From assembly GCA_947475445.1 (NCBI GenBank), contig CANJLC010000001.1, positions 124,001-188,000 of the forward strand: a stretch of 64,000 nt of DNA, in the 5' to 3' direction. Within the stretch, counting starts at the first letter, position 1, and the number at the start of each line of letters is the position of its first letter. The stretch comes from Alphaproteobacteria bacterium (GTDB lineage Bacteria; Pseudomonadota; Alphaproteobacteria; Micropepsales; Micropepsaceae). A model generated the notes under the pieces. That model did not search any database. It had not been told where the DNA came from and saw only the letters and a program-made list of their open reading frames with translations. Positions 1 to 64,000 of the stretch are shown here, piece after piece. Made by a program: the position numbers and the translations under genes.

Positions 1-1550
1 ACCAACCGCATGCCGCGCATGCCTATGACAGCAAGTTTGCTGAATGGGCGGTGCTGATCGGTTCGATGGCGGGCGTGCTGATGCAGGCGCTGGACACCAC
101 CATCGCCAATGTCGCGCTGCCTTACATGGAAGGCAGCCTTTCGGCTTCGCGCGACCAGATCACCTGGGTGCTGACTTCCTACATTATCGCCGCCGCCATC
201 ATGACTGCGCCGGTCGGCTGGATGGCGGCCCGCTTCGGCAAGAAGAACTTCCTCATCACCAGCCTGGCCGGGTTCACCATCGCCTCCATGGCGTGCGGCG
301 CGGCCCAGTCGCTTGAGCAGATGGTGATGTTTCGCCTGATCCAGGGCTGTTTCGGCGCCGCGCTGGGTCCCCTCAGCCAGGCCGTGATGCTCGACATGTA
401 TCCGCCCTCCAAGCGCGGCTCGGTGATGGCGATCTGGGGCATGGGCGTGATGCTGGGCCCGATCCTGGGCCCGACATTGGGCGGCGTTCTCACCGACAGC
501 TATGGCTGGCGCTGGGTGTTCTATATCAACGTGCCCTTCGGCATCGCCGCGGTGGCCGCGCTGGCGATTTTCTTCAAGGATACCGCCCGCGACCACACCC
601 TCAAATTCGACTGGTCCGGCTTTGCCTTCCTGTCGGTCGGTTTGGCTTGGCTGCAATTGATGCTGGACCGCGGCACCAACAAGGACTGGTTTTCCTCGCC
701 CGAAATCGTGATGGAAGGCGTTATCGCCGCCACGGCCTTCTATCTTTTCTTTGTCCATATGTTCACGGCGAAAAAGCCCTTCATTCCGCTGGCCATCTTC
801 AAGGACCGAAATTTCTCCGGCGGTCTGGTCCTGATGTTCGTGATGGGCCTGGTTCTGCTGGCCAGTTCGGCCCTGATGTCGCCCTACCTGCAAAATCTTT
901 CCGGCCGCTCCGTCACCCAGACGGGATTCCTGATGGTGCCGCGCGGGCTTGGCGTCATGTTCGCCATGCTGTTCGCCGGACGGCTGACCATGAAAGTTGA
1001 TCCCCGCGTCCTGATGACCGTGGGCGCAACATGCCTTCTCTGGTCGCTATGGGACATGACCAGCTGGACGCCCTCCATCGGCGTCACCCAGATATTCACC
1101 GTCACCTTCATCCAGGGCGTGGGCATGGGCCTGGTCTTTGTGCCGATGAACCTGATGGCGTTCGCGACACTGGGTCCGCAATTTCGCACCGATGGTGCCG
1201 GCCTCACCAACCTGATGCGCAATATCGGCAGCGCGGTGGGCGTTTCGCTCACCACCACGGTCCTGACCATGAGCGTGCAGACCATCCATGCCCAGCTGAC
1301 CCATTTCGCCGCGCCCTTTAACCGCGCGCTGGGCGTCAACAGCGAATCCATGTTCATGAATCCGCTCATTCCCTTTGGCATGGGCAGATTGAACGGGTTG
1401 ATGGAATATCGCGCCCTGGTCCAGGCCTACGCCAATTCCTTCCTGTTCATGTTCTATGTTTCCCTGCCGGTCTTTGTCGTGATCTGGATGATGAAACGTC
1501 CGGCCTTCGCCCCCACGGCGCCGGCGCCAAAAATCGAAGTAACGGAGTAA
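1..1550 (+). CDS. DHA2-family MFS drug efflux transporter (EmrB/QacA type), 5' truncated by window edge
   Basis: Inner-membrane drug:H+ antiporter of the 14-helix DHA2 group. Motif A follows helix 2 (GWMAARFGKKN) and a motif C-like GVMLGPILGPTLGG lies in helix 5; long hydrophobic segments continue to a short cytoplasmic tail. The frame stays open to the first base of the window, encoding a hydrophilic lead-in (HAYDSKFAEWAVL) before the first helix, so a GTG at 51 is probably not the start and the gene begins upstream. It ends 4 bases before a dehydrogenase gene on the same strand. A partner EmrA-type membrane-fusion protein would be expected just upstream but cannot be seen. The family is clear; the substrate is unknown. 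Confidence 0.88.
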   Translation, partial: QPHAAHAYDSKFAEWAVLIGSMAGVLMQALDTTIANVALPYMEGSLSASRDQITWVLTSYIIAAAIMTAPVGWMAARFGKKNFLITSLAGFTIASMACGAAQSLEQMVMFRLIQGCFGAALGPLSQAVMLDMYPPSKRGSVMAIWGMGVMLGPILGPTLGGVLTDSYGWRWVFYINVPFGIAAVAALAIFFKDTARDHTLKFDWSGFAFLSVGLAWLQLMLDRGTNKDWFSSPEIVMEGVIAATAFYLFFVHMFTAKKPFIPLAIFKDRNFSGGLVLMFVMGLVLLASSALMSPYLQNLSGRSVTQTGFLMVPRGLGVMFAMLFAGRLTMKVDPRVLMTVGATCLLWSLWDMTSWTPSIGVTQIFTVTFIQGVGMGLVFVPMNLMAFATLGPQFRTDGAGLTNLMRNIGSAVGVSLTTTVLTMSVQTIHAQLTHFAAPFNRALGVNSESMFMNPLIPFGMGRLNGLMEYRALVQAYANSFLFMFYVSLPVFVVIWMMKRPAFAPTAPAPKIEVTE

Positions 1551-1554
1551 CAAC

Positions 1555-2433
1555 ATGAAACTCGCATTCCTGGGTCTTGGCGTTATGGGCTATCCGATGG
1601 CGGGGCATCTGAGGCGCGCCGGCCATGATGTGACGGTCTATAACCGCAATGCCGCGAAAGCCGCCAAATGGGTGGAAGAATATGGCGGCGCTTCGGCGCC
1701 GACGCCGGCCGCCGCCGCCAGGGACCAGGACATTGTTTTCTGCTGCGTGGGCCGCGACAGCGACCTGCGCGCCGTGACGCTTGGCAAGGATGGCGCCTTT
1801 GCCGCCCTGAAGAAAGGCGCGCTGTTCGTGGATCACACCACCGCTTCCGCCACCATCGCGCGCGAGCTGTCTGCTGCAGCCACCGCAGCGGGCTTTGAAT
1901 TTGTCGACGCCCCGGTGTCCGGCGGATCGGCGGGCGCGGTGAACGGCAAGCTCACCATCATGTGCGGCGGCACCGAGGCGGCCTATGCCAGGGCCGAACC
2001 CGTGATGGCCGCCTATGCCAAGCAGCAAAAGCTGCTGGGCCCGTCCGGCGCCGGTCAGGTCACCAAGATGGTCAACCAGATCTGCATCGCCGGCATCGTG
2101 CAGGGCATGGCGGAAGGCTTTTCCTTCGCCCGTGCCTCCGGCCTGGATATCGAATCAGTGGTCGAAGTGATCTCCAAGGGCGCCGCCCAGAGCTGGCAGA
2201 TGGAGAACCGTTACAAGACGATGATGGCAAATGAATATGATTTCGGCTTCGCCGTGGAATGGATGCGCAAGGATTTGGGCATCGTCATGGACGAGGCGCG
2301 CCGCAACGGCGCCAGCGTGCCCATCACGGCACTGATCGATCAATTCTATGCCGAGGTGGAGGGCATGGGCGGCAAGCGCTGGGATACTTCCAGCCTTTTT
2401 GTCCGCCAGGAGGCGGCGCGCAAGAAATCATAA
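1555..2433 (+). CDS. NAD(P)-dependent beta-hydroxyacid dehydrogenase (3-hydroxyisobutyrate dehydrogenase family)
   Basis: A 292-residue cytosolic oxidoreductase. The N-terminal Rossmann fold has GLGVMGYPMAGHL, the substrate loop reads DAPVSGGSAGA near residue 120, and the catalytic lysine lies in TKMVNQI near residue 170, followed by the all-helical C-terminal domain. All hallmark residues of the HIBADH/tartronate semialdehyde reductase/GLYR1 family are present. The substrate cannot be read from sequence. A 3-hydroxyisobutyryl-CoA hydrolase-like gene lies 1.7 kb downstream (4113-5156), compatible with valine catabolism but not in the same transcription unit. It is 4 bp from the efflux pump gene, so the two are probably cotranscribed. 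Confidence 0.85.
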   Translation: MKLAFLGLGVMGYPMAGHLRRAGHDVTVYNRNAAKAAKWVEEYGGASAPTPAAAARDQDIVFCCVGRDSDLRAVTLGKDGAFAALKKGALFVDHTTASATIARELSAAATAAGFEFVDAPVSGGSAGAVNGKLTIMCGGTEAAYARAEPVMAAYAKQQKLLGPSGAGQVTKMVNQICIAGIVQGMAEGFSFARASGLDIESVVEVISKGAAQSWQMENRYKTMMANEYDFGFAVEWMRKDLGIVMDEARRNGASVPITALIDQFYAEVEGMGGKRWDTSSLFVRQEAARKKS

Positions 2434-2479
2434 GCATTCGACACAATTTGACACAAAGAGCAGCATAGAAGAGCATGGC

Positions 2480-4094
<1,615 letters not shown>

Positions 4095-4112
4095 TTATGG
4101 TATTAGCGGGGG

Positions 4113-5156
4113 ATGGAGCAAGAGCCGCATATTCTGTTCGAAAAGCGGGGCGCTGTCGGCCTCGTCACCCTTAACCGGCCCAAGGCGCTGAATGCCTTGA
4201 CGCACGGCATGTGCATTGGCCTGGCCAAAACCCTTCCCGAATGGGCCGCCGACGATGCCATCCGGGCGGTGGCAATCCGTGGCACCGGCGGGCGCGCCTT
4301 CTGCGCCGGCGGCGATATCCGCGCCATGTATGAGTCCAACATTGCCGGCACCTCCGCCGCCGCGAAATTCCTGGCGGACGAATATCGCGTCAACGCCATG
4401 ATCGGCGCTTACCCCAAACCCTATGTCGCTCTGACCCAGGGCATTGTGATGGGCGGCGGGGCAGGGGTATCGGTGCATGGCAGCCACCGCCTGGCCGACG
4501 AAAGCCTCACCTTCGCAATGCCCGAAACCGGCATCGGCTTTCTCACCGATGTCGGCGCCACGCATTTTCTGACCAGGTGCCCCGGCGCGATGGGACTATA
4601 TCTGGGCCTGACCGGCGCGCGGATCGGGCTTGGCGATGCCCTGGGCCTGGGCCTGGTCACGCATGCCGTCAGGGCCGCCGATCACGACGCCTTGCTGGCG
4701 CGCCTGGCGGACGGCGAACCCGCGGGCGCCGCACTCGCAGCTTTTGCGTTCCGGCCGGACGGGCCAAAACTGGCAGTGGAACGCAGCCGCATCGACTCCA
4801 TCTTTTCTGCGGCCTCAATCGAAGGAATTCTGGAACGGTTGGACCGCGACGGCAGCGCCTTTGCCGTCGAAACGGCTGCGCTGTTGCGCACCAAATCGCC
4901 CAGCGCGCTGAAATTTGTCTTGCGCGCCCTGCAGGAAGCCAAAGGCAAAAATCTGCGCGAATGTCTCAAAATGGAATATCGTATTGCCGCGCGCGCCGTG
5001 ATGGCGCACGACTTCCGCGAGGGGGTTCGCGCCACCCTGATCGACAAGGATGGCAAGCCGCGCTGGCAGCCATCGTCCCTCGCGGCCGTCAGCGATGCCG
5101 GGATTGCCGGGTATTTTGAAAGCCTTGGCGCAAACGAGCTCCAGCTTCCCGGATAA
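4113..5156 (+). CDS. Enoyl-CoA hydratase/isomerase family, 3-hydroxyisobutyryl-CoA hydrolase-like (paralogue 1)
   Basis: A 347-residue crotonase-fold protein; the length and C-terminal extension match 3-hydroxyisobutyryl-CoA hydrolases rather than the ~260-residue hydratases. The oxyanion-hole segments are AFCAGGDIRAMYE (about residues 65-77) and GIVMGGGAGVSVHGSHR (about 109-125), followed by PETGIGFLTDVGATHFL, the glutamate/aspartate region used by hydrolases of this group. The predicted reaction is release of CoA from 3-hydroxyisobutyryl-CoA in valine degradation. A second paralogue is at 57432-58487. Divergent from hemB. The family is certain; the exact acyl-CoA is inferred. Confidence 0.85.
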   Translation: MEQEPHILFEKRGAVGLVTLNRPKALNALTHGMCIGLAKTLPEWAADDAIRAVAIRGTGGRAFCAGGDIRAMYESNIAGTSAAAKFLADEYRVNAMIGAYPKPYVALTQGIVMGGGAGVSVHGSHRLADESLTFAMPETGIGFLTDVGATHFLTRCPGAMGLYLGLTGARIGLGDALGLGLVTHAVRAADHDALLARLADGEPAGAALAAFAFRPDGPKLAVERSRIDSIFSAASIEGILERLDRDGSAFAVETAALLRTKSPSALKFVLRALQEAKGKNLRECLKMEYRIAARAVMAHDFREGVRATLIDKDGKPRWQPSSLAAVSDAGIAGYFESLGANELQLPG

Positions 5157-5218
5157 TTTGTTCCAACCGCTTTACCTTTTGTTGTCCATTTTTTTGCGTG
5201 GCGCCGGAAGTCCCGGCT

Positions 5219-5247
5219 TTGCCACGACAATTTGCCCGCATTTTACA
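5219..5247 (+). promoter_or_regulatory. Possible sigma70-type promoter for ldtR
   Basis: TTGCCA (5219-5224) and TTTACA (5242-5247) are separated by 17 bp, about 80 bases upstream of the ldtR start. The spacing is ideal but both hexamers deviate from consensus, so this is a weak call. Confidence 0.3.
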
Positions 5248-5295
5248 CGCCCTTAACGCCTGCGACTTAGTCTGGCATCAACAAAAACAAGGTGG

Positions 5296-5314
5296 CTCCT
5301 GCAAAACGCAGGAG
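5296..5314 (+). promoter_or_regulatory. Hairpin covering the Shine-Dalgarno of ldtR
   Basis: CTCCTGC (5296-5302) pairs perfectly with GCAGGAG (5308-5314) across a 5-base AAAAC loop. The 3' arm contains the GGAG core of the ribosome-binding site (GGAGGTG at 5311-5317) for the ATG at 5327. The folded mRNA would hide the ribosome-binding site, which suggests translational control; this is inference from sequence. Confidence 0.5.
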
Positions 5315-5326
5315 GTGGGTGTAAAA

Positions 5327-5836
5327 ATGACGGCATTGGCCAAACCGCGGGCTGCGGAGGCGCTAGAAGGCGCATCGTCTGTCCGCAGGCACTATCTCGA
5401 AACCCTCAACCTGGTTGAGCGGCTGCATCGTCAGTTGCTGGACGTGATCAAGGATGAACTTGATCGCCGCGACGAACGCGAGATCAACTCCGTCCAGGCC
5501 CTGTTGCTGTTCAATGTCGGCGACCAGGAATTGACGGCCGGCGAGCTGCGCACGCGCGGCCACTATCTGGGCTCGAATGTCTCCTACAATCTCAAGAAAC
5601 TGGTCGAGAGCGGTTACATCCACCATGAACGTTCGGAAGCCGACCGCCGCTCGGTGCTGGTGCGCCTGACAGTCAAGGGCGAAGCGGTGCGCGACATGCT
5701 GCGCGAACTGTTCGACCGCCATTTGTCCTCGCTCGAAGCGGTGGGCAATGTCGGGTCGTCGGACATGGAAACCTTGAACGTCGTGCTCAAGCGCATGGAA
5801 CGTTTCTGGATAGACCAGGTCCGTTTCAGGCTCTAA
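5327..5836 (+). CDS. ldtR: MarR-family winged-helix regulator, LdtR-like
   Basis: A 169-residue dimeric DNA-binding protein. The winged-helix core (about residues 45-120) contains INSVQALLLFNVG, ELRTRGHYLGSNVSYNLKKLVE and the wing HHERSEADRRSVLVRLT. This resembles the alphaproteobacterial LdtR group, described in Liberibacter and Sinorhizobium as controlling an L,D-transpeptidase gene and stress tolerance. I chose ATG 5327 because GGAGGTG lies 11 bases upstream, although the frame is open from 5198. No transpeptidase gene is adjacent. The Shine-Dalgarno is in a hairpin. MarR membership is firm; LdtR orthology rests on recalled similarity. Confidence 0.75.
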   Translation: MTALAKPRAAEALEGASSVRRHYLETLNLVERLHRQLLDVIKDELDRRDEREINSVQALLLFNVGDQELTAGELRTRGHYLGSNVSYNLKKLVESGYIHHERSEADRRSVLVRLTVKGEAVRDMLRELFDRHLSSLEAVGNVGSSDMETLNVVLKRMERFWIDQVRFRL

Positions 5837-5877
5837 CGCCGCGACTCCTACAAGCCCGACTCAGCTAGTCTGCTTGC

Positions 5878-6519
5878 ATGTCCAAACGCCTGGCTACATT
5901 CCTCGGCCATCATGTTCATTTCACCATTGCTGCCGCTTGCGGGCTTCTGGGTTATGGCGCAGCGCGGCTGGCGGGCTTTTCCGCGCCGGTGCTGGCGGGC
6001 GGCGATGTTTTTTATGCCGTCTTCCTTGTCCTGGCGATCGTGATGGCCGGCCAGAAAGCTGCGGATCTCAAAAAGCGCGCCAAGACGCAGGACGAGGGCA
6101 TTGTGATCGTGGTGTTGATCACCCTGGCGACAATGGCATTTTGCTGCGTCGCGGTGTTCGAGGTCCTGGCCAGGAAGGACATGGAAATCCCGGTCCTTGC
6201 ACTGGCGGGCAGCGGCGCGCTGCTGGGCTGGTTTGTGCTGCATGTGGTGATGGCTTTCCATTATGCCGACCTGTTTTATTTTGAGGATTCCGGCCGTGAC
6301 ACGAATCGCGATCTGGAGTTCCCGCATTGCACGACGCCGGGGCCTTGGGATTTTCTCTATTTCTCTTTTGTCATTGGCATGACGGCCCAGGTTTCGGACG
6401 TCCAGGTCCGCACCAGCGTGATGCGCCGCGCCGTCCTGTTTCACGGGTTGGCGTCCTTCTTCTTCAACACGGTTTTCATCGCCATGGCGGTTAACGCCGC
6501 GGTTTCACTGGCCGCCTAA
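5878..6519 (+). CDS. DUF1345 family integral membrane protein
   Basis: A 213-residue inner-membrane protein with about five hydrophobic helices. The family-typical segment FHYADLFYFED is followed by LEFPHCTTPGPWDFLYFSFVIGMTAQVSDVQ (about residues 145-175, quoted here only to fix the region), a conserved signature of DUF1345. Function is unknown. It starts 41 bp after ldtR on the same strand and could be read from the same transcript; a perfect inverted repeat begins one base after its stop codon. Confidence 0.8.
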   Translation: MSKRLATFLGHHVHFTIAAACGLLGYGAARLAGFSAPVLAGGDVFYAVFLVLAIVMAGQKAADLKKRAKTQDEGIVIVVLITLATMAFCCVAVFEVLARKDMEIPVLALAGSGALLGWFVLHVVMAFHYADLFYFEDSGRDTNRDLEFPHCTTPGPWDFLYFSFVIGMTAQVSDVQVRTSVMRRAVLFHGLASFFFNTVFIAMAVNAAVSLAA

Positions 6520-6520
6520 G

Positions 6521-6537
6521 TTGCGAATTGCTCGCAA
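6521..6537. repeat. Perfect inverted repeat between the DUF1345 gene and hemA
   Basis: TTGCGA (6521-6526), 5-bp spacer ATTGC, TCGCAA (6532-6537). No T-run follows, so it does not look like an intrinsic terminator. It resembles a dimer-binding operator and lies 175 bp upstream of hemA. Confidence 0.5.
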
Positions 6538-6711
6538 CAAGGGGCTTTCGCGGCCCGGCCTTTGACACAGGAAATCCAGCAAAAACGGGCTTCGGCGCGG
6601 CGTTAAAGTCCGGTCATGCCGATCGTGTGACAAATTGCGTGAAATCAAGCACTTCCTGTGCGATATGCTTCATAAAAAGGGCGGGCGAAAACCGGTTCAA
6701 GGGCGCGAGGA

Positions 6712-7941
6712 ATGTCGTTTTCTTACAAATCCCGTTTCGAGGAAGCTGTTCAGGCCATTCGTCAGGAAGGCCGCTATCGCGTCTTCGCGGATCTCAAGCG
6801 CATCAATGGCCGCTTCCCGCAGGCGATCTGGACCGGTCCCGCAGGTGAACGCGAAGTCACGGTCTGGTGCTCCAACGATTATCTGGGCCAGGGCCAAAAT
6901 GCCGTCGTGCTGGATGCCATGCACCAGGCCCTCGACAAGGCCGGCGCCGGCTCGGGCGGCACGCGCAACATCTCCGGCACCACCCATTACCATGTCGAGC
7001 TGGAAGCCGAACTGGCCGACCTGCATGGCAAGGAATCGGCGCTGCTTTTTACCTCCGGCTATGTCTCCAACGAGGCGACGCTGGAAACCGTGCAGAAAAT
7101 CCTGCCCGGCCTGATCATTTTCTCCGATGCCATGAACCATGCCTCGATGATCGCCGGCATCCGCCACGGCGGCGGCCCGCGTCACATCTTCCGCCATAAC
7201 GACCTGGCGCATCTGGAAGAGCTGCTCAGGGCCGCCGATCCGGCTGCCCCCAAGCTGATCGCTTTCGAAAGCGTCTATTCCATGGACGGCGATATCGCCG
7301 ACCTCAAGGGCTTGGTTGCCCTGGCCAGGCGCTACAATTGCATGACCTACCTGGACGAAGTCCATGCGGTTGGCATGTATGGCAAGCGTGGCGGCGGCGT
7401 GGCCGAACGCGACGGTGTAATGGACCAGATCGACATCATCGAAGGCACGCTGGGCAAGGCCTTCGGCGTGATGGGCGGTTATATCGCCGCCGATGCAGTC
7501 CTGATTGACGCCATCCGCTCCTACGCCCATGGATTTATCTTCACCACATCGCTGCCGCCGGTGCTGGCGGCGGGCGCCTTGGCCAGCGTGCGCTGGCTCA
7601 AGGCACATGACGAAGTGCGCCAGCAGCACCAGGAACGCGCCGCCACATTGAAGCGCCGCTTTGCCGAAGTGGGCCTGCCGGTGATGCCGTCCGTCAGCCA
7701 CATCGTGCCGGTGCTGGTGGGCGATCCGGTCCACTGCAAGGTGATCTCGGACATGCTGCTGGGCGAGCATGGCGTCTATGTGCAGCCGATCAACTATCCC
7801 ACCGTGCCGCGCGGCACGGAGCGGCTGCGTTTCACGCCCACGCCGTTCCATGACGACCAGATGTTCGACCGCCTGGTTGGCGCGATGGACAGGCTCTGGG
7901 CGCATTGCAACGTCAAGCGCATGGGCGGCGTTGCGGCTTGA
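6712..7941 (+). CDS. hemA: 5-aminolevulinate synthase
   Basis: Condenses glycine and succinyl-CoA to 5-aminolevulinate with PLP, the first step of the C4 tetrapyrrole pathway typical of alphaproteobacteria. The 409-residue sequence contains [16 protein letters not shown] (about residues 83-98), [12 protein letters not shown] near residue 215 and the PLP lysine in [15 protein letters not shown] near residue 248. The length is normal. A 190-bp non-coding leader precedes it, and its stop codon overlaps a TTG start of a small DUF6898 gene. Supplies substrate to the hemB product encoded at 3096-4085. Confidence 0.97.
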
Positions 7942-8132
7942 CCGCTCGCCAAACCGGCAAGTCTGAAATTCTGATTGAATTCATTGTGCAGGGAAACGTG
8001 ATCAAGGTGACTGCGATTGATGCCGCCAGCGGCGTCGAGGCCAGCATTGTCGGTCCCGCCAATGCTGCGCGCGAGGCGCTGTCCCACGCGGCGGTGAAAA
8101 AACTCAAATATGTGATGCAGAAGAAAGGCTAG
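7938..8132 (+). CDS. Small DUF6898 family protein, TTG start overlapping hemA stop
   Basis: A 64-residue protein ([21 protein letters not shown] then [12 protein letters not shown] and [12 protein letters not shown]). The pattern matches the small alphaproteobacterial DUF6898 family as I recall it. The frame has no ATG; a TTG at 7938 overlaps the hemA stop in a TTGA arrangement, typical of translational coupling, and the translation after this codon is where family similarity starts. Function is unknown; co-expression with hemA is inferred. Its stop overlaps the end of a convergent broken gene. Confidence 0.65.
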
Positions 8133-8297
8133 GCGCTTTTCTTTTTGCGCTTGAGGGGCTTTTTCTTCTTCTTGGCCTGGTTGAAGGCAATCGCGGCCCG
8201 GACAAGGTTTTTCAGGCCCGTCGCGTTGACCTTGCCGCCTTCGAAATAATCAATCGATGCCGGCGATCAGGCGGTCCATCTTCTGCGATGCCGTCAC
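8129..8297 (-). pseudogene. Frameshifted small Lys-rich protein downstream of mucR
   Basis: From GTG 8297 the frame reads VTASQKMDRLIAGID and then stops (TGA). The next frame continues as YFEGGKVNATGLKNLVRA, then AIAFNQA and a Lys-rich tail ending KKKSA. The break coincides with a GATTGATT tandem on the minus strand (plus strand about 8249-8256); removing four bases fuses both halves into one ~55-residue protein. Both mucR and this protein end in a lysine tail, and the GTG lies 4 bp after the mucR stop, so they look like one operon. I do not recognise the family. Alternatives are a sequencing error or two unrelated fragments. Confidence 0.55.
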
Positions 8298-8301
8298 GGG
8301 C

Positions 8302-8712
8302 TTACGCCTTTTTCTTCTTCACCGGCTTGCCCAGGCCGATCTGCTTGGCGAAGTCGCTGCGCCTGGCGGCGTAATTGGGCGCGGTCATGGGATAATCTGC
8401 GGGCAAATTCCATTTGGCGCGATAGGCGTCCGGCGTCAGGCCATGGCGGGCGCGCAAATAGCGCTTGAGCATTTTCAGTTTCTTGCCGTCTTCCAGGCAA
8501 ATGATGAAGTCGGGCGTGACGGATTTCTTCACGGGCACGGCCGGCGCCTTGCCCGGTCCCTGGCTTTCGCCGCCGGTGAAACCGCCCAGTGTGGCGTGCA
8601 CACTCTTGATCAGCCCGGGCAGGTCGCTGGCCGCCACCTCATTCTTGCTGACATAGGCGGAGACGATTTCCGTCACCTGCCTGAGGATATCTTCGTCTGA
8701 TTTCTTATCCAT
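8302..8712 (-). CDS. Ros/MucR family transcriptional regulator
   Basis: A 136-residue DNA-binding protein. The N-terminal helical oligomerisation region (IVSAYVSKNEV, LIKSVHATLGGF) is followed by the Ros/MucR core TPDFIICLEDGKKLKMLKRY and LTPDAYRAKWNLPADYPM, then APNYAARRSDFAKQIGLG and a Lys-rich tail. MucR proteins silence AT-rich, often horizontally acquired, promoters and control exopolysaccharide and cell-cycle genes. The zinc-finger ligands look incomplete: Asp after CLE and Tyr in RYL where Ros has ligands. ATG 8712 is taken as the start; no clear Shine-Dalgarno is visible. The upstream 230 bp are relatively AT-rich, compatible with self-binding (inference). Confidence 0.88.
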   Translation of the reverse strand: MDKKSDEDILRQVTEIVSAYVSKNEVAASDLPGLIKSVHATLGGFTGGESQGPGKAPAVPVKKSVTPDFIICLEDGKKLKMLKRYLRARHGLTPDAYRAKWNLPADYPMTAPNYAARRSDFAKQIGLGKPVKKKKA

Positions 8713-8941
8713 CACAGTTTTTTCTGATTCTATGCTTGGCTATTTTGCCGATTTCTTCGAATATTTCCAGTATTGGTGGAATTTTGCTTGAAAAGGCAGG
8801 AAAACGCGGCCTTTTCCGGGGAAAATGCCCATTGCGCGGCCACCGGCATCAGCGTGCTAGATTTGGTGCCGGGGAAGGGGTAAATCGCCATTCCTGCCGT
8901 GCACATCAAGATGCCACGGCCAAGCGCAAATGAGGTGGGTA

Positions 8942-10243
8942 ATGTCGGCGGCGGCGAGCACTCCTGGTCGGGAGAATTCCGGATTTTTCACAAAAAGCCT
9001 GGCCGAGGCTGACCCGGAAATTGCCGCCACCATTGCCGATGAGCTTGGCCGCCAGAAGGACAAGATCGAACTGATCGCCTCCGAGAACATCGTCTCCAGG
9101 GCCGTGCTGGAAGCGCAGGGCTCCGTGCTGACGAACAAGTATGCCGAAGGCTATCCCGGCAAGCGCTATTATGGCGGCTGCGAATATGTCGATGTCACCG
9201 AACAGCTGGCCATCGACCGGGCGCGCCAGTTGTTTGATTGCGCCTATGCCAATGTGCAGCCCCATTCCGGCGCCAACGCCAACCAGGAAGTCTTCTACGC
9301 GTTGCTGCAGCCGGGCGATGTCTTCATGGGCCTGGACCTGGCGGCGGGCGGACACCTGACCCATGGCCATCCTGCCAACTATTCCGGCAAATGGTTCAAG
9401 CCTGTTCCTTACACGGTGCGCAAGGATGACCAGCGCATCGACATGGACCAGGTGGCTGCCCTGGCGCGCGAACACAAGCCCAGGCTGATCCTGGCCGGCG
9501 GCAGCGCCTATGCCCGCCAGATCGACTTTGCCGCCTTCCGCAAGATCGCTGATGAAGTCGGCGCCTATTTCATGGTGGACATGGCCCACTTCGCCGGCCT
9601 GGTGGCGGGCGGCGCGCATCCCAGCCCGTTGCCCCATGCCCATGTCGTCACCACGACCACGCACAAGACGCTGCGCGGCCCGCGCGGCGGCATGATCCTG
9701 TCCAATGATCTGGAGCTGGGAAAGAAATTCAACTCCGCTGTTTTCCCCGGCCTGCAGGGTGGCCCGCTGATGCATGTCATTGCCGCCAAGGCGGTGGCCT
9801 TTGGCGAGGCGCTCAAGCCCGAATTCAAGACCTACGCGGCGAATGTGATCGCAAACGCCAAGGCGCTCGCCGAAGTGCTGAAGGGGTCCGGCCTCGACAT
9901 CGTCACCGGCGGCACCGACACCCACCTGATGCTGGTGGATTTGCGCCCCAAGGGCGCCAAGGGCCGGCCCACCGAACATGCGCTGGACCGTGCCGGCATC
10001 ACCTGCAACAAGAATGCGGTGCCGTTCGACACGGAAAAGGCGATCATCACCTCGGGCATCCGGCTGGGCTCGCCGGCGGGTACCACAAGGGGCTTCGGGT
10101 TAAGTGAATTCCGCGAAATCGGAAAGCTGATCGTCGAAGTGGTGGACGCCGTCGCCAGGAACGAAGAAGGTGATGCCCAGGTGGAACAGAGCGTTGCGCG
10201 GCGCGTCAGCGAACTGTGCGCCCGCTTCCCGATTTATTCGTGA
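8942..10243 (+). CDS. glyA: Serine hydroxymethyltransferase
   Basis: PLP enzyme interconverting serine and glycine with tetrahydrofolate, the main source of one-carbon units. The sequence has the SHMT landmarks [40 protein letters not shown] and the PLP lysine in [16 protein letters not shown] (about residue 240). The usual alphaproteobacterial length is ~430; this start gives 433. ATG 8942 is favoured over ATG 8930 because GAGG ends 6 bases before it. First gene of the glyA-nrdR-ribH-nusB-thiL run, with 8 bp to nrdR. Confidence 0.97.
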
Positions 10244-10251
10244 GGATCTAG

Positions 10252-10716
10252 ATGCGCTGCCCTTTTTGCCAGCATGACGACAGCCAGGTGAAGGACAGCC
10301 GTCCTTCCGAGGACAATTCCGCCATCCGCCGCCGCCGCCATTGCCCCGAATGCGGCGGGCGCTTCACCACCTTTGAACGGGTACAGCTGCGCGAGCTGAT
10401 CGTGGTCAAGAAGAATGGCCGCCGCGAATCCTTTGACCGCGACAAGCTGGAACGCTCGATCAACCATGCCCTGCGCAAGCGCCCGGTGGAGCGTGAGCGG
10501 GTGGACCGCATGATCACGGGCATTGTCCGCCGCCTGGAATCCATGGGCGAGAATGAAATTCCTGCCAACATGATCGGCGAATTGGTGATGCAGGCCTTGG
10601 CGTCCCTCGACAAGGTGGCCTATGTGCGCTTCGCCTCGGTCTATCGCAATTTCCGCGAGACCCGGGATTTCGAGGCGCTGATCGGCGAACTCGAAGGCGA
10701 CGACAAGACCCCATGA
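10252..10716 (+). CDS. nrdR: Transcriptional repressor NrdR
   Basis: Zinc-ribbon/ATP-cone repressor of ribonucleotide reductase genes. CPFC (residues 3-6) and CPEC (about 31-34) form the zinc ribbon; the ATP-cone spans about residues 45-135 ([19 protein letters not shown] and [13 protein letters not shown]). Length 154 is normal. Its last codons overlap the ribH start in an ATGA arrangement, so the two are translationally coupled. The order glyA-nrdR is conserved in alphaproteobacteria. Confidence 0.97.
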
Positions 10717-11141
10717 AGGTCCTGATCGTGGAAGCCCGCTACCACCAGGGCGTCGCCGACGCGCTGGCAGACGGTGCCACGGCCGCCCTGGAAAAGGGCA
10801 GCGCCCAGTTCGAGAGATTATCCGTACCCGGAGCATTGGAAATCCCCCCGGCCATCGCGCTGGCGGCGGACACGGGCCGCTATGACGGCTATATCGGGCT
10901 GGGCTGCGTGCTGCGAACCGGTTCGTTTCATTTCGAGATGATCGCGGCGGAAAGCGCCCATGGCCTGATGCGGCTGGGCGTGGAGCAGCGTCTTTGCATC
11001 GGCAACGGCATCCTGGCCTGTGAGAATGAGGACGAAGCACTTCGACTGGCGGACTTTTCCCTTGGCGACGCCGGCGGCGAAGCGGCGCGGGCCTGCCTGA
11101 CCCTGATGCAATGGCGCGCCCGGCTGGAGCTTGGGGCATGA
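10713..11141 (+). CDS. ribH: 6,7-dimethyl-8-ribityllumazine synthase
   Basis: Penultimate step of riboflavin synthesis, joining 5-amino-6-ribitylaminouracil and 3,4-dihydroxy-2-butanone 4-phosphate. Family blocks visible: [15 protein letters not shown] (about residues 37-51), [18 protein letters not shown] (about 63-80; the usual motif is G-x-V-[IL]-[RK]-G-x-T-x-H-[FY]) and [10 protein letters not shown] (usual form VLT..x.EQA). It is slightly short at 142 residues. It overlaps nrdR and nusB by 4 bases each. The genes usually found between nrdR and ribH (ribD, riboflavin synthase, ribBA) are absent here. Confidence 0.92.
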
Positions 11142-11608
11142 GCGAGGCAGATGCGCGCGGCACAGCCCGCATGGCGGCGATCCAGGCGCTTTACCAGATG
11201 GAGCTGTCGGGCGGCGGCGCGGAAGAAGTGGCGCATGAATTCATCACCCACCGCTTCGACCAGGTCCCCGAAGAGCCCGATGTGGAATTCTTTTCCGCCA
11301 TCGTGTCCGGCGTGCCGCAGCACCAGGTCGAGATCGACAAGGCCATTGCCGCCGGCCTGTCCGAAAACTGGAAGCTGGACCGCATTGATTCCATCCTGCG
11401 CGCCATCCTGCGCGCCGCCCTGTTTGAGCTTGTGGCGCGGCGCGATGTGCCGGCCAAGGTCATCATTGACGAATATGTCGGCATTGCGCGCGCGTTTTTC
11501 CCCGGCGACGAGCCGGGCTTCGTCAATGCGGCGCTCGACAATCTGGCGCGGCGCAAGCGCGCCCCCGAATTCGGCCTGCCCATCCCGGACGGCGAGCTGG
11601 AATTCTGA
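11138..11608 (+). CDS. nusB: Transcription antitermination protein NusB
   Basis: Binds boxA RNA with S10 (NusE) in rRNA antitermination. The 156-residue all-helical protein has ARMAAIQALYQME near the N-terminus, then LDRIDSILRAILRAALFEL and VIIDEYVGIARAFFPGDEPGFVNAALD-type C-terminal helices (about residues 85-140). ATG 11138 overlaps the ribH stop (ATGA), which decides the start over the in-frame 11111 codon. ThiL follows after 12 bp. Confidence 0.95.
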   Translation: MSEADARGTARMAAIQALYQMELSGGGAEEVAHEFITHRFDQVPEEPDVEFFSAIVSGVPQHQVEIDKAIAAGLSENWKLDRIDSILRAILRAALFELVARRDVPAKVIIDEYVGIARAFFPGDEPGFVNAALDNLARRKRAPEFGLPIPDGELEF

Positions 11609-11620
11609 TAGGCTGGATTG

Positions 11621-12580
11621 ATGGATGAATTCGCCATCATCGCCGATATCTTTGCGCCGCTTGCGATTGGGGGCGGTGCGTTCGGGCTGAAGGATGACGC
11701 CGCGGTGATCGCCGCCCGGCCCGGCTTCGACCTTGTCGTCACCACCGACCAGATTGCCGAAGGAACGGATTTCTTCGCATTTGATCCCGCCCCCGGCATC
11801 GCGCAAAAGGCGCTGCGGGTGAATCTGTCGGACCTGGCGGCCAAGGGCGCCGTGCCGGAATACTATCTTCTCACCCTGGCGCTTCCTTCCAGCATGACAT
11901 CGGCCTGGCTGAAGGAATTTGCCGGCGGCCTGGCCTCGGACCAGAAGCGCTTTGGCATCTCCCTGCTGGGTGGCGACACCGGCCGCACCGAGGGCCCTTT
12001 GGCCATTTCCGTCACGGCGTTCGGCTTCGTGCCGCAAGGAAAAATCCTGCGCCGCAGCGGCGCGCGGGTGGACGATGGCGTCTATGTCACCGGCAGGATC
12101 GGCGACAGCGGCGGCGGCCTGGCCATCTTCAAGCGCGAAAAACACACGCTGGATGAAATTCAGCGCGATTACCTGACCGGGCGCTATCGCCTGCCGGACC
12201 CGCCGGTGGCGTTCGGCGCGCATTTGCGCGAGCTGGCTTCCGCCGCGCTGGATATTTCCGACGGCCTGATCGCCGACCTTTGGCATATCGCGCAGAATTC
12301 CGGGGTGCGGATCGAAGTGGACGCCGGGAACATTCCCCGCTCTGCCGCCTTGCGGGCTTTCTGGGGCGACGAAATCCAAGCCATCACCCGGGCCGCCACG
12401 GCTGGTGATGACTACCAGATCGCCTTCACGGCCGATCCGGCGCGCGAAGCCGCCATCCAAAAGGCCGCCGGCGATATTGCCATCACGCGCATCGGCACGG
12501 TCATGGCGGGGCAGGGCGTGGAATTGCGCCACCACGGCCAGGCCGTTGCCGTGCCCCGCACGGGCTACCGGCATTTCTAG
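11621..12580 (+). CDS. thiL: Thiamine-monophosphate kinase
   Basis: ATP-dependent phosphorylation of thiamine phosphate to thiamine diphosphate. AIR-synthase fold: LKDDAAVI near the N-terminus, VVTTDQIAEGTDFF (metal-binding Asp), LGGDTGRTEGPLAISVTAFG (about residues 110-130), ALDISDGLIADLWHIA (about 208-223) and TAGDDYQIAF. The length of 319 is normal. ATG 11621 is preferred to the TTG three bases earlier. Last intact gene of the glyA-nrdR-ribH-nusB-thiL cluster. Confidence 0.95.
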   Translation: MDEFAIIADIFAPLAIGGGAFGLKDDAAVIAARPGFDLVVTTDQIAEGTDFFAFDPAPGIAQKALRVNLSDLAAKGAVPEYYLLTLALPSSMTSAWLKEFAGGLASDQKRFGISLLGGDTGRTEGPLAISVTAFGFVPQGKILRRSGARVDDGVYVTGRIGDSGGGLAIFKREKHTLDEIQRDYLTGRYRLPDPPVAFGAHLRELASAALDISDGLIADLWHIAQNSGVRIEVDAGNIPRSAALRAFWGDEIQAITRAATAGDDYQIAFTADPAREAAIQKAAGDIAITRIGTVMAGQGVELRHHGQAVAVPRTGYRHF

Positions 12581-12650
12581 TCCAGGTTGCAGCGCCGCGC
12601 CGCCCGCGCTATCCATTCGACCGGCGGAAATAATCGGGGCAGGGGCTGCA

Positions 12651-13919
12651 ATGATTTTCTTTCACCGGAACGTGGGCGCGTCCGCATGCGTCATCGTCCT
12701 GCTGCTCTGCGGCGCCACCGCGGCGGTTGCGCAGGCCGGCCCTGATCCGGCCGCATCCAAAAATACCGTCAAGCTCACAAATGTTGTGTCGGCGCTTCCG
12801 GCGGGCACGCCCTACATGAAGGCCACCAAGGCAATTTTCTGCATCACCCCGATCCAGGTTCTGACGGCCAGCGGCAGCCGGGAAACCTAGGAGCTTCCGC
12901 CCTACACGGCCGCTTTCCGCACCGAACTCGAGGAGGCGGGCTTCAAGGTCATCGCGGCCGAAGACAATCTCTTCGGCCAGCAGGATGCAGGCGCGGCAGA
13001 CTATCAGGTCGCCGCCGTCGTGACCGACATGCGGATCGACGCCTGCGTCTATGCGGAAAGCGCGCTGGGTTTCACCATCGGCGATACCTTTGGCACGGGC
13101 TCGATGAAAATAGACTGGCAAGTCTATGCGCCGTTGAAAAAGCAGGTGGTGGCGCGCATCACGACCAGCGGCGCAATCAAGCTGGAAAAAAGCGTACAGG
13201 GTGGTTATCAGCGCCTGATCACGGGCGCCTTCGCCGCCAATGCGCACCAACTGGCTGCCAACCCCGAATTTCGCGCCGCCATCACGGCCGACACACCCAA
13301 AGCCGACCAGGTCCTGACTCCCGCCAAGGAGGGGCCCATTGCCTTGTCCGGCAGCCTCAAGGCCGGACCCCGCCCGCTTTCCGATGCAGCGGGCAGCGTG
13401 GTGACGCTTCTGACCGGTTCGGGCACCGGCTCCGGCGTCCTGGTTTCCGATGATGGTTATGTGATGACCAACGCGCATGTGGTGGGTGACGAAAAGCAGA
13501 TCCGCGTGCGCTGGTCCGATGGCATCGAGACGGTGGCGGACGTCATACGCAGTTCCAAGGTTCGCGACATTGCCCTGGTCAAGACCAATCCGCGCGAGCG
13601 CAGCCCGCTGGCGATCAAGCGCGGCGCGGTGACGCCTGGCCAAAAAGTCTTTGCCATCGGCTCTCCCAGGGGCAAGGAGTTCCAGGGCACGGTCAGCAGC
13701 GGCGTGGTTTCGGCGACCCGCGTCTTCGACGGCCTGCGCTATATCCAGAGCGATGTGTCGGTCTCATTCGGCTCCAGCGGCGGCGCCTTGCTGGACGAGT
13801 CCGGCTCGCTTATCGGTTTTACCGATCTGGGCATCACCAATGCCGGCATGCCGGCGGGATTGAACCTCTTCATTCCCATCAGCGATGCCCTGGATTTCCT
13901 GAGCCTGGAGCAGCGCTGA
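12651..13919 (+). pseudogene. Secreted trypsin-like serine protease interrupted by an in-frame TAG
   Basis: From ATG 12651 a signal peptide (VIVLLLCGATAAVAQA) starts a protein that stops at TAG 12888-12890 (codon 80). The same frame then continues without interruption to 13919. The downstream part carries a complete S1-like fold: TNAHVV (His 276 of the restored frame), DIALVK (Asp 306) and GSSGGALL (Ser 376). Restored length is 422 residues. A CAG-to-TAG change would explain the break. Without readthrough the catalytic domain would need an internal start and would lose its signal peptide. Periplasmic DegP/trypsin_2-like role inferred; no PDZ domain follows. Confidence 0.8.
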
Positions 13920-13964
13920 CGCTTTAACAACCTTTCGCTAACCCTGTTTTGCGAGGCTGGGCGC

Positions 13965-14489
13965 ATGCGCAAAGCCCTTGCTGCCCTGCTGATGCTCGCC
14001 TTGTCTGCGCCCGCCTGGGCCGCGGAGGAAAAGCATGAGGGGAAAGCCGAAGCCAAGGACGGCAAAGCCGAAGGCGGCGCGCCCGGCACCAATGTCGACA
14101 TGCCCTATTTGATGGCGCCCATGACCGGCGCCGATGGCAAGCTCACCGGCTATGCCTATATCTCCACCCGCCTGACGGCAGGCACTTCCGCCGCGACGCT
14201 GCAAATCCGCGACAAGATCGCTTTCATCCAGGATGTCTTTGTGCGCGATGTGAACGGCGCGGGCATCGCCAAGGCGGATGATCCGGCCACGGTGGACCGT
14301 GAGCACTTGCAGGCGCGGCTGCTGGCGGATGCCAAAAAGGTGATGGGACCGGGCAAGGTGACGGGGATATCCATCGTCCAGCTGCAGATCGCTCCGCTCC
14401 ATCCGGTCGAGACTCCGGCCCTGCATTCCCCGCCGCCTGCCGATGATTCGCAGGAAAAACCCGCCCAACCCGCCAAATCCGAGCATTAA
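13965..14489 (+). CDS. Exported hypothetical protein
   Basis: A 174-residue protein with a clear Sec signal peptide (ALAALLMLALSAPAWA, cleavage after AWA), a charged Lys/Glu/Ala stretch to about residue 45, a compact middle part (YLMAPMTGADGKLTGYAYIST to about residue 135, including AFIQDVFVRDVNG) and a Pro-rich hydrophilic tail. The middle part is vaguely FliL-like in its pattern (short strand, amphipathic helices, valine-rich end), but I cannot support that assignment. Located between the broken protease and hppA. Function unknown. Confidence 0.75.
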   Translation: MRKALAALLMLALSAPAWAAEEKHEGKAEAKDGKAEGGAPGTNVDMPYLMAPMTGADGKLTGYAYISTRLTAGTSAATLQIRDKIAFIQDVFVRDVNGAGIAKADDPATVDREHLQARLLADAKKVMGPGKVTGISIVQLQIAPLHPVETPALHSPPPADDSQEKPAQPAKSEH

Positions 14490-14512
14490 AGCCCCTGAAA
14501 ATGGGCGCTTTT
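14488..14512 (+). terminator. Possible weak terminator after the exported hypothetical gene
   Basis: AAAGC/CCC pairs with GGG/GCTTT with one bulged C and a 7-base loop, ending in TTTT. It begins within the last codon/stop region of the preceding gene. It is short, so confidence is modest. Confidence 0.35.
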
Positions 14513-14685
14513 GTCTCATAACCGATGTTGCTTGCGGTTACGCCTTTTGGCAATCTCCCGCCGCCCTTGAAGCGGTGCGCCCCATAAGAAGGCGGCGTCC
14601 GGCCATGGGGATCGGCGCTGCCGGTTCCTGATGCGAACGGGACCGCACACCGACCCATCACTTCAAATTCGACGAGGGGTATCCC

Positions 14686-16818
14686 ATGAGTTCAAACCTT
14701 CTAATCGTCCTTCTTTGTGGCGTGCTTGCGCTGCTCTATGGCGGCTGGACGATCCGCTCCGTTCTCAGCCTGTCTGCCGGCAATGCCCGCATGCAGGAAA
14801 TCGCCGCCGCGATTCAGGAAGGCGCCCGCGCCTACCTCAATCGCCAATACACCACCATTGCGATGGTGGGCGTGGTGATCTTTGTGCTGGCCTTCCTTGT
14901 CCTTGGCTGGGAGCTCGCGCTGGGCTTCCTGATAGGCGCGGTCCTGTCGGGCCTGGCCGGTTATGTCGGCATGTTCGTTTCGGTTCGCGCCAATGTGCGC
15001 ACCACCGAGGCTTCGCGCTCCGGCCTGGCCGCTGGCCTGTCGGTTGCGTTCCGCGCCGGCGCCGTCACCGGCATGCTGGTCGTGGGCCTGGGCCTTCTGG
15101 GCGTGGCCGGCTATTATTACGTGCTGACCAACATGTTCGGCCTCAGCCTCGATAATCCGGCCGATAACCGCATCATCGTGGACTCGCTGGTCGGCCTGTC
15201 CTTCGGCGCTTCGCTGATCTCCATCTTCGCCCGCCTGGGCGGCGGCATCTTCACCAAGGGCGCTGACGTCGGCGGCGACATGGTCGGCAAGGTCGAGGCG
15301 GGCATTCCCGAAGATGACCCCCGCAACCCCGCCACCATCGCCGACAATGTCGGTGACAATGTCGGCGACTGCGCCGGCATGGCGGCCGACCTGTTTGAAA
15401 CCTTCGCGGTGACCACGGTCGCCACCATGGTGCTGGCTTCGATCTATTTCACCGGCGAAGTAAAAGCCCAATTGATGCTGTATCCGCTCGCCATCGCGGG
15501 CATGAGCATCATCACCTCGATCATCGGCACTTTCTTCGTCCGCCTGGGCGCTTCCAAGAACATCATGGGCGCGCTCTACAAGGGCGTGATCGCCACGGTG
15601 GTTCTGTCCCTGATCGGCCTGTGGCCCCTGACGTCCTATATCCTGGGCGGCATGGACACCGTGATCTCTGGCGGCGGCATCAACTATACCGGCACGACGC
15701 TGTTCTATTGCGGCGTGGTCGGCCTGGTTGTCACCGGCCTGCTGATCGTGATCACCGAATACTATACCGGCACCAACTTCCGCCCGGTGCAGTCGATCGC
15801 GAAATCCTCGGTCACCGGTCACGGCACCAACGTGATCCAGGGCCTGGCGATCTCCATGGAATCCACCGCGCCGGTGGCGCTGGTGATCTGCGTCGGCATT
15901 ATCGTCACCTATTCGCTGGCGGGCCTGTTCGGCATTGCCATCGCGGTGTCCACGATGCTGTCGCTGGCAGGCATGGTCGTGGCGCTCGACGCGTTCGGCC
16001 CCGTCACCGACAATGCCGGCGGCATTGCCGAAATGGCGGGCCTGGAAGGCGATGTGCGCAAGACCACCGATGCCCTCGACGCGGTCGGCAACACCACCAA
16101 GGCCGTGACCAAGGGCTATGCCATCGGTTCCGCGGGCCTCGGCGCGCTGGTGCTGTTCGCGGCCTACACCCAGGACCTGAAGTATTTCGCCGCCCAGGGC
16201 ACCGGCTATTTTGCCGGCCTTGAGCAGCCGACCTTCAGCCTGTCCGATCCCTGGGTCGTGGTGGGCCTGCTGTTCGGCGGCTTGCTGCCCTACCTGTTCG
16301 GCGGCATGGCGATGACGGCGGTTGGCCGTGCAGCCGGCGCGGTCGTGGAAGAAGTGCGCAAGCAGTTCCGCGAAATGCCCGGCATCATGCAGGGCACGCA
16401 GAAGCCCAACTATGCCCGCGCGGTTGACCTGCTCACCAAGGCTGCGATCAAGGAAATGATCATTCCCTCGATGCTGCCGGTGTTCTCGCCCATCGTGCTG
16501 TTCATCCTGGTCAACCAGATCGCTGGCAAGACCCAGGCTTTCAACGCTGTCGGCGCGATGCTGATGGGCGTGATCGTCACGGGCCTGTTCGTCGCCATCT
16601 CGATGACCTCGGGCGGCGGCGCCTGGGACAATGCCAAGAAGTACATCGAAGACGGCCATCATGGCGGCAAGGGCTCGGAAGCCCACAAGGCTGCCGTGAC
16701 CGGCGACACGGTCGGCGATCCCTACAAGGACACCGCTGGCCCGGCCGTCAATCCGATGATCAAGATCACCAACATCGTGGCGCTGCTGTTGCTCGCCGTG
16801 CTGGCCCATCTGGGTTGA
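14686..16818 (+). CDS. hppA: K+-insensitive H+-translocating inorganic pyrophosphatase
   Basis: Membrane pyrophosphatase that hydrolyses PPi and pumps protons. 710 residues with about 16 hydrophobic segments. PPi/Mg-binding signatures: [20 protein letters not shown] (about residues 192-211), [19 protein letters not shown] and the C-terminal [13 protein letters not shown] with [20 protein letters not shown]. The segment [10 protein letters not shown] has Lys at the position that marks K+-independent enzymes (K+-dependent ones have Ala). ATG 14686 follows GAGGGG. A strong terminator lies 22 bp downstream. Complements the soluble pyrophosphatase at 49794. Confidence 0.97.
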
Positions 16819-16840
16819 TCTTCAAAACTCCTAGCCAATG

Positions 16841-16873
16841 AAAAAGGCGCGGATCTTTTCCGCGCCTTTTTCT
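16841..16873 (+). terminator. Rho-independent terminator of hppA
   Basis: GGCGCGGA (16846-16853) pairs with TCCGCGCC (16859-16866), extended by an A5/T5 pairing; the 3' side runs into TTTTTCTTTT. A textbook intrinsic terminator that could also act on the reverse strand. Confidence 0.88.
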
Positions 16874-16893
16874 TTTGGCGAACACAGGCCAGA

Positions 16894-16993
16894 CTCCCCC
16901 TTCGGCGCGAAGCGCCAGGGAAGGGGGAGATGCTGTAGCTGGCCCTGGGGCCAGCGAAAGCAGAGGGGGATAATGAGAGAGGCCGAAGGCCTA
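16894..16993. repeat. Palindromic intergenic repeat unit (REP-like) between hppA and bamE
   Basis: Three nested or successive hairpins: CTCCCCCTT...AAGGGGGAG (16894-16902 with 16921-16929) enclosing GGCGC-GAA-GCGCC (16904-16916); CTGGCC-CTGG-GGCCAG (16939-16954); and AGGCC-GAA-GGCCT, which runs into the bamE stop codon. The composition is typical of dispersed intergenic repeats of alphaproteobacteria, but no second copy is visible in this window. Confidence 0.5.
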
Positions 16994-17449
16994 AGGCGCG
17001 CCGCCGCCCGGATTGGTCTGCTGCATGCCGGTGCTGCTGGCGGGCGTTGCGTTCATCAATTGCTGCAGGAAGGTCAGCTCGCGTCCGCGCGCCGGCGTGG
17101 TGCGGCTTTCCAGGCTGATGAGATGGCCCTGGGCGAGGGTGTAATGGCGCAGGGTCGTGACCTTGCCGGCCTTGTCGAAATAGACCGCCAGGATGGAGCG
17201 CTGCTGCACCGTGGGGGTGAAGAAGGCGACCTGCTTCTCGGTCTGGGAAATATAGTACCAGGCGTCATTGCCGAAGGTGGCGGTGGTCGAGGCATAGCCC
17301 AGCTTTTCCTGGATGCTGGTCTTGGTATCGGTGCCCGGCTTGATCGCAGCCGTGGTTTCCTTGTCTTCCAGATAGCCGCGCTGGTTGACCACCGGGGTGC
17401 AGGCGATCAAAAAGGCAAAGGCACAAAGCAGAGAAATCCGGTAACGCAT
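16991..17449 (-). CDS. bamE: Outer membrane protein assembly factor BamE (SmpA/OmlA lipoprotein)
   Basis: Small lipoprotein of the beta-barrel assembly machine. Signal peptide with lipobox LIAC (Cys about residue 17), then the SmpA/OmlA fold: IKPGTDTKTSIQEKLGYASTTA, DAWYYISQTEKQ and ILAVYFDKAGKVTTLRHY (about residues 35-115), and a low-complexity C-terminus. I chose the second ATG (17449) because AGGA sits 6 bases before it, while it abuts the first ATG at 17455. Divergent from the following chaperone gene; this adjacency is common in alphaproteobacteria. Confidence 0.88.
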   Translation of the reverse strand: MRYRISLLCAFAFLIACTPVVNQRGYLEDKETTAAIKPGTDTKTSIQEKLGYASTTATFGNDAWYYISQTEKQVAFFTPTVQQRSILAVYFDKAGKVTTLRHYTLAQGHLISLESRTTPARGRELTFLQQLMNATPASSTGMQQTNPGGGAP

Positions 17450-17530
17450 GTCCATTCCTGCGGGCTCGCGAAGATGTGCTAACCTTGGCGCGCCGCTGTT
17501 GCAAGGGCAACGCGCTTTTCCTGGTGTTTG

Positions 17531-18037
17531 ATGCTGAATTTGTTAAGAAAATCCGCCGCCCGCAAGGACCTGGCCCGGACCCTGGAGCAGCAGCTGGTGG
17601 CCCGCGCCCGCCAGCCGCATTTTTTCGCCATGCTGGGGGTTCCCGACACGGTGGATGGCCGGTTTGACATGATGGCGCTGCACAGCTGGCTGGTCCTGTC
17701 CCGGCTGAAGTCGGCCGGCCTGGACGATGCCGCCCAGGCGCTGACCGATACGCTTTTCACCAGCTTCGACGAAGCGCTGCGCGAGCAGGGCGTCAGCGAC
17801 ATGGGAATGGGCCGGCGCATGAAGGCTATCGCCGATGCCTTTTATGGCCGCCTCAAGGCCTATGGCGCGGCCAAGGACGAAAATGAATTGGCCCAGGCGC
17901 TGGCGCACAATGTCTGGCGCGGGGCGCAGGTGGACGGCAACGCGAAAGCCCTTGCTGCCATCGTCATAAACTCCCGCGCTTCGCTCGCGGCCTGCGACCC
18001 TTCCACGGGCGTGCTGGATTTTGGACCCCTGCCATGA
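17531..18037 (+). CDS. Ubiquinol-cytochrome c chaperone family protein
   Basis: A 168-residue homologue of the mitochondrial CBP3/UQCC1 assembly factor of the cytochrome bc1 complex. The core has FFAMLGVPDTVDGRFDMMAL (about residues 32-51), LTDTLFTSFDEALREQGVSD, MGRRMKAIADAFYGRLKAY and a C-terminal helix ending FGPLP. ATG 17531 is preferred over the adjacent upstream TTG. Overlaps the following DUF177 gene by 4 bases (ATGA), so they are coupled. Confidence 0.88.
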   Translation: MLNLLRKSAARKDLARTLEQQLVARARQPHFFAMLGVPDTVDGRFDMMALHSWLVLSRLKSAGLDDAAQALTDTLFTSFDEALREQGVSDMGMGRRMKAIADAFYGRLKAYGAAKDENELAQALAHNVWRGAQVDGNAKALAAIVINSRASLAACDPSTGVLDFGPLP

Positions 18038-18549
18038 TTTCCCAGCTTTATAATCTCAACAAACTTGGACAGTCGGGCGAGGAGATCGCTTTCAAGACCA
18101 CAGTGGAAGACCGCGCGAAGCTGGCCCGCGATGCCGGCGCCCTCAGCGTGCCGGAATTCTCCGCCAAAATCGTATTGAAGAAAACTTCAGCCAACCGTTT
18201 TTCGCTGGCCTATGCGCTGAGCGCGCAAGTGGTGCAGGCCTGTGTCGTCAGCCTGGAGCCGGTGCACTCCAAAATCGAAAAAAGCTTCACGCGGGAATTG
18301 CATTACACGCCCAACCTTCGCCGCGCCGCCGGCGAGAAGGAAATCATCCTGGCGCCCGAGGACGAGGAAGCGCCGGAGGAAATTGAAAGCCCGCATTACG
18401 ACCTGGCCGCCCCGCTGGCGGAGGAATTCCTGCTGGCCCTGGACCCCTATCCCAGGGCCCCCGGAGCCGCCTTCACCCCCCCGGAAGGCATGGGGGATGC
18501 GCCCGAAAGCCCCTTTGCAGTGCTTAAGAGCCTGAAATCGGGGGATTAA
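18034..18549 (+). CDS. YceD/DUF177 family protein (large-subunit rRNA accumulation)
   Basis: A 171-residue protein of the YceD family, associated with 23S rRNA accumulation and almost always encoded just before rpmF, as here (120 bp). Typical elements are AYALSAQVVQACVVSLEPV (about residues 59-77), with one cysteine instead of the paired Cys of many members, and an acidic C-terminal third with PLAEEFLLALDPYPR. Predicted cytosolic. Function by synteny and family. Confidence 0.85.
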   Translation: MISQLYNLNKLGQSGEEIAFKTTVEDRAKLARDAGALSVPEFSAKIVLKKTSANRFSLAYALSAQVVQACVVSLEPVHSKIEKSFTRELHYTPNLRRAAGEKEIILAPEDEEAPEEIESPHYDLAAPLAEEFLLALDPYPRAPGAAFTPPEGMGDAPESPFAVLKSLKSGD

Positions 18550-18669
18550 TTGGCAATGGGGGTGCCAAAAGTGCGGGTTTTTGGCTTGTAACCGGCAGGC
18601 TTTTCCTGCTACCCACCCCGCCTTGCTTTGCCCGGGATGCGTCCTTGGGCTTTTTAGGAGAAACCCGCA

Positions 18670-18849
18670 ATGGCGGTCCCGAAACGAAAAACCTCGCCGT
18701 CGCGCCGCAATATGCGCCGCTCGCATCACGCCCTGACGGTGCCCGCCCATGCTGACTGCCCGAAATGCGGTGAGCCCAAGCGTCCCCACCATGTCTGTGG
18801 CGCCTGCGGCCATTATGCCGATCGCGAAGTCGTGAAGGCCAAGAGCTAA
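18670..18849 (+). CDS. rpmF: 50S ribosomal protein L32
   Basis: 59-residue ribosomal protein beginning [20 protein letters not shown], the canonical L32 N-terminus, with a zinc-ribbon C-P-K-C ... C-G-A-C (about residues 30-46) and a basic end. ATG 18670 follows AGGAG at 18656-18660. It lies between yceD and plsX, the usual order in proteobacteria. Confidence 0.97.
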
Positions 18850-18882
18850 TCCCCTTACTCTCTCAGCCGAGGAAGGGTGCCC

Positions 18883-19920
18883 GTGGCGCGCGAACTTATT
18901 GTCTCGATTGACGCCATGGGCGGCGATGCCGGACCTGGCATCGTCATCACCGCGTTGCTGCGCGTGTCGCAGCGCCATCCCGAAGTGCGTTTCATCCTGG
19001 TCGGCGATGAAACGGTGCTGAACGAACTTCTCTCCACCCATGCCAAGCTTCGCGAGCGCGTGACGGTGCGCCATGCCTCCGAGCGCGTCTCCATGGAAGA
19101 CAAGCCGGGCAATGTCATGCGCCGTGGCCAGAATACCTCGATGTGGAAAACCATTGAGTGCGTCAAGAACAAGGAAGCCGAAGTCGCGGTTTCCGCCGGC
19201 AATACCGGCGCCCTGATGGCGGTGAGCATGTTCCAGCTCCGCACCATCGAGAATATCTCCCGCCCCGCCATCGCGTCCATCTGGCCGACCCTGCGCGGCC
19301 AGAGCGTGGTGCTGGATGTCGGCGCCAATGTCGGCGCCACCGCCGAGCAGCTGGTCGAATTCGCCATCATGGGCGAGGCTTTCGCCCATGCGATCCTGGG
19401 GCTGGAAAAGCCCACCGTCGGCCTGCTCAACGTCGGCACCGAGGAGCTCAAGGGCAATGATGGCGTGCGCGAAGCCGCCAACATCCTGCGCAACAGCAAT
19501 TTGCCGCTGGCCTTCCACGGCTTTGTCGAGGGCAACGATATCGCCGAAGGCACGGTCGACGTGGTCGTGACCGACGGCTTCACCGGCAATATCGCGCTCA
19601 AGACCGCCGAAGGCACCGCCAAGCTGGTGGGACAGTTCCTCAAGCGCTCGCTCAATCGCTCGCTGATGGGCCGCATCGGCGCCGTCATCGCGTCCGGCGC
19701 CCTGATGGCGCTGCGCCGCCGCCTTGATCCGCGCGCCGCCAATGGCGGCATCTTCCTGGGGCTGGGCGGCGTGGTTGTGAAAAGCCATGGCGGCACCGAC
19801 GCGATGGGCTTCGCTGCGGCCCTGGACATGGCCATCACCATGGCCCGCGCCGACATCAACAGCCGCATCAGCGCTGACCGCGCCCAGTTGAACCTGACAA
19901 TGCAGGCGGCTGCATCGTGA
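18883..19920 (+). CDS. plsX: Phosphate acyltransferase PlsX
   Basis: Makes acyl-phosphate from acyl-ACP, the donor for PlsY in phospholipid synthesis; peripheral membrane enzyme. The N-terminus shows [12 protein letters not shown]; then SAGNTGALM (about residues 105-113), [31 protein letters not shown] and [17 protein letters not shown]. Length 345. I chose GTG 18883 because GAGGAA lies 7-8 bases before it; GTG 18877 sits directly on the Shine-Dalgarno. The stop overlaps the fabH start (GTGA). Confidence 0.95.
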
Positions 19921-20888
19921 TCCGCTCCCGTGTCATCGGCACGGGCGCAGCCCTGCCTGAAACCATCGTCACCAATGACGATCTGGCCAAGCGGGTGGAC
20001 ACATCCGATGAATGGATCCGCGAACGCAGCGGCATCCGCCAGCGCCATTTCGTCAAGGAAGGCGAAAAGACGTCCGACCTTGCCCTCGCGGCCTCGCGCG
20101 CCGCGTTGAAAGACGCGGGCATCGATGCCGGCGAGCTGGACATGGTGATCTGCTGCACCACCACGCCGGACGAAACCTTTCCCGCCACCGCCACCGTGGT
20201 GCAGGCCCGCCTGGGCATGACGCGCGGCGCCGCCTTCGACCTGCAGGCGGTCTGTTCGGGCTTCATCTATGGCCTGTCGGTGGCCGACAACATGATCCGC
20301 GGCGGCCAGGCCAAGACGGTCCTGGTGATCGGCGCGGAAAGCATGAGCCGGCTGCTCGACTTTAATGACCGCACCACCTGCGTGCTGTTCGGCGACGGCG
20401 CCGGCGCGGTGGTTCTGCAGGCCCATCACGGCAAGGGCGACAATACCGATCAGGGCATCCTCAACACCCAGCTTTTCTCCGATGGCCGCCTGCACGACAT
20501 GCTCTATGTCGATGGCGGGCCGTCTTCGACCCGCACCACCGGCTTCCTGCGCATGCAGGGCAAGGAAGTCTTCCGCCACGCCGTGACCAACATCTCGGCT
20601 GCCATTTCCGCCTCGGCGGATGCCGCCGGCATCCCGATTTCCGATATTGACTGGTTCGTGCCCCACCAGGCCAACCAGCGCATCCTGGACGGGACAGCCA
20701 AGAAGCTGGGCATTCCCGCCGAGCGGGTGGTCTCCACCGTGGCCCTGCACGGCAACACCTCAGCCGCCTCGGTGCCCCTGGCGCTGGAAACGGCTGTCCG
20801 GGACGGCCGGATCAAGAAGGGCGACCTGGTCCTTCTGGAGGCCATGGGCGGCGGTTTCACCTGGGGGGCGGCGCTGATCCGCTGGTAG
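19917..20888 (+). CDS. fabH: 3-oxoacyl-ACP synthase III (KASIII)
   Basis: Starts fatty-acid synthesis by condensing acetyl-CoA with malonyl-ACP. Catalytic triad: Cys113 in DLQAVCSGF, His in [11 protein letters not shown] (about residue 247) and Asn in [11 protein letters not shown] (about residue 277). Length 323 is standard. GTG start at 19917 overlaps the plsX stop, so translation is coupled. Part of yceD-rpmF-plsX-fabH-ihfA. Confidence 0.97.
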
Positions 20889-20930
20889 GCGCCTCGGGTC
20901 AGATAAGCTTCTGCCCCTATCTATTTGATA

Positions 20931-20959
20931 TTGACGGCAAATCGCTCCGGGCCTAGTTT
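20931..20959 (+). promoter_or_regulatory. Probable sigma70-type promoter for ihfA
   Basis: TTGACG (20931-20936) and TAGTTT (20954-20959) are separated by exactly 17 bp and lie 28 bp upstream of the ihfA ATG. Good -35, weaker -10. Confidence 0.45.
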
Positions 20960-20986
20960 TCCACAGGGCTTTGAAGAGTCGTATTC

Positions 20987-21304
20987 ATGACAACCGATAC
21001 ATTGACGCGCGCCGACCTGACCGAAGCGGTCTTCCAGGCCGTGGGGCTTTCCCGGACCGATTCGGCGCAAATGGTCGAAGACATGCTGGAAGAAGTCTGC
21101 GGCGCGCTCGCCAAGGGCGAAACCGTCAAATTGTCTTCCTTTGGAACTTTCGCGGTGCGCCAGAAATCGCAGCGAATGGGCCGCAACCCCAAGACCGGCG
21201 ATGAAGTGCCGATCGCGCCGCGCCGCGTGCTGGTATTCCGTCCCAGCCATGTGCTGAAAGCCGTGATCAACGGCCAGACGCCATCGCCCGAGAAAGAGGA
21301 CTAA
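20987..21304 (+). CDS. ihfA: Integration host factor alpha subunit
   Basis: DNA-bending HU/IHF family protein, 105 residues, partner of IhfB. Visible landmarks: [38 protein letters not shown] and [21 protein letters not shown] with the DNA-intercalating proline region. The alpha assignment rests on the N-terminal pattern and on its position after fabH and before a MerR regulator, the standard alphaproteobacterial order. Confidence 0.93.
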
Positions 21305-21307
21305 CCC

Positions 21308-21859
21308 TTGTCGTCTGCCGCTCTCGCCGCGCCAAGCAAATCGCCGGACGCCTTTCGCACCATCAGCGAAGTCGCCCTGGAGCTTGACGTGCCGCAGCAT
21401 GTGCTGCGCTTTTGGGAAAGCCGCTTCGCGCAGATCAAGCCGGTCAAGCGTGCCGGTGGCCGGCGTTTTTACCGGCCCGAAGATGTGGACCTGCTGCGCG
21501 GCATTCGCGGCCTGCTTTATTCCGATGGCTTCACCATTCGCGGCGTCCAGAAGGTTCTGAAGGAGCGCGGCCTGCGCCATGTCGCCGGGATCGGCCGCGG
21601 CGCAGAGCCCCAGCCGATGGTGATCGAAAAGATCGTCTTCGTGGAAAAGCCGGTGGCCCCGCCGAAGTCCGAAGCGGCGCCCGCCAAGAAGCGGCCCACG
21701 CATTTGCGCGCCGTGCCCACGCCCATGAGCTTGCCCTTTTTCGATGCCGAGCCTGCGCCCGTGGTGCCGGGCCTCGCAGCGGAAGAGCGCGCCAGGCTGA
21801 AGGACCTGCTGGGCGAGCTGGAAGGTCTGAAAAGCCGGCTGAAAGCGGCCCGGACTTAA
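21308..21859 (+). CDS. MerR-family transcriptional regulator
   Basis: 183-residue protein with an N-terminal winged helix: [20 protein letters not shown] and WESRF, then [20 protein letters not shown] (about residues 18-75). The long linker is Pro/Ala/Lys-rich, and a C-terminal helix ([19 protein letters not shown]) may dimerise. It belongs to the MerR protein group always found behind ihfA in alphaproteobacteria; its ligand and targets are not established. TTG start at 21308, 3 bp after the ihfA stop. There are no cysteines in a metal-site arrangement. Confidence 0.85.
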
Positions 21860-21958
21860 TTTCCTGGCCCCATTTTAATTTGGTATCTGGCGTTGCGCCG
21901 GGCAGGGCCGCCTGACATATTCCGCGCCCCGCGGTTTTTGGGCCGCAAATCTTGGTTT

Positions 21959-22035
21959 CGGAGCGTAGCGCAGCCTGGTAGCGCACCTGCCTGGGGGGCA
22001 GGGGGTCGCAGGTTCAAATCCTGTCGCTCCGACCA
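21959..22035 (+). tRNA. tRNA-Pro (anticodon GGG)
   Basis: 77 nt including encoded CCA. Acceptor CGGAGCG pairs with CGCTCCG; D-arm GCGCAGCCTGGTAGCGC; anticodon stem CCTGC/GCAGG with loop CTGGGGG giving GGG; T-arm CAGG-TTCAAAT-CCTG. A possible promoter (TTGCGC, 17 bp, CATATT at 21893-21921) precedes it. Confidence 0.96.
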
Positions 22036-22067
22036 TTCATAAGCCGTCCGGTGGACGGCTTATGAAT
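22035..22067 (+). terminator. Long perfect hairpin directly after tRNA-Pro(GGG)
   Basis: Fifteen-base arms (22035-22049 and 22053-22067) around a GGT loop, starting at the last A of the tRNA CCA end. No T-tract follows, so it may be a processing/termination structure rather than a classical intrinsic terminator. Confidence 0.5.
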
Positions 22068-22230
22068 GCCAAGTCCGCCCGCGCGCCAGCGCAGGGAGGG
22101 CGGACGCGGCAGTAGAAACCACCAATTCTCCGCACATAAGGGTTCAACAAATCCGCCAACGACGTCATGCCACGTGGCCGCTTGCGCCATTCCATGCGAT
22201 GACGATTTTGTGGCAAGGCGGGGTGATCGC

Positions 22231-23067
22231 ATGAGATTGTTGCGGGTTGGGCCCAAGGGCGCAGAGAAACCGGCGCTTCTGGACAAGAGTGGCGTGCTGC
22301 GCGACCTGTCAGGCGTGGTCTCCGATATCACCGGTGCGATGCTGACCGCCGAGGGCCTGGCGATGCTGGCTGCTGTTGACGCGGCGGGACTTCCCAAAAT
22401 CGAAGGCGCGCCGCGCATTGGCGTGCCCATCGCCAATATCGGCAAGATCGTCGGCATCGGCCTGAACTATCACGATCACGCGGTTGCGGCGGAAAAGCCC
22501 GTGCCGGAAGAGCCGATCATGTTCCTCAAGCCCAACTCCACCATCACCGGTCCGGGCGACACGGTGAAGAAGCCCAGGACCGCCAGGAAGCTGGACTGGG
22601 AATGCGAGATCGTCATCGTGATCGGCAAGCAGGGCACGAATATCGCGCAGGCCGATGCGGCCGGCCATATCGCGGGCTGGATGATGGCCAATGACTATAC
22701 CGAACGCTGGTTCCAGAATGACCGCGGCGGCACATGGGACAAGGGCAAGTGCGGCGACGATTTCACGCCGCTGGGGCCGTGGCTGGTGACGAAGGACGAA
22801 ATTGCCGACATCAACGCCCTGAAAATCTGGGCCGACGTAAACGGCAAGCGTTACCAGGACGGCAACAGCAGCAGCATGATCTTCAAGCCGGATTTTCTGG
22901 TTGCCCACGTCTCTGAATTCATGACGTTGTATCCGGGCGATGTGATCCTGACCGGCACGCCGGCGGGCGTCGGTGCGCTGCAAAAGCCGCCTGTGTTCCT
23001 GAATGTGGGTGATGTGGTGACGCTGGGAATCGAAGGCCTGGGCGAACAGGCGCAGGAGATCGTTTAG
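22231..23067 (+). CDS. Fumarylacetoacetate hydrolase (FAH) family protein
   Basis: 278-residue metal-dependent C-C bond hydrolase/decarboxylase family. Core motifs: GIGLNYHDHAVAAEKPVPEE (about residues 75-94), FLKPNSTITGPGD, the acidic metal ligands in LDWECEIVIVIGK and NDYTERWFQND, and the C-terminal VILTGTPAGVGAL. Members act in aromatic and sugar-acid catabolism (acylpyruvate hydrolase, ureidoglycolate lyase-like and others); the substrate is open. I chose ATG 22231 rather than the upstream open frame because family similarity begins with RLLRVGPKGAEKP. It overlaps the convergent GNAT gene by 4 bp. Confidence 0.85.
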   Translation: MRLLRVGPKGAEKPALLDKSGVLRDLSGVVSDITGAMLTAEGLAMLAAVDAAGLPKIEGAPRIGVPIANIGKIVGIGLNYHDHAVAAEKPVPEEPIMFLKPNSTITGPGDTVKKPRTARKLDWECEIVIVIGKQGTNIAQADAAGHIAGWMMANDYTERWFQNDRGGTWDKGKCGDDFTPLGPWLVTKDEIADINALKIWADVNGKRYQDGNSSSMIFKPDFLVAHVSEFMTLYPGDVILTGTPAGVGALQKPPVFLNVGDVVTLGIEGLGEQAQEIV

Positions 23068-23327
23068 TCCATCACGTCGGCGGCGTCGGCACGGCGCTTG
23101 AACCAGACAATGGCATAGCTGCAGCGCGGTACGATCATCAGGTTTTTCTCCCGCGCCAGCGCCACGATTCCGTCCATCAGGCGGTCGGCGGCGCCGGTGC
23201 CGCGCAGCGCCGGATCCGCCTCGACATGGGAAATGACATAGCGCCGGTCCGTCTGGCGGTAATCGGCGAAGACGGTATGGCCGTTTTCCGTCAGTTCGAA
23301 GCGATGAAGGTCCGTATAGTCGATCAT
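23064..23327 (-). CDS. Small GNAT-fold N-acetyltransferase (YjdJ/NATD1-like)
   Basis: 87-residue single-domain protein matching the short Acetyltransf_CG family: ENGHTVFADYR, VISHVEADPALRGTGAADRLMD with the G-x-G acetyl-CoA loop, and IVPRCSYAIVWFKRR (about residues 63-77). The substrate is unknown. Start at 23327 overlaps the stop of the DUF2842 gene by 4 bp (ATGA), so these two form a coupled pair. Confidence 0.82.
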   Translation of the reverse strand: MIDYTDLHRFELTENGHTVFADYRQTDRRYVISHVEADPALRGTGAADRLMDGIVALAREKNLMIVPRCSYAIVWFKRRADAADVMD

Positions 23328-23539
23328 GGCTTGCCGGGCTCGCGGTACATCCAGGGCAACGCCAAACCGATGGGAATGGTCCACAAGGTTCCCGCCAGCG
23401 CATAGAAAAGCAGGCTGACATACCAGACATTGCGCGGCAGGACATGAACCGCCAACCCCATGACGAACAGCGCATAAACAGGCAGCCAGACCAGGACGAT
23501 CAGCAATGTGGCGAGGAGTTTTTTGCCGCGGGGCGTCAT
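23324..23539 (-). CDS. DUF2842 small membrane protein
   Basis: 71 residues with two transmembrane helices (LLATLLIVLVWLPVYALFVM and VSLLFYALAGTLWTIPIGLA) and the DUF2842 signature of a YALAG-x-LW segment followed by a short basic tail. It diverges from ctaA (43 bp between starts), a neighbourhood I recall for this family in alphaproteobacteria. Function unknown. The open frame extends upstream of ATG 23539 into ctaA antisense, but only this portion is meaningful. Confidence 0.75.
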   Translation of the reverse strand: MTPRGKKLLATLLIVLVWLPVYALFVMGLAVHVLPRNVWYVSLLFYALAGTLWTIPIGLALPWMYREPGKP

Positions 23540-23582
23540 AATTTCCGATTTCCTTGTGTCGGCCAAGACGGTATCAGACAGC

Positions 23583-24608
23583 ATGGAGAAGGCGCAAAGT
23601 TTCTGGATGACACGCAGGGCGGTCGGTCTCTGGCTGCTGGGCATCGCCGCCGTCATCATGGGGATGGTGACCATCGGCGGGCTGACGCGCCTGACCGGCT
23701 CGGGCCTGTCCATCACGGAATGGGAACCCATCATGGGCGCCCTTCCGCCCCTCAGCGCGCAGGCGTGGAACGAGGCCTTTGTCAAATACCAGCAGATCCC
23801 GCAATACGTTCTCGAAAACAGGGGTATGAGCCTTGAGGCTTTCAAGGGCATTTTCTGGTGGGAATGGACCCACCGTTTCCTGGGCCGCTTCCTGGGCGTG
23901 CTGTTCATCGTGCCCTTCGCCTGGTTCGCCTGGAAAGGCGCGATCCGCAAAAGCGAATGGCCGCGCTTTGTCATCCTGTTTTTCCTGGGCGGGCTGCAGG
24001 GCCTGATCGGCTGGTGGATGGTCCAGAGCGGGCTGGAGACGCGCGTCTCGGTCAGCCAGTACCGGCTGGCGATTCACCTGGGGGCCGCCATCCTGCTGCT
24101 GGGCGCGATATTGTGGATCGCGCTGGAATATCTGCGCGGCCTGAAAGGGCCGCCGCAACCTGCGCGCCGGGCTTTCGCCCTGGCGGCATTGGTCTATGTC
24201 CAGATTCTGCTGGGCGCGCTGGTGGCGGGACTGCATGCGGGTTTGATCTACAATAGCTGGCCCGACATGAATGGCCGTGTTTTCCCCGAAGGCGCGCTCG
24301 TCCTGCAGCCCTGGTGGCTGAACCCGTTTGAGAATGCGGGCCTGGCGCAATTCGACCACCGCATCGGCGCCTATATCGTGGCGGGCGTCGCAGCCTATAT
24401 CTATGTGCTGGGCGTCAGGCTGACGGGGCCGGCGAAGACAAGCGCCAAGCTGGTTGCCGCCATCACCACGTTCCAGATCGGCCTTGGCATCACCACCTTG
24501 CTGATGCTGGCGCCGGAAGGGCTGGCGGCGATGCACCAGGTGACGGCGGCGCTGCTGTTCTGCGCCGCCATCTGGCACGCCTATGAGTTACGCCATCGCC
24601 TGGTCTAG
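23583..24608 (+). CDS. ctaA: Heme A synthase (COX15/CtaA)
   Basis: Eight-helix inner-membrane enzyme that oxidises the C8 methyl of heme O to give heme A for aa3-type cytochrome oxidase. 341 residues. Conserved: TIGGLTRLTGSGLSITEWEP (about residues 30-49), EWTHRFLGR (His ligand), QYRLAIHLG, AGLHAGLIYNSWPDMNG, FDHRIGAY and MHQVTAALLF (heme-ligand histidines). ATG 23583 is chosen since the upstream codons overlap the divergent DUF2842 gene. Its last 21 bp overlap the convergent metY gene. Confidence 0.96.
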   Translation: MEKAQSFWMTRRAVGLWLLGIAAVIMGMVTIGGLTRLTGSGLSITEWEPIMGALPPLSAQAWNEAFVKYQQIPQYVLENRGMSLEAFKGIFWWEWTHRFLGRFLGVLFIVPFAWFAWKGAIRKSEWPRFVILFFLGGLQGLIGWWMVQSGLETRVSVSQYRLAIHLGAAILLLGAILWIALEYLRGLKGPPQPARRAFALAALVYVQILLGALVAGLHAGLIYNSWPDMNGRVFPEGALVLQPWWLNPFENAGLAQFDHRIGAYIVAGVAAYIYVLGVRLTGPAKTSAKLVAAITTFQIGLGITTLLMLAPEGLAAMHQVTAALLFCAAIWHAYELRHRLV

Positions 24609-25856
24609 GTCTGCGATAATATCCGCCACATCCTCGATACCGACCGACAGGCGCACCACGTCATTGCCGGCGCCGGCCTTGGCGCGGTCTTCATCCGACA
24701 ATTGCCGGTGTGTGGTGGAGGCCGGGTGGATGATCAGGCTGCGCGTGTCGCCGACATTGGCCAGATGGGTGAAAAGCTTGACGCTGTTGACCAGCTTGAG
24801 GCCGTCTTCATATCCCCCCTTGAGGCCGAAAGTGAAAACGCTGCCCGCGCCCTTGGGGCAATATTTCTTGTGCAGGGCATGGCATTCATTGTCTTCCAGA
24901 CCGGCATAATTCACCCAGGCAACCTTGGGATTGGCCTTCAGCCATCTGGCGACCGCCAGGGCGTTGTCGGAATGCTTCTGCATGCGCAGGGGCAGGGTTT
25001 CGATGCCCGTGATCACCAAAAACGCGTTCATGGGCGACAGCGAGGCGCCAAGGTCACGCAAGCCCAGCACGCGGGTGGCGATGGCAAAGGCCATGTCGCC
25101 GAACGTCTCCCACATTTTCATGCCGTGATAGGAGGGGTTGGGATCGCTGAGCGACGGAAACTTGCCGCTGCCCCAGTCGAACTTGCCGCCATCCACGATC
25201 ACGCCCGCCATGGAGTTGCCATGCCCGCCCAGGAATTTCGTGGCGGAATGGACCACGATATCGGCGCCCCATTCGAGGGGCTTTATCAGGTAGGGCGACG
25301 CCAGGGTGTTGTCCACGATCAGCGGCACGCCCGCCTCATGGGCGATTTTCGCCACCGCTTCGATGTCCGTGATGATGCCGCCGGGATTGGCGATGCTTTC
25401 GATGAAAATGGCGCGGGTGCGGTCGTTGATCTGCGCCTTGAAGCTGTCGGGCTTGGTGGCGTCGGCCCAGCGCGCCTCCCAGCCGAATTTGGCGAAGCCC
25501 AGCTTGAACTGGTTGATCGAGCCGCCATAGAGCTGGCGCGCCGCCACGATATTGTCGCCGGGGCTCATCAGGGTGTGCAGCGCCAGCAATTGCGAGGCGT
25601 GGCCGGACGAGCAGGCCAGGCCCGCGCGGCCATTTTCCAGCGCCGCGACGCGCTCTTCCAGCACGGCGGTGGTGGGATTCATGATGCGGGTGTAGATGTT
25701 GCCGAAGACCTGCAGGTTGAACAGGGCCGCAGCCTGGTCGGCATCTTCGAAGGCAAACGCCGTGGTCTGGTAGATCGGCGTTGCGCGCGCACCGGTGGCG
25801 GGATCAGGCTGGGCCCCGGCATGCACCGAAAGCGTGTTAAATCCATATTCGGCCAT
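24588..25856 (-). CDS. metY: O-acetylhomoserine aminocarboxypropyltransferase (O-acetylhomoserine sulfhydrylase)
   Basis: PLP enzyme making homocysteine (or methionine) from O-acetylhomoserine and sulfide (or methanethiol). 422 residues, longer than cystathionine lyases, as usual for MetY. Motifs: TRIMNPTTAVLEERVAALE, ACSSGHASQLLAL, the PLP lysine in VHSATKFLGGHGNSMAG (about residue 208) and the C-terminal THRQLSDEDRAKAG. Third gene of the ech-yccU-metY unit, 9 bp after yccU. With hom (35245) and metC (61606) it places transsulfuration and direct sulfhydrylation genes in the window. Confidence 0.93.
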   Translation of the reverse strand: MAEYGFNTLSVHAGAQPDPATGARATPIYQTTAFAFEDADQAAALFNLQVFGNIYTRIMNPTTAVLEERVAALENGRAGLACSSGHASQLLALHTLMSPGDNIVAARQLYGGSINQFKLGFAKFGWEARWADATKPDSFKAQINDRTRAIFIESIANPGGIITDIEAVAKIAHEAGVPLIVDNTLASPYLIKPLEWGADIVVHSATKFLGGHGNSMAGVIVDGGKFDWGSGKFPSLSDPNPSYHGMKMWETFGDMAFAIATRVLGLRDLGASLSPMNAFLVITGIETLPLRMQKHSDNALAVARWLKANPKVAWVNYAGLEDNECHALHKKYCPKGAGSVFTFGLKGGYEDGLKLVNSVKLFTHLANVGDTRSLIIHPASTTHRQLSDEDRAKAGAGNDVVRLSVGIEDVADIIADLDQAMA

Positions 25857-25865
25857 GGTGGGCTC

Positions 25866-26426
25866 CTATAAGCGCTTGAGGCTGCCGCCCTTGCCGAAGA
25901 GCAAGGGCTTGCGATTGTCGATGACCTTGCGGTTGATGCCCATCCAGCCCAGCTCGCCGGAAAAGCGGCCATGCTCGATCTTGGGGCAGCGGTCCATGAT
26001 CACGGTGAGGCCGGCATCCTGCGCCAGCTTTTCGGCTTCGCTGCTGACCACGCCCAGCTGCATCCAGACCACCTTGAAGCCCAGCCGGTCTTTTTCCGCC
26101 AGCGCCTCGCGCACAATGTCGGGCGCATATTGGGACTCGCGGAAAATATCCACCATGTCCACCGGCGCGGGTACATCTTTCAACGACGCATAGACTTTCT
26201 GGCCCAGGATTTCCTTGCCCGCCATGCCGGGATTGACCGGAATGATGTTGTAGCCCTTTTTCAGCAGGTACATCATGGCGAAGTAGGACGGGCGGATGGA
26301 ATTGCCGCTGGCCCCCACCATGGCGATGGTCTTGACGCTGCGCAGGATGGACTTGATCAACGCATCGGGATAATCGCGCGCCGATTTTTCCTTGGGCCCC
26401 GGGATGGCGCAGACTAGCTCGGCCAT
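25866..26426 (-). CDS. CoA-binding domain protein (YccU-like)
   Basis: 186-residue Rossmann protein of the CoA_binding_2 family. The nucleotide loop TIAMVGASGNSIRPSYF is near residues 33-49; YNIIPVNPGMAGKEILGQKV and VVWMQLGVVSSEAEKLA follow, and MDRCPKIEH is near the end. The biochemical role is not established; the family resembles the CoA-binding part of succinyl-CoA synthetase alpha. It overlaps the upstream enoyl-CoA hydratase gene by 13 bp and sits 9 bp ahead of metY. Confidence 0.85.
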   Translation of the reverse strand: MAELVCAIPGPKEKSARDYPDALIKSILRSVKTIAMVGASGNSIRPSYFAMMYLLKKGYNIIPVNPGMAGKEILGQKVYASLKDVPAPVDMVDIFRESQYAPDIVREALAEKDRLGFKVVWMQLGVVSSEAEKLAQDAGLTVIMDRCPKIEHGRFSGELGWMGINRKVIDNRKPLLFGKGGSLKRL

Positions 26427-27217
26427 TTCGGCTCCCGCTTTTCCAGGAAGGCGCCGATGCCTTCATTCGCTTCGGCCTGCAGCATGTTCTCTGTCATCAC
26501 CTGCGCCGTGTAGGCATATGCCTCGGCGAGCGGCATTTCGATCTGGCGGTAAAAGGCCTGCTTGCCGGTGCGCAAGGTGGCGTGGGGCTTGGCGGCGATC
26601 TTGCCCGCCAGCGCCATGGTTTCGTCCTGCAATGCTTCCGGCGCGACGGCGCGGTTGATCAACCCGATGCGCACGGCCTCGGCTGCCGTCACCATCTCGC
26701 CCGTCAGCAGCATCTCCATCGCCGCCTTGCGCGAGACGTTGCGGGAGAGGGCGACCATGGGCGTGGAACAGAACAGCCCGATATTGACGCCGGGGGTGGC
26801 GAACTTCGCATTGTCCGCCGCCACCGCCAGGTCGCAACTGGCGACAAGCTGGCAGCCCGCCGCCGTGGCCACGCCCTGCACCTGTGCAATCACGGGGCGC
26901 GGATGATTGACGATGGCCTGCATCAGCGCCGAGCACTGGGTAAAGAGGGCGGCGAAATTCTCCTGGCCCCTGTCGGGATCGGCGCGCGCCGCCGTCATCT
27001 CGCGCAAATCATGGCCGGCGCAAAAGACAGGACCATTGGCCGCGATCACCACCACCCGCACGGCCGGATCGGCGGCGGACTTGTCGAGCGCCGCCTGCAA
27101 CGCCGTCATCAACCCGACGGAAAGCGCATTGCGCGCGCCCGGCCGGTTCAGGGTCAGGCGCAGGATTCCGTCGCGGAAATCGGACAGGACCAGCGGTTCG
27201 GGGCCAAGCGCGTTCAT
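26414..27217 (-). CDS. Enoyl-CoA hydratase/isomerase family protein (ECHDC3-like)
   Basis: 267-residue crotonase. Oxyanion-hole segments FCAGHDLREM (about residues 69-78) and QGVATAAGCQLVASCDLAVA (about 113-132). At the catalytic position the sequence is FCSTPMVALSR instead of an E-containing loop, as in the ECHDC3 branch, so it may not be a conventional hydratase. First gene of the ech-yccU-metY unit. Substrate unknown. Confidence 0.82.
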   Translation of the reverse strand: MNALGPEPLVLSDFRDGILRLTLNRPGARNALSVGLMTALQAALDKSAADPAVRVVVIAANGPVFCAGHDLREMTAARADPDRGQENFAALFTQCSALMQAIVNHPRPVIAQVQGVATAAGCQLVASCDLAVAADNAKFATPGVNIGLFCSTPMVALSRNVSRKAAMEMLLTGEMVTAAEAVRIGLINRAVAPEALQDETMALAGKIAAKPHATLRTGKQAFYRQIEMPLAEAYAYTAQVMTENMLQAEANEGIGAFLEKREPKWPS

Positions 27218-27321
27218 GGCGCTAATCTAATAGGGCGGGGCGGCATTTCCATGAAAATCGCCAAATCCATGCGGTATTCACATACCATATCATAATAATG
27301 CCGCAAAAACCGACATTTCTG

Positions 27322-27350
27322 TTGACCCCTGGACCGGGCCTGCGTATACG
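27322..27350 (+). promoter_or_regulatory. Sigma70-type promoter of rplM-rpsI
   Basis: TTGACC (27322-27327), 17-bp spacer, TATACG (27345-27350), 26 bp upstream of the rplM ATG. Five of six -35 positions match consensus and the spacing is ideal, as expected for a ribosomal protein operon. Confidence 0.7.
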
Positions 27351-27376
27351 CGCCCGTCCAACAACGAGAATTCCTC

Positions 27377-27853
27377 ATGAAAACCTACTCGGCGAAAGCC
27401 TCCGAGATCGAAAAGAAGTGGATCCTGATCGACGCCGAAGGGCTGGTCGTGGGCCGTCTTGCCTCGATCATCGCCATGCGCCTGCGTGGCAAGCACAAGG
27501 TCACCTACACCCCCCATATGGATTGCGGCGATAACATCATCGTCATCAATGCCGCCAAGGTCGTGCTGACCGGCAACAAGCTGAAGAAGAAAGTCTATTA
27601 TCGCCACACCGGTTATATCGGCGGCATCAAGGAACGCACTGCCGGCGCCGTGATGGCCGGCAAGTTCCCGGAGCGCGTGCTGGAGAAGGCCGTTGAGCGC
27701 ATGGTGCCGCGTGGTCCGCTGGGCCGCCGCCAGATGTCCAACCTGCGCGTTTATCCCGGCGCCGCGCATCCGCACGAAGCCCAGACGCCCGTGACACTGG
27801 ACGTCGGCGCGATGAACCCCAAGAACACCAATTACAAGACGAAGGCTGCCTGA
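27377..27853 (+). CDS. rplM: 50S ribosomal protein L13
   Basis: 158-residue L13. Typical start [21 protein letters not shown], then [47 protein letters not shown] and the end of the conserved core [16 protein letters not shown]. Two bp before rpsI, the universal rplM-rpsI operon. Preceded by a good promoter. Confidence 0.98.
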
Positions 27854-27855
27854 CC

Positions 27856-28344
27856 ATGGCTGACGAGAACAAATTCGGCGAACTGAAGACCACGCTGATC
27901 AAGGCCAAGAGCGCCGAGCCGGAAGACGCGACCAAGATCGACAACAAGCGCGACTCCAAGGGCCGCGCCTATGCCACCGGCCGCCGCAAGGAATCGGTTG
28001 CCCGCGTCTGGATCAAGCCGGGCAGCGGCAAGATCACGGTCAATGGCCGCGACGAGAAAACCTATTTCGCCCGCCCGGTGCTGCGCATGATCCTGCGCCA
28101 GCCCCTGATCGCCACCAATCGCGACGGCCAGTTCGATGTCATCGTCACCGTCAATGGCGGCGGCCTGTCCGGCCAGGCCGGCGCGGTGCGTCATGGGATT
28201 TCGCGCGCCCTGGTGAATTATGAACCCACGCTGCGTGCGGCCCTGAAGCCCGGCGGCTTCCTGACCCGCGATCCGCGTGCGGTGGAACGCAAGAAGTATG
28301 GCCGCCCGAAGGCGCGCCGCAGCTTCCAGTTCTCCAAGCGCTAA
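27856..28344 (+). CDS. rpsI: 30S ribosomal protein S9
   Basis: 162-residue S9 with an N-terminal extension of about 35 residues common in alphaproteobacteria, then [58 protein letters not shown] and the classical C-terminal end FQFSKR that reaches the ribosomal P site. Cotranscribed with rplM; a strong terminator follows. Confidence 0.98.
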
Positions 28345-28366
28345 AAGGCTTTTGCTTTACCGAAGC

Positions 28367-28402
28367 AGCGGGTGGGCGAAAGCCCGCCCGCTGTTTTCTT
28401 TT
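28367..28402 (+). terminator. Rho-independent terminator of rplM-rpsI
   Basis: AGCGGGTGGGC (28367-28377) pairs with GCCCGCCCGCT (28382-28392; one G-U pair) across a GAAA tetraloop, followed by GTTTTCTTTT. Confidence 0.92.
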
Positions 28403-28444
28403 GTGCCCATCTTCCAATAGAAAAGTCGGTTAAGGACGAATCCC

Positions 28445-29395
28445 ATGACGGCCAGGATTTTCATAGACGGGGCGGCGGGCACCACGGGGCTCGAAATCCG
28501 CGAGCGGCTTTCGGGGCGCAGCGAGCTATCCGTGACGGCGCTTGGCGAGGCCGAGCGCAAGGATGCGGGCGCGCGCAAGGCCGCGCTCAACGCCGCGGAT
28601 GTTGTCATTCTCTGCCTGCCGGACGATGCGGCGCGCGAAGCGGTGTCGCTGATCGACAATCCCCATACGCGGGTGATCGACGCGTCCACGGCGCATCGTG
28701 TTGCCGATGGCTGGACCTTCGGCTTCGCTGAACTTTCACCGGACGGCTATGCCAGGATCGCGGCGGCCAGGCGGGTGAGCAATCCGGGCTGCTGGGCCAC
28801 GGGCTTTCTGGCATTGGCGCGGCCACTGGTGAGCGGCGGCCTTGTCCCGGCCGATTTTCCGCTCACCGTGCATGGCGTCTCCGGTTATTCCGGCGGCGGC
28901 AAGAGCATGATTGAGGAATTCGAGAAAAAGGATTCCGCCATTTTTGTTGAAACCGTGCAGCGCGGTTATGCGCTGGGGCTGGGCCACAAGCATCTGCCGG
29001 AAATGATGCGCCATGCCGGCCTGACGCATCCGCCGCTCTTTTCGCCCGCTGTGGCACGCTTCTATCGCGGCATGCTGGTGGAGCTGCCGCTGCAATTGTG
29101 GGCCTTGCCCGGCAAGCCGAAGCTGCGTGACCTGCACGCGGCGCTGACGGCGGCTTATCCGAACCGGCCGCTGGTCGAAGTGGCGAGCCTGGAAGAAGCC
29201 GCTTCGCTCAAGAGCATCGATGCTGAACTTTTGTCAGGCAGCAACCGGATGAAGCTTTTTGTCTTTGGCGACGACAAGGCCGGGCAGGCGCGGCTGGTGG
29301 CGGCGCTCGACAATCTGGGCAAGGGCGCAGGCGGTGCTGCAGTGCAAAACCTGAATTTGATGCTGGGCCTTTCTGAAACGACGGGCCTGCTCTGA
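28445..29395 (+). CDS. argC: N-acetyl-gamma-glutamyl-phosphate reductase (short type)
   Basis: NADPH-dependent third step of arginine synthesis. The 316-residue length marks the type 2 (short) AGPR. Nucleotide loop FIDGAAGTTGLEIRERL at the N-terminus, catalytic cysteine in VSNPGCWATGFLAL (about residue 117), HGVSGYSGGGKSMIEE and HKHLPEM. The rpsI-argC order is conserved in alphaproteobacteria. A PDZ protein gene starts 2 bp after its stop. Confidence 0.95.
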   Translation: MTARIFIDGAAGTTGLEIRERLSGRSELSVTALGEAERKDAGARKAALNAADVVILCLPDDAAREAVSLIDNPHTRVIDASTAHRVADGWTFGFAELSPDGYARIAAARRVSNPGCWATGFLALARPLVSGGLVPADFPLTVHGVSGYSGGGKSMIEEFEKKDSAIFVETVQRGYALGLGHKHLPEMMRHAGLTHPPLFSPAVARFYRGMLVELPLQLWALPGKPKLRDLHAALTAAYPNRPLVEVASLEEAASLKSIDAELLSGSNRMKLFVFGDDKAGQARLVAALDNLGKGAGGAAVQNLNLMLGLSETTGLL

Positions 29396-29397
29396 TT

Positions 29398-30603
29398 ATG
29401 CTAGAAGCGCGCATGGCGCGGTTCTGGATTCTCATGGCATTGGGCGTGGCGGCGGCGGTGGCCGGCGTGGCCTGGTATGTGACCCCGCCTTCCGAACCGC
29501 GCGGGTATGCCGGCATCGAGTTCGCCGTCATGACACCGGCCGCCGCTGCGCGTGCGCCGATGCTCACCAGTCATGGCGCCCTGGTCAACGCGGTGGCCGA
29601 GAAAAGTCCTGCCGCCATTGCCGGCATCAGGAGCGGCGAAGTGGTCGCGGCGATTGACGGTGCGCCGATCAATTCCGCCGCCCAGGCCGCCGGCATCGTG
29701 CGCAGCCATGGGGCAGGTGACCGCGTGACATTCACTTTGTTCGACGAAGTGCGCGGCGAAATCCAACCCCGCACGGTGGCGGTGAATTTTGCCGCCGAGC
29801 CGCCCGCCGGCGCCAAACACTCTGTCATGCCGCCGCGCACCCTGGCCAAAGAGCAATTTTCGCTGCCGCCCATGGCAGCCAATGCCGCCTGGTCGCGGCG
29901 TATCGCGCGCGGCGCGCAAATCCGCCCGCTGGAGCTGGTGGGACTGGGCGCGGGAAGCTGCAACGGCTTCGCGCCCGAGTTTTGGTCGGTGCGGGGCCAC
30001 AGCGACGACGACCGCATGCTGCATGTCGCCGCCCCGCTGGGCTTCCAGCATGCGCTGTACCAAAGCGCCAGGCTGAATGGCCGCGATCCCAGGAGCTATG
30101 TGCTGGGGCTGATCACGCAGAATTTCCAGGGCACCCCCAGGCCCGCGCCGGAACAGGCGCAGCCTTTTGGTTTCCGGCTTTTCAAGTTCGGCACCGAAAA
30201 GGGCGCCGCGGGTTTTGCGCAATATCGCGTTACAGGTGACCGCATCGCGGTGTGGATCGCGGCCGTGGCCGCCGCCGACGCCTCCTGGGCGCTGCCCCAG
30301 ACCGGCGCGGTGGTCTTTTCGCTGCGCTGCCAGGGCAATGACAGCGGCCCAATGGTCAAGCACGATCCGCTACTGGTGGACACGGCGATTTCTGCACGCT
30401 GCATCAAGGGTCAATGCAGCGAGGGCGATTTCGCCGCCAGCTACATGAAAGTGCTGCGCCTGGGCTTTGTGCATGGCAAGAATGGCGCGACCTGGCTGGT
30501 CAAGCCCAAGAGCGATTTCTGGGTCAATGGCGCCGAAGGGCCCGGCTATTACCACCAGACCGGCGGCGAGAATGAAAAGCTGGAGCCGGGACGAAGCAAC
30601 TAG
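29398..30603 (+). CDS. Membrane-anchored PDZ-domain protein of unknown function
   Basis: 401 residues with an N-terminal membrane anchor (FWILMALGVAAAVAGVAWYV) and a periplasmic PDZ-like domain at about residues 55-125 (ALVNAVAEKSPAAIAGIRSGEVVAAIDGAPI). The rest is unfamiliar: LGAGSCNGFAPEFWSVRGHSD and a C-terminal segment with four cysteines (SLRCQGND, ARCIKGQCSEGD). No protease or kinase motif is present. An alternative ATG at 29413 would shorten it by five residues. Its 2-bp distance from argC suggests cotranscription; its stop overlaps the convergent phaC by 4 bp. Confidence 0.65.
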   Translation: MLEARMARFWILMALGVAAAVAGVAWYVTPPSEPRGYAGIEFAVMTPAAAARAPMLTSHGALVNAVAEKSPAAIAGIRSGEVVAAIDGAPINSAAQAAGIVRSHGAGDRVTFTLFDEVRGEIQPRTVAVNFAAEPPAGAKHSVMPPRTLAKEQFSLPPMAANAAWSRRIARGAQIRPLELVGLGAGSCNGFAPEFWSVRGHSDDDRMLHVAAPLGFQHALYQSARLNGRDPRSYVLGLITQNFQGTPRPAPEQAQPFGFRLFKFGTEKGAAGFAQYRVTGDRIAVWIAAVAAADASWALPQTGAVVFSLRCQGNDSGPMVKHDPLLVDTAISARCIKGQCSEGDFAASYMKVLRLGFVHGKNGATWLVKPKSDFWVNGAEGPGYYHQTGGENEKLEPGRSN

Positions 30604-32444
30604 GTGGCTTTGACCTTGACGTAGGTTCCCGGCGCATCGCCCAGCACTTTCAGCTTGCCGTCGCCGGGTTTGCGCGCCGGGATTTTTTCACCTGACAATT
30701 TCGCCAGCCATTTGTCCCAGTCCGGCCACCAGGAGCCGGGATGCTCGGTGGCGCCGCTGCGCCAGGCCTCGACATCGTCGGCCGGCGCTTTTTTCGTGTC
30801 GTTGGTCCAATACTGGTATTTTTTCGCGGCAGGCGGGTTGATCACGCCTGCGATATGGCCGCTGCCGGCAATGACAAAGCGCACCGGTCCGCCGAACAGG
30901 CGCGTTCCCTTGAACACCGATTTGGCGGGCGCGATATGGTCTTCGCGCCCGGCCTGCAGATAGACCGGCACTTTCACTTTCGACAGATCCAGCTTGACGC
31001 CGTTCATCATCATCTTGCCCAGCGCCAGGGCATTGTCGCGGTAGCATTGGCGCAGATAGGCCAGGTGCAGTTTTTCCGGCATGCGCGTGGTGTCGCTGTT
31101 CCAGTAGAGCAGGTCGAACGGCATGGGCTGCTTGCCCAGCATGTAATTGTTGATGACGAAGGACCAGATCAGATCGTTGGCGCGCAGCATGTTGAAGGCC
31201 GCCGCCATCTTGGAGCCCTTGAGCACGCCGCCGCCCGCCTTCATCTGGTCCTGCAGCGCTTCCAGCTGGGCCTCGTCCACGAATACGGACAGATCGCCCG
31301 CTTCGCTGAAATCGGTCTGCGCCGCCCAGAAGGTGGCGGAATGTACGCGCTTGTCGCCGGTGGCGGCCATATAGGCCAGCGTCGCCGCCAATAGCGTGCC
31401 GCCGATGCAATAGCCCACGCAGTTGGGATCTTCGACGCCGGTGGCGTCCTTCACCGCCTCGAGCGCGGCAAAGATGCCATCGCGCATGTAATCCTCGAAA
31501 CCGCTTTGCGCCTGGCGCTCGTCGGGATTGGCCCAGGATACGACAAAGACAGTGTAGCCCTGGCCCACCAGCCAGCGGATGAAGCTGTTCTCGGGGCGCA
31601 AATCCAGGATGTAATATTTGTTGATCCAGGGCGGGAAGATCAGCAGCGGCCGGGCATGGCACTGCTCGGTGGTCGGATCGAACTGCAGCAGTTCGATCAA
31701 ATCGTTGCGAAACACCACCTTGCCGGGCGCGGTGGCGATATTCTCGCCCAGCACGAATCCATCGGTGGTCTGGCGGATGGCAAGCTCGCCATGGCCGCGT
31801 TCAATGTCCGCCAGCAAATTGTCCAGCCCCTTGACCAAATTCTCGCCATTGGATTTCAGCGTGGCGCGCATCACTTCGGGATTGGTCAGGGGGAAATTGG
31901 TGGGCGCGAAAGCGTCGGCGAATTGCTTGGTGTAAAATTCGATGCGCTTGCGCTCATTGTCGGGAATGCCATGGAGATTGGCGACCATGTCCTGAACCGA
32001 ATTGGCGGTGAGCAGGTAGGACTGTTTGATGAAATCGAAAATCTCGTTGCGCTGCCATTCGGCGTCGCGGAAACGCCGGTCGCCGGGCGCGGGCGAGACC
32101 ACCACCGGGGCCTCGCCGCCCAGGATGCGCCGCGCCGTGGTCTCCCACAGGCCCATCCAGTCCTTCCAGAGCTGCATCTGACCCGCCATGACCGTCTCGC
32201 GGTCCTCGCCCATGGCCTTGGCCAGGGCCATGAAGGCGCCCGAGACGTTGAGCGGGTCGAGCGGCGCGGACTTGTCCCGGGCGGCCAGCCGCTTGAAGAA
32301 TTCGGTCAGCAGATGCTGGGTCTGCACCCCCACCCGCAGCATGTTGCGGGCGAATTTCTCGCGGTCCAGTTGCGCGAAGCTGTCGGGCGAGATCGCCTCG
32401 GCCGCTTCCTGTCCGGCGGCGTTTTTGGTGGGATTCTGCGCCAT
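30600..32444 (-). CDS. phaC: Class I poly(3-hydroxyalkanoate) synthase
   Basis: Polymerises 3-hydroxyacyl-CoA into PHA storage granules. 614 residues, the class I length. The catalytic Cys lies in NCVGYCIGGTLL (lipase-box-like G-x-C-x-G-G), the general-base Asp in AGREDHIAPAKS and the His in GSGHIAGVINPP; PPWINKYYILDLRPENSF is the conserved pre-catalytic block. I chose ATG 32442-32444 (AQNPTKNAAG) over the more upstream codon. phaA, phaB and phasin genes are not nearby. It diverges from the OmpA-like gene across about 230 bp. Confidence 0.95.
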   Translation of the reverse strand: MAQNPTKNAAGQEAAEAISPDSFAQLDREKFARNMLRVGVQTQHLLTEFFKRLAARDKSAPLDPLNVSGAFMALAKAMGEDRETVMAGQMQLWKDWMGLWETTARRILGGEAPVVVSPAPGDRRFRDAEWQRNEIFDFIKQSYLLTANSVQDMVANLHGIPDNERKRIEFYTKQFADAFAPTNFPLTNPEVMRATLKSNGENLVKGLDNLLADIERGHGELAIRQTTDGFVLGENIATAPGKVVFRNDLIELLQFDPTTEQCHARPLLIFPPWINKYYILDLRPENSFIRWLVGQGYTVFVVSWANPDERQAQSGFEDYMRDGIFAALEAVKDATGVEDPNCVGYCIGGTLLAATLAYMAATGDKRVHSATFWAAQTDFSEAGDLSVFVDEAQLEALQDQMKAGGGVLKGSKMAAAFNMLRANDLIWSFVINNYMLGKQPMPFDLLYWNSDTTRMPEKLHLAYLRQCYRDNALALGKMMMNGVKLDLSKVKVPVYLQAGREDHIAPAKSVFKGTRLFGGPVRFVIAGSGHIAGVINPPAAKKYQYWTNDTKKAPADDVEAWRSGATEHPGSWWPDWDKWLAKLSGEKIPARKPGDGKLKVLGDAPGTYVKVKAT

Positions 32445-32675
32445 GCCTGCTCCGGATGCCGGTTTAGCGTGGCATGGGGCAGGGCGCAAACCTCCTGTAG
32501 AAGTGTCGCAGCAGGGGAAATGTTCAAGAATTCACGGATTTAGGGGGCATGACTGCTTGGAACCGCCCCTTGGGCGCGCTATAGAAAAGGGCTGGGTTTT
32601 CGCGCTGACAGCGCGGCGTGTTGGGGAAAACCAGGCAGACCTGCGTTGGCAAATTCGGTACCGGGAAAGCACGGC

Positions 32676-33950
32676 ATGACGAAGACCATTCCTCTTTTGC
32701 AACTGACTTTGGTGCTGGGCCTCGCGCTCGGCACGGCCGGCTGCGAGACCGTCTCCGATGCGGCCGACGGCGTCGGCAACGCCGTTTCGAACGTCGCCGA
32801 TGGCGTGGGCAGCGCCGTATCGAGCATTAATCCCTTCAGTGATGACGAAGCCGACAGCGTGGAAGCGCCGCCCACCGCGTCTGCCGATGCCGGCGTCGCC
32901 ACCACGCCCGATCTCGCCAATTTGCCGTCCCGCCCCGCGACTTCCACGCCCGGCCAGCAACAGGCCGCTGCCCAATCGCTTGCCGCCGATGGCGCCCAGG
33001 CCCGTTACAGCGCCGATGCGCTGCGGGCCGGTACGGAAACCGCCGCCGCGCCGCCGCCCAGCGCCGATGTGCCGCCTTCCGCCGTGGCTGCCGCAGGTCC
33101 TGCCGATGACGCCCCACCGAGCGCGTTTGATGCCCCCCCGTCGGCCCAGCCCTCCGCTCCGCCGCCGGTCCAGGCCGCCGCTGCCGGGCCTTCGGGTGCC
33201 GCCGTGCCGCCTTCGCTGAGCCAGGGCACTGAGGCCATTGGCGCCCGCCCGGGCGCTGCGCCGGTCCAGACCGCCGCCCTGGCGCCCTCGCGCGCCGCCA
33301 TTCCGGCCGGCGCCGAACCTGCCGTTCCGGCCGTGCCGCCCAACACCCCTGTCCGGGGCGCCGCCGCCATGGGCAGCCGCACCGTTTCGGACGCCGCGCT
33401 GGGCTTCAAGCCCTCCGCCGCGCCGCCCCTGGATCCTTCCATCAACAAGTGGGTCCCGGCACCCATCGTGGCCCGGTATCGCCAGACCGCCTCCAATGCC
33501 GGTATTTCCGCCATGTCCTCGGCCGCCGTGCCGGGCGCCGGGTCGGCCGATGTCATTCCCGCGGGCGCCAGTTCCTATGCCGCCATGACCGGCGGCGTGC
33601 CGCCCACCGCGGTGGTCTATTTCCCGGGCGACGGCACCACTTTGTCGTCGGCTGCCCGCGCCCAGATCAACGCCGCCGTGGCCGAATACAAGGCTGGCGG
33701 CGGATCGGTCCGCGTGGTTGGCCATGCCTCCAGCCGGACCGCCAACATGCCGGTTGAACGGCACCTGCAGGTGACCTTCGACAAGTCCCAGGCCCGCGCC
33801 AATGCCGTGGCCCAGGCCCTGATCCGCGCCGGAATTCCGGCCGACAAGGTGCTGATCGAGGCCGTAGGCGACAGCCAGCCGGTCTATTACGAATCCATGC
33901 CCCGGGGCGAGGACGGCAACCGCCGGGCGGAAATCTTCGTGCAGAGCTGA
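32676..33950 (+). CDS. OmpA-family outer-membrane lipoprotein with Pro/Ala-rich linker
   Basis: 424 residues. Signal peptide with a lipobox-like TAGC (Cys about residue 23), a short helical repeat region (VSDAADGVGNAVSNVADGVG), a ~230-residue Pro/Ala/Ser-rich linker, and an OmpA_C peptidoglycan-binding domain at about residues 315-424 (VVYFPGDGTTLSSAARAQIN, VRVVGHASSRT, ANAVAQALIRAGIPADKVLIE, NRRAEIFV). Probably tethers the outer membrane to peptidoglycan across a flexible linker. In the OmpA motif the usual NxxLSxxRA is replaced by FDKSQARANAV. Confidence 0.82.
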   Translation: MTKTIPLLQLTLVLGLALGTAGCETVSDAADGVGNAVSNVADGVGSAVSSINPFSDDEADSVEAPPTASADAGVATTPDLANLPSRPATSTPGQQQAAAQSLAADGAQARYSADALRAGTETAAAPPPSADVPPSAVAAAGPADDAPPSAFDAPPSAQPSAPPPVQAAAAGPSGAAVPPSLSQGTEAIGARPGAAPVQTAALAPSRAAIPAGAEPAVPAVPPNTPVRGAAAMGSRTVSDAALGFKPSAAPPLDPSINKWVPAPIVARYRQTASNAGISAMSSAAVPGAGSADVIPAGASSYAAMTGGVPPTAVVYFPGDGTTLSSAARAQINAAVAEYKAGGGSVRVVGHASSRTANMPVERHLQVTFDKSQARANAVAQALIRAGIPADKVLIEAVGDSQPVYYESMPRGEDGNRRAEIFVQS

Positions 33951-34039
33951 TCTGCGCCGATTTCAGCCTTAAAATTCGGGAAAATGATTGCGCCAAGGGC
34001 ACAATTCCCCGATTCTGCCGGGACTTAAGGATTCACCCC

Positions 34040-35248
34040 ATGAATACCGACTTTTACCGCATCAAGCGGCTGCCGCCCTACATCTTTGAGGAAGTGAACC
34101 GCCTCAAGGCGCAATCACGCGCCAGGGGCGAGGACATCATCGATTTCGGCATGGGCAATCCCGACCTGCCAACGCCCGACTATATCGTGGACAAGCTGTG
34201 CGAGACCGCACGCGATCCGCGCGCCCATCGCTATTCCGCCTCGCGCGGCATCAAGGGCCTGCGCAAGGCCCATGTCGCCTATTACAAGCGCCGCTTCGGG
34301 GTCGACCTCAATCCCGATACCGAAGTGATTGCGGCACTGGGCTCCAAGGAAGGATTCGCCAATCTTGCCATGGCGATCACCGCGCCCGGCGACGTGGTGC
34401 TGGTGCCCAATCCCGCCTATCCCATCCACGCCTTCGGTTTCATGATCGCGGGCGCCGCGATCCGGCATGTGCCGGCCACAAGCCCGGAGGAATATCTTTC
34501 CAAGATCGGCGTCGCCACGCGCCATTCCGTGCCGTCGCCCCTGGCCATGGTGGTGAATTACCCGTCCAATCCGACCGCACAGGTGGTTGGCCTGGATTTC
34601 TACAAAGAGGTGGTGAAGTTCGCCAAGAAGCACGAAATCTGGGTGCTCTCGGACCTGGCCTATGCCGACATCTATTTCGGCGACGAGCCGCCGCCATCCA
34701 TCCTGCAGGTCGACGGCGCCAAGGACATCAGCATCGAGTTCCAGTCGCTTTCCAAGACCTATTCGATGCCGGGCTGGCGCATGGGATTTGCGGCGGGCAA
34801 TTCCAAGCTGATCGGCGCTCTGGCGCGCATCAAGTCCTATCTCGATTATGGCGCCTTCACGCCCATCCAGGTTGCGGCGGCTGCGGCGCTGAACGGCCCC
34901 CAATCCGTGGTGGATGAAATCCGCGCCGTCTATAAATCGCGCCGCGACGTGCTGGTCAAAAGCATGGCGCAGGCCGGCTGGGACATACCCTCGCCGGAAG
35001 CCTCGATGTTCGCCTGGGCGCCGGTGCCGGAGAAATTCCGCGAAGCCGGCTCCATGGAATTCGCAAAACAGTTGCTGGTGCATGCCAAGGTGGCGGTGTC
35101 GCCGGGCATTGGTTTTGGCGAGTATGGCGAAGGCTTTGTGCGCGTGGCGCTGGTTGAAAATGAACACCGCATCCGCCAGGCGGCGCGGAACGTGAAGAAA
35201 TTCCTTGCCAGCAATGGCGCGCCTGCCGACCTGGCTGATGCAAAATGA
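34040..35248 (+). CDS. PLP-dependent class I/II aminotransferase (AlaC-like)
   Basis: 402 residues, fold-type I aminotransferase. N-terminus KRLPPYIFEEVNRLKAQSRA and FGMGNPDLPTPD are typical of the AlaC/YfdZ glutamate-pyruvate transaminase group. NYPSNPTAQV, LSDLAYADIYF and the PLP lysine in SLSKTYSMPGWRMGFAAG (about residue 240) follow. It overlaps hom by 4 bp, the standard alphaproteobacterial aminotransferase-hom-glpX-recJ arrangement. Alanine or LL-diaminopimelate as substrate cannot be separated from sequence alone. Confidence 0.9.
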   Translation: MNTDFYRIKRLPPYIFEEVNRLKAQSRARGEDIIDFGMGNPDLPTPDYIVDKLCETARDPRAHRYSASRGIKGLRKAHVAYYKRRFGVDLNPDTEVIAALGSKEGFANLAMAITAPGDVVLVPNPAYPIHAFGFMIAGAAIRHVPATSPEEYLSKIGVATRHSVPSPLAMVVNYPSNPTAQVVGLDFYKEVVKFAKKHEIWVLSDLAYADIYFGDEPPPSILQVDGAKDISIEFQSLSKTYSMPGWRMGFAAGNSKLIGALARIKSYLDYGAFTPIQVAAAAALNGPQSVVDEIRAVYKSRRDVLVKSMAQAGWDIPSPEASMFAWAPVPEKFREAGSMEFAKQLLVHAKVAVSPGIGFGEYGEGFVRVALVENEHRIRQAARNVKKFLASNGAPADLADAK

Positions 35249-36528
35249 GTGTTCCACTAAAAATCGCCATCGCCGGCCTGGGAACGGTGGGCGGCGGCGT
35301 CATCAAGGCGCTGTCCTCGCGCAAAAAGGCGCTTGAGGCGCAGGCCGGCAGGGGGCTCGAGGTTGTCGCCGTCAGCGCTCGCGATCCGCGCAAGAAGCGC
35401 GACTTTGAAGTCCAGGGACTGCTGACCGATCCGCTGGCTTTGGCGAAAAGCGACGCCGATGTGGTGGTCGAACTGATCGGCGGCGAAGAAGGCGTGGCCC
35501 GCCAGCTGGTCGAAGCCAGCCTGGAAAACGGCAAGCATGTGGTGACGGCCAACAAGGCGCTGCTGGCCAAGCATGGCAAGCGCCTGGCCGAACTGGCCGA
35601 GAAGAACAACTTGCAACTGAAATTCGAGGCCGCGGTGGCGGGCGGCATTCCCATTGTCACCACCTTGCGCGAGGCGCTGATCGCCCATGGCGTGGATGCG
35701 GTGAAGGGCATCCTCAACGGCACCTGCAATTACATCCTCACCGAAATGGAAGTGACGGGACGCGGCTTTGCCGAAGTGCTGAAGGATGCGCAGCGGCTGG
35801 GCTATGCCGAGGCCGATCCGGCGCTGGACATTGGCGGCGGTGACACCGCCCACAAGCTGGCGCTGCTTTCCGCCCTGGCCTTCGGCACCGCGCCCGATCT
35901 TGCCAACATGAAGGTTGAGGGCATCGAGCATATCACCGCCGACGATATCGGCTTTGCTTCCGAGTTCGGTTTTCGCATCAAGCTGCTGGGCGTGGCCAGG
36001 CAGACGGCGCAGGGCATTGACCAGCGCGTGCATCCGGCGATGGTGCGGGCGCGAACCCCGCTGGCCAATGTCGATGGCGCAGCCAATGGCGTGATGGTGG
36101 ATGCCGGCGAGGCCGGCTCCTTCTTTTTCTCGGGGCGCGGGGCGGGCGAAGCGCCCACCGCATCCGCCGTGGTCGCGGATATTGTCGAGATCGCGCGCGG
36201 CTCCTTTGGGCCGGTGTTCGGCCGTCCGGCCGCCAGCCTCAGGCCGCTGGTGCCGGCGGATTCGGGCGCGTCCCAGTCGGCCTATTACATGCGCTTCGAA
36301 GTGCTGGATGTCCCGGGCGTGCTGGCCGAGATTGCCGGTCACCTGTCCAAGGCCAATGTCTCCATCGAAAGCATGATCCAGCGCGGCCGCGCCCCGGGCG
36401 AGCCGGTGGCCATTGTCATGATTACCCATGAAAGCCCACAGCACGCTGTCGAGAACGCCTTGAAGGCCATCGCCGCCTCGGACAAGGTGCGCGCCCGCCC
36501 CTGCATGATTCCCATGGAGGCCGCGTAA
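35245..36528 (+). CDS. hom: Homoserine dehydrogenase
   Basis: NAD(P)H-dependent reduction of aspartate semialdehyde to homoserine. 427 residues: nucleotide-binding AGLGTVGGGVI at the N-terminus, VVTANKALLAKHG, AAVAGGIPIVTTLRE, LNGTCNYILTEME (catalytic core) and a C-terminal ACT domain (FEVLDVPGVLAEIAGHLSKA, about residues 350-425), which usually mediates threonine feedback. Coupled to the aminotransferase gene by a 4-bp overlap. Feeds metY and threonine synthesis. Confidence 0.96.
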   Translation: MSVPLKIAIAGLGTVGGGVIKALSSRKKALEAQAGRGLEVVAVSARDPRKKRDFEVQGLLTDPLALAKSDADVVVELIGGEEGVARQLVEASLENGKHVVTANKALLAKHGKRLAELAEKNNLQLKFEAAVAGGIPIVTTLREALIAHGVDAVKGILNGTCNYILTEMEVTGRGFAEVLKDAQRLGYAEADPALDIGGGDTAHKLALLSALAFGTAPDLANMKVEGIEHITADDIGFASEFGFRIKLLGVARQTAQGIDQRVHPAMVRARTPLANVDGAANGVMVDAGEAGSFFFSGRGAGEAPTASAVVADIVEIARGSFGPVFGRPAASLRPLVPADSGASQSAYYMRFEVLDVPGVLAEIAGHLSKANVSIESMIQRGRAPGEPVAIVMITHESPQHAVENALKAIAASDKVRARPCMIPMEAA

Positions 36529-36584
36529 GCGGCCGTGTAGCTATATACAATAAGCGGCGTTAGACCGCACAGGAGAGAACGACC

Positions 36585-37565
36585 ATGACGCTGATCCGCC
36601 CGCCCGAACTCATCAAGCCGCTTGACCGCGCCTTTGCGCTGGAAGCGGTGCGCGTGACGGAAGCCGCTGCCATCGCGGCCGCGCGCGAAATCGGCCGCGG
36701 CGACGAACATGCCGCCGACCAGGCCGCTGTCGAAGCAATGCGGGCCGCCTTCAATGCCCTGCCCATTGCCGGCACGGTGGTGATTGGCGAAGGCGAGCGC
36801 GATGAAGCGCCCATGCTGTTCATCGGCGAGAAAGTGGGAACCGGCGGGCTGGCGGTGGATATCGCGCTCGATCCCCTGGAAGGCACCACCCTGACGGCCA
36901 AGGCAATGGCGAACGCGCTGGCGGTGATGGCGATGGCCGAGCCGGGCACCATGCTGCATGCGCCGGATACCTATATGGACAAGATCGCCATTGGCGGCGG
37001 CTTCAAGGAAGGCCTGATCGACCTGGATGCCGAACCGGGCGACAACATCAACGCGCTGGCCAAGGCCAAGGGCTGCAAGCCCAGCGACCTGAAAATCTGC
37101 ATCATGGACAGGCCGCGCCATGAAGATTTGATCGCCAAGGTGCGCAAGGCCGGCGCCGCCGTGGCGCTGATCACCGATGGCGATGTGGCCGGCGTGATCG
37201 CCACCACCGATCCTTTGACCGGCATCGACATGTATGTGGGGCAGGGCGGCGCGCCGGAAGGCGTGCTGGCGGCGGCGGCCTTGCGCTGCATCGGCGGCCA
37301 GATGCAGGGGCGGCTTGTCTTCAAGAAGGACGATGAACGCCGCCGCGCCGAGAAGATCGGCATCAAGGATTTTGACCGCAAATATTCCATGCGCGAACTG
37401 GTCTCGGGGGATGTGGTGTTTTCCGCCACCGGCGTTACCGATGGCTCGATGCTGCGCGGCGTCCACCGCGAGGGCGATTACCTCACCACCGAAAGCGTGG
37501 TGATGCGTTCGGCCACCGGTACGGTGCGCTATATCAAGGCGCGTCATCGCCGGGCCATTGTCTGA
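36585..37565 (+). CDS. glpX: Fructose-1,6-bisphosphatase class II
   Basis: Gluconeogenic phosphatase, 326 residues. Li+/Mg-site motifs: VIGEGERDEAPML (about residues 66-78) and VDIALDPLEGTTLTAKAMA (about 89-107); YMDKIAIGGGF and VFSATGVTDGSMLRG are further conserved. It sits 56 bp after hom and overlaps recJ by 8 bp. AGGAGAG precedes the ATG. Confidence 0.95.
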   Translation: MTLIRPPELIKPLDRAFALEAVRVTEAAAIAAAREIGRGDEHAADQAAVEAMRAAFNALPIAGTVVIGEGERDEAPMLFIGEKVGTGGLAVDIALDPLEGTTLTAKAMANALAVMAMAEPGTMLHAPDTYMDKIAIGGGFKEGLIDLDAEPGDNINALAKAKGCKPSDLKICIMDRPRHEDLIAKVRKAGAAVALITDGDVAGVIATTDPLTGIDMYVGQGGAPEGVLAAAALRCIGGQMQGRLVFKKDDERRRAEKIGIKDFDRKYSMRELVSGDVVFSATGVTDGSMLRGVHREGDYLTTESVVMRSATGTVRYIKARHRRAIV

Positions 37566-39330
37566 GGCGGCTGCCTTCGGCGTTGCGCGCAGCTTTTCGG
37601 GGCGGCGCTGGGCGCTGCCTTCCGCCGACGAAAGCATTGCGCGCAGCCTGATCCAGGGCAAGGGCCTGTCGCCTGTCCTGGCGCGGCTTCTGGCCTTGCG
37701 CGGCGTGGATGTCGCCAGCGCTCAAGATTATCTCAATCCCACCCTGAAAAAATTCATGCCCGATCCGCTCGTGCTGGCGGATATGGACAAGGCGGTGACA
37801 CGCGTCGCAGCCGCGCTGGAGCAGGGCCAGCGCATTGCCATATTTGGCGATTATGACGTGGATGGCTCGGTGTCCTCGGCGCTGCTGGCGGAATTCTTCA
37901 CCGCGCTGGGCAGCGCCCCGCGCGTCTATATTCCCGACCGCATGGCCGAAGGCTATGGCCCTTCCGCACCGGCCTTTGCCGCGCTGAAGGCGGAAGGCGC
38001 GGACTTGATTGTGACCGTGGATTGCGGCGCCTCCGGCGGCGCGGCCTTCGAAGTGGCCCGCGCCGAAAAAATGGACGTGGTGGTGCTGGATCATCACCGG
38101 GTCGAGACGCGGCCGGACGCGCTGGCGCATGTCAATCCCAACCAGCCGGGCGACAGTTCCGGTCTTGGCTATCTCTGTGCGGCCGGCGTGACCTTCCTGT
38201 TCATGGTGGCGCTGAACCGGCATTTGCGCGACAGCGGCTTTTATGAATCGCGCGGCATGACCGAGCCGGATTTGCGCGACACTCTCGACATGGTGGGACT
38301 GGCCACGGTTTGCGATGTGGTGCCGCTGGTAGGTGTCAACCGCGCCTTTGTCCGCCAGGGTCTGGGCCAGCTTTCCAAGCTGGCGCGCCCCGGCCTGTCC
38401 GCGCTGGCCGCCATCGCCAAGGCGGCGCCGCCTTTCACGGCTTATCATTTGGGCTTCGTGTTCGGCCCGCGCATCAATGCTGGCGGCCGCGTGGGGCGTT
38501 CGACATTGGGTGCCGACCTGCTGACGGCGCGCGCAGGCGCTGCGGCGGAAGAATTCGCCCTGCAGCTCGACCTGCACAATCGCGAGCGCCGCGAAATTGA
38601 AAAACGCATCCTGGAAGAAGCCATCGCGCTGGCCACGACACAGGAGAATGCGCCCTTCCTGCTGGTGGATGGCGATGGCTGGCATCCGGGCGTTGTCGGT
38701 ATTGTCGCCGGGCGGCTGAAGGAGCGTTTTGCCAAGCCCGCCTTTGTCGCCGGCTTTGAAGGCGGCATGGGCCGGGGTTCGGCGCGGGGCATTGCCGGGC
38801 TGGATATCGGACGCATGGTGCGCGGGGCGCGCGAGGCGGGGCTGATCGAATCGGGCGGCGGCCATGCCATGGCGGCGGGCTTCTCGCTCTCACCGGCGCA
38901 GGTCGGCCCTTTTCGCGAATTCCTGCACGGCCAGTTCCAGGGCACGGGCGCAGCGCTGGATGCGGCGGCGACGCTTGAGATCGATGCGGTGTCGTCCCCC
39001 GGCGCGGCGTCGCCCGAGCTGGTGCGGGAGATAGCCCTGGCTGGCCCCTTTGGGGCAGGCAATCCAGAACCGCTGCTGGCATTCCCCGACCTCAAGGTGG
39101 CTTACGCGGATGTGGTGGGCAGCGACCACGTAAAACTGCGGCTGCTGGGCGGTGATGGCGCCCGGCTGGATGCCATTGCCTTTCGCGCCGTAGGGACGCC
39201 GCTGGGCGAGGGGTTGCTGGCGAGCCGCGGCAGGACCATCCACGCCGCCGGAAAGCTGCGCAGCGACGATTGGGGCGGCGCGGTGCGCGCCCAGCTCCAG
39301 ATCGAGGATGCGGCCCCCGCAAGCCTCTGA
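37558..39330 (+). CDS. recJ: Single-stranded-DNA-specific exonuclease RecJ
   Basis: 5'-3' ssDNA exonuclease of recombination and mismatch repair. 590 residues. DHH motifs: FGDYDVDGSVSSALLAEF (about residues 97-114), VDCGASGG and LDHHRVE (about 178-184); then LATVCDVVPL, FGPRINAGGRVG, and DHHA1 GGGHAMAAGFSL. One C-terminal OB-like domain. The likely start is TTG 37558, overlapping the last codons of glpX; no ATG is available until well inside the N-terminal region. Confidence 0.93.
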   Translation: MSEAAAFGVARSFSGRRWALPSADESIARSLIQGKGLSPVLARLLALRGVDVASAQDYLNPTLKKFMPDPLVLADMDKAVTRVAAALEQGQRIAIFGDYDVDGSVSSALLAEFFTALGSAPRVYIPDRMAEGYGPSAPAFAALKAEGADLIVTVDCGASGGAAFEVARAEKMDVVVLDHHRVETRPDALAHVNPNQPGDSSGLGYLCAAGVTFLFMVALNRHLRDSGFYESRGMTEPDLRDTLDMVGLATVCDVVPLVGVNRAFVRQGLGQLSKLARPGLSALAAIAKAAPPFTAYHLGFVFGPRINAGGRVGRSTLGADLLTARAGAAAEEFALQLDLHNRERREIEKRILEEAIALATTQENAPFLLVDGDGWHPGVVGIVAGRLKERFAKPAFVAGFEGGMGRGSARGIAGLDIGRMVRGAREAGLIESGGGHAMAAGFSLSPAQVGPFREFLHGQFQGTGAALDAAATLEIDAVSSPGAASPELVREIALAGPFGAGNPEPLLAFPDLKVAYADVVGSDHVKLRLLGGDGARLDAIAFRAVGTPLGEGLLASRGRTIHAAGKLRSDDWGGAVRAQLQIEDAAPASL

Positions 39331-39351
39331 TCGGCCTCATAAAAGAGGCGC

Positions 39352-39380
39352 TTGCCAAGAGGCGATACGGTCTGTATCAA
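39352..39380 (+). promoter_or_regulatory. Promoter of tRNA-Glu
   Basis: TTGCCA (39352-39357), 17-bp spacer, TATCAA (39375-39380), 14 bp before the tRNA 5' end. Confidence 0.55.
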
Positions 39381-39393
39381 CCCGCGTCCGGTT

Positions 39394-39468
39394 GCGCCCT
39401 TCGTCTATCGGTTAGGACTCAGGATTTTCATTCCTGCAAGAGGGGTTCGACTCCCCTAGGGCGCACCA
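39394..39468 (+). tRNA. tRNA-Glu (anticodon TTC)
   Basis: 75 nt including CCA. Acceptor GCGCCCT pairs with AGGGCGC; anticodon stem CAGGA/TCCTG with loop TTTTCAT giving TTC; T-arm GGGG-TTCGACT-CCCC. A tyrosine integrase gene follows, so its 3' end is a probable attachment site. Confidence 0.97.
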
Positions 39469-39523
39469 ACAAAATCAAAGACTTAGAAGCAGTTTTTAGA
39501 ACAAAAAAGAACAAAACGGTTCA

Positions 39524-39545
39524 GTTTGGGACACGGTTTGGGACA
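39524..39545 (+). repeat. Tandem direct repeat between tRNA-Glu and the integrase
   Basis: GTTTGGGACA occurs at 39524-39533 and again at 39536-39545, 12-bp period, in an AT-rich stretch between the tRNA and the integrase stop codon. The position suits integrase arm-type sites; this is inference. Confidence 0.45.
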
Positions 39546-39554
39546 TTTGGGGAA

Positions 39555-40616
39555 TCAAACCTCTTTTTTGGGTTCCCGTTTGTTCGCTTTCCACTTATTC
39601 ATCGCCCCTTCACCGAGGCCCTTCTGGCGGGCGTCTCGGGCGTAAAGCCGCAGCATAGAATCGGTCGTATGGCCCGTGATTGCCATGGTTTCGGAATTTG
39701 TCGCGCCACTTTCCACTAGCGTCTTTGTCGTCGTCTTTCGTAGCCCATGCAGGACACAGCCCTGACGCCCGGTTGGCAGTCCCGCCGCCTTGATCGCGTC
39801 GGACATCATCGACCCGAAATGTATCGGGCTAATGGGATGGCCCCGCTCCCCGGTCAAGATGAACTTAAAATGGCAGGGGTTGATCGCCGCGAGGGCCTCG
39901 GCAAGGTCGGGGTGAATCGGAATTGCAAGCGGAACCTCGGTGCTGTCCTCTGTCTTGCTCGGCGTAACGTGGATTTTGTCGCCCACAATCCACCCCCATT
40001 CTAAGGTCGGCAAGTTATTGCGCCGGATGGCCGTATAGAGGGCTAGGGCGTAGCCCGTGCGCTGCGGCGTCCCAAGCGGCCAACGGTCCTCGAACTGGTA
40101 TAGCTGCGCGTCCGTCCACGCCTTGAACTTTTTGGCTTTAAATTTTTTAAGCCGAAGCGCGGGGTTGTCTGGTCTATATTCGTGATCGACCGCCCAAACC
40201 ATAAGGATCGCCACCGTCCGCAACATGGTATTCGCCGCGCCGGGTCTGTCGGCCATTTCCTCGCGCCAGCGCAGGATATGTTTGCGCTGCAACGCCTTCA
40301 CCGGCTTATCGCCATGCAGCGCCGCAAGCCTCTCGACTACGCGGCGCATCTCGCTTTTGGTTATGTCCTTCTGCCGCGTGAAGTCGCTGGATTTCAGATA
40401 GGCGACGCACATCGCGCCGAAAGATTCCGGGTTTGATCTGTCAAGCGAGGTCGCTTGGCTCGCCAAACGCGCGGCCTGATAGGACGCCAAGAATTCCGGC
40501 GAGCCTGGCGCACCTTGCAAGGGGATGCGTTCGCCGCGCCGCTTCGCGCGGAAATAATATCTCAGCTTTCCGTGCCGATCTCGAAATGTTTCGACATTTG
40601 GAAGGTGGATTTTCAT
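39555..40616 (-). CDS. Tyrosine-type site-specific integrase
   Basis: 353-residue phage/island-type recombinase. N-terminal arm/SAM-like domain to about residue 170, then the catalytic domain: R in LYTAIRRNNL, K in TPSKTEDSTEVPL, H-x-x-R in LHGLRKTTTK, His in ITGHTT and the nucleophile in MLRLYARDA. The motifs are complete, so it looks functional. I chose ATG 40616 (KIHLPNVETFRDRHGKLRYY) rather than the longer frame. It points at tRNA-Glu, the usual arrangement for elements inserted into a tRNA 3' end. Codon use and base content are more AT-rich than neighbours. No excisionase or cargo gene is recognisable nearby. Confidence 0.93.
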   Translation of the reverse strand: MKIHLPNVETFRDRHGKLRYYFRAKRRGERIPLQGAPGSPEFLASYQAARLASQATSLDRSNPESFGAMCVAYLKSSDFTRQKDITKSEMRRVVERLAALHGDKPVKALQRKHILRWREEMADRPGAANTMLRTVAILMVWAVDHEYRPDNPALRLKKFKAKKFKAWTDAQLYQFEDRWPLGTPQRTGYALALYTAIRRNNLPTLEWGWIVGDKIHVTPSKTEDSTEVPLAIPIHPDLAEALAAINPCHFKFILTGERGHPISPIHFGSMMSDAIKAAGLPTGRQGCVLHGLRKTTTKTLVESGATNSETMAITGHTTDSMLRLYARDARQKGLGEGAMNKWKANKREPKKEV

Positions 40617-40865
40617 GCCGCCTCGCGCCTTCAATCCCAAGGGTTTTTCCCCCCGCCGTCCCGCAATATGCTCCAATGCGTTTGCAAGGCGCAAACATCA
40701 TAGAGAGCAACCCCGCCAACTTTGACGGCAACAGGCATTCAGGTGCAGGCAAAGCCCGGGACACCTTTTGTCGGTAGTGTTTCCATGAATTTCTGAATTG
40801 CGGAGTTGCGCCAACTGCCAGAACGACAGCGCGGTGAGGCGGGCGCGGCAGGCGAAGACTCCGGC

Positions 40866-41465
40866 CTAGAACCCCAAATCCATATTTTTCTTCAAGACGC
40901 AATTCAGGGCGATGCTGATTCTGTCCTGGTCGGATTCATTGGGCCTGACAAAATGTACCAGCCAGGCTGGAAAGATGAGAAGGCTGCCGGTCCGCGGCGC
41001 GATCTCCATTTCGTCCATGGTGAAGGTATCGTAGCTCGTCACCATCTCTCCCGTAATCGTGAAGGGTTGCATGATGTTGGGCGTCCTGAAAACGATATTG
41101 CCCATGTCCGGTTCGCTCTTCACATAATAGACACAGGAAAACACCGCTCCCGGATGATTATGCGAATAGTTGAAGGCACCTTTCGGATTGATGTTGATCC
41201 AGGCTTCCCAAACCGCCAGGCGCAGGGTATCGCGAAATTTGAAATGGCTATGGAGTTCGGCCAGCGATTTGGAAACTTCGTTCAGCAAATCCTGCAGTTC
41301 CGGCGTCTTCAGGTCAATGTTGGGGCTCTGCCAGCCTTTGTCGTTGGAATAGGTTCTGCCATTGAGGCTCGCTCTTGCGTTCTGGCAAAAACTTTCCAGC
41401 TTTGCGTTATCCAGCTTGAGGGACTCGGTGGCAATAAAATTGGTGAAAACCGGTGAGATGATCAT
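40866..41465 (-). CDS. Putative 2OG-Fe(II) oxygenase-like protein (TIGR02466 type)
   Basis: 199 residues, double-stranded beta-helix fold inferred. His in YSHNHPGAVFSCVYYVK (about residues 103-119), the second His in LIFPAWLVHFVRPNE and the 2OG-binding Arg in SDQDRISIALN match the 2OG-FeII_Oxy_5/TIGR02466 family. An Asp two residues after the first His is not evident, so the metal triad may be atypical. More AT-rich than average. Lies between the integrase and the TonB receptor; it may be cargo of the integrated element. Substrate unknown. Confidence 0.7.
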   Translation of the reverse strand: MIISPVFTNFIATESLKLDNAKLESFCQNARASLNGRTYSNDKGWQSPNIDLKTPELQDLLNEVSKSLAELHSHFKFRDTLRLAVWEAWININPKGAFNYSHNHPGAVFSCVYYVKSEPDMGNIVFRTPNIMQPFTITGEMVTSYDTFTMDEMEIAPRTGSLLIFPAWLVHFVRPNESDQDRISIALNCVLKKNMDLGF

Positions 41466-41548
41466 GTCAGGCCATCCGCGTAGAATGGTTCAGTACCTAG
41501 CCCAGGAATTGCCCAGGCGCAAATTCGCGCACGCGAAACGGTGCCGGT

Positions 41549-41582
41549 CAAAAAAAGGAGCCCGCTGGTTTCAGCGGGCTCC
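41549..41582 (-). terminator. Rho-independent terminator of the TonB receptor gene
   Basis: On the minus strand GGAGCCCGCTG pairs perfectly with CAGCGGGCTCC (plus positions 41557-41567 and 41572-41582) across a 4-base loop, followed by T8. A second C7/G7 inverted repeat at 41600-41623 lies between it and the stop codon. Confidence 0.9.
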
Positions 41583-41635
41583 AAGTTGCTCGAGGAAATC
41601 CCCCCCTTTTTTCAAAGGGGGGGCCTTAATGCCGT

Positions 41636-44533
41636 CTAGTACTTGAAGCGGATACCGGCGCGGATGGCACGGCCGCTGGTGTCGTAAATGTCCGAGCGGG
41701 TCGGCAGGCCGTAATCGTTGCGGCTTGACGTGCCCGTCAGCGAGGGAATTTCCGGCGGCGGGATGTCCATGAAATTGTCGACGCCGCCATAGACCTGGAA
41801 ATGGTCGCCGAAGCTGTACGAACCGCGCAGGTCGATATAGCCGACCCACGGCACATTGTTGTCGTCCACGCTGAGCGGGCCGCCACGGTCATCGCCATAA
41901 CGATTGTTGACATGCGCCGAACCGCGGAAGCGGGACTGGACTGTGAAGCTCCAAGGATCCTCGTCATAGGTCAGGGACAGCTTGCCCTGCAACTTGGGAC
42001 GGCCGTTGCCGCCCGCATCCTGGCTCAAGCTGCCGCCGGTTCTGAGGGTTTCGCCCAGCGGACCGGACTGCTTGGTCACGGCTTCGTCGGTGTAGCTGGC
42101 GGTCAGGTTGCTGTTGACCGTGCCATTCCAGAAGTCGAACGAGTAGTCCGCCTGGAAATCCAGGCCCGACACGGTCTGCGAAGCGCCGTTGATGGGCGAT
42201 GTCGCAACATTGGTGACGAACTTGCCGGTCGGCGACTGGGAATTGGTCCGGCCATCGGTCGCGTACACATACTGGGCGCAATAGACTTGTATTCCCGCGA
42301 CGCAGCCCGCCACGATCTGGGCCGATGACACCGAGGTGATCACGCCCTTGATGTTGATCGAGTACCAGTCGGCCGAAATATTGAGGCCGGGGAACCAGTG
42401 CGGCGACAGCACCACGCCGCCGGTGATGCCAAGCGCCGTTTCCGGGACCAGGTTCGGATTACCGCCCGACAGGCCATTGGCGTTGATCTGGCCGGGAACG
42501 GCAGCCGTGCCGTTAGAGGTTGAGCCCGGGTTGAAAAGATCAGTCAGCGAAGGCGCACGAATGTCGGTGGACCAGGTCAGGCGCAGGCGAACATCGTCAT
42601 TGACCTGGCTGGTGAGGCCCAGCTTCCAGGTCTCGACCATGCCCGAGGTGCGATAATCCACGATACGGCCAGCCGCGCTGAAGTCGAGCGACTGAACCAG
42701 CATGTCTTTCAGGAGAGGCGCATCGATTTCACCGAACCCTTCGGTGGTGTAGTTATAGGCGCGCCAGGTCGGACGGTTGCCGGCCAGCCAGTTGCGCAGG
42801 GTCGATTCCGGGTCGGCACTTTCATTGACGCCTTCCAGGCGATAGTCAAAGCCCGCGGCGACGGCCATCTTGCCGGCTGGCAGGGTGAAGGGCTGGCCCG
42901 TGAAGGAGAAGGAAGCCGTGGTCTGGCTTACCCCCACGGAGGTGAATTCTTCGCCATAGCGGCTCTTGATGTAGTTCATCGCCGCCTGGGACGCGACGCC
43001 ATCACCAAAGGTGTTCAGCGGCTGGCAACCACCTTTCTGGAAGGCATGGTAGTCGGCGGTGGCCGGTGTCAGCAGCGAGCGGCACTGGATCGAGCCCAGC
43101 GGCAGGCCCGAGGTGCCCTGGTTGGCGGTGGTCACGCGCACGGCGTCAATCGCCTGCTGATAGCGCACCAGGTTGGGCATGGTGGTCAAGATCAGTTTGT
43201 TGATCTTGGAAGCCTGGCCGGTGATATTCCAGGTCCAGTCGCCGAACACGGTGCCGTCCAGACGGACAACGGCGCGGTGCAACGAGCGGAACGCGAAATC
43301 CTGCAATTCGCCCAGCACCGGTGCGCCAGGTCCCAGATTGGAATTGGCCTGCGGCGGCAGATTGTTGGTGTTGGTCGTGCCCAGCACGAAGGTGGTGATC
43401 TTCGCCGACGTCATCGCCGTCACGATCGTGGGATCCAGGAAGGCGTTGTCGATCTTCACGGTGTTCTGGGACAGGTAGCTGTAACCGACATTCTGGCCCT
43501 TGAGACGGCCGTAATCCAGTTCCACGCCGATCTTCAGCGCATCAGATACCTCGAAGCTGGTGTCGCTGTAGAAATTCACGGTCCGCTCCGGATCGCTCAT
43601 GATGTTTTCTTGGCCATTATAGTCCGACGTCAGCGCGCTGCCGCCCCAGGACAAAATGCCGGTGACGATGCCGAAATTGAACGGCTCGGGCGTGCCCTGC
43701 GGACCAACAAACTGGATGCCCTTGAGCGGACCCGAGATGATCACGCCGCCTCTGGTGGCAAAGGCCAGACCAACGCGGCGCTTCGTCAGGTACTGCGGCT
43801 GGCCGTTGGTGGCGGTATAGTCTGGATTGAGGATGTAGGAGCTGAAATTGTCCCACTTGGCGTTGGACGGTATCGCCGTCCCGGTCAGGTTGGTGTAGCT
43901 GGCGTCGAACACCTGGTGAAGCCTGCCGCCCAGGAAGCTGGCGCCCCAGGACGCGCTGAGCTTCAGCTTCTGCTTGTCCATCCACTGGTTGGTGCCGACT
44001 TCGAGATTGCCCTTAAGGCCTTCGAAGTTGTTGTCCATGATGATGTTGACGACACCGGCAACGGCGTCCGAACCCCAGGCGGCCGAGGCGCCGCCGGTGA
44101 CAACGTCAATGCGCTTGATAAGGCCGTTCGGGAACAGCGTCAGGTCCGTACCGCCGCCGGCGTCGACCGGGACCACGCGGGTATTGTTGAGCAGGGTCAG
44201 GGTGCGGGTAGCGCCCAAGTCGCGCAGATTGACCTGGTCGGAACCGCTGGTGCTGCCGCTGATGCCCTGCTGGCCGGTGCTGGTATCTGGGGAGTTGGTG
44301 ACGGCGAAGCTGGGCAGCGTGCGGAACATGTCGCCAAGGCTGGCGTGGGCGTCACGCTCCAGGGTTTCGGTGCTGACCGATGTGACAGGCGTCGGCTGAG
44401 TGTAGCCGACCAGATTGATGCGCGAGGCGCTGACCACGACTTGTTCAATGTCAGCATCCTGGGCCCAGACAGGGCTGGAAGCGACGCAGGCGGCCGTACC
44501 CAAAAGGGCAATATTCACGAATCTGAAACGCAT
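41636..44533 (-). CDS. TonB-dependent outer-membrane receptor
   Basis: 965-residue receptor with signal peptide (ALLGTAACVASSPVWA), TonB box-like EQVVVSASR, plug domain (about residues 45-180: TLERDAHASLGDMFRTLPSF, LRDLGATRTLTLLNNTRVV, IKRIDVVTGGASAAWGSDAV then GVVNIIM) and a 22-strand barrel ending in aromatic RFKY. The start ATG 44533 is supported by GGGGAG 7-8 bases upstream. The class with VSASRI and G-x-D-x-T at the plug is common in Caulobacter/sphingomonad-like bacteria and imports plant-derived oligosaccharides, aromatics or siderophores; the substrate is not readable. Ends in a strong terminator. An exported tannase-like operon is transcribed toward it from upstream. Confidence 0.92.
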   Translation of the reverse strand: MRFRFVNIALLGTAACVASSPVWAQDADIEQVVVSASRINLVGYTQPTPVTSVSTETLERDAHASLGDMFRTLPSFAVTNSPDTSTGQQGISGSTSGSDQVNLRDLGATRTLTLLNNTRVVPVDAGGGTDLTLFPNGLIKRIDVVTGGASAAWGSDAVAGVVNIIMDNNFEGLKGNLEVGTNQWMDKQKLKLSASWGASFLGGRLHQVFDASYTNLTGTAIPSNAKWDNFSSYILNPDYTATNGQPQYLTKRRVGLAFATRGGVIISGPLKGIQFVGPQGTPEPFNFGIVTGILSWGGSALTSDYNGQENIMSDPERTVNFYSDTSFEVSDALKIGVELDYGRLKGQNVGYSYLSQNTVKIDNAFLDPTIVTAMTSAKITTFVLGTTNTNNLPPQANSNLGPGAPVLGELQDFAFRSLHRAVVRLDGTVFGDWTWNITGQASKINKLILTTMPNLVRYQQAIDAVRVTTANQGTSGLPLGSIQCRSLLTPATADYHAFQKGGCQPLNTFGDGVASQAAMNYIKSRYGEEFTSVGVSQTTASFSFTGQPFTLPAGKMAVAAGFDYRLEGVNESADPESTLRNWLAGNRPTWRAYNYTTEGFGEIDAPLLKDMLVQSLDFSAAGRIVDYRTSGMVETWKLGLTSQVNDDVRLRLTWSTDIRAPSLTDLFNPGSTSNGTAAVPGQINANGLSGGNPNLVPETALGITGGVVLSPHWFPGLNISADWYSINIKGVITSVSSAQIVAGCVAGIQVYCAQYVYATDGRTNSQSPTGKFVTNVATSPINGASQTVSGLDFQADYSFDFWNGTVNSNLTASYTDEAVTKQSGPLGETLRTGGSLSQDAGGNGRPKLQGKLSLTYDEDPWSFTVQSRFRGSAHVNNRYGDDRGGPLSVDDNNVPWVGYIDLRGSYSFGDHFQVYGGVDNFMDIPPPEIPSLTGTSSRNDYGLPTRSDIYDTSGRAIRAGIRFKY

Positions 44534-44583
44534 AGCTTTACTCCCCGAGCTTTGGGCAGCGCATTTTTGCGCGTTTCGCCCAT
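44515..44583 (-). CDS. Possible 22-codon upstream ORF overlapping the TonB receptor start
   Basis: ATG at 44583 (minus) is preceded by GGAGGG with 3-base spacing and opens a frame (MGETRKNALPKARGVKLCVS...) that ends inside the receptor gene in another frame. The sequence is not like a known leader peptide and the spacing is short, so this may be chance; it is recorded because the Shine-Dalgarno is stronger than that of the receptor itself. Confidence 0.25.
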   Translation of the reverse strand: MGETRKNALPKARGVKLCVSDS

Positions 44584-44965
44584 GTTCCCTCCAGCATTGT
44601 TTACTGAGGAGGGGTAGGGCAAGCAATGGACAAATTTGCTTACTGGGTGTGCAGAAATCCAAATGGCGCCGAAAAGCCTTACCTGGGACGAGCCAGGGCC
44701 TATAGCTGCGTTATTGCAGTGCAGTACAATCGCGCTGCAGCGAAGCCCGCCAATCAATTTGGCAGCCGAAAATAACAGAATCCGCCATTTTGCAGGGAAC
44801 GCAGCCGCACCATTTACAGCCACGACGCGCCAGTTTTGCCGGGCGCCGGGGAGTGCTCTATGTACAACCATTACAAAAAAAAGAGACCGCCGGCGCGCTC
44901 TTGGTGCGAAGGGGACTTAATATCAGCAGCTTGTCGTTCTGATGGAAAGACTCGCTACTATCGGT
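44584..44965. other. Intergenic region between the receptor and the MmgE/tannase operon
   Basis: With the leader overlap, about 430 bp lie between the receptor start and the MmgE stop. I see no credible protein: all frames are short and lack family content. The region is less GC-rich than its surroundings and holds a GCAGTGCAGTACAATCGCGC segment flanked by TGCAG/CTGCA, plus a run of eight A (plus strand about 44874-44881). It most likely carries the promoter and control sites of the receptor gene. Confidence 0.5.
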
Positions 44966-46423
44966 TCACGCCGAGGCTGCGGCCGCGATGGCGCCGGCGT
45001 CCGCGGCCTGCTCCACGTCCCAGCACAATTGCATCAGTTTCTGCGCCTTCGCTTTGGGCAGCACGCCATCGGCCAGGTCTGAGAATTTGGCTTCCAGCGC
45101 CGCGTCGCTGAGCGGCTTTTCCAGGCTGCCGACCGCATTCTCGATATGCTTTGTCAGCACCTTGCCGTTTTTCAGCTTGATGGTGAGATCGCTTTTCTGG
45201 GTGGGCACCGCCGCATCGGTATTGACCGTGATCTTGTGGCGCAGCGCCACCACCGCTGGATCTTTCACGATGGCGTCCTGGAATTGCTTCTCGCCCGCCG
45301 CGCCGTAGATCAGTCCCACCGCCACGCAGTGATAGATGCTGAATTTTCCCTCCAGCCCGATCTGGGGTTCGGTCTTGCCCATCAATGAGAGCACCAGCGG
45401 ATTGGCGTGCAGGGTGACGCTGTCAATCTGGTCCGCCGTCAGCTTGTTCTCGCTGCGCAGCTGGATCGCCGCATCAATGCCGGGATGGCTGACGATGCCG
45501 CAGGCGAACGGCTTGTAGGTGTTGAGCGCCGCTTCATAGCGGCTGCCCAATCCTTCCGTGACTTCCGTCCATTTGACGCTGCGGGACAGGGCTTGGCCCC
45601 AGCCATCCTTGCCTTCCAGGGCGGTGACGTCGGCGGTGTAATTCTGTGCCGCCAGCAAGGCCGCGGTGAGGCCATTCTGCGCTGCCCGTCCGGCATGGAA
45701 GCTCTTGGTCATGGTGCCGAAGTGGATTTTCAGACCCACGGGCTGGGTCGCGGCCAGGCCCAGCGCCCAGGCCATTTGCTGCTCGTTCAGGCCCAGGATT
45801 TTTCCTGCTGCCGCCGCGCCGCCAAAGACGCCGCAGCTGCCGGTGATGTGCCAGCCCATGTCGTAATGGCTGGGATAGACCGCATTGCCGATGCGGCATT
45901 CCGTTTCCACGCCCAGCACAAGGGCGTGCAGGAATTCGCGCCCGCTGACGGGCCGGTGCTGCGACAAGGCCAGGATGGCCGATGCCACGGGGCCTGCGGG
46001 ATGGATGATGGTCTTCAGATGCGTGTCGTCATAATCAAAGACGTGGGAGGAAATGCCGTTGACCAGGGCGGCGTTGAGAATGTCCAGCTTCTCAGCGCGC
46101 CCCATCAGGTTGGCTTCGGGCTTGCCGGAAAAGGGCGACATCGCCGCAACCGCATTGTCCACGGTTTCATGATGCGAGCCGCCCACCGCCACGCCCATCC
46201 AGTTCAGGAATGTGCGGGTGCCCTCCTTGCGGACATTGGCGGGCAAATCCTCGAACCGCGCCCCGGTGATATAGCGCGCCAATATCTGCGTCACTTTTGG
46301 CGGGGGCGTAGCCGGCGCCGGCGGCAATGCTGCCGCAGGCGCAGCTGTCTGCGCCTGCGCAGTGGAAAGCAGCCCCGCGCCAATCGCGGCGGCCCCCATC
46401 AGGGAACGGCGGTCAATTGTCAT
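44966..46423 (-). CDS. Tat-exported MmgE/PrpD family protein
   Basis: 485 residues. N-terminal twin-arginine signal: DRRSLMGAAAIGAGLLSTAQAQ, then a Pro/Ala spacer and the MmgE/PrpD fold from about residue 40. Family blocks: FLNWMGVAVGGSHH, LVNGISSHVFDYDDTHLKTI, IHPAGPVASAILAL, YPSHYDMGWHITGSCGVFGG and MTKSFHAGRAAQNGL. Relatives are 2-methylcitrate dehydratase or cis-aconitate decarboxylase, usually cytosolic; export here implies a different, periplasmic substrate. Start overlaps the tannase-like gene stop by 4 bp (ATGA), so it is translated from the same mRNA. Confidence 0.85.
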   Translation of the reverse strand: MTIDRRSLMGAAAIGAGLLSTAQAQTAAPAAALPPAPATPPPKVTQILARYITGARFEDLPANVRKEGTRTFLNWMGVAVGGSHHETVDNAVAAMSPFSGKPEANLMGRAEKLDILNAALVNGISSHVFDYDDTHLKTIIHPAGPVASAILALSQHRPVSGREFLHALVLGVETECRIGNAVYPSHYDMGWHITGSCGVFGGAAAAGKILGLNEQQMAWALGLAATQPVGLKIHFGTMTKSFHAGRAAQNGLTAALLAAQNYTADVTALEGKDGWGQALSRSVKWTEVTEGLGSRYEAALNTYKPFACGIVSHPGIDAAIQLRSENKLTADQIDSVTLHANPLVLSLMGKTEPQIGLEGKFSIYHCVAVGLIYGAAGEKQFQDAIVKDPAVVALRHKITVNTDAAVPTQKSDLTIKLKNGKVLTKHIENAVGSLEKPLSDAALEAKFSDLADGVLPKAKAQKLMQLCWDVEQAADAGAIAAAASA

Positions 46424-48216
46424 GATGCGGGTGCCTTGCAGGTAAAGTTCGCGGCGTCGTCAATGTTGCCCTTGCCGTTATAGGTGGCCAGCAGCGGGTA
46501 GGCGCAGATCGGGCGGGTGCGGTCCACCTTGCCCGTGATGGGCATGCTGTTGCCCGGCTCGCGTTCGCCCGGCTTGGACACGACATGGGAGGCGATGATG
46601 CTGTCGGGGGCCTGGTCTTTTTCCACCCAGTTTTCCAGCGCGGTCAGAAGATCCACCGTGCTGGGGGTCTTGTATTGCGCATCCGTGGAAAAACAATGAC
46701 CGACGCCGGGCAGCATGAAGAGGCGCGCGAAATTTTTCGTCGCGTCGATGCCGCCATTCTGGGCCGCCGACCGGTCATAAAAGTCTTTCACGATCAGGCC
46801 GCCCACGGCCCAATCGGCCCAGCCCACGCTGATGATCAGCTTGTTGTGACGGGCATTGAGGGCGCCCAGATTGAGGTTGGGATGGTCCGGATCGATTTGG
46901 GCCGACGCTATTTGCAGCGCAGGCAGGTCGGTGTCGAAATTGAAGCTGTGCAGGTCATAGGTGGGATCGCCGAACACGACATTGCGCAGCGTTCCCTGCG
47001 TCAGCAGGTAATGACGGCTGGCATAGGGGTTGAGTGAGCCCGGCTTTTGCGGCGTGCCGATCACATAACCGCCATTGCCGCCTTGCGCCCACATGCCCGG
47101 CACATTCTCGCCGCCATAGGGCCAGCCGGGATAGATCTGCCCCAGCTTGTTGGACGGGCCAGCATGGATCTTTGCGATCACATCTTCCTGTTCGGCGGTG
47201 AAGCAGGTCGGCTTGTCCTCGCCCGCCTTGCAGGTCACCAGATCAACATGGGGATCGAATTTGCAGGCCATGGGATTGGTGATGTTGCCATCCTTCAATC
47301 CATCCAGCGCATCGCATTTTTCATAGATGGCGCGATCCATCATGGCGACTTTTGTGGGGGGCAGGACGGGGTTCCACTGGTATTCATCCTCCGCCTTGCG
47401 GAACATGGCTTGCTGCGTCCAGGTGGTGGCAACGCCGTTCAGCTTCGTCCAGCTGGCCACGGGACAGGCGGCGATGATGCCGTTGAAATCATCCGCATAA
47501 CGTTCGGCCTCCATCAGGGCGACGCGTCCGCTGCCGGATGAGCCGAAATAATAGGATTTGCCGATCGCTTTCTTGTAATAGGCCTGGATCACCAGCTTGA
47601 TATTGGCCTGGGCCAGGTGGGTGCCGCGATAACCCCAATTGAGCACCCGCTCCGGATTCTTATCGGCCCAGGAGCCGCCGCCATCGGCGGGAACGGGATG
47701 ACCTGTATCCGTGGCCCCCGTGGCATAGCCGCGATGGAGCGCGGCCGCCTTGGCGCCGTTGGAAAGGTCGCCGATGAAGCCGCCGCCGCCGCCCATGAGG
47801 AATTTGCCATTCCAGGCCGCAGCCTCGGGCAAGTCCACCTCAAAGGTGATTTCCTTGTCCACCACGCCGATCACTTTGCAATATGCCCTGGTTTCGCCTT
47901 CGGCTGCGACATTGTCAGCCGAGCGGATGCGCACCCAGGGAAGTTTCAATCCGGTCAGGCTCTGGCAGCTGGAAACGCTTGCCGAGGACGCCAGCATGTC
48001 GTCCATCGCCTGCTTCAGGAACGCGTTGCCGTCCGACGCTGTCTCACCCAGGCTGGGATTGCCATTGAGCGCGCCGTTTTTCTCCACGACCACGGGCCGG
48101 CCGAATACATCGGAAAATTTCGCATCGGGAGAATAGGGCCCCCATTGCGGTGCGGCGCTGGCGGGCAGGGCGGCGGCGCCCAGCAAAATTGCGCCCAATA
48201 CAATGGCCTTGAACAT
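46420..48216 (-). CDS. Secreted tannase/feruloyl-esterase family hydrolase with atypical nucleophile motif
   Basis: 598 residues with Sec signal peptide (AIVLGAILLGAAALPASA). Alpha/beta-hydrolase of the tannase family: FLMGGGGGFIGDLSNG (about residues 139-154), nucleophile region YYFGSSGSGRVALMEAERY (Ser227), FNGIIAACPVASW, GWADWAVGG (acid Asp) and LPGVGHC (His507-Cys508). Family members normally have G-C-S-x-G-G-R, with the Cys bonded to the Cys next to His; here residue 226 is Ser while Cys508 remains. GGAGGT precedes ATG 48216. First gene of the operon with the Tat-exported MmgE/PrpD protein. Likely attacks ester-linked plant phenolics or a related ester (inference). Confidence 0.87.
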   Translation of the reverse strand: MFKAIVLGAILLGAAALPASAAPQWGPYSPDAKFSDVFGRPVVVEKNGALNGNPSLGETASDGNAFLKQAMDDMLASSASVSSCQSLTGLKLPWVRIRSADNVAAEGETRAYCKVIGVVDKEITFEVDLPEAAAWNGKFLMGGGGGFIGDLSNGAKAAALHRGYATGATDTGHPVPADGGGSWADKNPERVLNWGYRGTHLAQANIKLVIQAYYKKAIGKSYYFGSSGSGRVALMEAERYADDFNGIIAACPVASWTKLNGVATTWTQQAMFRKAEDEYQWNPVLPPTKVAMMDRAIYEKCDALDGLKDGNITNPMACKFDPHVDLVTCKAGEDKPTCFTAEQEDVIAKIHAGPSNKLGQIYPGWPYGGENVPGMWAQGGNGGYVIGTPQKPGSLNPYASRHYLLTQGTLRNVVFGDPTYDLHSFNFDTDLPALQIASAQIDPDHPNLNLGALNARHNKLIISVGWADWAVGGLIVKDFYDRSAAQNGGIDATKNFARLFMLPGVGHCFSTDAQYKTPSTVDLLTALENWVEKDQAPDSIIASHVVSKPGEREPGNSMPITGKVDRTRPICAYPLLATYNGKGNIDDAANFTCKAPAS

Positions 48217-48316
48217 GGGACCTCCCCGGTCTTGTTGTCTTTGCGCCGACATTACACACCTTTGGCCAACAAAAAAGCCACCCTTTGCCACACCAGTTCT
48301 GCCGGGTGGCCGGGCG

Positions 48317-48643
48317 CTAGGGCGCCCTGGTATTTTCCGCCAGCCAGTCGAAATAGCCGACAAACCCCGCGGTAAAAGGCGTGGCCAGGATTTGCGGCAC
48401 CTCATAGGGGTGCTGCGCCTTGATGTGGGCGATTACATTTTCGAATTGCGCGGCGCGCGTCTTGATCAGCAGCAGGAATTCCGGCTCGCGCACGATATCA
48501 CCTTTCCAGACATAACGGCTGTCCACGCCGGTGATCTGGACGCAGGCTGCCAGTTTTTCCGCCAGCAGGCTTTGAGCGATGCGCTCGGCATCTTCGCGGT
48601 TGGCGAGCGTTGTGGAAACAACGCCGAATTCGTCTGCGTTCAT
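48317..48643 (-). CDS. cutA: Divalent-cation tolerance protein CutA
   Basis: 108-residue trimeric cytosolic protein. Family blocks: VVSTTLANREDAERIAQSLL, EKLAACVQITGVDSRYVWKG and HPYEVPQILATP (about residues 78-89). I chose ATG 48643 over the longer frame. It lies 10 bp downstream of the alcohol dehydrogenase gene on the same strand and is probably cotranscribed. Despite the name its physiological role is uncertain. Confidence 0.92.
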   Translation of the reverse strand: MNADEFGVVSTTLANREDAERIAQSLLAEKLAACVQITGVDSRYVWKGDIVREPEFLLLIKTRAAQFENVIAHIKAQHPYEVPQILATPFTAGFVGYFDWLAENTRAP

Positions 48644-48653
48644 GCCCTTGTCC

Positions 48654-49706
48654 TCAGCCCAGCGTCGCCATGTCCACGACAAAACGGTATTTGACGTCGC
48701 TTTTCAGCATCCGGTCATAGGCGGTGTTGATGTCCGACATCGCGATCATCTCGATGTCGGAGACGATGCCATTCTTGCCGCAAAAATCCAGCATCTCCTG
48801 GGTCTCCGCAATGCCGCCGATCAGCGAGCCGGCCAGGGTGCGGCGCTTGAAGATCAGGTTGAAGGCGCCGGGCGGCGGATGCGGCGTCGGCGGCGCCCCC
48901 ACCAGCACCTGCGCCCCGTCACGCTTGAGCAAGACCAGGAACTGGTCCAGGTCATGCGGCGCGGCCACCGTGTTTATGATGAGATCGAAGCTGCCCTGGT
49001 GGGCTTTCATCTCATCGGCGTTTTTCGAAATCACGACTTCGTCGGCGCCCAGCTTTTTTGCGTCGGCGATCTTGTCAGGCGACGTGGTGAAGGCCACGAC
49101 ATGCGCGCCCAGCGCATGCGCCAGCTTCAGGCCCATATGCCCAAGCCCGCCAATGCCCACAATGCCGACTTTCTTGCCGGGGCCCGCTTTCCAGTGGCGC
49201 AGCGGTGACCAGGTTGTAATGCCGGCGCACAACAGCGGTGCGGCGGCGGCCAGGTCTTTTTCCGCGTGGCTGATGGCCAGGACAAATCCCTGGTCCACGG
49301 TAATGGCGGCGCTGTAGCCGCCATAGGTATTAAAGCCGCCGCCCACCGGCCCGTTATAGGTGGCGGTAAAGCCGACAGGGCCGTCGCAATATTGCTCAAG
49401 CCCTTCCTTGCAGGCGGAGCAGCTGCGGCAGCTGTCCACCATGCAGCCGACGCCGACAATCTGTCCCGGCTTGAATTTCTTCACCTGGCTGCCCACCGCC
49501 GTGACGCGCCCGACAATCTCATGACCTGGCACGCAGGGATATTGCACGCCATGCCATTCGCCGCGCGCCGTGTGCAGGTCGGAATGGCACACGCCGCAAT
49601 AAAGGATCGTCAGGGCAACATCCGCCGGGCCTGGTTCGCGCCGGTCAATTGCGTGCGGTGCCAGCGGCGTGGTGGCCGACTGGGCGGCATAGGCTTTGGT
49701 CTGCAT
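48654..49706 (-). CDS. Zinc-dependent NAD(P)H alcohol/aldehyde dehydrogenase (CAD/YahK-like)
   Basis: 350-residue MDR-family enzyme. Catalytic zinc ligands: CGVCHSDLH and GHEIVGRV; structural zinc: the four-Cys loop DSCRSCSACKEGLEQYC (about residues 93-108). Rossmann loop VGIVGIGGLGHMGLKLAHALG (about 175-195). The set matches cinnamyl-alcohol-dehydrogenase-like broad-specificity aldehyde reductases. ATG 49706 is chosen. Followed by cutA. Confidence 0.9.
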   Translation of the reverse strand: MQTKAYAAQSATTPLAPHAIDRREPGPADVALTILYCGVCHSDLHTARGEWHGVQYPCVPGHEIVGRVTAVGSQVKKFKPGQIVGVGCMVDSCRSCSACKEGLEQYCDGPVGFTATYNGPVGGGFNTYGGYSAAITVDQGFVLAISHAEKDLAAAAPLLCAGITTWSPLRHWKAGPGKKVGIVGIGGLGHMGLKLAHALGAHVVAFTTSPDKIADAKKLGADEVVISKNADEMKAHQGSFDLIINTVAAPHDLDQFLVLLKRDGAQVLVGAPPTPHPPPGAFNLIFKRRTLAGSLIGGIAETQEMLDFCGKNGIVSDIEMIAMSDINTAYDRMLKSDVKYRFVVDMATLG

Positions 49707-49793
49707 GGGAACTCCTGATGTGCGCAAACTGGACTTGACGCTGGGGTGTTGCGCACCTAGGACCCCCGGCCCGCATCATAAAGGATTCTTCCC

Positions 49794-50330
49794 ATGCGTA
49801 TCGACCAGATTGCAGTCGGAAAGAATGTCCCCAATGACGTCAATGTCATTGTCGAGGTGCCGATCGGCGGCGAACCCATCAAGTATGAAATGGACAAGGC
49901 GGCCGGCACGCTGGTGGTGGACCGCTTTCTCTATACCGCGATGCGCTATCCCGGGAACTATGGCTTTATTCCCCACACGCTGTCGGGCGACGGCGATCCG
50001 GTGGATGTGCTGATCGCCAATTCCCGCGCCATCGCCCCCGGGGCGGTGATCAGCGTGCGTCCTGTTGGCGTGCTGTTGATGGAAGACAATGCCGGCCAGG
50101 ACGAGAAGATCGTCGCCGTACCTTCAGCCCATATCACGCAGCGCTTCGACGGGGTGCTCAATCACAGCGATCTGCCGGATATCACGGTCAAGCAGATCGA
50201 GCACTTCTTCGCCCATTACAAGGATCTGGAACCCGGCAAATGGGTGAAAATCCTGCGCTGGGGCGACGCCAGCGAGGCGCGCCAGCTTATCCTGGACGGA
50301 ATCGCGCGCGCCAGGGCGCAGCGCGCTTAA
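49794..50330 (+). CDS. ppa: Inorganic pyrophosphatase (soluble family I)
   Basis: 178 residues. [37 protein letters not shown] with the D-G-D-P-x-D metal site (about residues 64-70), and [15 protein letters not shown] near the C-terminus. Hydrolyses cytosolic PPi; works alongside the membrane pump hppA. Stands alone, convergent with a small exported protein gene 3 bp away. Confidence 0.97.
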
Positions 50331-50333
50331 GCA

Positions 50334-50579
50334 TCAGGGCGTGGTGGTCGGGGCGTTGGTATTTTTGCCGTCGCCCTGGGTGTTCGACGCAAGCACGGCG
50401 ATGCCCGCGGCAAGAACCAGGATGCTGCCGACCAGCAGCACGCCGCCGGCTTCGATATCGGCCTTTTTCACACCGGCGGGTTTTCCCGGGGCGAGGGGAC
50501 CAACCTGGCCGGCGTCTGCCGCAAAGGCGGTGGAAGCCAGCAAAGAACTCACCAGGATGGATGCAACAATCGCGCGCAT
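50334..50579 (-). CDS. Small exported or membrane protein, unknown
   Basis: 81 residues: signal peptide (IVASILVSSLLASTAFA), a short hydrophilic stretch (GKPAGVKKADIEAGG) and one membrane helix (VLLVGSILVLAAGIAVLA), with a polar Thr-rich tail. The ATG at 50579 is supported by AAGGAG 6 bases upstream, better than the in-frame upstream codon. The layout (cleaved signal plus a C-terminal helix) recalls many small alphaproteobacterial envelope proteins. No function inferable. Confidence 0.6.
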   Translation of the reverse strand: MRAIVASILVSSLLASTAFAADAGQVGPLAPGKPAGVKKADIEAGGVLLVGSILVLAAGIAVLASNTQGDGKNTNAPTTTP

Positions 50580-50725
50580 GAAAAACTCCTTCAAACGGAA
50601 AGACTGGCGGTCATTTTATCTCCTCTAGCGTTACAAAAGCCTTTAGCCCGGCCCATTCTTTGTGCAAGATTCCCCCGGTTTTGACGGGTATCGCCATTCC
50701 TACCACCTCGGAAACGCAGAAAAGC

Positions 50726-51460
50726 ATGGAACTTTCGGCGCTCTTGCGCGCCGCCCGGCGCGCCGTGATCTTCACCGGCGCAGGCATTTCCACCGAGTCT
50801 GGCATTCCCGATTTTCGCTCGCCCGGCGGCATCTGGACCAAGATGATGCCGGTGCAGTTCCAGGATTATGTCGCCGACCCGCAGGCGCGCCGCCTGTCCT
50901 GGGAGCGGCGGTTCGAAATGGAGGAAACCTGGAACAAGGTGGCGCCCAATGATGGCCACAAGGCCGTGGCCTGGCTGGTGGCGCGCGGCATCGTCGCGCA
51001 CGTCATCACCCAGAATATCGACAATCTGCACCAGGCGTCCGGCGTGCCTGAGGACAGGCTGATCGAATTGCATGGCAATACCAGCTATGCCAAATGCCTG
51101 ACCTGCGGCGCGCGGGTTGAAATTTCCGATATTCGCGCCCATTTCGACAAGGAGGGTGATGCGCCCGATTGCCGTCTGTGCGGCGGCATCATCAAGACCG
51201 CGACCATCTCGTTCGGCCAGGCGATGCCGGAGGAGGAAATGGCGCGGGCGCAAGCCGCGTCGCTGGAGGCCGACCTGTTCCTGGTTCTGGGTTCGTCGCT
51301 GGTGGTCTATCCGGCGGCGGGATTTCCCCTGCTGGCCAAGCGGCATGGCGCCAAACTGGCGATCCTCAACCGCGAGGCCACCGAGCAAGACCCCTATGCC
51401 GACTTGGTAATAAATGGAGAAATAGGGCCAATTTTGACCGCTGCCGTTAAGGCCTTATAG
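50726..51460 (+). CDS. NAD-dependent protein deacylase, sirtuin family
   Basis: 244 residues with the sirtuin core: FTGAGISTESGIPDFRSPGG near the N-terminus, VITQNIDNLHQASG, catalytic His in ELHGNTSYAKC, a zinc site C-L-T-C ... C-R-L-C (about residues 121-155), and GSSLVVYPAAGFP. The Y-x-x-R pair that marks desuccinylases of the Sirt5/CobB type is not evident (LSWERRFEME at that place), so deacetylation is more likely. ATG 50726 is taken as the start, although its Shine-Dalgarno is weak and the frame is open to TTG 50660. Confidence 0.9.
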   Translation: MELSALLRAARRAVIFTGAGISTESGIPDFRSPGGIWTKMMPVQFQDYVADPQARRLSWERRFEMEETWNKVAPNDGHKAVAWLVARGIVAHVITQNIDNLHQASGVPEDRLIELHGNTSYAKCLTCGARVEISDIRAHFDKEGDAPDCRLCGGIIKTATISFGQAMPEEEMARAQAASLEADLFLVLGSSLVVYPAAGFPLLAKRHGAKLAILNREATEQDPYADLVINGEIGPILTAAVKAL

Positions 51461-51491
51461 GCAGGTTGCCCCCTATCCAATCATCGCTAGT

Positions 51492-52130
51492 ATGAGTCCC
51501 GAATCATCCCCTTTCCCGGAGTTTGCCGTGCGCCGCGCCGACGAAGACCCTGACGAAAAAAACGACAAGGAAGATGACAAGCGCGAAGCGCAGTCGTCCG
51601 ACATCGCCAAGGCGCTGTTCAAGTCGCGCACGGTGCTGATCTTCGGCGAAGTCAACATGAAGATGGCCGAACGGGTCACCGCCCAGCTTCTCGCCTATAA
51701 CGAGGGCGAGGGCGACATCCGCGTCATCGTCAATTCGCCGGGCGGCCATGTGGAGTCGGGTGACACCATCCATGACATGATCCGCTTTGTCGGTTCGAAG
51801 GTGAAGATGATCGGCACCGGCTGGGTCGCGTCCGCCGGCGCGCACATCTTCCTGGGTGCCAAAAAGGAAAACCGCTACTGCCTTCCCTTTACCCGCTTTC
51901 TTCTGCACCAGCCCCTGGGCGGCGTGCAGGGCCAGGCGTCGGACATTCACATCGAGGCGGAAGAAATCCTCAAGATGCGCGCGCGCCTCATCAAGGAAAT
52001 CGCGGTGGAAACGGGACAGCCCTATGAAAAGGTCGTCGCCGATACCGAGCGCAATTTCTGGATGGGCGCTGAAGACGCCGTGAAGTACGGCCTCGTGGCC
52101 AAAGTCATCAGCAGCGCAAAAGAAGTGTAG
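51492..52130 (+). CDS. ClpP-like ATP-dependent protease subunit with Asn at the catalytic Asp position
   Basis: 212 residues of the ClpP/crotonase-fold serine peptidase family. NSPGGHVESGDTIHD, catalytic Ser114 in WVASAGAHIFLGA and His139 in RFLLHQPLGGVQGQASDI are present. At the third triad position, E. coli has TERDRF; this protein has TERNFW (Asn188). The N-terminus (about residues 14-38) is highly charged. It is a paralogue of the main ClpP, which is expected elsewhere near clpX; here the neighbours are a sirtuin gene and a GH13 gene (GTG start 3 bp after the stop). Activity may be reduced or dependent on another subunit (inference). Confidence 0.85.
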   Translation: MSPESSPFPEFAVRRADEDPDEKNDKEDDKREAQSSDIAKALFKSRTVLIFGEVNMKMAERVTAQLLAYNEGEGDIRVIVNSPGGHVESGDTIHDMIRFVGSKVKMIGTGWVASAGAHIFLGAKKENRYCLPFTRFLLHQPLGGVQGQASDIHIEAEEILKMRARLIKEIAVETGQPYEKVVADTERNFWMGAEDAVKYGLVAKVISSAKEV

Positions 52131-52133
52131 CTG

Positions 52134-53699
52134 GTGGCCGCTGCCTGGTGGAAAGGCGCGGTCGTCTATCAGGTCTATATCCGCAGTTTCTGCGACGCCA
52201 ATGGCGACGGGCAGGGCGACTTTGCCGGCCTGGTTTCCAAACTGGATTACATCAAGTCCCTGGGCGTGGACGCCATCTGGCTGTCGCCCATCCATCCATC
52301 GCCCAATCGCGACTGGGGCTATGACATTTCCGACTATGAAGGGGTGCATCCTGATTACGGCACGCTGGCGGATTTTGCCGCGCTGGTGGACGCCGCCCAT
52401 GCGCGGGGCCTGAAAATCCTGCTGGACGAAGTGCTGGCGCACACCTCGGACGAGCATGCCTGGTTCGCCGCCAGCCGGGACGGCGATGTTGCTAAAAAGG
52501 ACTGGTATGTCTGGGCCGACCCAAAGGAAGACGGCACGGTGCCAAACAACTGGCTGTCGGTGTTCGGCGGCCCGGCCTGGAGCTACCAGCCCGCAAGGCG
52601 GCAATATTACCATCACAAATTCCTGCGCCAGCAGCCCAAGCTGAGCTGGATCAATGACGGCGCACGCGAGGCGGCGCTGCAGGTGCTGGATTTGTGGCTG
52701 CAGCGCGGTGCCGACGGCTTCCGTCTGGATGTCGCCAACGCCTATCTGCACGATGCGAAATTGACCGACAATCCCGCCATTCCCGCGCCGGAACGCAGCG
52801 CGGCGGAATGGTCGGCGGCGGCCAACATGCAGCGCCATCTGTTCGATTCCAACCTGGTGGAAAATCGTGCCTTGCTGGATTTGGTGCGCAAGCGGGTTGA
52901 TGCCTTCGCGGAGCGCTTCGTGTTCGGGGAGTTTTCCGAAGAGTTTGAGCGCTCGGGCTGCTATTTGCCGCCGGGCGAGGGGCTGCATGCCGGTTACAAT
53001 TTCGCGCTGCTGGTTGTGAGCGATGCGGCCGGCGTGATCGCGCATCTGAAGGTGCTGGCGCAATATCCCGATCACTGGCCCTGCATCGCTTTTTCCAACC
53101 ATGATGTCACGCGCGCCGCCAGCCGCTTCGGCGAAGGTTCGGCCAGGGTGATGTTGGCGCTTCTGTTTTCCCTGCGCGGTACGGTGCTGCTCTACCAGGG
53201 CGAGGAGCTGGGACTGCCCGAAGTTGATCTGCGCCGCGACCAGCTGCGCGATCCCGTGGGCGATCTTTATTACCCGCTGTTCAAGGGCCGTGACGGCTGC
53301 CGCACGCCCATGCCCTGGGATGGGGCCAAACCCAATCTGGGATTTTCCAGCGGCACGCCATGGCTGCCGGCGGGCGCCGGGCACGCGGCGATGGCGGTGG
53401 CGGCGCAGGAAGCCGATGGCAATTCCACCCTGGCCTATGCGCGAAATTTACTGACGGCGCGCAAGGCCATGCCAGCCCTGGTCGAGGGCGATCTGACGCT
53501 GCTGGATGCGCCCGAAGGATTGGTCGCTTTCCTGCGCGGCGGCACGATTGTGTGTGTCTTCAATCTTGGGAAAATTACCCAGGACTGGCGCTTGCCCCGT
53601 GCCGCCACGGCCTTGGCATTGGGCGCTGGCGCGCTGCGCGGTGGTGTCCTGACCCTGCCGCCGCTAAGCGCGTGGTTCGGCCAGCTCCAGGATTTCTAG
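52134..53699 (+). CDS. GH13 alpha-glucosidase
   Basis: 521-residue cytosolic (no signal peptide) alpha-amylase-family enzyme. WWKGAVVYQVYIRSFCDANG and DAIWLSPIHPSPNRDWGYDI at the N-terminus; nucleophile Asp in GFRLDVANAY, acid/base Glu in FVFGEFSEEF and transition-state Asp in FSNHDVTRAA; YQGEELGLPEV and MPWDG are typical of oligo-1,6-/alpha-1,4-glucosidases (GH13 subfamily 23-like, with ILLDEVLAHTSDEH at region I). GTG start at 52134 close behind the ClpP-like gene. No maltose transporter or regulator nearby. Its 3' end overlaps the convergent NifU-like gene by 36 bp. Confidence 0.93.
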   Translation: MAAAWWKGAVVYQVYIRSFCDANGDGQGDFAGLVSKLDYIKSLGVDAIWLSPIHPSPNRDWGYDISDYEGVHPDYGTLADFAALVDAAHARGLKILLDEVLAHTSDEHAWFAASRDGDVAKKDWYVWADPKEDGTVPNNWLSVFGGPAWSYQPARRQYYHHKFLRQQPKLSWINDGAREAALQVLDLWLQRGADGFRLDVANAYLHDAKLTDNPAIPAPERSAAEWSAAANMQRHLFDSNLVENRALLDLVRKRVDAFAERFVFGEFSEEFERSGCYLPPGEGLHAGYNFALLVVSDAAGVIAHLKVLAQYPDHWPCIAFSNHDVTRAASRFGEGSARVMLALLFSLRGTVLLYQGEELGLPEVDLRRDQLRDPVGDLYYPLFKGRDGCRTPMPWDGAKPNLGFSSGTPWLPAGAGHAAMAVAAQEADGNSTLAYARNLLTARKAMPALVEGDLTLLDAPEGLVAFLRGGTIVCVFNLGKITQDWRLPRAATALALGAGALRGGVLTLPPLSAWFGQLQDF

Positions 53700-54101
53700 C
53701 GCTTCCAGGACTGCCTCCAGCGGCAGCAGCACGCATTTGTGGCGGCCCCTGTGGTCGGCCAGGCCATCAAAGGCGGCATAGGCATTGAACGGGGCGGGGG
53801 GGCTGCCCCCGCCGGCCAGCATGTTTTGCACGGCTGCGGCCAGGGCAGATATCTCGGCCCGGTTCAGCCCCGTGGCATCCGCGCCCAGGATGGCCGCAGA
53901 GGCCTGGGTCAGGATGCAGGCGTTGGTGTGCTGGGCGATGGCGCTGATGCGGCCATCCGTGAGCGCCACATCCACCGTCACCCGGTCGCCGCAGCTGGGG
54001 TTGTGCATCGTGGCGCTGCCATGGGGCTGGGCCAGCCGTCCGGCCCCCGCCGCATCGGCGGCCAGGCGCAGGATTTCCTTGCGGTACAGGACATCGCTCA
54101 T
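53664..54101 (-). CDS. Iron-sulfur cluster scaffold-like protein (NifU N-terminal/SufU family)
   Basis: 145 residues. The three cysteine positions of the IscU/SufU fold are visible: HNPSCGDRVTVDV (about residue 37), ACILTQASAAILG (about 62) and RHKCVLLPLEAV (about 122). The Asp beside the first Cys is present (CGD). It is not in an isc or suf operon here, so it may be a housekeeping scaffold paralogue as found in many alphaproteobacteria. Ends inside the GH13 gene (convergent overlap of 36 bp). Confidence 0.85.
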   Translation of the reverse strand: MSDVLYRKEILRLAADAAGAGRLAQPHGSATMHNPSCGDRVTVDVALTDGRISAIAQHTNACILTQASAAILGADATGLNRAEISALAAAVQNMLAGGGSPPAPFNAYAAFDGLADHRGRHKCVLLPLEAVLEALEILELAEPRA

Positions 54102-54124
54102 GGCCTGAATTCTAGGCCCCGATC

Positions 54125-54147
54125 ATGGCCGAAGCACGGCCATTTTT
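54125..54147 (+). terminator. Possible rho-independent terminator
   Basis: ATGGCCG (54125-54131), AAGCA loop, CGGCCAT (54137-54143), then TTTT, in the 134-bp gap between the NifU-like and histidine kinase genes. It faces transcription reading rightward; both neighbouring genes are on the other strand, so it would stop readthrough from the GH13 gene. Confidence 0.45.
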
Positions 54148-54235
54148 GCTGAACCAACATGGGAATATCCCATCGCAATCGGTTGAAACGCAGGTGTATT
54201 TCCCGCGGGGGAGGGGTTTGTGTTGCTGGCAGCAA

Positions 54236-55603
54236 CTATTGGGCGGCAAGCTGCACGCGCGGCAGGATCATGCGGACCCGCAAGCCTCCATGTTCGCGAT
54301 TCTCCAGCACCACCCCGCCGCCATGGCCCTCTGCGATGGCCTTGACGAGGGTCAGCCCAAGCCCCGTGCCGCCGGTGGCATTGTTGCGGGAGCTTTCGAG
54401 CCGGACGAAGGGCTCGAACACGCGCTGGCGGTCATCCTCCGGAATGCCCGGACCCTCGTCCTCGACCACGATTTCATAGACCACGCCATTGTCGGTGATC
54501 TGGACATTGGCCCGTGACCCATAGGCCACGGCGTTTTCGACCAGGTTGCGCACCGCGCGGCGAATCTCGTTGGGCCGGCACGAGACGGGGGCGGGGCTGT
54601 GGTTCTGCCAGGTGACGGGCTCGCCCATATCGTCCAGGTCGGCCACCAGGCTTTCCACCAGGGCCGAGAGGTCCACGCTGCGCTTGCCTTCGCCGCCGGT
54701 GCCCCGGGCAGCTGACAGCACCTGCTCGGTCAGTTCCTGCAATTCGTCCAGGTTGGACTGCAGCCGGTGGCGCAGTTCATAGTCCTCGATGAATTCCAGG
54801 TTGATGCGCATGGCCGTGATGGGGGTGCGCAGGTCATGGCCCACGGCAGACAGCAGGTGGCGCTGCGCCTCCATCGTCCTGGAGACTTTCTCGGTCATGC
54901 GGTTGAAGGCGATGGCGGCGTTGCGCACATCGTCCGGGCCCTTTTCCTCGACCGGCGGGGCGCTGCCGCCGCGCGCCACCAGCGAGGCGGCTGCCGTCAG
55001 TTCATATAGCGGCCTTACCACCCGCCGCGCCATCAGCGCCGCAGCGGTGGAGGCCAACATGATGGCGGTGAGCGCTGCTACCAGGATTTCCACGGGCCAT
55101 TGCGCCGGGACACGCAGGAAGACGGCGGACAGATAGGTGTTCCGGTCCAGCGGAACCACGAACCGAATGGCTTCCGAATTGCGGTCGCCGCCCGTCGGCA
55201 GCTGGTCCGGCACAATGTCCGCGGGTTTCTGGTGGAGTTGAACGATGATTGGCGCCTTCTGCGCCCGGGGCGGCAGCACGGCGATCAGGCGCTGCGCAAG
55301 ATGCGCCTCTTGCTCGCTCATGGGCTGCGGCTTGAACGCCGCCCGCGGCACCTCGGTGAACTGCCACAGGCGCGAGCTCATGGTTTTCATCACAACCGGG
55401 CGCGAGCCCGGCGGAATGGCGCGCAAGGTGGTCAGCACGGTGGAGGCGCGGTCCAGCAGGCGCTCGTTCAGCGAGGCTTCGTTCTGCAGCTCATTGCCTT
55501 TTTCGAACCAGTAGGCGACGGCCAGGTTGGACAGCACCACGGCCGCAGCGGTGACCGTGATCAGCTGGACGACAAGCGTGCGTGGCCAGAGTTTGAATTT
55601 CAT
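54236..55603 (-). CDS. Sensor histidine kinase (EnvZ-like)
   Basis: 455 residues. Two membrane helices (VVQLITVTAAAVVLSNLAVAY and ILVAALTAIMLASTAAALMA) enclose a ~150-residue periplasmic sensor region; a HAMP domain follows (about residues 195-245), then the H-box SAVGHDLRTPITAM (His about 257), N-box RNLVENAVAYG, G1 DEGPGIPEDD and G2 GGTGLGLTLVKAIAEGHGG. Start overlaps the response-regulator stop by 4 bp. The signal is unknown. Confidence 0.95.
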   Translation of the reverse strand: MKFKLWPRTLVVQLITVTAAAVVLSNLAVAYWFEKGNELQNEASLNERLLDRASTVLTTLRAIPPGSRPVVMKTMSSRLWQFTEVPRAAFKPQPMSEQEAHLAQRLIAVLPPRAQKAPIIVQLHQKPADIVPDQLPTGGDRNSEAIRFVVPLDRNTYLSAVFLRVPAQWPVEILVAALTAIMLASTAAALMARRVVRPLYELTAAASLVARGGSAPPVEEKGPDDVRNAAIAFNRMTEKVSRTMEAQRHLLSAVGHDLRTPITAMRINLEFIEDYELRHRLQSNLDELQELTEQVLSAARGTGGEGKRSVDLSALVESLVADLDDMGEPVTWQNHSPAPVSCRPNEIRRAVRNLVENAVAYGSRANVQITDNGVVYEIVVEDEGPGIPEDDRQRVFEPFVRLESSRNNATGGTGLGLTLVKAIAEGHGGGVVLENREHGGLRVRMILPRVQLAAQ

Positions 55604-56328
55604 GCCGCTTCAGGCTCCATCGCGAAGATGTAGCCGCCTCCCCATACCGTCTTAATATAGCGGGGGTTTTTCGGATCGGTCTCGATTTTCTTGCGCAGCC
55701 GGCTGACATGATTGTCGATCGAGCGGTCGAACAGGTCAGCGTCGCGGCCCTTGGTCAGGTCGAGCAATTGGTTGCGGGTCAGGGCGATCTTGGGCCGTTC
55801 CAGAAGGGCCGTGAGCAGGCGGAATTCGCCGCTGGACAAGGGCAGGGCGATGCCGTCCGGACCGATCAGCTCGCGCTGGCCGGTATCGAGCATCCATTCG
55901 CCAAAGCGGATGCGGTCGGCGCCCGGCGGCTTCTGGCGGGGCGGCAAGGCCTGGGTGCGGCGCAGGACGGCGGTGACGCGGGCAATCAGTTCGCGGGGAC
56001 TGAAGGGCTTGGCGATATAATCGTCGGCGCCCATTTCCAGGCCGATGATGCGGTCCACTTCCTCGCCCCGGGCGGTCAGCAGGATTAAGGGAATCTGCGA
56101 GGTTTCGCGGATCGAGCGGCACAGCGACAGCCCGTCCTCGCCCGGCATCATGATATCCAGCACCACCAGGTCTATGGCGGAGGACTTCATCACTTTGCGG
56201 GCCATGGCGGCGTCTGGGGCGGTGGTGGCGCGATAGCCATGCTCGCGCAGATAGCGCGCCAGCGGCTCGCGGATATCGCGGGCATCCTCCACCAGGAGGA
56301 CATGCGGCCGGGCTTCGTCCTTGATCAT
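55600..56328 (-). CDS. OmpR-family response regulator
   Basis: 242 residues. Receiver domain with LLVEDARDIREPLARYLREHG, phosphoacceptor Asp in VVLDIMMPGEDG (about residue 56), LTARGEEVDRI and KPFSPRELIARV; C-terminal winged helix (Trans_reg_C) with FRLLTALLERP, RSIDNHVSRLRKKIE and YIKTVWGGGYIF. ATG 56328 chosen over the longer frame. First gene of the two-component operon. Targets are unknown. Confidence 0.95.
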   Translation of the reverse strand: MIKDEARPHVLLVEDARDIREPLARYLREHGYRATTAPDAAMARKVMKSSAIDLVVLDIMMPGEDGLSLCRSIRETSQIPLILLTARGEEVDRIIGLEMGADDYIAKPFSPRELIARVTAVLRRTQALPPRQKPPGADRIRFGEWMLDTGQRELIGPDGIALPLSSGEFRLLTALLERPKIALTRNQLLDLTKGRDADLFDRSIDNHVSRLRKKIETDPKNPRYIKTVWGGGYIFAMEPEAA

Positions 56329-56498
56329 GGGCGCAATGTGATCCTTCCGAATATCCCGCGCAAACAGGGATTTGTCGCAAATGCTGTCAGTTTGGGCCCC
56401 CGGCGTCAAAAACCGATCTTGGGACCCGGTCCTCAGGACATGGCGCCGCCCCCGGGACGGCCTCGACCCCGGCGCATGCCCCGTGAGATAGTCGGCGG

Positions 56499-57296
56499 AT
56501 GCGCCCGCACCCGCTTTGCATTTTTGCCATTTTTGCCGTTTTTGCGGGGGCGGCGCAGGCCGCCCCTGTCTGCCCCGCGCCCCGGCCCATGAGCTTCCAG
56601 GTCGAGAAAAAAATCACCCGCGACGTTTCGGGGTTTACCGAGGGGCTCGAGGTGCATGAAGGCGCGCTCTACGAAAGCACAGGTGCGCTGGGCGGCGGCA
56701 CCCGCCTGATGCGCATCGCACCCGATGGCCATGTCACGGTGCTGAAGGATTCCGGAGAGGAATTTTTCGGCGAGGGCCTTACCTTCCTGGGCGGCCAGCT
56801 GTTCCAGCTGAGCTGGGAAGATCACAAGGTTTTTGTCTATGACCTTTCGGCAAAACTGCAGCGCGTGATGCGCAATCCGCGGCAGGGCTGGGGCCTGACC
56901 AATGACGGCCGCTACCTGATTTTCGGCGATGGCGGAACAAGGCTGTTTTTTGCCGAGCCTGCCACCTTCGCCATCAAGGGCGCCATCACGGTGCGCCGGG
57001 GCAAGGATGCCGTCGATAACATCAACGAGCTGGAATATGTCGGCGGGAAAATCTACGCCAATATCTGGATGACCCGCAGCATCGTGCGGATCGACGCCCG
57101 CAGCGGCTGCATCGAGGCCGAAGCGGCGATGGACTCCTTATGGGCACAGATGACGCCAGATGAGCGCGACTATATCGGCCGTGACCCCGATTTTGTCCTC
57201 AACGGCATCGCCTATGACCCAGACCGCAAGCTGTTCACCGTAACGGGCAAGGAATGGCCCTTTGTCTTTACCGGCCGTTTTGCCGACGGGCGCTAG
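56499..57296 (+). CDS. Glutaminyl-peptide cyclotransferase (glutamine cyclotransferase family), exported
   Basis: 265 residues with a signal peptide (FAIFAVFAGAAQA). Five-bladed propeller of the plant/bacterial QC type: FTEGLEVHEGALYESTG, FFGEGLTFLGGQLFQLSW, GWGLTNDGRYLIFGDG, NELEYVGGKIYANIW and DFVLNGIAYDP (strand motif and catalytic acidic/Lys residues of Glu_cyclase_2). Converts N-terminal glutamine to pyroglutamate on exported proteins. It diverges from the two-component operon. Confidence 0.9.
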   Translation: MRPHPLCIFAIFAVFAGAAQAAPVCPAPRPMSFQVEKKITRDVSGFTEGLEVHEGALYESTGALGGGTRLMRIAPDGHVTVLKDSGEEFFGEGLTFLGGQLFQLSWEDHKVFVYDLSAKLQRVMRNPRQGWGLTNDGRYLIFGDGGTRLFFAEPATFAIKGAITVRRGKDAVDNINELEYVGGKIYANIWMTRSIVRIDARSGCIEAEAAMDSLWAQMTPDERDYIGRDPDFVLNGIAYDPDRKLFTVTGKEWPFVFTGRFADGR

Positions 57297-57340
57297 GATT
57301 TGCGCTTGGGCCGGGCAGGCGCTAAGGGACGGGCCTGGTA

Positions 57341-57417
57341 CGGAGCGTAGCTCAGCCTGGTAGAGCATTAGCTTTGGGAGCTAAGGGCCGTTGGTTCGAA
57401 TCCAGCCGCTCCGACCA
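57341..57417 (+). tRNA. tRNA-Pro (anticodon TGG)
   Basis: 77 nt including CCA. Acceptor CGGAGCG/CGCTCCG, D-arm GCTCAGCCTGGTAGAGC, anticodon stem TTAGC/GCTAA with loop TTTGGGA giving TGG, T-arm GTTGG-TTCGAAT-CCAGC. Its acceptor and D-arm closely match those of tRNA-Pro(GGG) at 21959. Confidence 0.97.
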
Positions 57418-57431
57418 ACACAATCAGGGCG

Positions 57432-58487
57432 TTATGGCGCGGTCCGCGGGTTCAAGCCTGCGTCCGCGCTGTCCTGGAAATAGGAAGCCACGCTTTCTGC
57501 GGTGACATCCTCCAGGCGCGGCGGAGACCAGCTGGGGTTGCGGTCCTTGTCCACCACGGCCGCGCGCACCCCTTCCATGAAATTTGGCGTCATCACCATC
57601 TTGCGCGAGATCTGGAATTCCTGCCCCAGGCAGGGCTCCAGTCTGCCCAGGTTGCGGGCCTGGCGCAGGGCGCGCAGCGTGACTTTCAGCGAAGTGGGGC
57701 AATTTTTCTGAATCTTGGCGCGGGCCTCCAGCGCCGCTGTTGTCCCCAGCGTTTCCAGGGCAGCAAGAATGTCCTCCACCGCGCTCATCCCATAGCATTG
57801 GTCTATCCAGCTTTTCGCCGCGACGATGGCGCTTTCCTTGGGCGTTATCATCACGCTTTCCAGCGCAGGCCATACTGCATCGCCAGTCCCAACATTGCGC
57901 AGCAGGTCTGGTATTTTCACCAGGTCGGGAGAGGCCACCATCCTGTCGGCCAGGTTGCAGGCGATGGCATCGCTGCCATCAAACCGCTCGCCCGTCATGG
58001 CCAGGTGCGTGCCCAGCTCGCCTGGTGCGGTGCCCAGCAGGAAGGTGCCGCCCACATCCGGGTAAAAGCCGATGCAGACCTCCGGCATGGCCAGCATGGA
58101 GCGTTCCGTGACGATGCGGTGCGAGGCATGCGAGCCCAGGCCGATGCCGCCGCCCATGGTGATGCCATCCATCAGCACGATCACGGGTTTTGGGTAGTTG
58201 GCGATGGCGGCGTTCAGCACATACTCGTTGCGGAAAAACGCTTCTGCCGGCAACGGATCGCCCGCCTTGGCGGCGTCATACAGTCCGCGTATGTCGCCTC
58301 CGGCGCAAAAGCCGCGCGGGCCTGCGCCATCCATCAAAATCATGCGGATTTGCGGATCGGATACCCATTTGCGAAGGGCGTTGGCGATGGCCTGCACCAT
58401 TGGCAGGTTAATGGCGTTGAGCGCTTCGGGGCGGGTCAGCGAGATGCGGCCAAGCGGGCCCTCAACGCGTATGTCTACCAAGCTCAA
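57432..58487 (-). CDS. Enoyl-CoA hydratase/isomerase family, 3-hydroxyisobutyryl-CoA hydrolase-like (paralogue 2)
   Basis: 351 residues. ISLTRPEALNAINLPMVQAI at the N-terminus; oxyanion-hole blocks RGFCAGGDIRGLYDAAK (about residues 64-80) and MDGITMGGGIGLGSHASHR; catalytic region MPEVCIGFYPDVGGTFLL, with the E/D pair used by HIBYL-CoA hydrolases; C-terminal extension with MEGVRAAVVDKDRNP. No ATG fits; TTG 58487 with GGGAG about 5 bases upstream gives the N-terminus SLVDIRVEGPLG. Shares family and predicted role with the gene at 4113. Confidence 0.85.
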   Translation of the reverse strand: MSLVDIRVEGPLGRISLTRPEALNAINLPMVQAIANALRKWVSDPQIRMILMDGAGPRGFCAGGDIRGLYDAAKAGDPLPAEAFFRNEYVLNAAIANYPKPVIVLMDGITMGGGIGLGSHASHRIVTERSMLAMPEVCIGFYPDVGGTFLLGTAPGELGTHLAMTGERFDGSDAIACNLADRMVASPDLVKIPDLLRNVGTGDAVWPALESVMITPKESAIVAAKSWIDQCYGMSAVEDILAALETLGTTAALEARAKIQKNCPTSLKVTLRALRQARNLGRLEPCLGQEFQISRKMVMTPNFMEGVRAAVVDKDRNPSWSPPRLEDVTAESVASYFQDSADAGLNPRTAP

Positions 58488-58523
58488 GGCGGCTCCCGGA
58501 TCTTCCAGCGATGATTGACAATG

Positions 58524-58558
58524 AAAAAAACGCGCCTTCCTTTTTGCCGGAAGGCGCG
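58524..58558 (-). terminator. Rho-independent terminator on the minus strand, upstream of the HIBCH-like gene
   Basis: CGCGCCTTCC (58531-58540) pairs with GGAAGGCGCG (58549-58558); on the minus strand the hairpin is followed by T7 (58524-58530). It ends transcription arriving from 58559 upward, where no protein gene is evident. Confidence 0.8.
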
Positions 58559-58875
58559 TGTGTTGCAACGATTTTATGGATGGGAAATCGCAGGCGGCCG
58601 CGCAACGCCAACCGCCGCCTGCCGGGCTGGGAGCCGCCGCTGTTTTGGTCAACCGCGAATTCGCTGTAGAGCGTGGCGCCGCCAGGGCAGATTGCCCCCA
58701 TCCGCTGTGCGCGTTCTCGCCTGGCCATAGCGGCCCCTTGTCGCTATGGGCCTTTGGTTTTGCTGGCATTTTCTGCTTCCAAGTGCGGGCGGCGGATTGC
58801 ATCACGCCCGGCGATCCAGTATCTGGGATGCTACGGCGCGGGTTCGAATCGTGCCCCAGACCGAAGGAGAAGGCG
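58559..58875. other. 317-bp gap without a credible protein gene, bounded by a minus-strand terminator
   Basis: All open frames here have no family content. The stretch contains an inverted repeat CCATAGCG/CGCTATGG (58725-58732 and 58742-58749) and a tRNA T-arm-like segment GCGCG-GGTTCGAAT-CGTGC (58836-58854, plus strand). The downstream terminator points to a transcript on the minus strand, possibly a small RNA; the identity is unknown. Confidence 0.35.
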
Positions 58876-59181
58876 ATGCGCGCGCGCATCTATAGACCGG
58901 CGAAGAATGCGATGCAGTCGGGCAAGGCCCGCACCAGGCTGTGGCTGCTGGAATATGAGCCGGAAAAGCCGCGCGTGCCCGATCCCTTGATGGGCTGGAC
59001 CAGCTCCGACGATATGCGCCAGCAGGTCACGCTGGAATTCGACACCCAGGAAGAAGCCGTCGCCTATGCGCAAAAGCATGGCATCGACTTCCAGGTGTTC
59101 GAGCCGCATGTGCTGCAGCCCAAGCCAAAATCCTATTCCGACAATTTCCGCTTCGACCGCAAGCAGCCCTGGTCTCATTGA
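58876..59181 (+). CDS. NADH dehydrogenase ETC complex I subunit, NDUFS4-like
   Basis: 101-residue homologue of the mitochondrial 18-kDa complex I accessory subunit (ETC_C1_NDUFA4/NDUFS4 family): ARIYRPAKNAMQSGKARTR, WLLEYEPEKPRVPDPLMGWTSS, EFDTQEEAVAYAQKHGI and KSYSDNFRFDRKQPWSH. The family is confined to alphaproteobacteria and mitochondria and sits at the matrix-arm surface. ATG 58876 follows AAGGAGAAGG. Encoded alone, away from the nuo operon, as is usual. Confidence 0.92.
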   Translation: MRARIYRPAKNAMQSGKARTRLWLLEYEPEKPRVPDPLMGWTSSDDMRQQVTLEFDTQEEAVAYAQKHGIDFQVFEPHVLQPKPKSYSDNFRFDRKQPWSH

Positions 59182-59221
59182 CAGTGGGATTTTAGGCTTT
59201 TCGGCCTAGAATATGTTTCGG

Positions 59222-59298
59222 GACTCCGTAGCTCAGTTGGATAGAGCACCTGCCTTCTAAGCCGGTGGTCGCTGGTTCGAATCCAGCCGGGGTCACCA
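59222..59298 (+). tRNA. tRNA-Arg (anticodon TCT)
   Basis: 77 nt including CCA. Acceptor GACTCCG/CGGGGTC with one G-U pair; D-arm GCTCAGTTGGATAGAGC; anticodon loop CTTCTAA giving TCT; T-arm GCTGG-TTCGAAT-CCAGC. The anticodon stem CCTGC/GCCGG has one mismatch (T-C at 29-41), whereas tRNA-Arg(TCT) normally has GCAGG on the 3' side. Confidence 0.92.
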
Positions 59299-59358
59299 TT
59301 TTTTTCGCGCATGTCCCGCATCGCGCACCAGTCTTCGCGCGGGGTAAACGGCGAACTC

Positions 59359-61212
59359 TTACAGTTGCAAACTGCCCTGGGCCCGCCCCGGCTTGCCCTG
59401 GGCGGACCGCCCGGAAAAGGCCAGCACATGATGGATGGTTTCCTTCAGGCCGGTCGTCACCACATCGCATTCGGTGGCCTCGACGCCGTCGAGGTAGCGC
59501 GAATTGTCGCTGCCGATGCCCCAGAAAATCGCCATCACCGGCACGTCCGGCATGCGCTTGCGCAGGCGCCGAACCTGGTAGCGGGCATTCTTGTAGGTGC
59601 CGGGCTCGAGGTAGGAAACACAGACGACGCGCACACCGTCGACATCCAGTTCGTTGACGTGGGTCGCGGACGTCTGGTCCGAAGACACGACGCGCGCGCC
59701 CACCCCCGATTTGGCCAGCATGTCCACCAGCAACAGCGCGGCGGCTTCGTCCAGCGGCCCGCGCCCCGCCACGCACATCACGGGCAAGTTTTGCCAGTCC
59801 GGGGGCAGTTCGGCCATTGTCTTGGCCGCGCCATTGTCCGCGCGGTCGGCCAAATTCTCGATCAGGCCCTTGATGGCGTCGCGAATGCGCGTCTGGCGCA
59901 AGGGATCGAGCAGGCCGCGATTGACGTCCGTCTGCGCCAGCATCAGCGCCTTGGCCGCCACTTCGTCATAATAGGCAGACAGGGAATTTTCGCGCAGGAA
60001 GATTTCGGCATCGTCCGCGGCCTCATCCGGGTCTTCCGCCAGCATGCGCAGATAAAGGCTTTCCTCCATCGCCAGCGCCGGCTGGTCGCCCAGCATGACA
60101 TCGAGGAATTTGAGCCCCTCGATATGGCGGCCCAGCACCACAAAGCACATCGTCAAAGGCGTGGAGAGCAGCAATCCCATCGGCCCCCAAAGCCAGGTCC
60201 AGAACACCGCCGCCACCACCACCGCAACGGCGGACAGGCCCATGGAGCGGCCATAAACAAAGGGCTCGACCATCTGGCCGATGATGAACTCGATGCTGCC
60301 ATACAGGATTGCAACCCAGGCCAGGCTCATCCAGCCCGGATCCACCGCCACCGCCAGCACGGCGGGGAACAGGAAGGCGATGGGCACGCCGACATAGGGC
60401 ACGAAGCGGAAAAGCATGCCCATCAGGCCCCACAGGCCGGAATTGGGAATGCCGATGATCCAAAGTCCCACGCCGATGACGATGCCGAAGCCGGCATTGA
60501 TCGCCGTCTGCAGGGCGAGGTAACGCGCCAGGCGTGATGCCGCTTCATCAAGCGCCACCGTGGTGCGCTGAAGATCTCGCGATCCTGCCAGCCGCACAAA
60601 GCGGTCCCGCAGATCATCCTTCTGCAACAGGATAAAGCCGACAAACACCAGCACCAGCGCCACCAGCCCCAAAGGCTCCAGCAGCGGTCCCAGGACATTC
60701 GACGCCAGCGCCCAGGGCGCGATGGTCTCGCGCTGGATCACCACCGGCACCGGCGTGTCTTCGGTGGTGGCGCCGGCGGCGACCGTGCTGGGACGATCCT
60801 TGCCGCCGCTGATCTGCTCGCCGATTGCCTCGATGGTACGGTTCAGGCGCGAAAGCGTGCCGCCATTGGCGGTGCCGCGAATGGTCTGGATCTTGCGGGA
60901 AATATTGTTCTGGTAACTGGGCAGGTCGTTGGCGAGACCCGCCAGCTGCGATCCCACAAAGGTGCCGATGCCGGCGATCAGCACCAGCGCCACGCAAAGG
61001 CTGAGCAGCACGGAGGGCAGGTGCCCCAGCTTCAGGTGGCGCAGCAGTCCCACCAGCGGCGCCAGCGCGAAGGACATCAGCACCGCCAGCGCCAGCGGCA
61101 TCAGCACCGGGCGGCCGAAATAGATTCCCGACACGACCACGGCCACAATGACCGCCATCATGAATTTCTGGGCCAGGGAATCCGGCGCGGGCGTGAGTTT
61201 CAGGTCGGCCAT
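59359..61212 (-). CDS. AI-2E family transporter with C-terminal cytosolic extension
   Basis: 617-residue membrane protein. About seven or eight helices (YFGRPVLMPLALAVLMSFAL, VALVLVFVGFILLQKDDL, INAGFGIVIGVGLWIIGIPN and others) match the AI-2E/PerM family, with LWGPMGLLLSTPLTMCFVVLG near residue 385 typical. After about residue 395 there is a ~220-residue soluble part: a helical linker (DEAADDAEIFLRENSLSAYY) and a Rossmann-like segment (VMCVAGRGPLDEAAALLLVD, DGVRVVCVSYLEPGTYK) resembling a B12-binding or periplasmic-like fold without metal/cofactor motif. Transport substrate is unknown; the name does not prove AI-2 transport. Ends 14 kb from the quorum-type genes, none of which are present here. 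Confidence 0.85.
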   Translation of the reverse strand: MADLKLTPAPDSLAQKFMMAVIVAVVVSGIYFGRPVLMPLALAVLMSFALAPLVGLLRHLKLGHLPSVLLSLCVALVLIAGIGTFVGSQLAGLANDLPSYQNNISRKIQTIRGTANGGTLSRLNRTIEAIGEQISGGKDRPSTVAAGATTEDTPVPVVIQRETIAPWALASNVLGPLLEPLGLVALVLVFVGFILLQKDDLRDRFVRLAGSRDLQRTTVALDEAASRLARYLALQTAINAGFGIVIGVGLWIIGIPNSGLWGLMGMLFRFVPYVGVPIAFLFPAVLAVAVDPGWMSLAWVAILYGSIEFIIGQMVEPFVYGRSMGLSAVAVVVAAVFWTWLWGPMGLLLSTPLTMCFVVLGRHIEGLKFLDVMLGDQPALAMEESLYLRMLAEDPDEAADDAEIFLRENSLSAYYDEVAAKALMLAQTDVNRGLLDPLRQTRIRDAIKGLIENLADRADNGAAKTMAELPPDWQNLPVMCVAGRGPLDEAAALLLVDMLAKSGVGARVVSSDQTSATHVNELDVDGVRVVCVSYLEPGTYKNARYQVRRLRKRMPDVPVMAIFWGIGSDNSRYLDGVEATECDVVTTGLKETIHHVLAFSGRSAQGKPGRAQGSLQL

Positions 61213-61267
61213 GGGTCCGGGGCTTGAGAGACGACTCTCTTATAGCGCGGAACCGCCCTGTTCGGGC

Positions 61268-61609
61268 TCATTTCAACTGGCGAAAGAAGCAGGAAGGTGC
61301 GCCGGTGTGGCAGGCCGGACCCATCTGGTCCACCTTGAGCAGCAATACGTCGCCGTCGCAGTCCACAAAGGCCTCGACCAGCCGCTGGGTATGGCCGCTG
61401 GTTTCGCCTTTCTTCCAGATTTTCTGGCGCGAACGCGACCAATAGGTGACCTCGCCGCTGGACAGCGTGTGCTCCAGCGTCTCGCGGTTCATCCAGGCGA
61501 ACATCAGCACCTGGCCGCTGACATGGCTCTGGACGATGACCGGCACCAGGCCCTTTTCGTCGAATTTGACCGCCGCCACAAAGGCGGCATGGCTCATGAT
61601 ATCCGTCAT
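61268..61609 (-). CDS. hisI: Phosphoribosyl-AMP cyclohydrolase
   Basis: 113-residue zinc/Mg enzyme, third step of histidine synthesis. Motifs: [40 protein letters not shown], the metal site [14 protein letters not shown] (about residues 82-95) and the Cys pair [13 protein letters not shown]. Overlaps metC by 4 bp (ATGA) as the last gene of the POT-metC-hisI unit. The HisE part is not fused; other his genes are not in the window. Confidence 0.95.
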
Positions 61610-62766
61610 GACTGCTCTTTCAGGCGCAACAGCCCTTTTTCCAGGTCGGCGATCAGGTCTTCCGCGTCCTCCAGACCGGCATGGATACGCAGGACCGGGC
61701 CTTCGCTGGCAAAGGGCGAAACTGTTCGCCTGATATGGGCCGGAACGATCAGACTTTCAAATCCGCCCCAGGACCAGCCCATGCCAAAATGCTCCAGCCC
61801 GTCCAGGAAGGCGGCCAGCGCCGTCTGGGAAACCGGCTTCAATTCCAGCCCGAACAGCCCGCAGGCGCCCTTGAAATCGCGCTTCCACAGGGCATGGCCC
61901 GGATCGCCGGGCAGGGCGGGATAGAGGATGCGGGTCACTTCCGGGCGCGCCTGGAGCCACAAGGCCAGCTTCATGGCGGTTTCCTGGTGCCGCTTCAGGC
62001 GCACCGGCAGGGTGCGCAGCCCGCGCAGGGCCAGGAAGATGTCATCGCCGCTGGAGAACAGCCCCGTGGTGCCATGGAAATTCACCAGCCGGACGGCATG
62101 GTTTTCGTTGGCGGTGATGGCGCCCATCATCAAATCGGCATGGCCGCCGACATATTTGGTCACCGCCTGGATGGAAAGATCGACGCCATGCGCGATTGCG
62201 GGAAATAGAAGCGGCGTCGCCCAGGTATTGTCCATCAGCACCGACGCGCCATGCGCATGGGCGATCTTGGCAAGCGCGGGAATGTCCTGCACCTCGAAGG
62301 TGAGCGAGCCGGGGCTTTCGCAGAACACGGCCCTGGTGTTGGGCTTCAAATAGGGCGAAATGTCAGCCGTGGGCGGATAGTAAGTCGTCTCGACGCCAAA
62401 ACGGCGAAGATGCTTGTCGCAGAAATCCCGCGTCGGCTCATAGACGCTGTCCACCATCAGCAAATGATCGCCGGCGCCCACCACGGACAGGATCGCGGTG
62501 GCGCAGGCGTTCAGCCCCGACGGCACCAGCACGGTGCGCGCGCCGCCTTCCAGCGCGCACAGCGCTTCCTCGAGGCTGGCGGAGCTGGGCGTGCCCCGCC
62601 GGCCATAGACATAGTCCTGTTGGCGCGATTCCAGTGTTGCCAAATCCGGAAACAGGAAAGTCGAGGCGCGGTAGACCGGCGTATTCACCGCGCCGAAATG
62701 ATCCTCGCTCATGCGGCCGGCAGATACGGCGATAGTGTCTGGCTTGCCGTCGTTCTTGTCAGTCAT
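61606..62766 (-). CDS. metC: Cystathionine beta-lyase
   Basis: 386-residue PLP enzyme cleaving cystathionine to homocysteine, pyruvate and ammonia. [23 protein letters not shown] (about residues 53-75), [37 protein letters not shown] and the PLP lysine in [16 protein letters not shown] (about residue 206); C-terminal [12 protein letters not shown] is typical of MetC rather than MetB. Overlaps the POT gene by 8 bp at its start and hisI by 4 bp at its end. Provides homocysteine together with metY. Confidence 0.92.
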
Positions 62767-64000
62767 GGCGCTTTTCTAGGAATGGGCGCAGCGGTTTTTC
62801 CATGATCCAGATCATCGCGCCTGCCAACAGGCCGATGGCCGCGAGCATCAGGAAAAAGGTGGAATGGCCCATGCGTTCCCACAGTGTGCCCAGCCATCCC
62901 TGCAGGAAGCCGCCGCCCAGGAAGTTGGGCAGGAAGTTGACCCCTATCATCAGAGAGACGATGCGCACCGGCGCTACCTTGGAATAAAGCGAGATGCTGA
63001 TCGGGGACAGATAGATTTCGCCAGTTGTTATGAGGACAAAATAAGCCAACAGCCACAGCCAGCTGATCTTGTCAGCGCCGCCATGCCAGGCGGCAAAGGC
63101 GATCAGGACAAAGGAGGCCGCAAGCAGAACGCAGCCAAAGGCGATCTTGTACATCGAATTGGGCTCGCGCAGCGTCGCGGCCTGACGCGCCCAGAAAGAC
63201 ACCAGGAACGGCGTGAAAGCGAAGATGATGAAGGGGTTGAAGGACTGGAACCAGGTCACGGGAATTTGCCAGTCAATCAGGCCGGGAATGAAGCGGCGAT
63301 CCGTGTTGGCGTCGGCATACAGCGCCATGACGTTGCCCTGCTGTTCGTAGCAGGCCCACCACAGGGTTAGCGGAATGACCAGCAGCAACAGCGCCAGGAT
63401 GGATTTCCATTCCTCGCGGCTCAGCGGCACTTTTTCCATCGCCTTGCGTTCGCGCAGTGCTTCCTTGGGCAGGTGCTTCCAGCCGATGATGTAGACCGCA
63501 AACGCAATCAACATGCCGAAGCCGGCAGCGCCAAAGCCATAATGCCAGCCCACCGTCTCGCCCAACGTCCCGGCAATGAAGGGCGCGATGAAAGCGCCCA
63601 GATTGACGCCAACATAAAATATGGAATAGGCGCGGTCTCGGCGGCTGTCGCCCTGGCGGTACAGCATGCCGACCTGCGCGGTAGTATTGGTCTTGAAAAA
63701 TCCGCCACCGAAAATCAGCAGAGTCAGGGCGGGAAACAGAAGTGCTTCGGAGGCCATCATGAAATGGCCGAAAGCCATCATTGCGATGCCGATCATGGCG
63801 GCGGCGCGCTGGCCGATGAAATTGTCCGCGATCCAGCCGCCCAGCAGCGGTGTGGCGTAAATCAGGCCAGTATAGGTGCCGTAAATCAGCGATGAGAGCG
63901 GCTGCGGTCCCAGCGGGCCCGCCATCATTTCAAAGAAGCTTTTTACCTGCGTGTAAAACAGGACATTTTCGACGTGACCCGGCAGCAGCAAATATTTGGT
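62759..64000 (-). CDS. POT-family proton-dependent oligopeptide transporter, 5' end beyond the window
   Basis: Membrane peptide:H+ symporter (PTR2/DtpT). The frame is open to the last base of the window (TKYLLLPGHVENV precedes the first helix seen), so the N-terminal E-x-x-E-R helix lies outside and the apparent TTG start at 63991 is an artefact. Seen: LIYATPLLGGWIADNFIGQRAA, FFKTNTTAQVG, FYVGVNLGAFIAPFIAG (POT signature 2-like), WWACYEQQGNVMALY, NPFIIFAFTPFL and TTGEIYLSPISISLYSKVAP. Upstream gene of the POT-metC-hisI unit. Confidence 0.9.
   Translation of the reverse strand, partial: TKYLLLPGHVENVLFYTQVKSFFEMMAGPLGPQPLSSLIYGTYTGLIYATPLLGGWIADNFIGQRAAAMIGIAMMAFGHFMMASEALLFPALTLLIFGGGFFKTNTTAQVGMLYRQGDSRRDRAYSIFYVGVNLGAFIAPFIAGTLGETVGWHYGFGAAGFGMLIAFAVYIIGWKHLPKEALRERKAMEKVPLSREEWKSILALLLLVIPLTLWWACYEQQGNVMALYADANTDRRFIPGLIDWQIPVTWFQSFNPFIIFAFTPFLVSFWARQAATLREPNSMYKIAFGCVLLAASFVLIAFAAWHGGADKISWLWLLAYFVLITTGEIYLSPISISLYSKVAPVRIVSLMIGVNFLPNFLGGGFLQGWLGTLWERMGHSTFFLMLAAIGLLAGAMIWIMEKPLRPFLEKRHD

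Follow-up and report, generated by a model that had tools for sequence, protein, structure and literature searches.

The window, i.e., the whole stretch of 64,000 nucleotides analyzed here, raises the question of whether an MmgE/PrpD protein with a twin-arginine signal acts in the periplasm, and which of its neighbors act with it. The first-pass annotation had described a 965-aa TonB-dependent receptor and a Sec-exported hydrolase overlapping a Tat-signal PrpD by 4 bp, all on one strand; this description was confirmed from the sequence and by Pfam. Below, genomes are numbered G, G000 being the window's own genome, and fetched loci are numbered L.

Organization of the locus

The features of the locus are the following:

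39394..39468, + strand: tRNA-Glu (ttc)
39555..40694, - strand: tyrosine recombinase (phage integrase family), adjoining tRNA-Glu
40866..41465, - strand: TIGR02466 2OG-Fe(II) oxygenase-like protein, downstream of the receptor
41557..41582, - strand: rho-independent terminator 3' of the receptor, a strong hairpin (fold versus shuffles, z -5.31)
41636..44533, - strand: TonB-dependent receptor of 965 aa, probably a unit of its own
44966..46423, - strand: MmgE/PrpD gene, 485 aa
46340..46423, - strand: twin-arginine-type signal of PrpD, residues 1-28, DRRSLMG...AQAQ, by motif
46420..46423, - strand: ATGA shared by the hydrolase stop and the PrpD start, a 4-bp overlap read from the sequence
46420..48216, - strand: tannase/feruloyl-esterase-family (PF07519) hydrolase gene, 598 aa
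48151..48216, - strand: Sec-type signal peptide of the hydrolase, residues 1-22, MFKAIVLGAILLGAAALPASA-APQ, by reading
48317..48643, - strand: CutA, 100 bp upstream of the hydrolase gene, same strand
48654..49727, - strand: zinc alcohol dehydrogenase, beyond CutA, same strand as the pair

The receptor gene lies 432 bp downstream of the PrpD gene on the same strand, and a gap of this size sets it apart from the overlapping pair. As CutA and the alcohol dehydrogenase are located upstream on the same strand, the transcription unit may start there; no promoter was found in 40700-48800, where 2.4 were expected by chance. A U-run following a GC stretch near 44880, between PrpD and the receptor, folded like its shuffles (z 0.27) and is not claimed as a terminator. 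The region delimited by the first-pass annotation starts at 41549 and takes in the receptor's terminator hairpin (41557-41582).

The pair is sited in the stretch running from tRNA-Glu to the alcohol dehydrogenase, the content of which differs in G070, G075 and G079. The alcohol dehydrogenase stands beside ppa in five of the six fetched relatives, namely those showing both genes (L165 and L167-L170; not L166). An insertion here is possible. An integrative island, suggested by tRNA-Glu and the recombinase, was not retained: neither a further copy of the tRNA 3' end, sought in the window with up to 3 mismatches and in the genome by its 18-base core with one mismatch allowed, nor a matching long repeat was found.

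The two enzymes of the pair

The hydrolase is a member of PF07519 (324.8 bits against a Pfam cut-off of 29.8), a family present as a single copy in G000. A regular-expression tannase motif missed 18 of 35 rows, and residues were instead read from an alignment of 34 rows, in which the window and G071 proteins, each present in duplicate, were counted once. The Ser-Asp-His triad was located at S227-D468-H507, and the same triad is found in MHETase and in fungal feruloyl esterases, which belong to the same family. The cysteine preceding the nucleophile, present in 31 of the 34 rows (the window being among the 34), is replaced by Ser226 while Cys508 is kept, which leaves the disulfide pair incomplete. 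This position corresponds to C224 of the C224-C529 disulfide in the available description of MHETase, and is occupied by Met in the G071 hydrolase. According to the accessible part of PMC6461665, a disulfide holding Ser and His is typical of the family (>80%), without being universal. Since the hydrolase lacks a cysteine common to most rows, its chemistry may differ from that of tannases. A structure model of this protein, based on 3 sequences only (pLDDT 32.5), was set aside.

The PrpD protein carries both domains of its family, PF03972 and PF19305 (254.1 and 139 bits against a cut-off of 32.1), and is also a single copy in G000. Its best sequence match among solved proteins is the iminodisuccinate (IDS) epimerase of Agrobacterium (PDB 2hp0/2hp3; profile E 1e-63). 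A model of the protein (pLDDT 85) has the same fold, with an rmsd of 2.2 A to 2hp0, 26% identity in the structural alignment, and the catalytic His, Tyr, Lys and Asp aligned. In the Foldseek E-value ranking of this model, the first hit was cis-aconitate decarboxylase, not an isomerase. The 2-methylcitrate dehydratase PrpD/MmgE shares the domain family but is a far weaker sequence match, and scores for the NCBIfam PrpD equivalogs lay far below the cut-offs (43.3, 42.1 and 36.3 bits versus 575, 950 and 458).

The predicted active site comprises H127, D130, H141, Y187, H192, K240 and K304. All of these except Y187 correspond to the family residues H85, D88, H99, H150, K198 and K266 (IDS epimerase numbering; PMC12290011, text as available), K304 aligning at, or adjacent to, K266, and are kept in 79-80 of 80 homologues. 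Y187 corresponds to the extra catalytic Tyr of two-base isomerases (Y145) and is kept in 79 of the 80. The roles of the family residues and of this Tyr are described in the accessible parts of PMC12290011 and PMC7347537. The same residues occur in the (S)-(R)-methylsuccinate isomerase (PA0881 type), an MmgE/PrpD protein that has been proposed to act on a free C4 dicarboxylate by a two-base mechanism, and which, unlike PrpD here, sits among CoA-transferase and lyase genes (PMC9875883 and PMC12290011, in their available text). They occur also in a B. subtilis homologue, for which the available text of PMC12290011 gives no known reaction.

Predicted export of the PrpD protein

The N-terminus of PrpD, MTIDRRSLMGAAAIGAGLLSTAQAQ, reads as a Tat-type signal, so that the first-pass annotation holds on this point. 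By one motif criterion, 79 of the 80 nearest PrpD loci carry a signal of this type. The criterion is a motif reading of limited stringency rather than the output of a trained signal predictor, and a similar expression picked out 121 of 1137 neighboring genes as well, including 19 second PrpD genes. By the criterion itself, all second PrpD genes within the 80 loci (19/19) match, too. In a quick tree of 84 PrpD rows, one branch of 43 rows consists entirely of Tat-type sequences (SH-aLRT 91), and 29 of the 84 rows are without the motif, including the nearest relatives outside that branch. G000 contains a TatC gene. PrpD is predicted to be exported to the periplasm by Tat, the signal and its conservation being the solid part of the account, and PrpD relatives with predicted Tat signals occur in many bacteria. 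We found no account of an exported clade of MmgE/PrpD proteins in the literature searched.

It could be argued that the N-terminal stretch does not function as a signal and that PrpD stays in the cytosol. We found no experiment on the clade, and known members are not described as exported in the literature available to us: the accessible text on IDS epimerase mentions no exported form, and neither "signal peptide" nor "periplasm" occurs in the main text of PMC12290011 as available. However, the signal-like stretch is conserved across the nearest loci and absent from sister rows. Also, in four signal-less plasmid relatives the annotation places the start 4-23 residues ahead of the matched domain, which leaves no room for a signal. 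A cytosolic location thus appears very improbable.

Partners of the pair and a candidate periplasmic role

Among 96 genomes searched, nine genomes of the family hold both protein families, and the hydrolase and PrpD genes are adjacent in two of them, with a 4-bp overlap in G000 and a 2-bp gap in G071. The other seven, mostly drafts on many contigs, show no such pair, and the PrpD orthologues of G079 and G054, two of the three closest, have other neighbors, with no tannase or receptor match in the 16-20 kb around them. These observations would suit two genes without a common pathway, placed in one operon only through the history of two close relatives. We regard this as possible but rather doubtful, as the pair stayed together in G000 and G071 though both of its outer flanks differ; moreover, one copy of each family in a 2.17-Mb genome makes adjacency by chance unlikely. 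By tblastn on all 80 nearest PrpD loci (3.6-21.5 kb of DNA per locus), a tannase-family gene was found in two, one on the G071 contig and the other distant and divergent. The remaining 78 gave no match over these lengths, which indicates that PrpD works elsewhere without this partner.

The first-pass annotation had also made the receptor (Plug and barrel domains, 58.4 and 105 bits versus Pfam cut-offs of 23.9 and 27) the third member of a route, importing a large ester for the hydrolase to cleave, the acid of which the exported PrpD would then convert. The three genes are adjacent on one strand in the window, which agrees with such a route, and in G071, too, a TonB receptor is encoded on the strand of the pair, some 4 kb past PrpD. 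However, the receptors near the pair in the two genomes share 33-35% identity and are not orthologous: that of the window has its closest G071 homologue (42%) on contig C4, and the orthologue of the G071 receptor lies on contig C14 of G000, in an M28-receptor-M28 stretch away from the pair. The same tblastn search found no receptor in 79 of the 80 loci, the G071 contig being the exception, and G000 has six receptor matches at E<=1e-60, the window receptor included. With the 432-bp gap, this makes the three-part route unlikely, and the receptor looks incidental, probably an unlinked neighbor of the pair. The first-pass reading is thus partly supported: the predicted export of PrpD and the pairing with the hydrolase, retained in a second genome, speak for it, whereas the receptor as a third member finds no support.

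We favor, at about even chances, a co-transcribed two-gene periplasmic unit made of an ester hydrolase and a cofactor-free, Tat-exported 1,4-dicarboxylate isomerase or epimerase, possibly a hydratase. The Sec-exported serine hydrolase would split an ester and may release the PrpD substrate; it is plausible that an aromatic ester is cleaved and its acid part then modified. PrpD would fold in the cytosol, be exported by Tat and act without cofactor on a 1,4-dicarboxylate, His141 and Tyr187 serving as the base pair that moves a proton at C2 (epimerizing, isomerizing or possibly hydrating). The product form might then be taken up by an inner-membrane di- or tricarboxylate carrier. As a cofactor-free enzyme has no cofactor-insertion reason for using Tat, the question arises why this clade does so.

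More tentatively, the pair may be a local version of something wider, with an unusual hydrolase of the tannase family as the source of the acid. Many Proteobacteria and Acidobacteria would convert organic acids in the periplasm by Tat-exported, cofactor-free versions of normally cytosolic enzymes. These would be PrpD isomerases, accompanied in some genomes by FAH-type, LigI-like and enolase-superfamily enzymes and standing close to di-/tricarboxylate importers, and diastereomers or lactone/ester products would be reshaped before uptake. If true, MmgE/PrpD, a large family so far studied as cytosolic, would include an exported branch that is widespread. This would bear on the bacterial uptake of organic acids from plants and soil, and on where to look for MmgE/PrpD members lacking a known substrate.

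The gene neighbors of the Tat-PrpD clade are very mixed. A dicarboxylate (SDF) symporter cluster, the assignment of which was Pfam-tested in L112, lies within two genes of PrpD in 13 of the 80 loci, all Bradyrhizobium, and symporter support for the two-gene unit is limited to this one genus. The symporter of G071 was set aside as a module member because this symporter and the gene after it also occur in G000, in the same order, away from the pair. Near the signal-less plasmid relatives, tripartite tricarboxylate transporter genes (within 6 kb) and an isocitrate/isopropylmalate-type dehydrogenase were each found in three of the four fetched.

Neighbors of another kind raise the idea that PrpD hydrates or isomerizes a ring-cleavage acid, e.g., 4-oxalomesaconate, in an exported branch of aromatic catabolism. 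In L067, L068 and L071, signal-less PrpD relatives from a sister genus (51-56% identity) have LigB-type dioxygenase genes close by (L068 Pfam-tested, L067 and L071 assigned by likeness of their starts), and the Tat-PrpD loci L083 and L145 contain an amidohydrolase of one cluster, closest in L083 to the 2-pyrone-4,6-dicarboxylate hydrolase LigI (E 6e-70). The amidohydrolase family of LigI also covers other lactonases. We consider this idea improbable, since the amidohydrolase occurs in only 2 of the 80 loci, the window pair has no dioxygenase, and the PrpD residues match those of two-base isomerases. The L083 amidohydrolase begins with MHRRDVLAAMASLG and is not flagged by the Tat expression; that of L145 matches it.

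Gene pair and predicted exported PrpD clade

The hydrolase, the PrpD protein and the adjoining receptor are encoded as follows.

46420-48216, - strand: tannase-family hydrolase (Pfam) with a Sec signal
44966-46423, - strand: MmgE/PrpD protein (Pfam)
41636-44533, - strand: TonB-dependent receptor (Pfam)

The three genes and the overlap described in the first-pass annotation were confirmed by the coordinates, by the ATGA shared by the hydrolase and PrpD genes, and by Pfam scores that leave no doubt about the family of each protein. The gap between PrpD and receptor is 432 bp. The assembly of this genome (G000; 2.17 Mb, 29 contigs, 98% complete) holds one PrpD gene, one PF07519 gene and TatC. A tRNA-Glu followed by a tyrosine recombinase was also observed at 39394-40694 of the window; the sequence patterns searched gave no second copy of an attachment site.

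A PrpD search of 96 genomes of the family, G000 included, gave some match in 27. Orthologues in three other genomes, G071 (90% identity), G079 (76%) and G054 (71%), all present a Tat-type N-terminus. A wider scan, with one genome per species, yielded at least 566 PrpD relatives in the stretches examined. The best 80 of these were taken forward; they are 58-88% identical and come from Alpha-, Beta- and Gammaproteobacteria and Acidobacteria (L072, L073 and L074 were taken as the same loci as those of G071, G079 and G054). With one motif criterion for all, a twin-arginine signal was read at the domain start in 79 of these best 80 loci of at least 566, the sole exception being L087, with no such signal in the open frame, and in 19/19 second PrpD genes located inside them. 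These calls are motif readings. When a similar motif expression was applied to 1137 neighbouring genes as a control, it picked up 121, the second PrpDs accounting for 19; the motif is thus not stringent, but the contrast with the PrpDs is still large.

In a quick tree with 84 rows, which included the window and 41 of the 80 loci and from which 8 rows had been left out, a single branch of 43 rows around the window's PrpD was entirely Tat, with SH-aLRT 91 as single support measure and a program warning of long branches elsewhere in the tree. This branch adjoins rows without signal, and two more Tat groups lie elsewhere; the Tat label changed 3 times, versus 24.1 in shuffles. The first-pass annotation had picked the right oddity, and the predicted exported PrpD clade is widespread and conserved. 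Among the matches listed from openly licensed papers, none dealt with an exported MmgE/PrpD clade or with a tannase-PrpD pairing. The available portion of PMC10924467 includes one MmgE/PrpD gene, drawn in a gene map solely as a flanking gene, and a term search for MmgE or PrpD gave no hit in PMC3305326, PMC12911857 and PMC2275737.

Conservation of the pair and position of the receptor

Both families are present in 9 of the 96 genomes and are adjacent, by coordinates compared by eye, in two of these nine, G000 and G071; most of the remaining seven are drafts on many contigs. The sole PrpD match of G071 lies on its contig C112, where the genes run M28 peptidase, hydrolase (71% identity), PrpD (90%), CMD-domain protein with a signal-like start, unknown, M28, TonB receptor with one internal stop (TAG; L062:3416-6451), M28, dicarboxylate symporter split into two frames (L062:328-1613), and the start of a gene read as pckA. 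The stop and the split reflect either decay or assembly error. The counterparts of the M28-receptor-M28 run (82, 76 and 78% identity) are on contig C14 of G000, and those of symporter-pckA on its contig C9, both without the pair. Hence it is the pair that stays together, while the adjoining receptor differs. At the G071 copy of the window's site (alcohol dehydrogenase, CutA), a remote paralogue of the tannase family (35%) lies 1.7 kb past CutA, with other genes in between. PrpD is flanked in G079 by an FAA-hydrolase-family gene and an aldehyde-dehydrogenase-like gene (the latter by eye); its neighbours in G054 are genes for BKACE and a 3-hydroxyacyl-CoA dehydrogenase. The association of hydrolase and PrpD is a local pairing.

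The first-pass annotation had proposed that the receptor imports an ester, which the hydrolase cleaves before the exported PrpD modifies its acid part. The flanks of the best 80 loci of at least 566 (3.6-21.5 kb each, at least 15 kb in 64) did not bear out the expected co-occurrence: tannase-family matches were found in 2/80 (L072, which is once more the G071 contig, and L101, with a divergently placed match of 32%) and a TonB receptor match in 1/80 (L072). This near-absence counts against a general three-part pathway. The Tat-signal PrpD and its local hydrolase partner stand, whereas the receptor is probably a bystander.

The hydrolase and the probable reaction of the PrpD

The nearest solved proteins to the hydrolase are MHETase and fungal feruloyl esterases, with which it shares the Pfam family and an intact catalytic triad. 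MHETase has this triad in common with the window protein but differs in the family disulfide, whose first Cys is missing here. According to the part of PMC6461665 available, this Cys-Cys bond is typical (>80%) of the tannase family. In place of the Cys that precedes the nucleophile, the window protein has Ser and that of G071 has Met, against Cys in 31 of the 34 rows compared; the third row without it, L058, also misses the second Cys, and the partner Cys508 is kept in the window. The hydrolase is an unusual family member.

In the accessible text of PMC12290011, substrates of characterised MmgE/PrpD members have a 1,4-dicarboxylate backbone in common, and members share six residues, with an extra catalytic Tyr in iminodisuccinate (IDS) epimerase and methylsuccinate isomerase; the accessible text of PMC7347537 suggests His99 and Tyr145 as the two bases of IDS epimerase. 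The window equivalents (H127, D130, H141, Y187, H192, K240, K304) are kept in 79 or 80 of the 80 best homologues of at least 566. IDS epimerase is the nearest solved protein by sequence (profile E 1e-63), and the PrpD model (pLDDT 85) fits its structure with an rmsd of 2.2 A; the first Foldseek rank by E-value is cis-aconitate decarboxylase. Unlike 2-methylcitrate dehydratase, the window PrpD widely misses the NCBIfam models of that enzyme. Residues, nearest solved protein and missed models together make isomerisation or epimerisation of a C4 dicarboxylate the favoured reading. The PrpD may catalyse another reaction, since, according to the parts of PMC7347537 and PMC12290011 available, no reaction is known for a B. 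subtilis homologue that shares these residues.

Neighbours of PrpD relatives and other Tat-signal enzymes

An SDF symporter-cluster gene lies at most two genes from PrpD in 13 of the best 80 loci of at least 566, all from one genus, Bradyrhizobium, while the neighbours are different ones in loci of Methylobacterium, Pseudomonas and Burkholderiales. In 12 of these 13 the symporter comes first, then PrpD, then a second Tat-PrpD; 11/13 have a PdxA-type gene in between and 8/13 a TctC-type binding-protein gene afterwards (the three gene types were Pfam-tested in L112). Further along the run, seven Bradyrhizobium loci among the best 80 carry a Tat-signal FAA-hydrolase-family gene of one cluster:

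L107:15452-16297: Tat-signal FAA-hydrolase-family gene (Pfam-tested)
L114:12916-13749: Tat-signal FAA-hydrolase-family gene
Five more Bradyrhizobium loci: the same

Five of 710 plasmid records with a match were fetched. In four of them PrpD is without signal; of these four, three have tripartite tricarboxylate transporter genes no more than 6 kb away and three have isocitrate/isopropylmalate-type dehydrogenases. The fifth has a signal and neither neighbour. The symporter and plasmid transporter neighbours are compatible with di- or tricarboxylate substrates.

Contig C9 of G000 also encodes two tandem Tat-signal enolase-superfamily proteins of mandelate racemase type (L179:815-3641), immediately upstream of the sole SDF dicarboxylate symporter in this genome, and a Tat-signal glyoxalase-family protein (L179:7389-8375), another sign that the lineage exports normally cytosolic enzyme types. 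In two relatives, a Tat-signal enoyl-CoA hydratase family protein lies near the alcohol dehydrogenase (L166:3638-4555, Pfam-tested, and L165:7530-8513). Two amidohydrolases that cluster together and have a Tat-like N-terminus are next to Tat-PrpD at L083:8491-9459 (closest to the 2-pyrone-4,6-dicarboxylate hydrolase LigI) and L145:11360-12421. Signal-less PrpD relatives of a sister genus (L067, L068, L071) have LigB-type dioxygenase genes nearby, an assignment tested with Pfam in L068.
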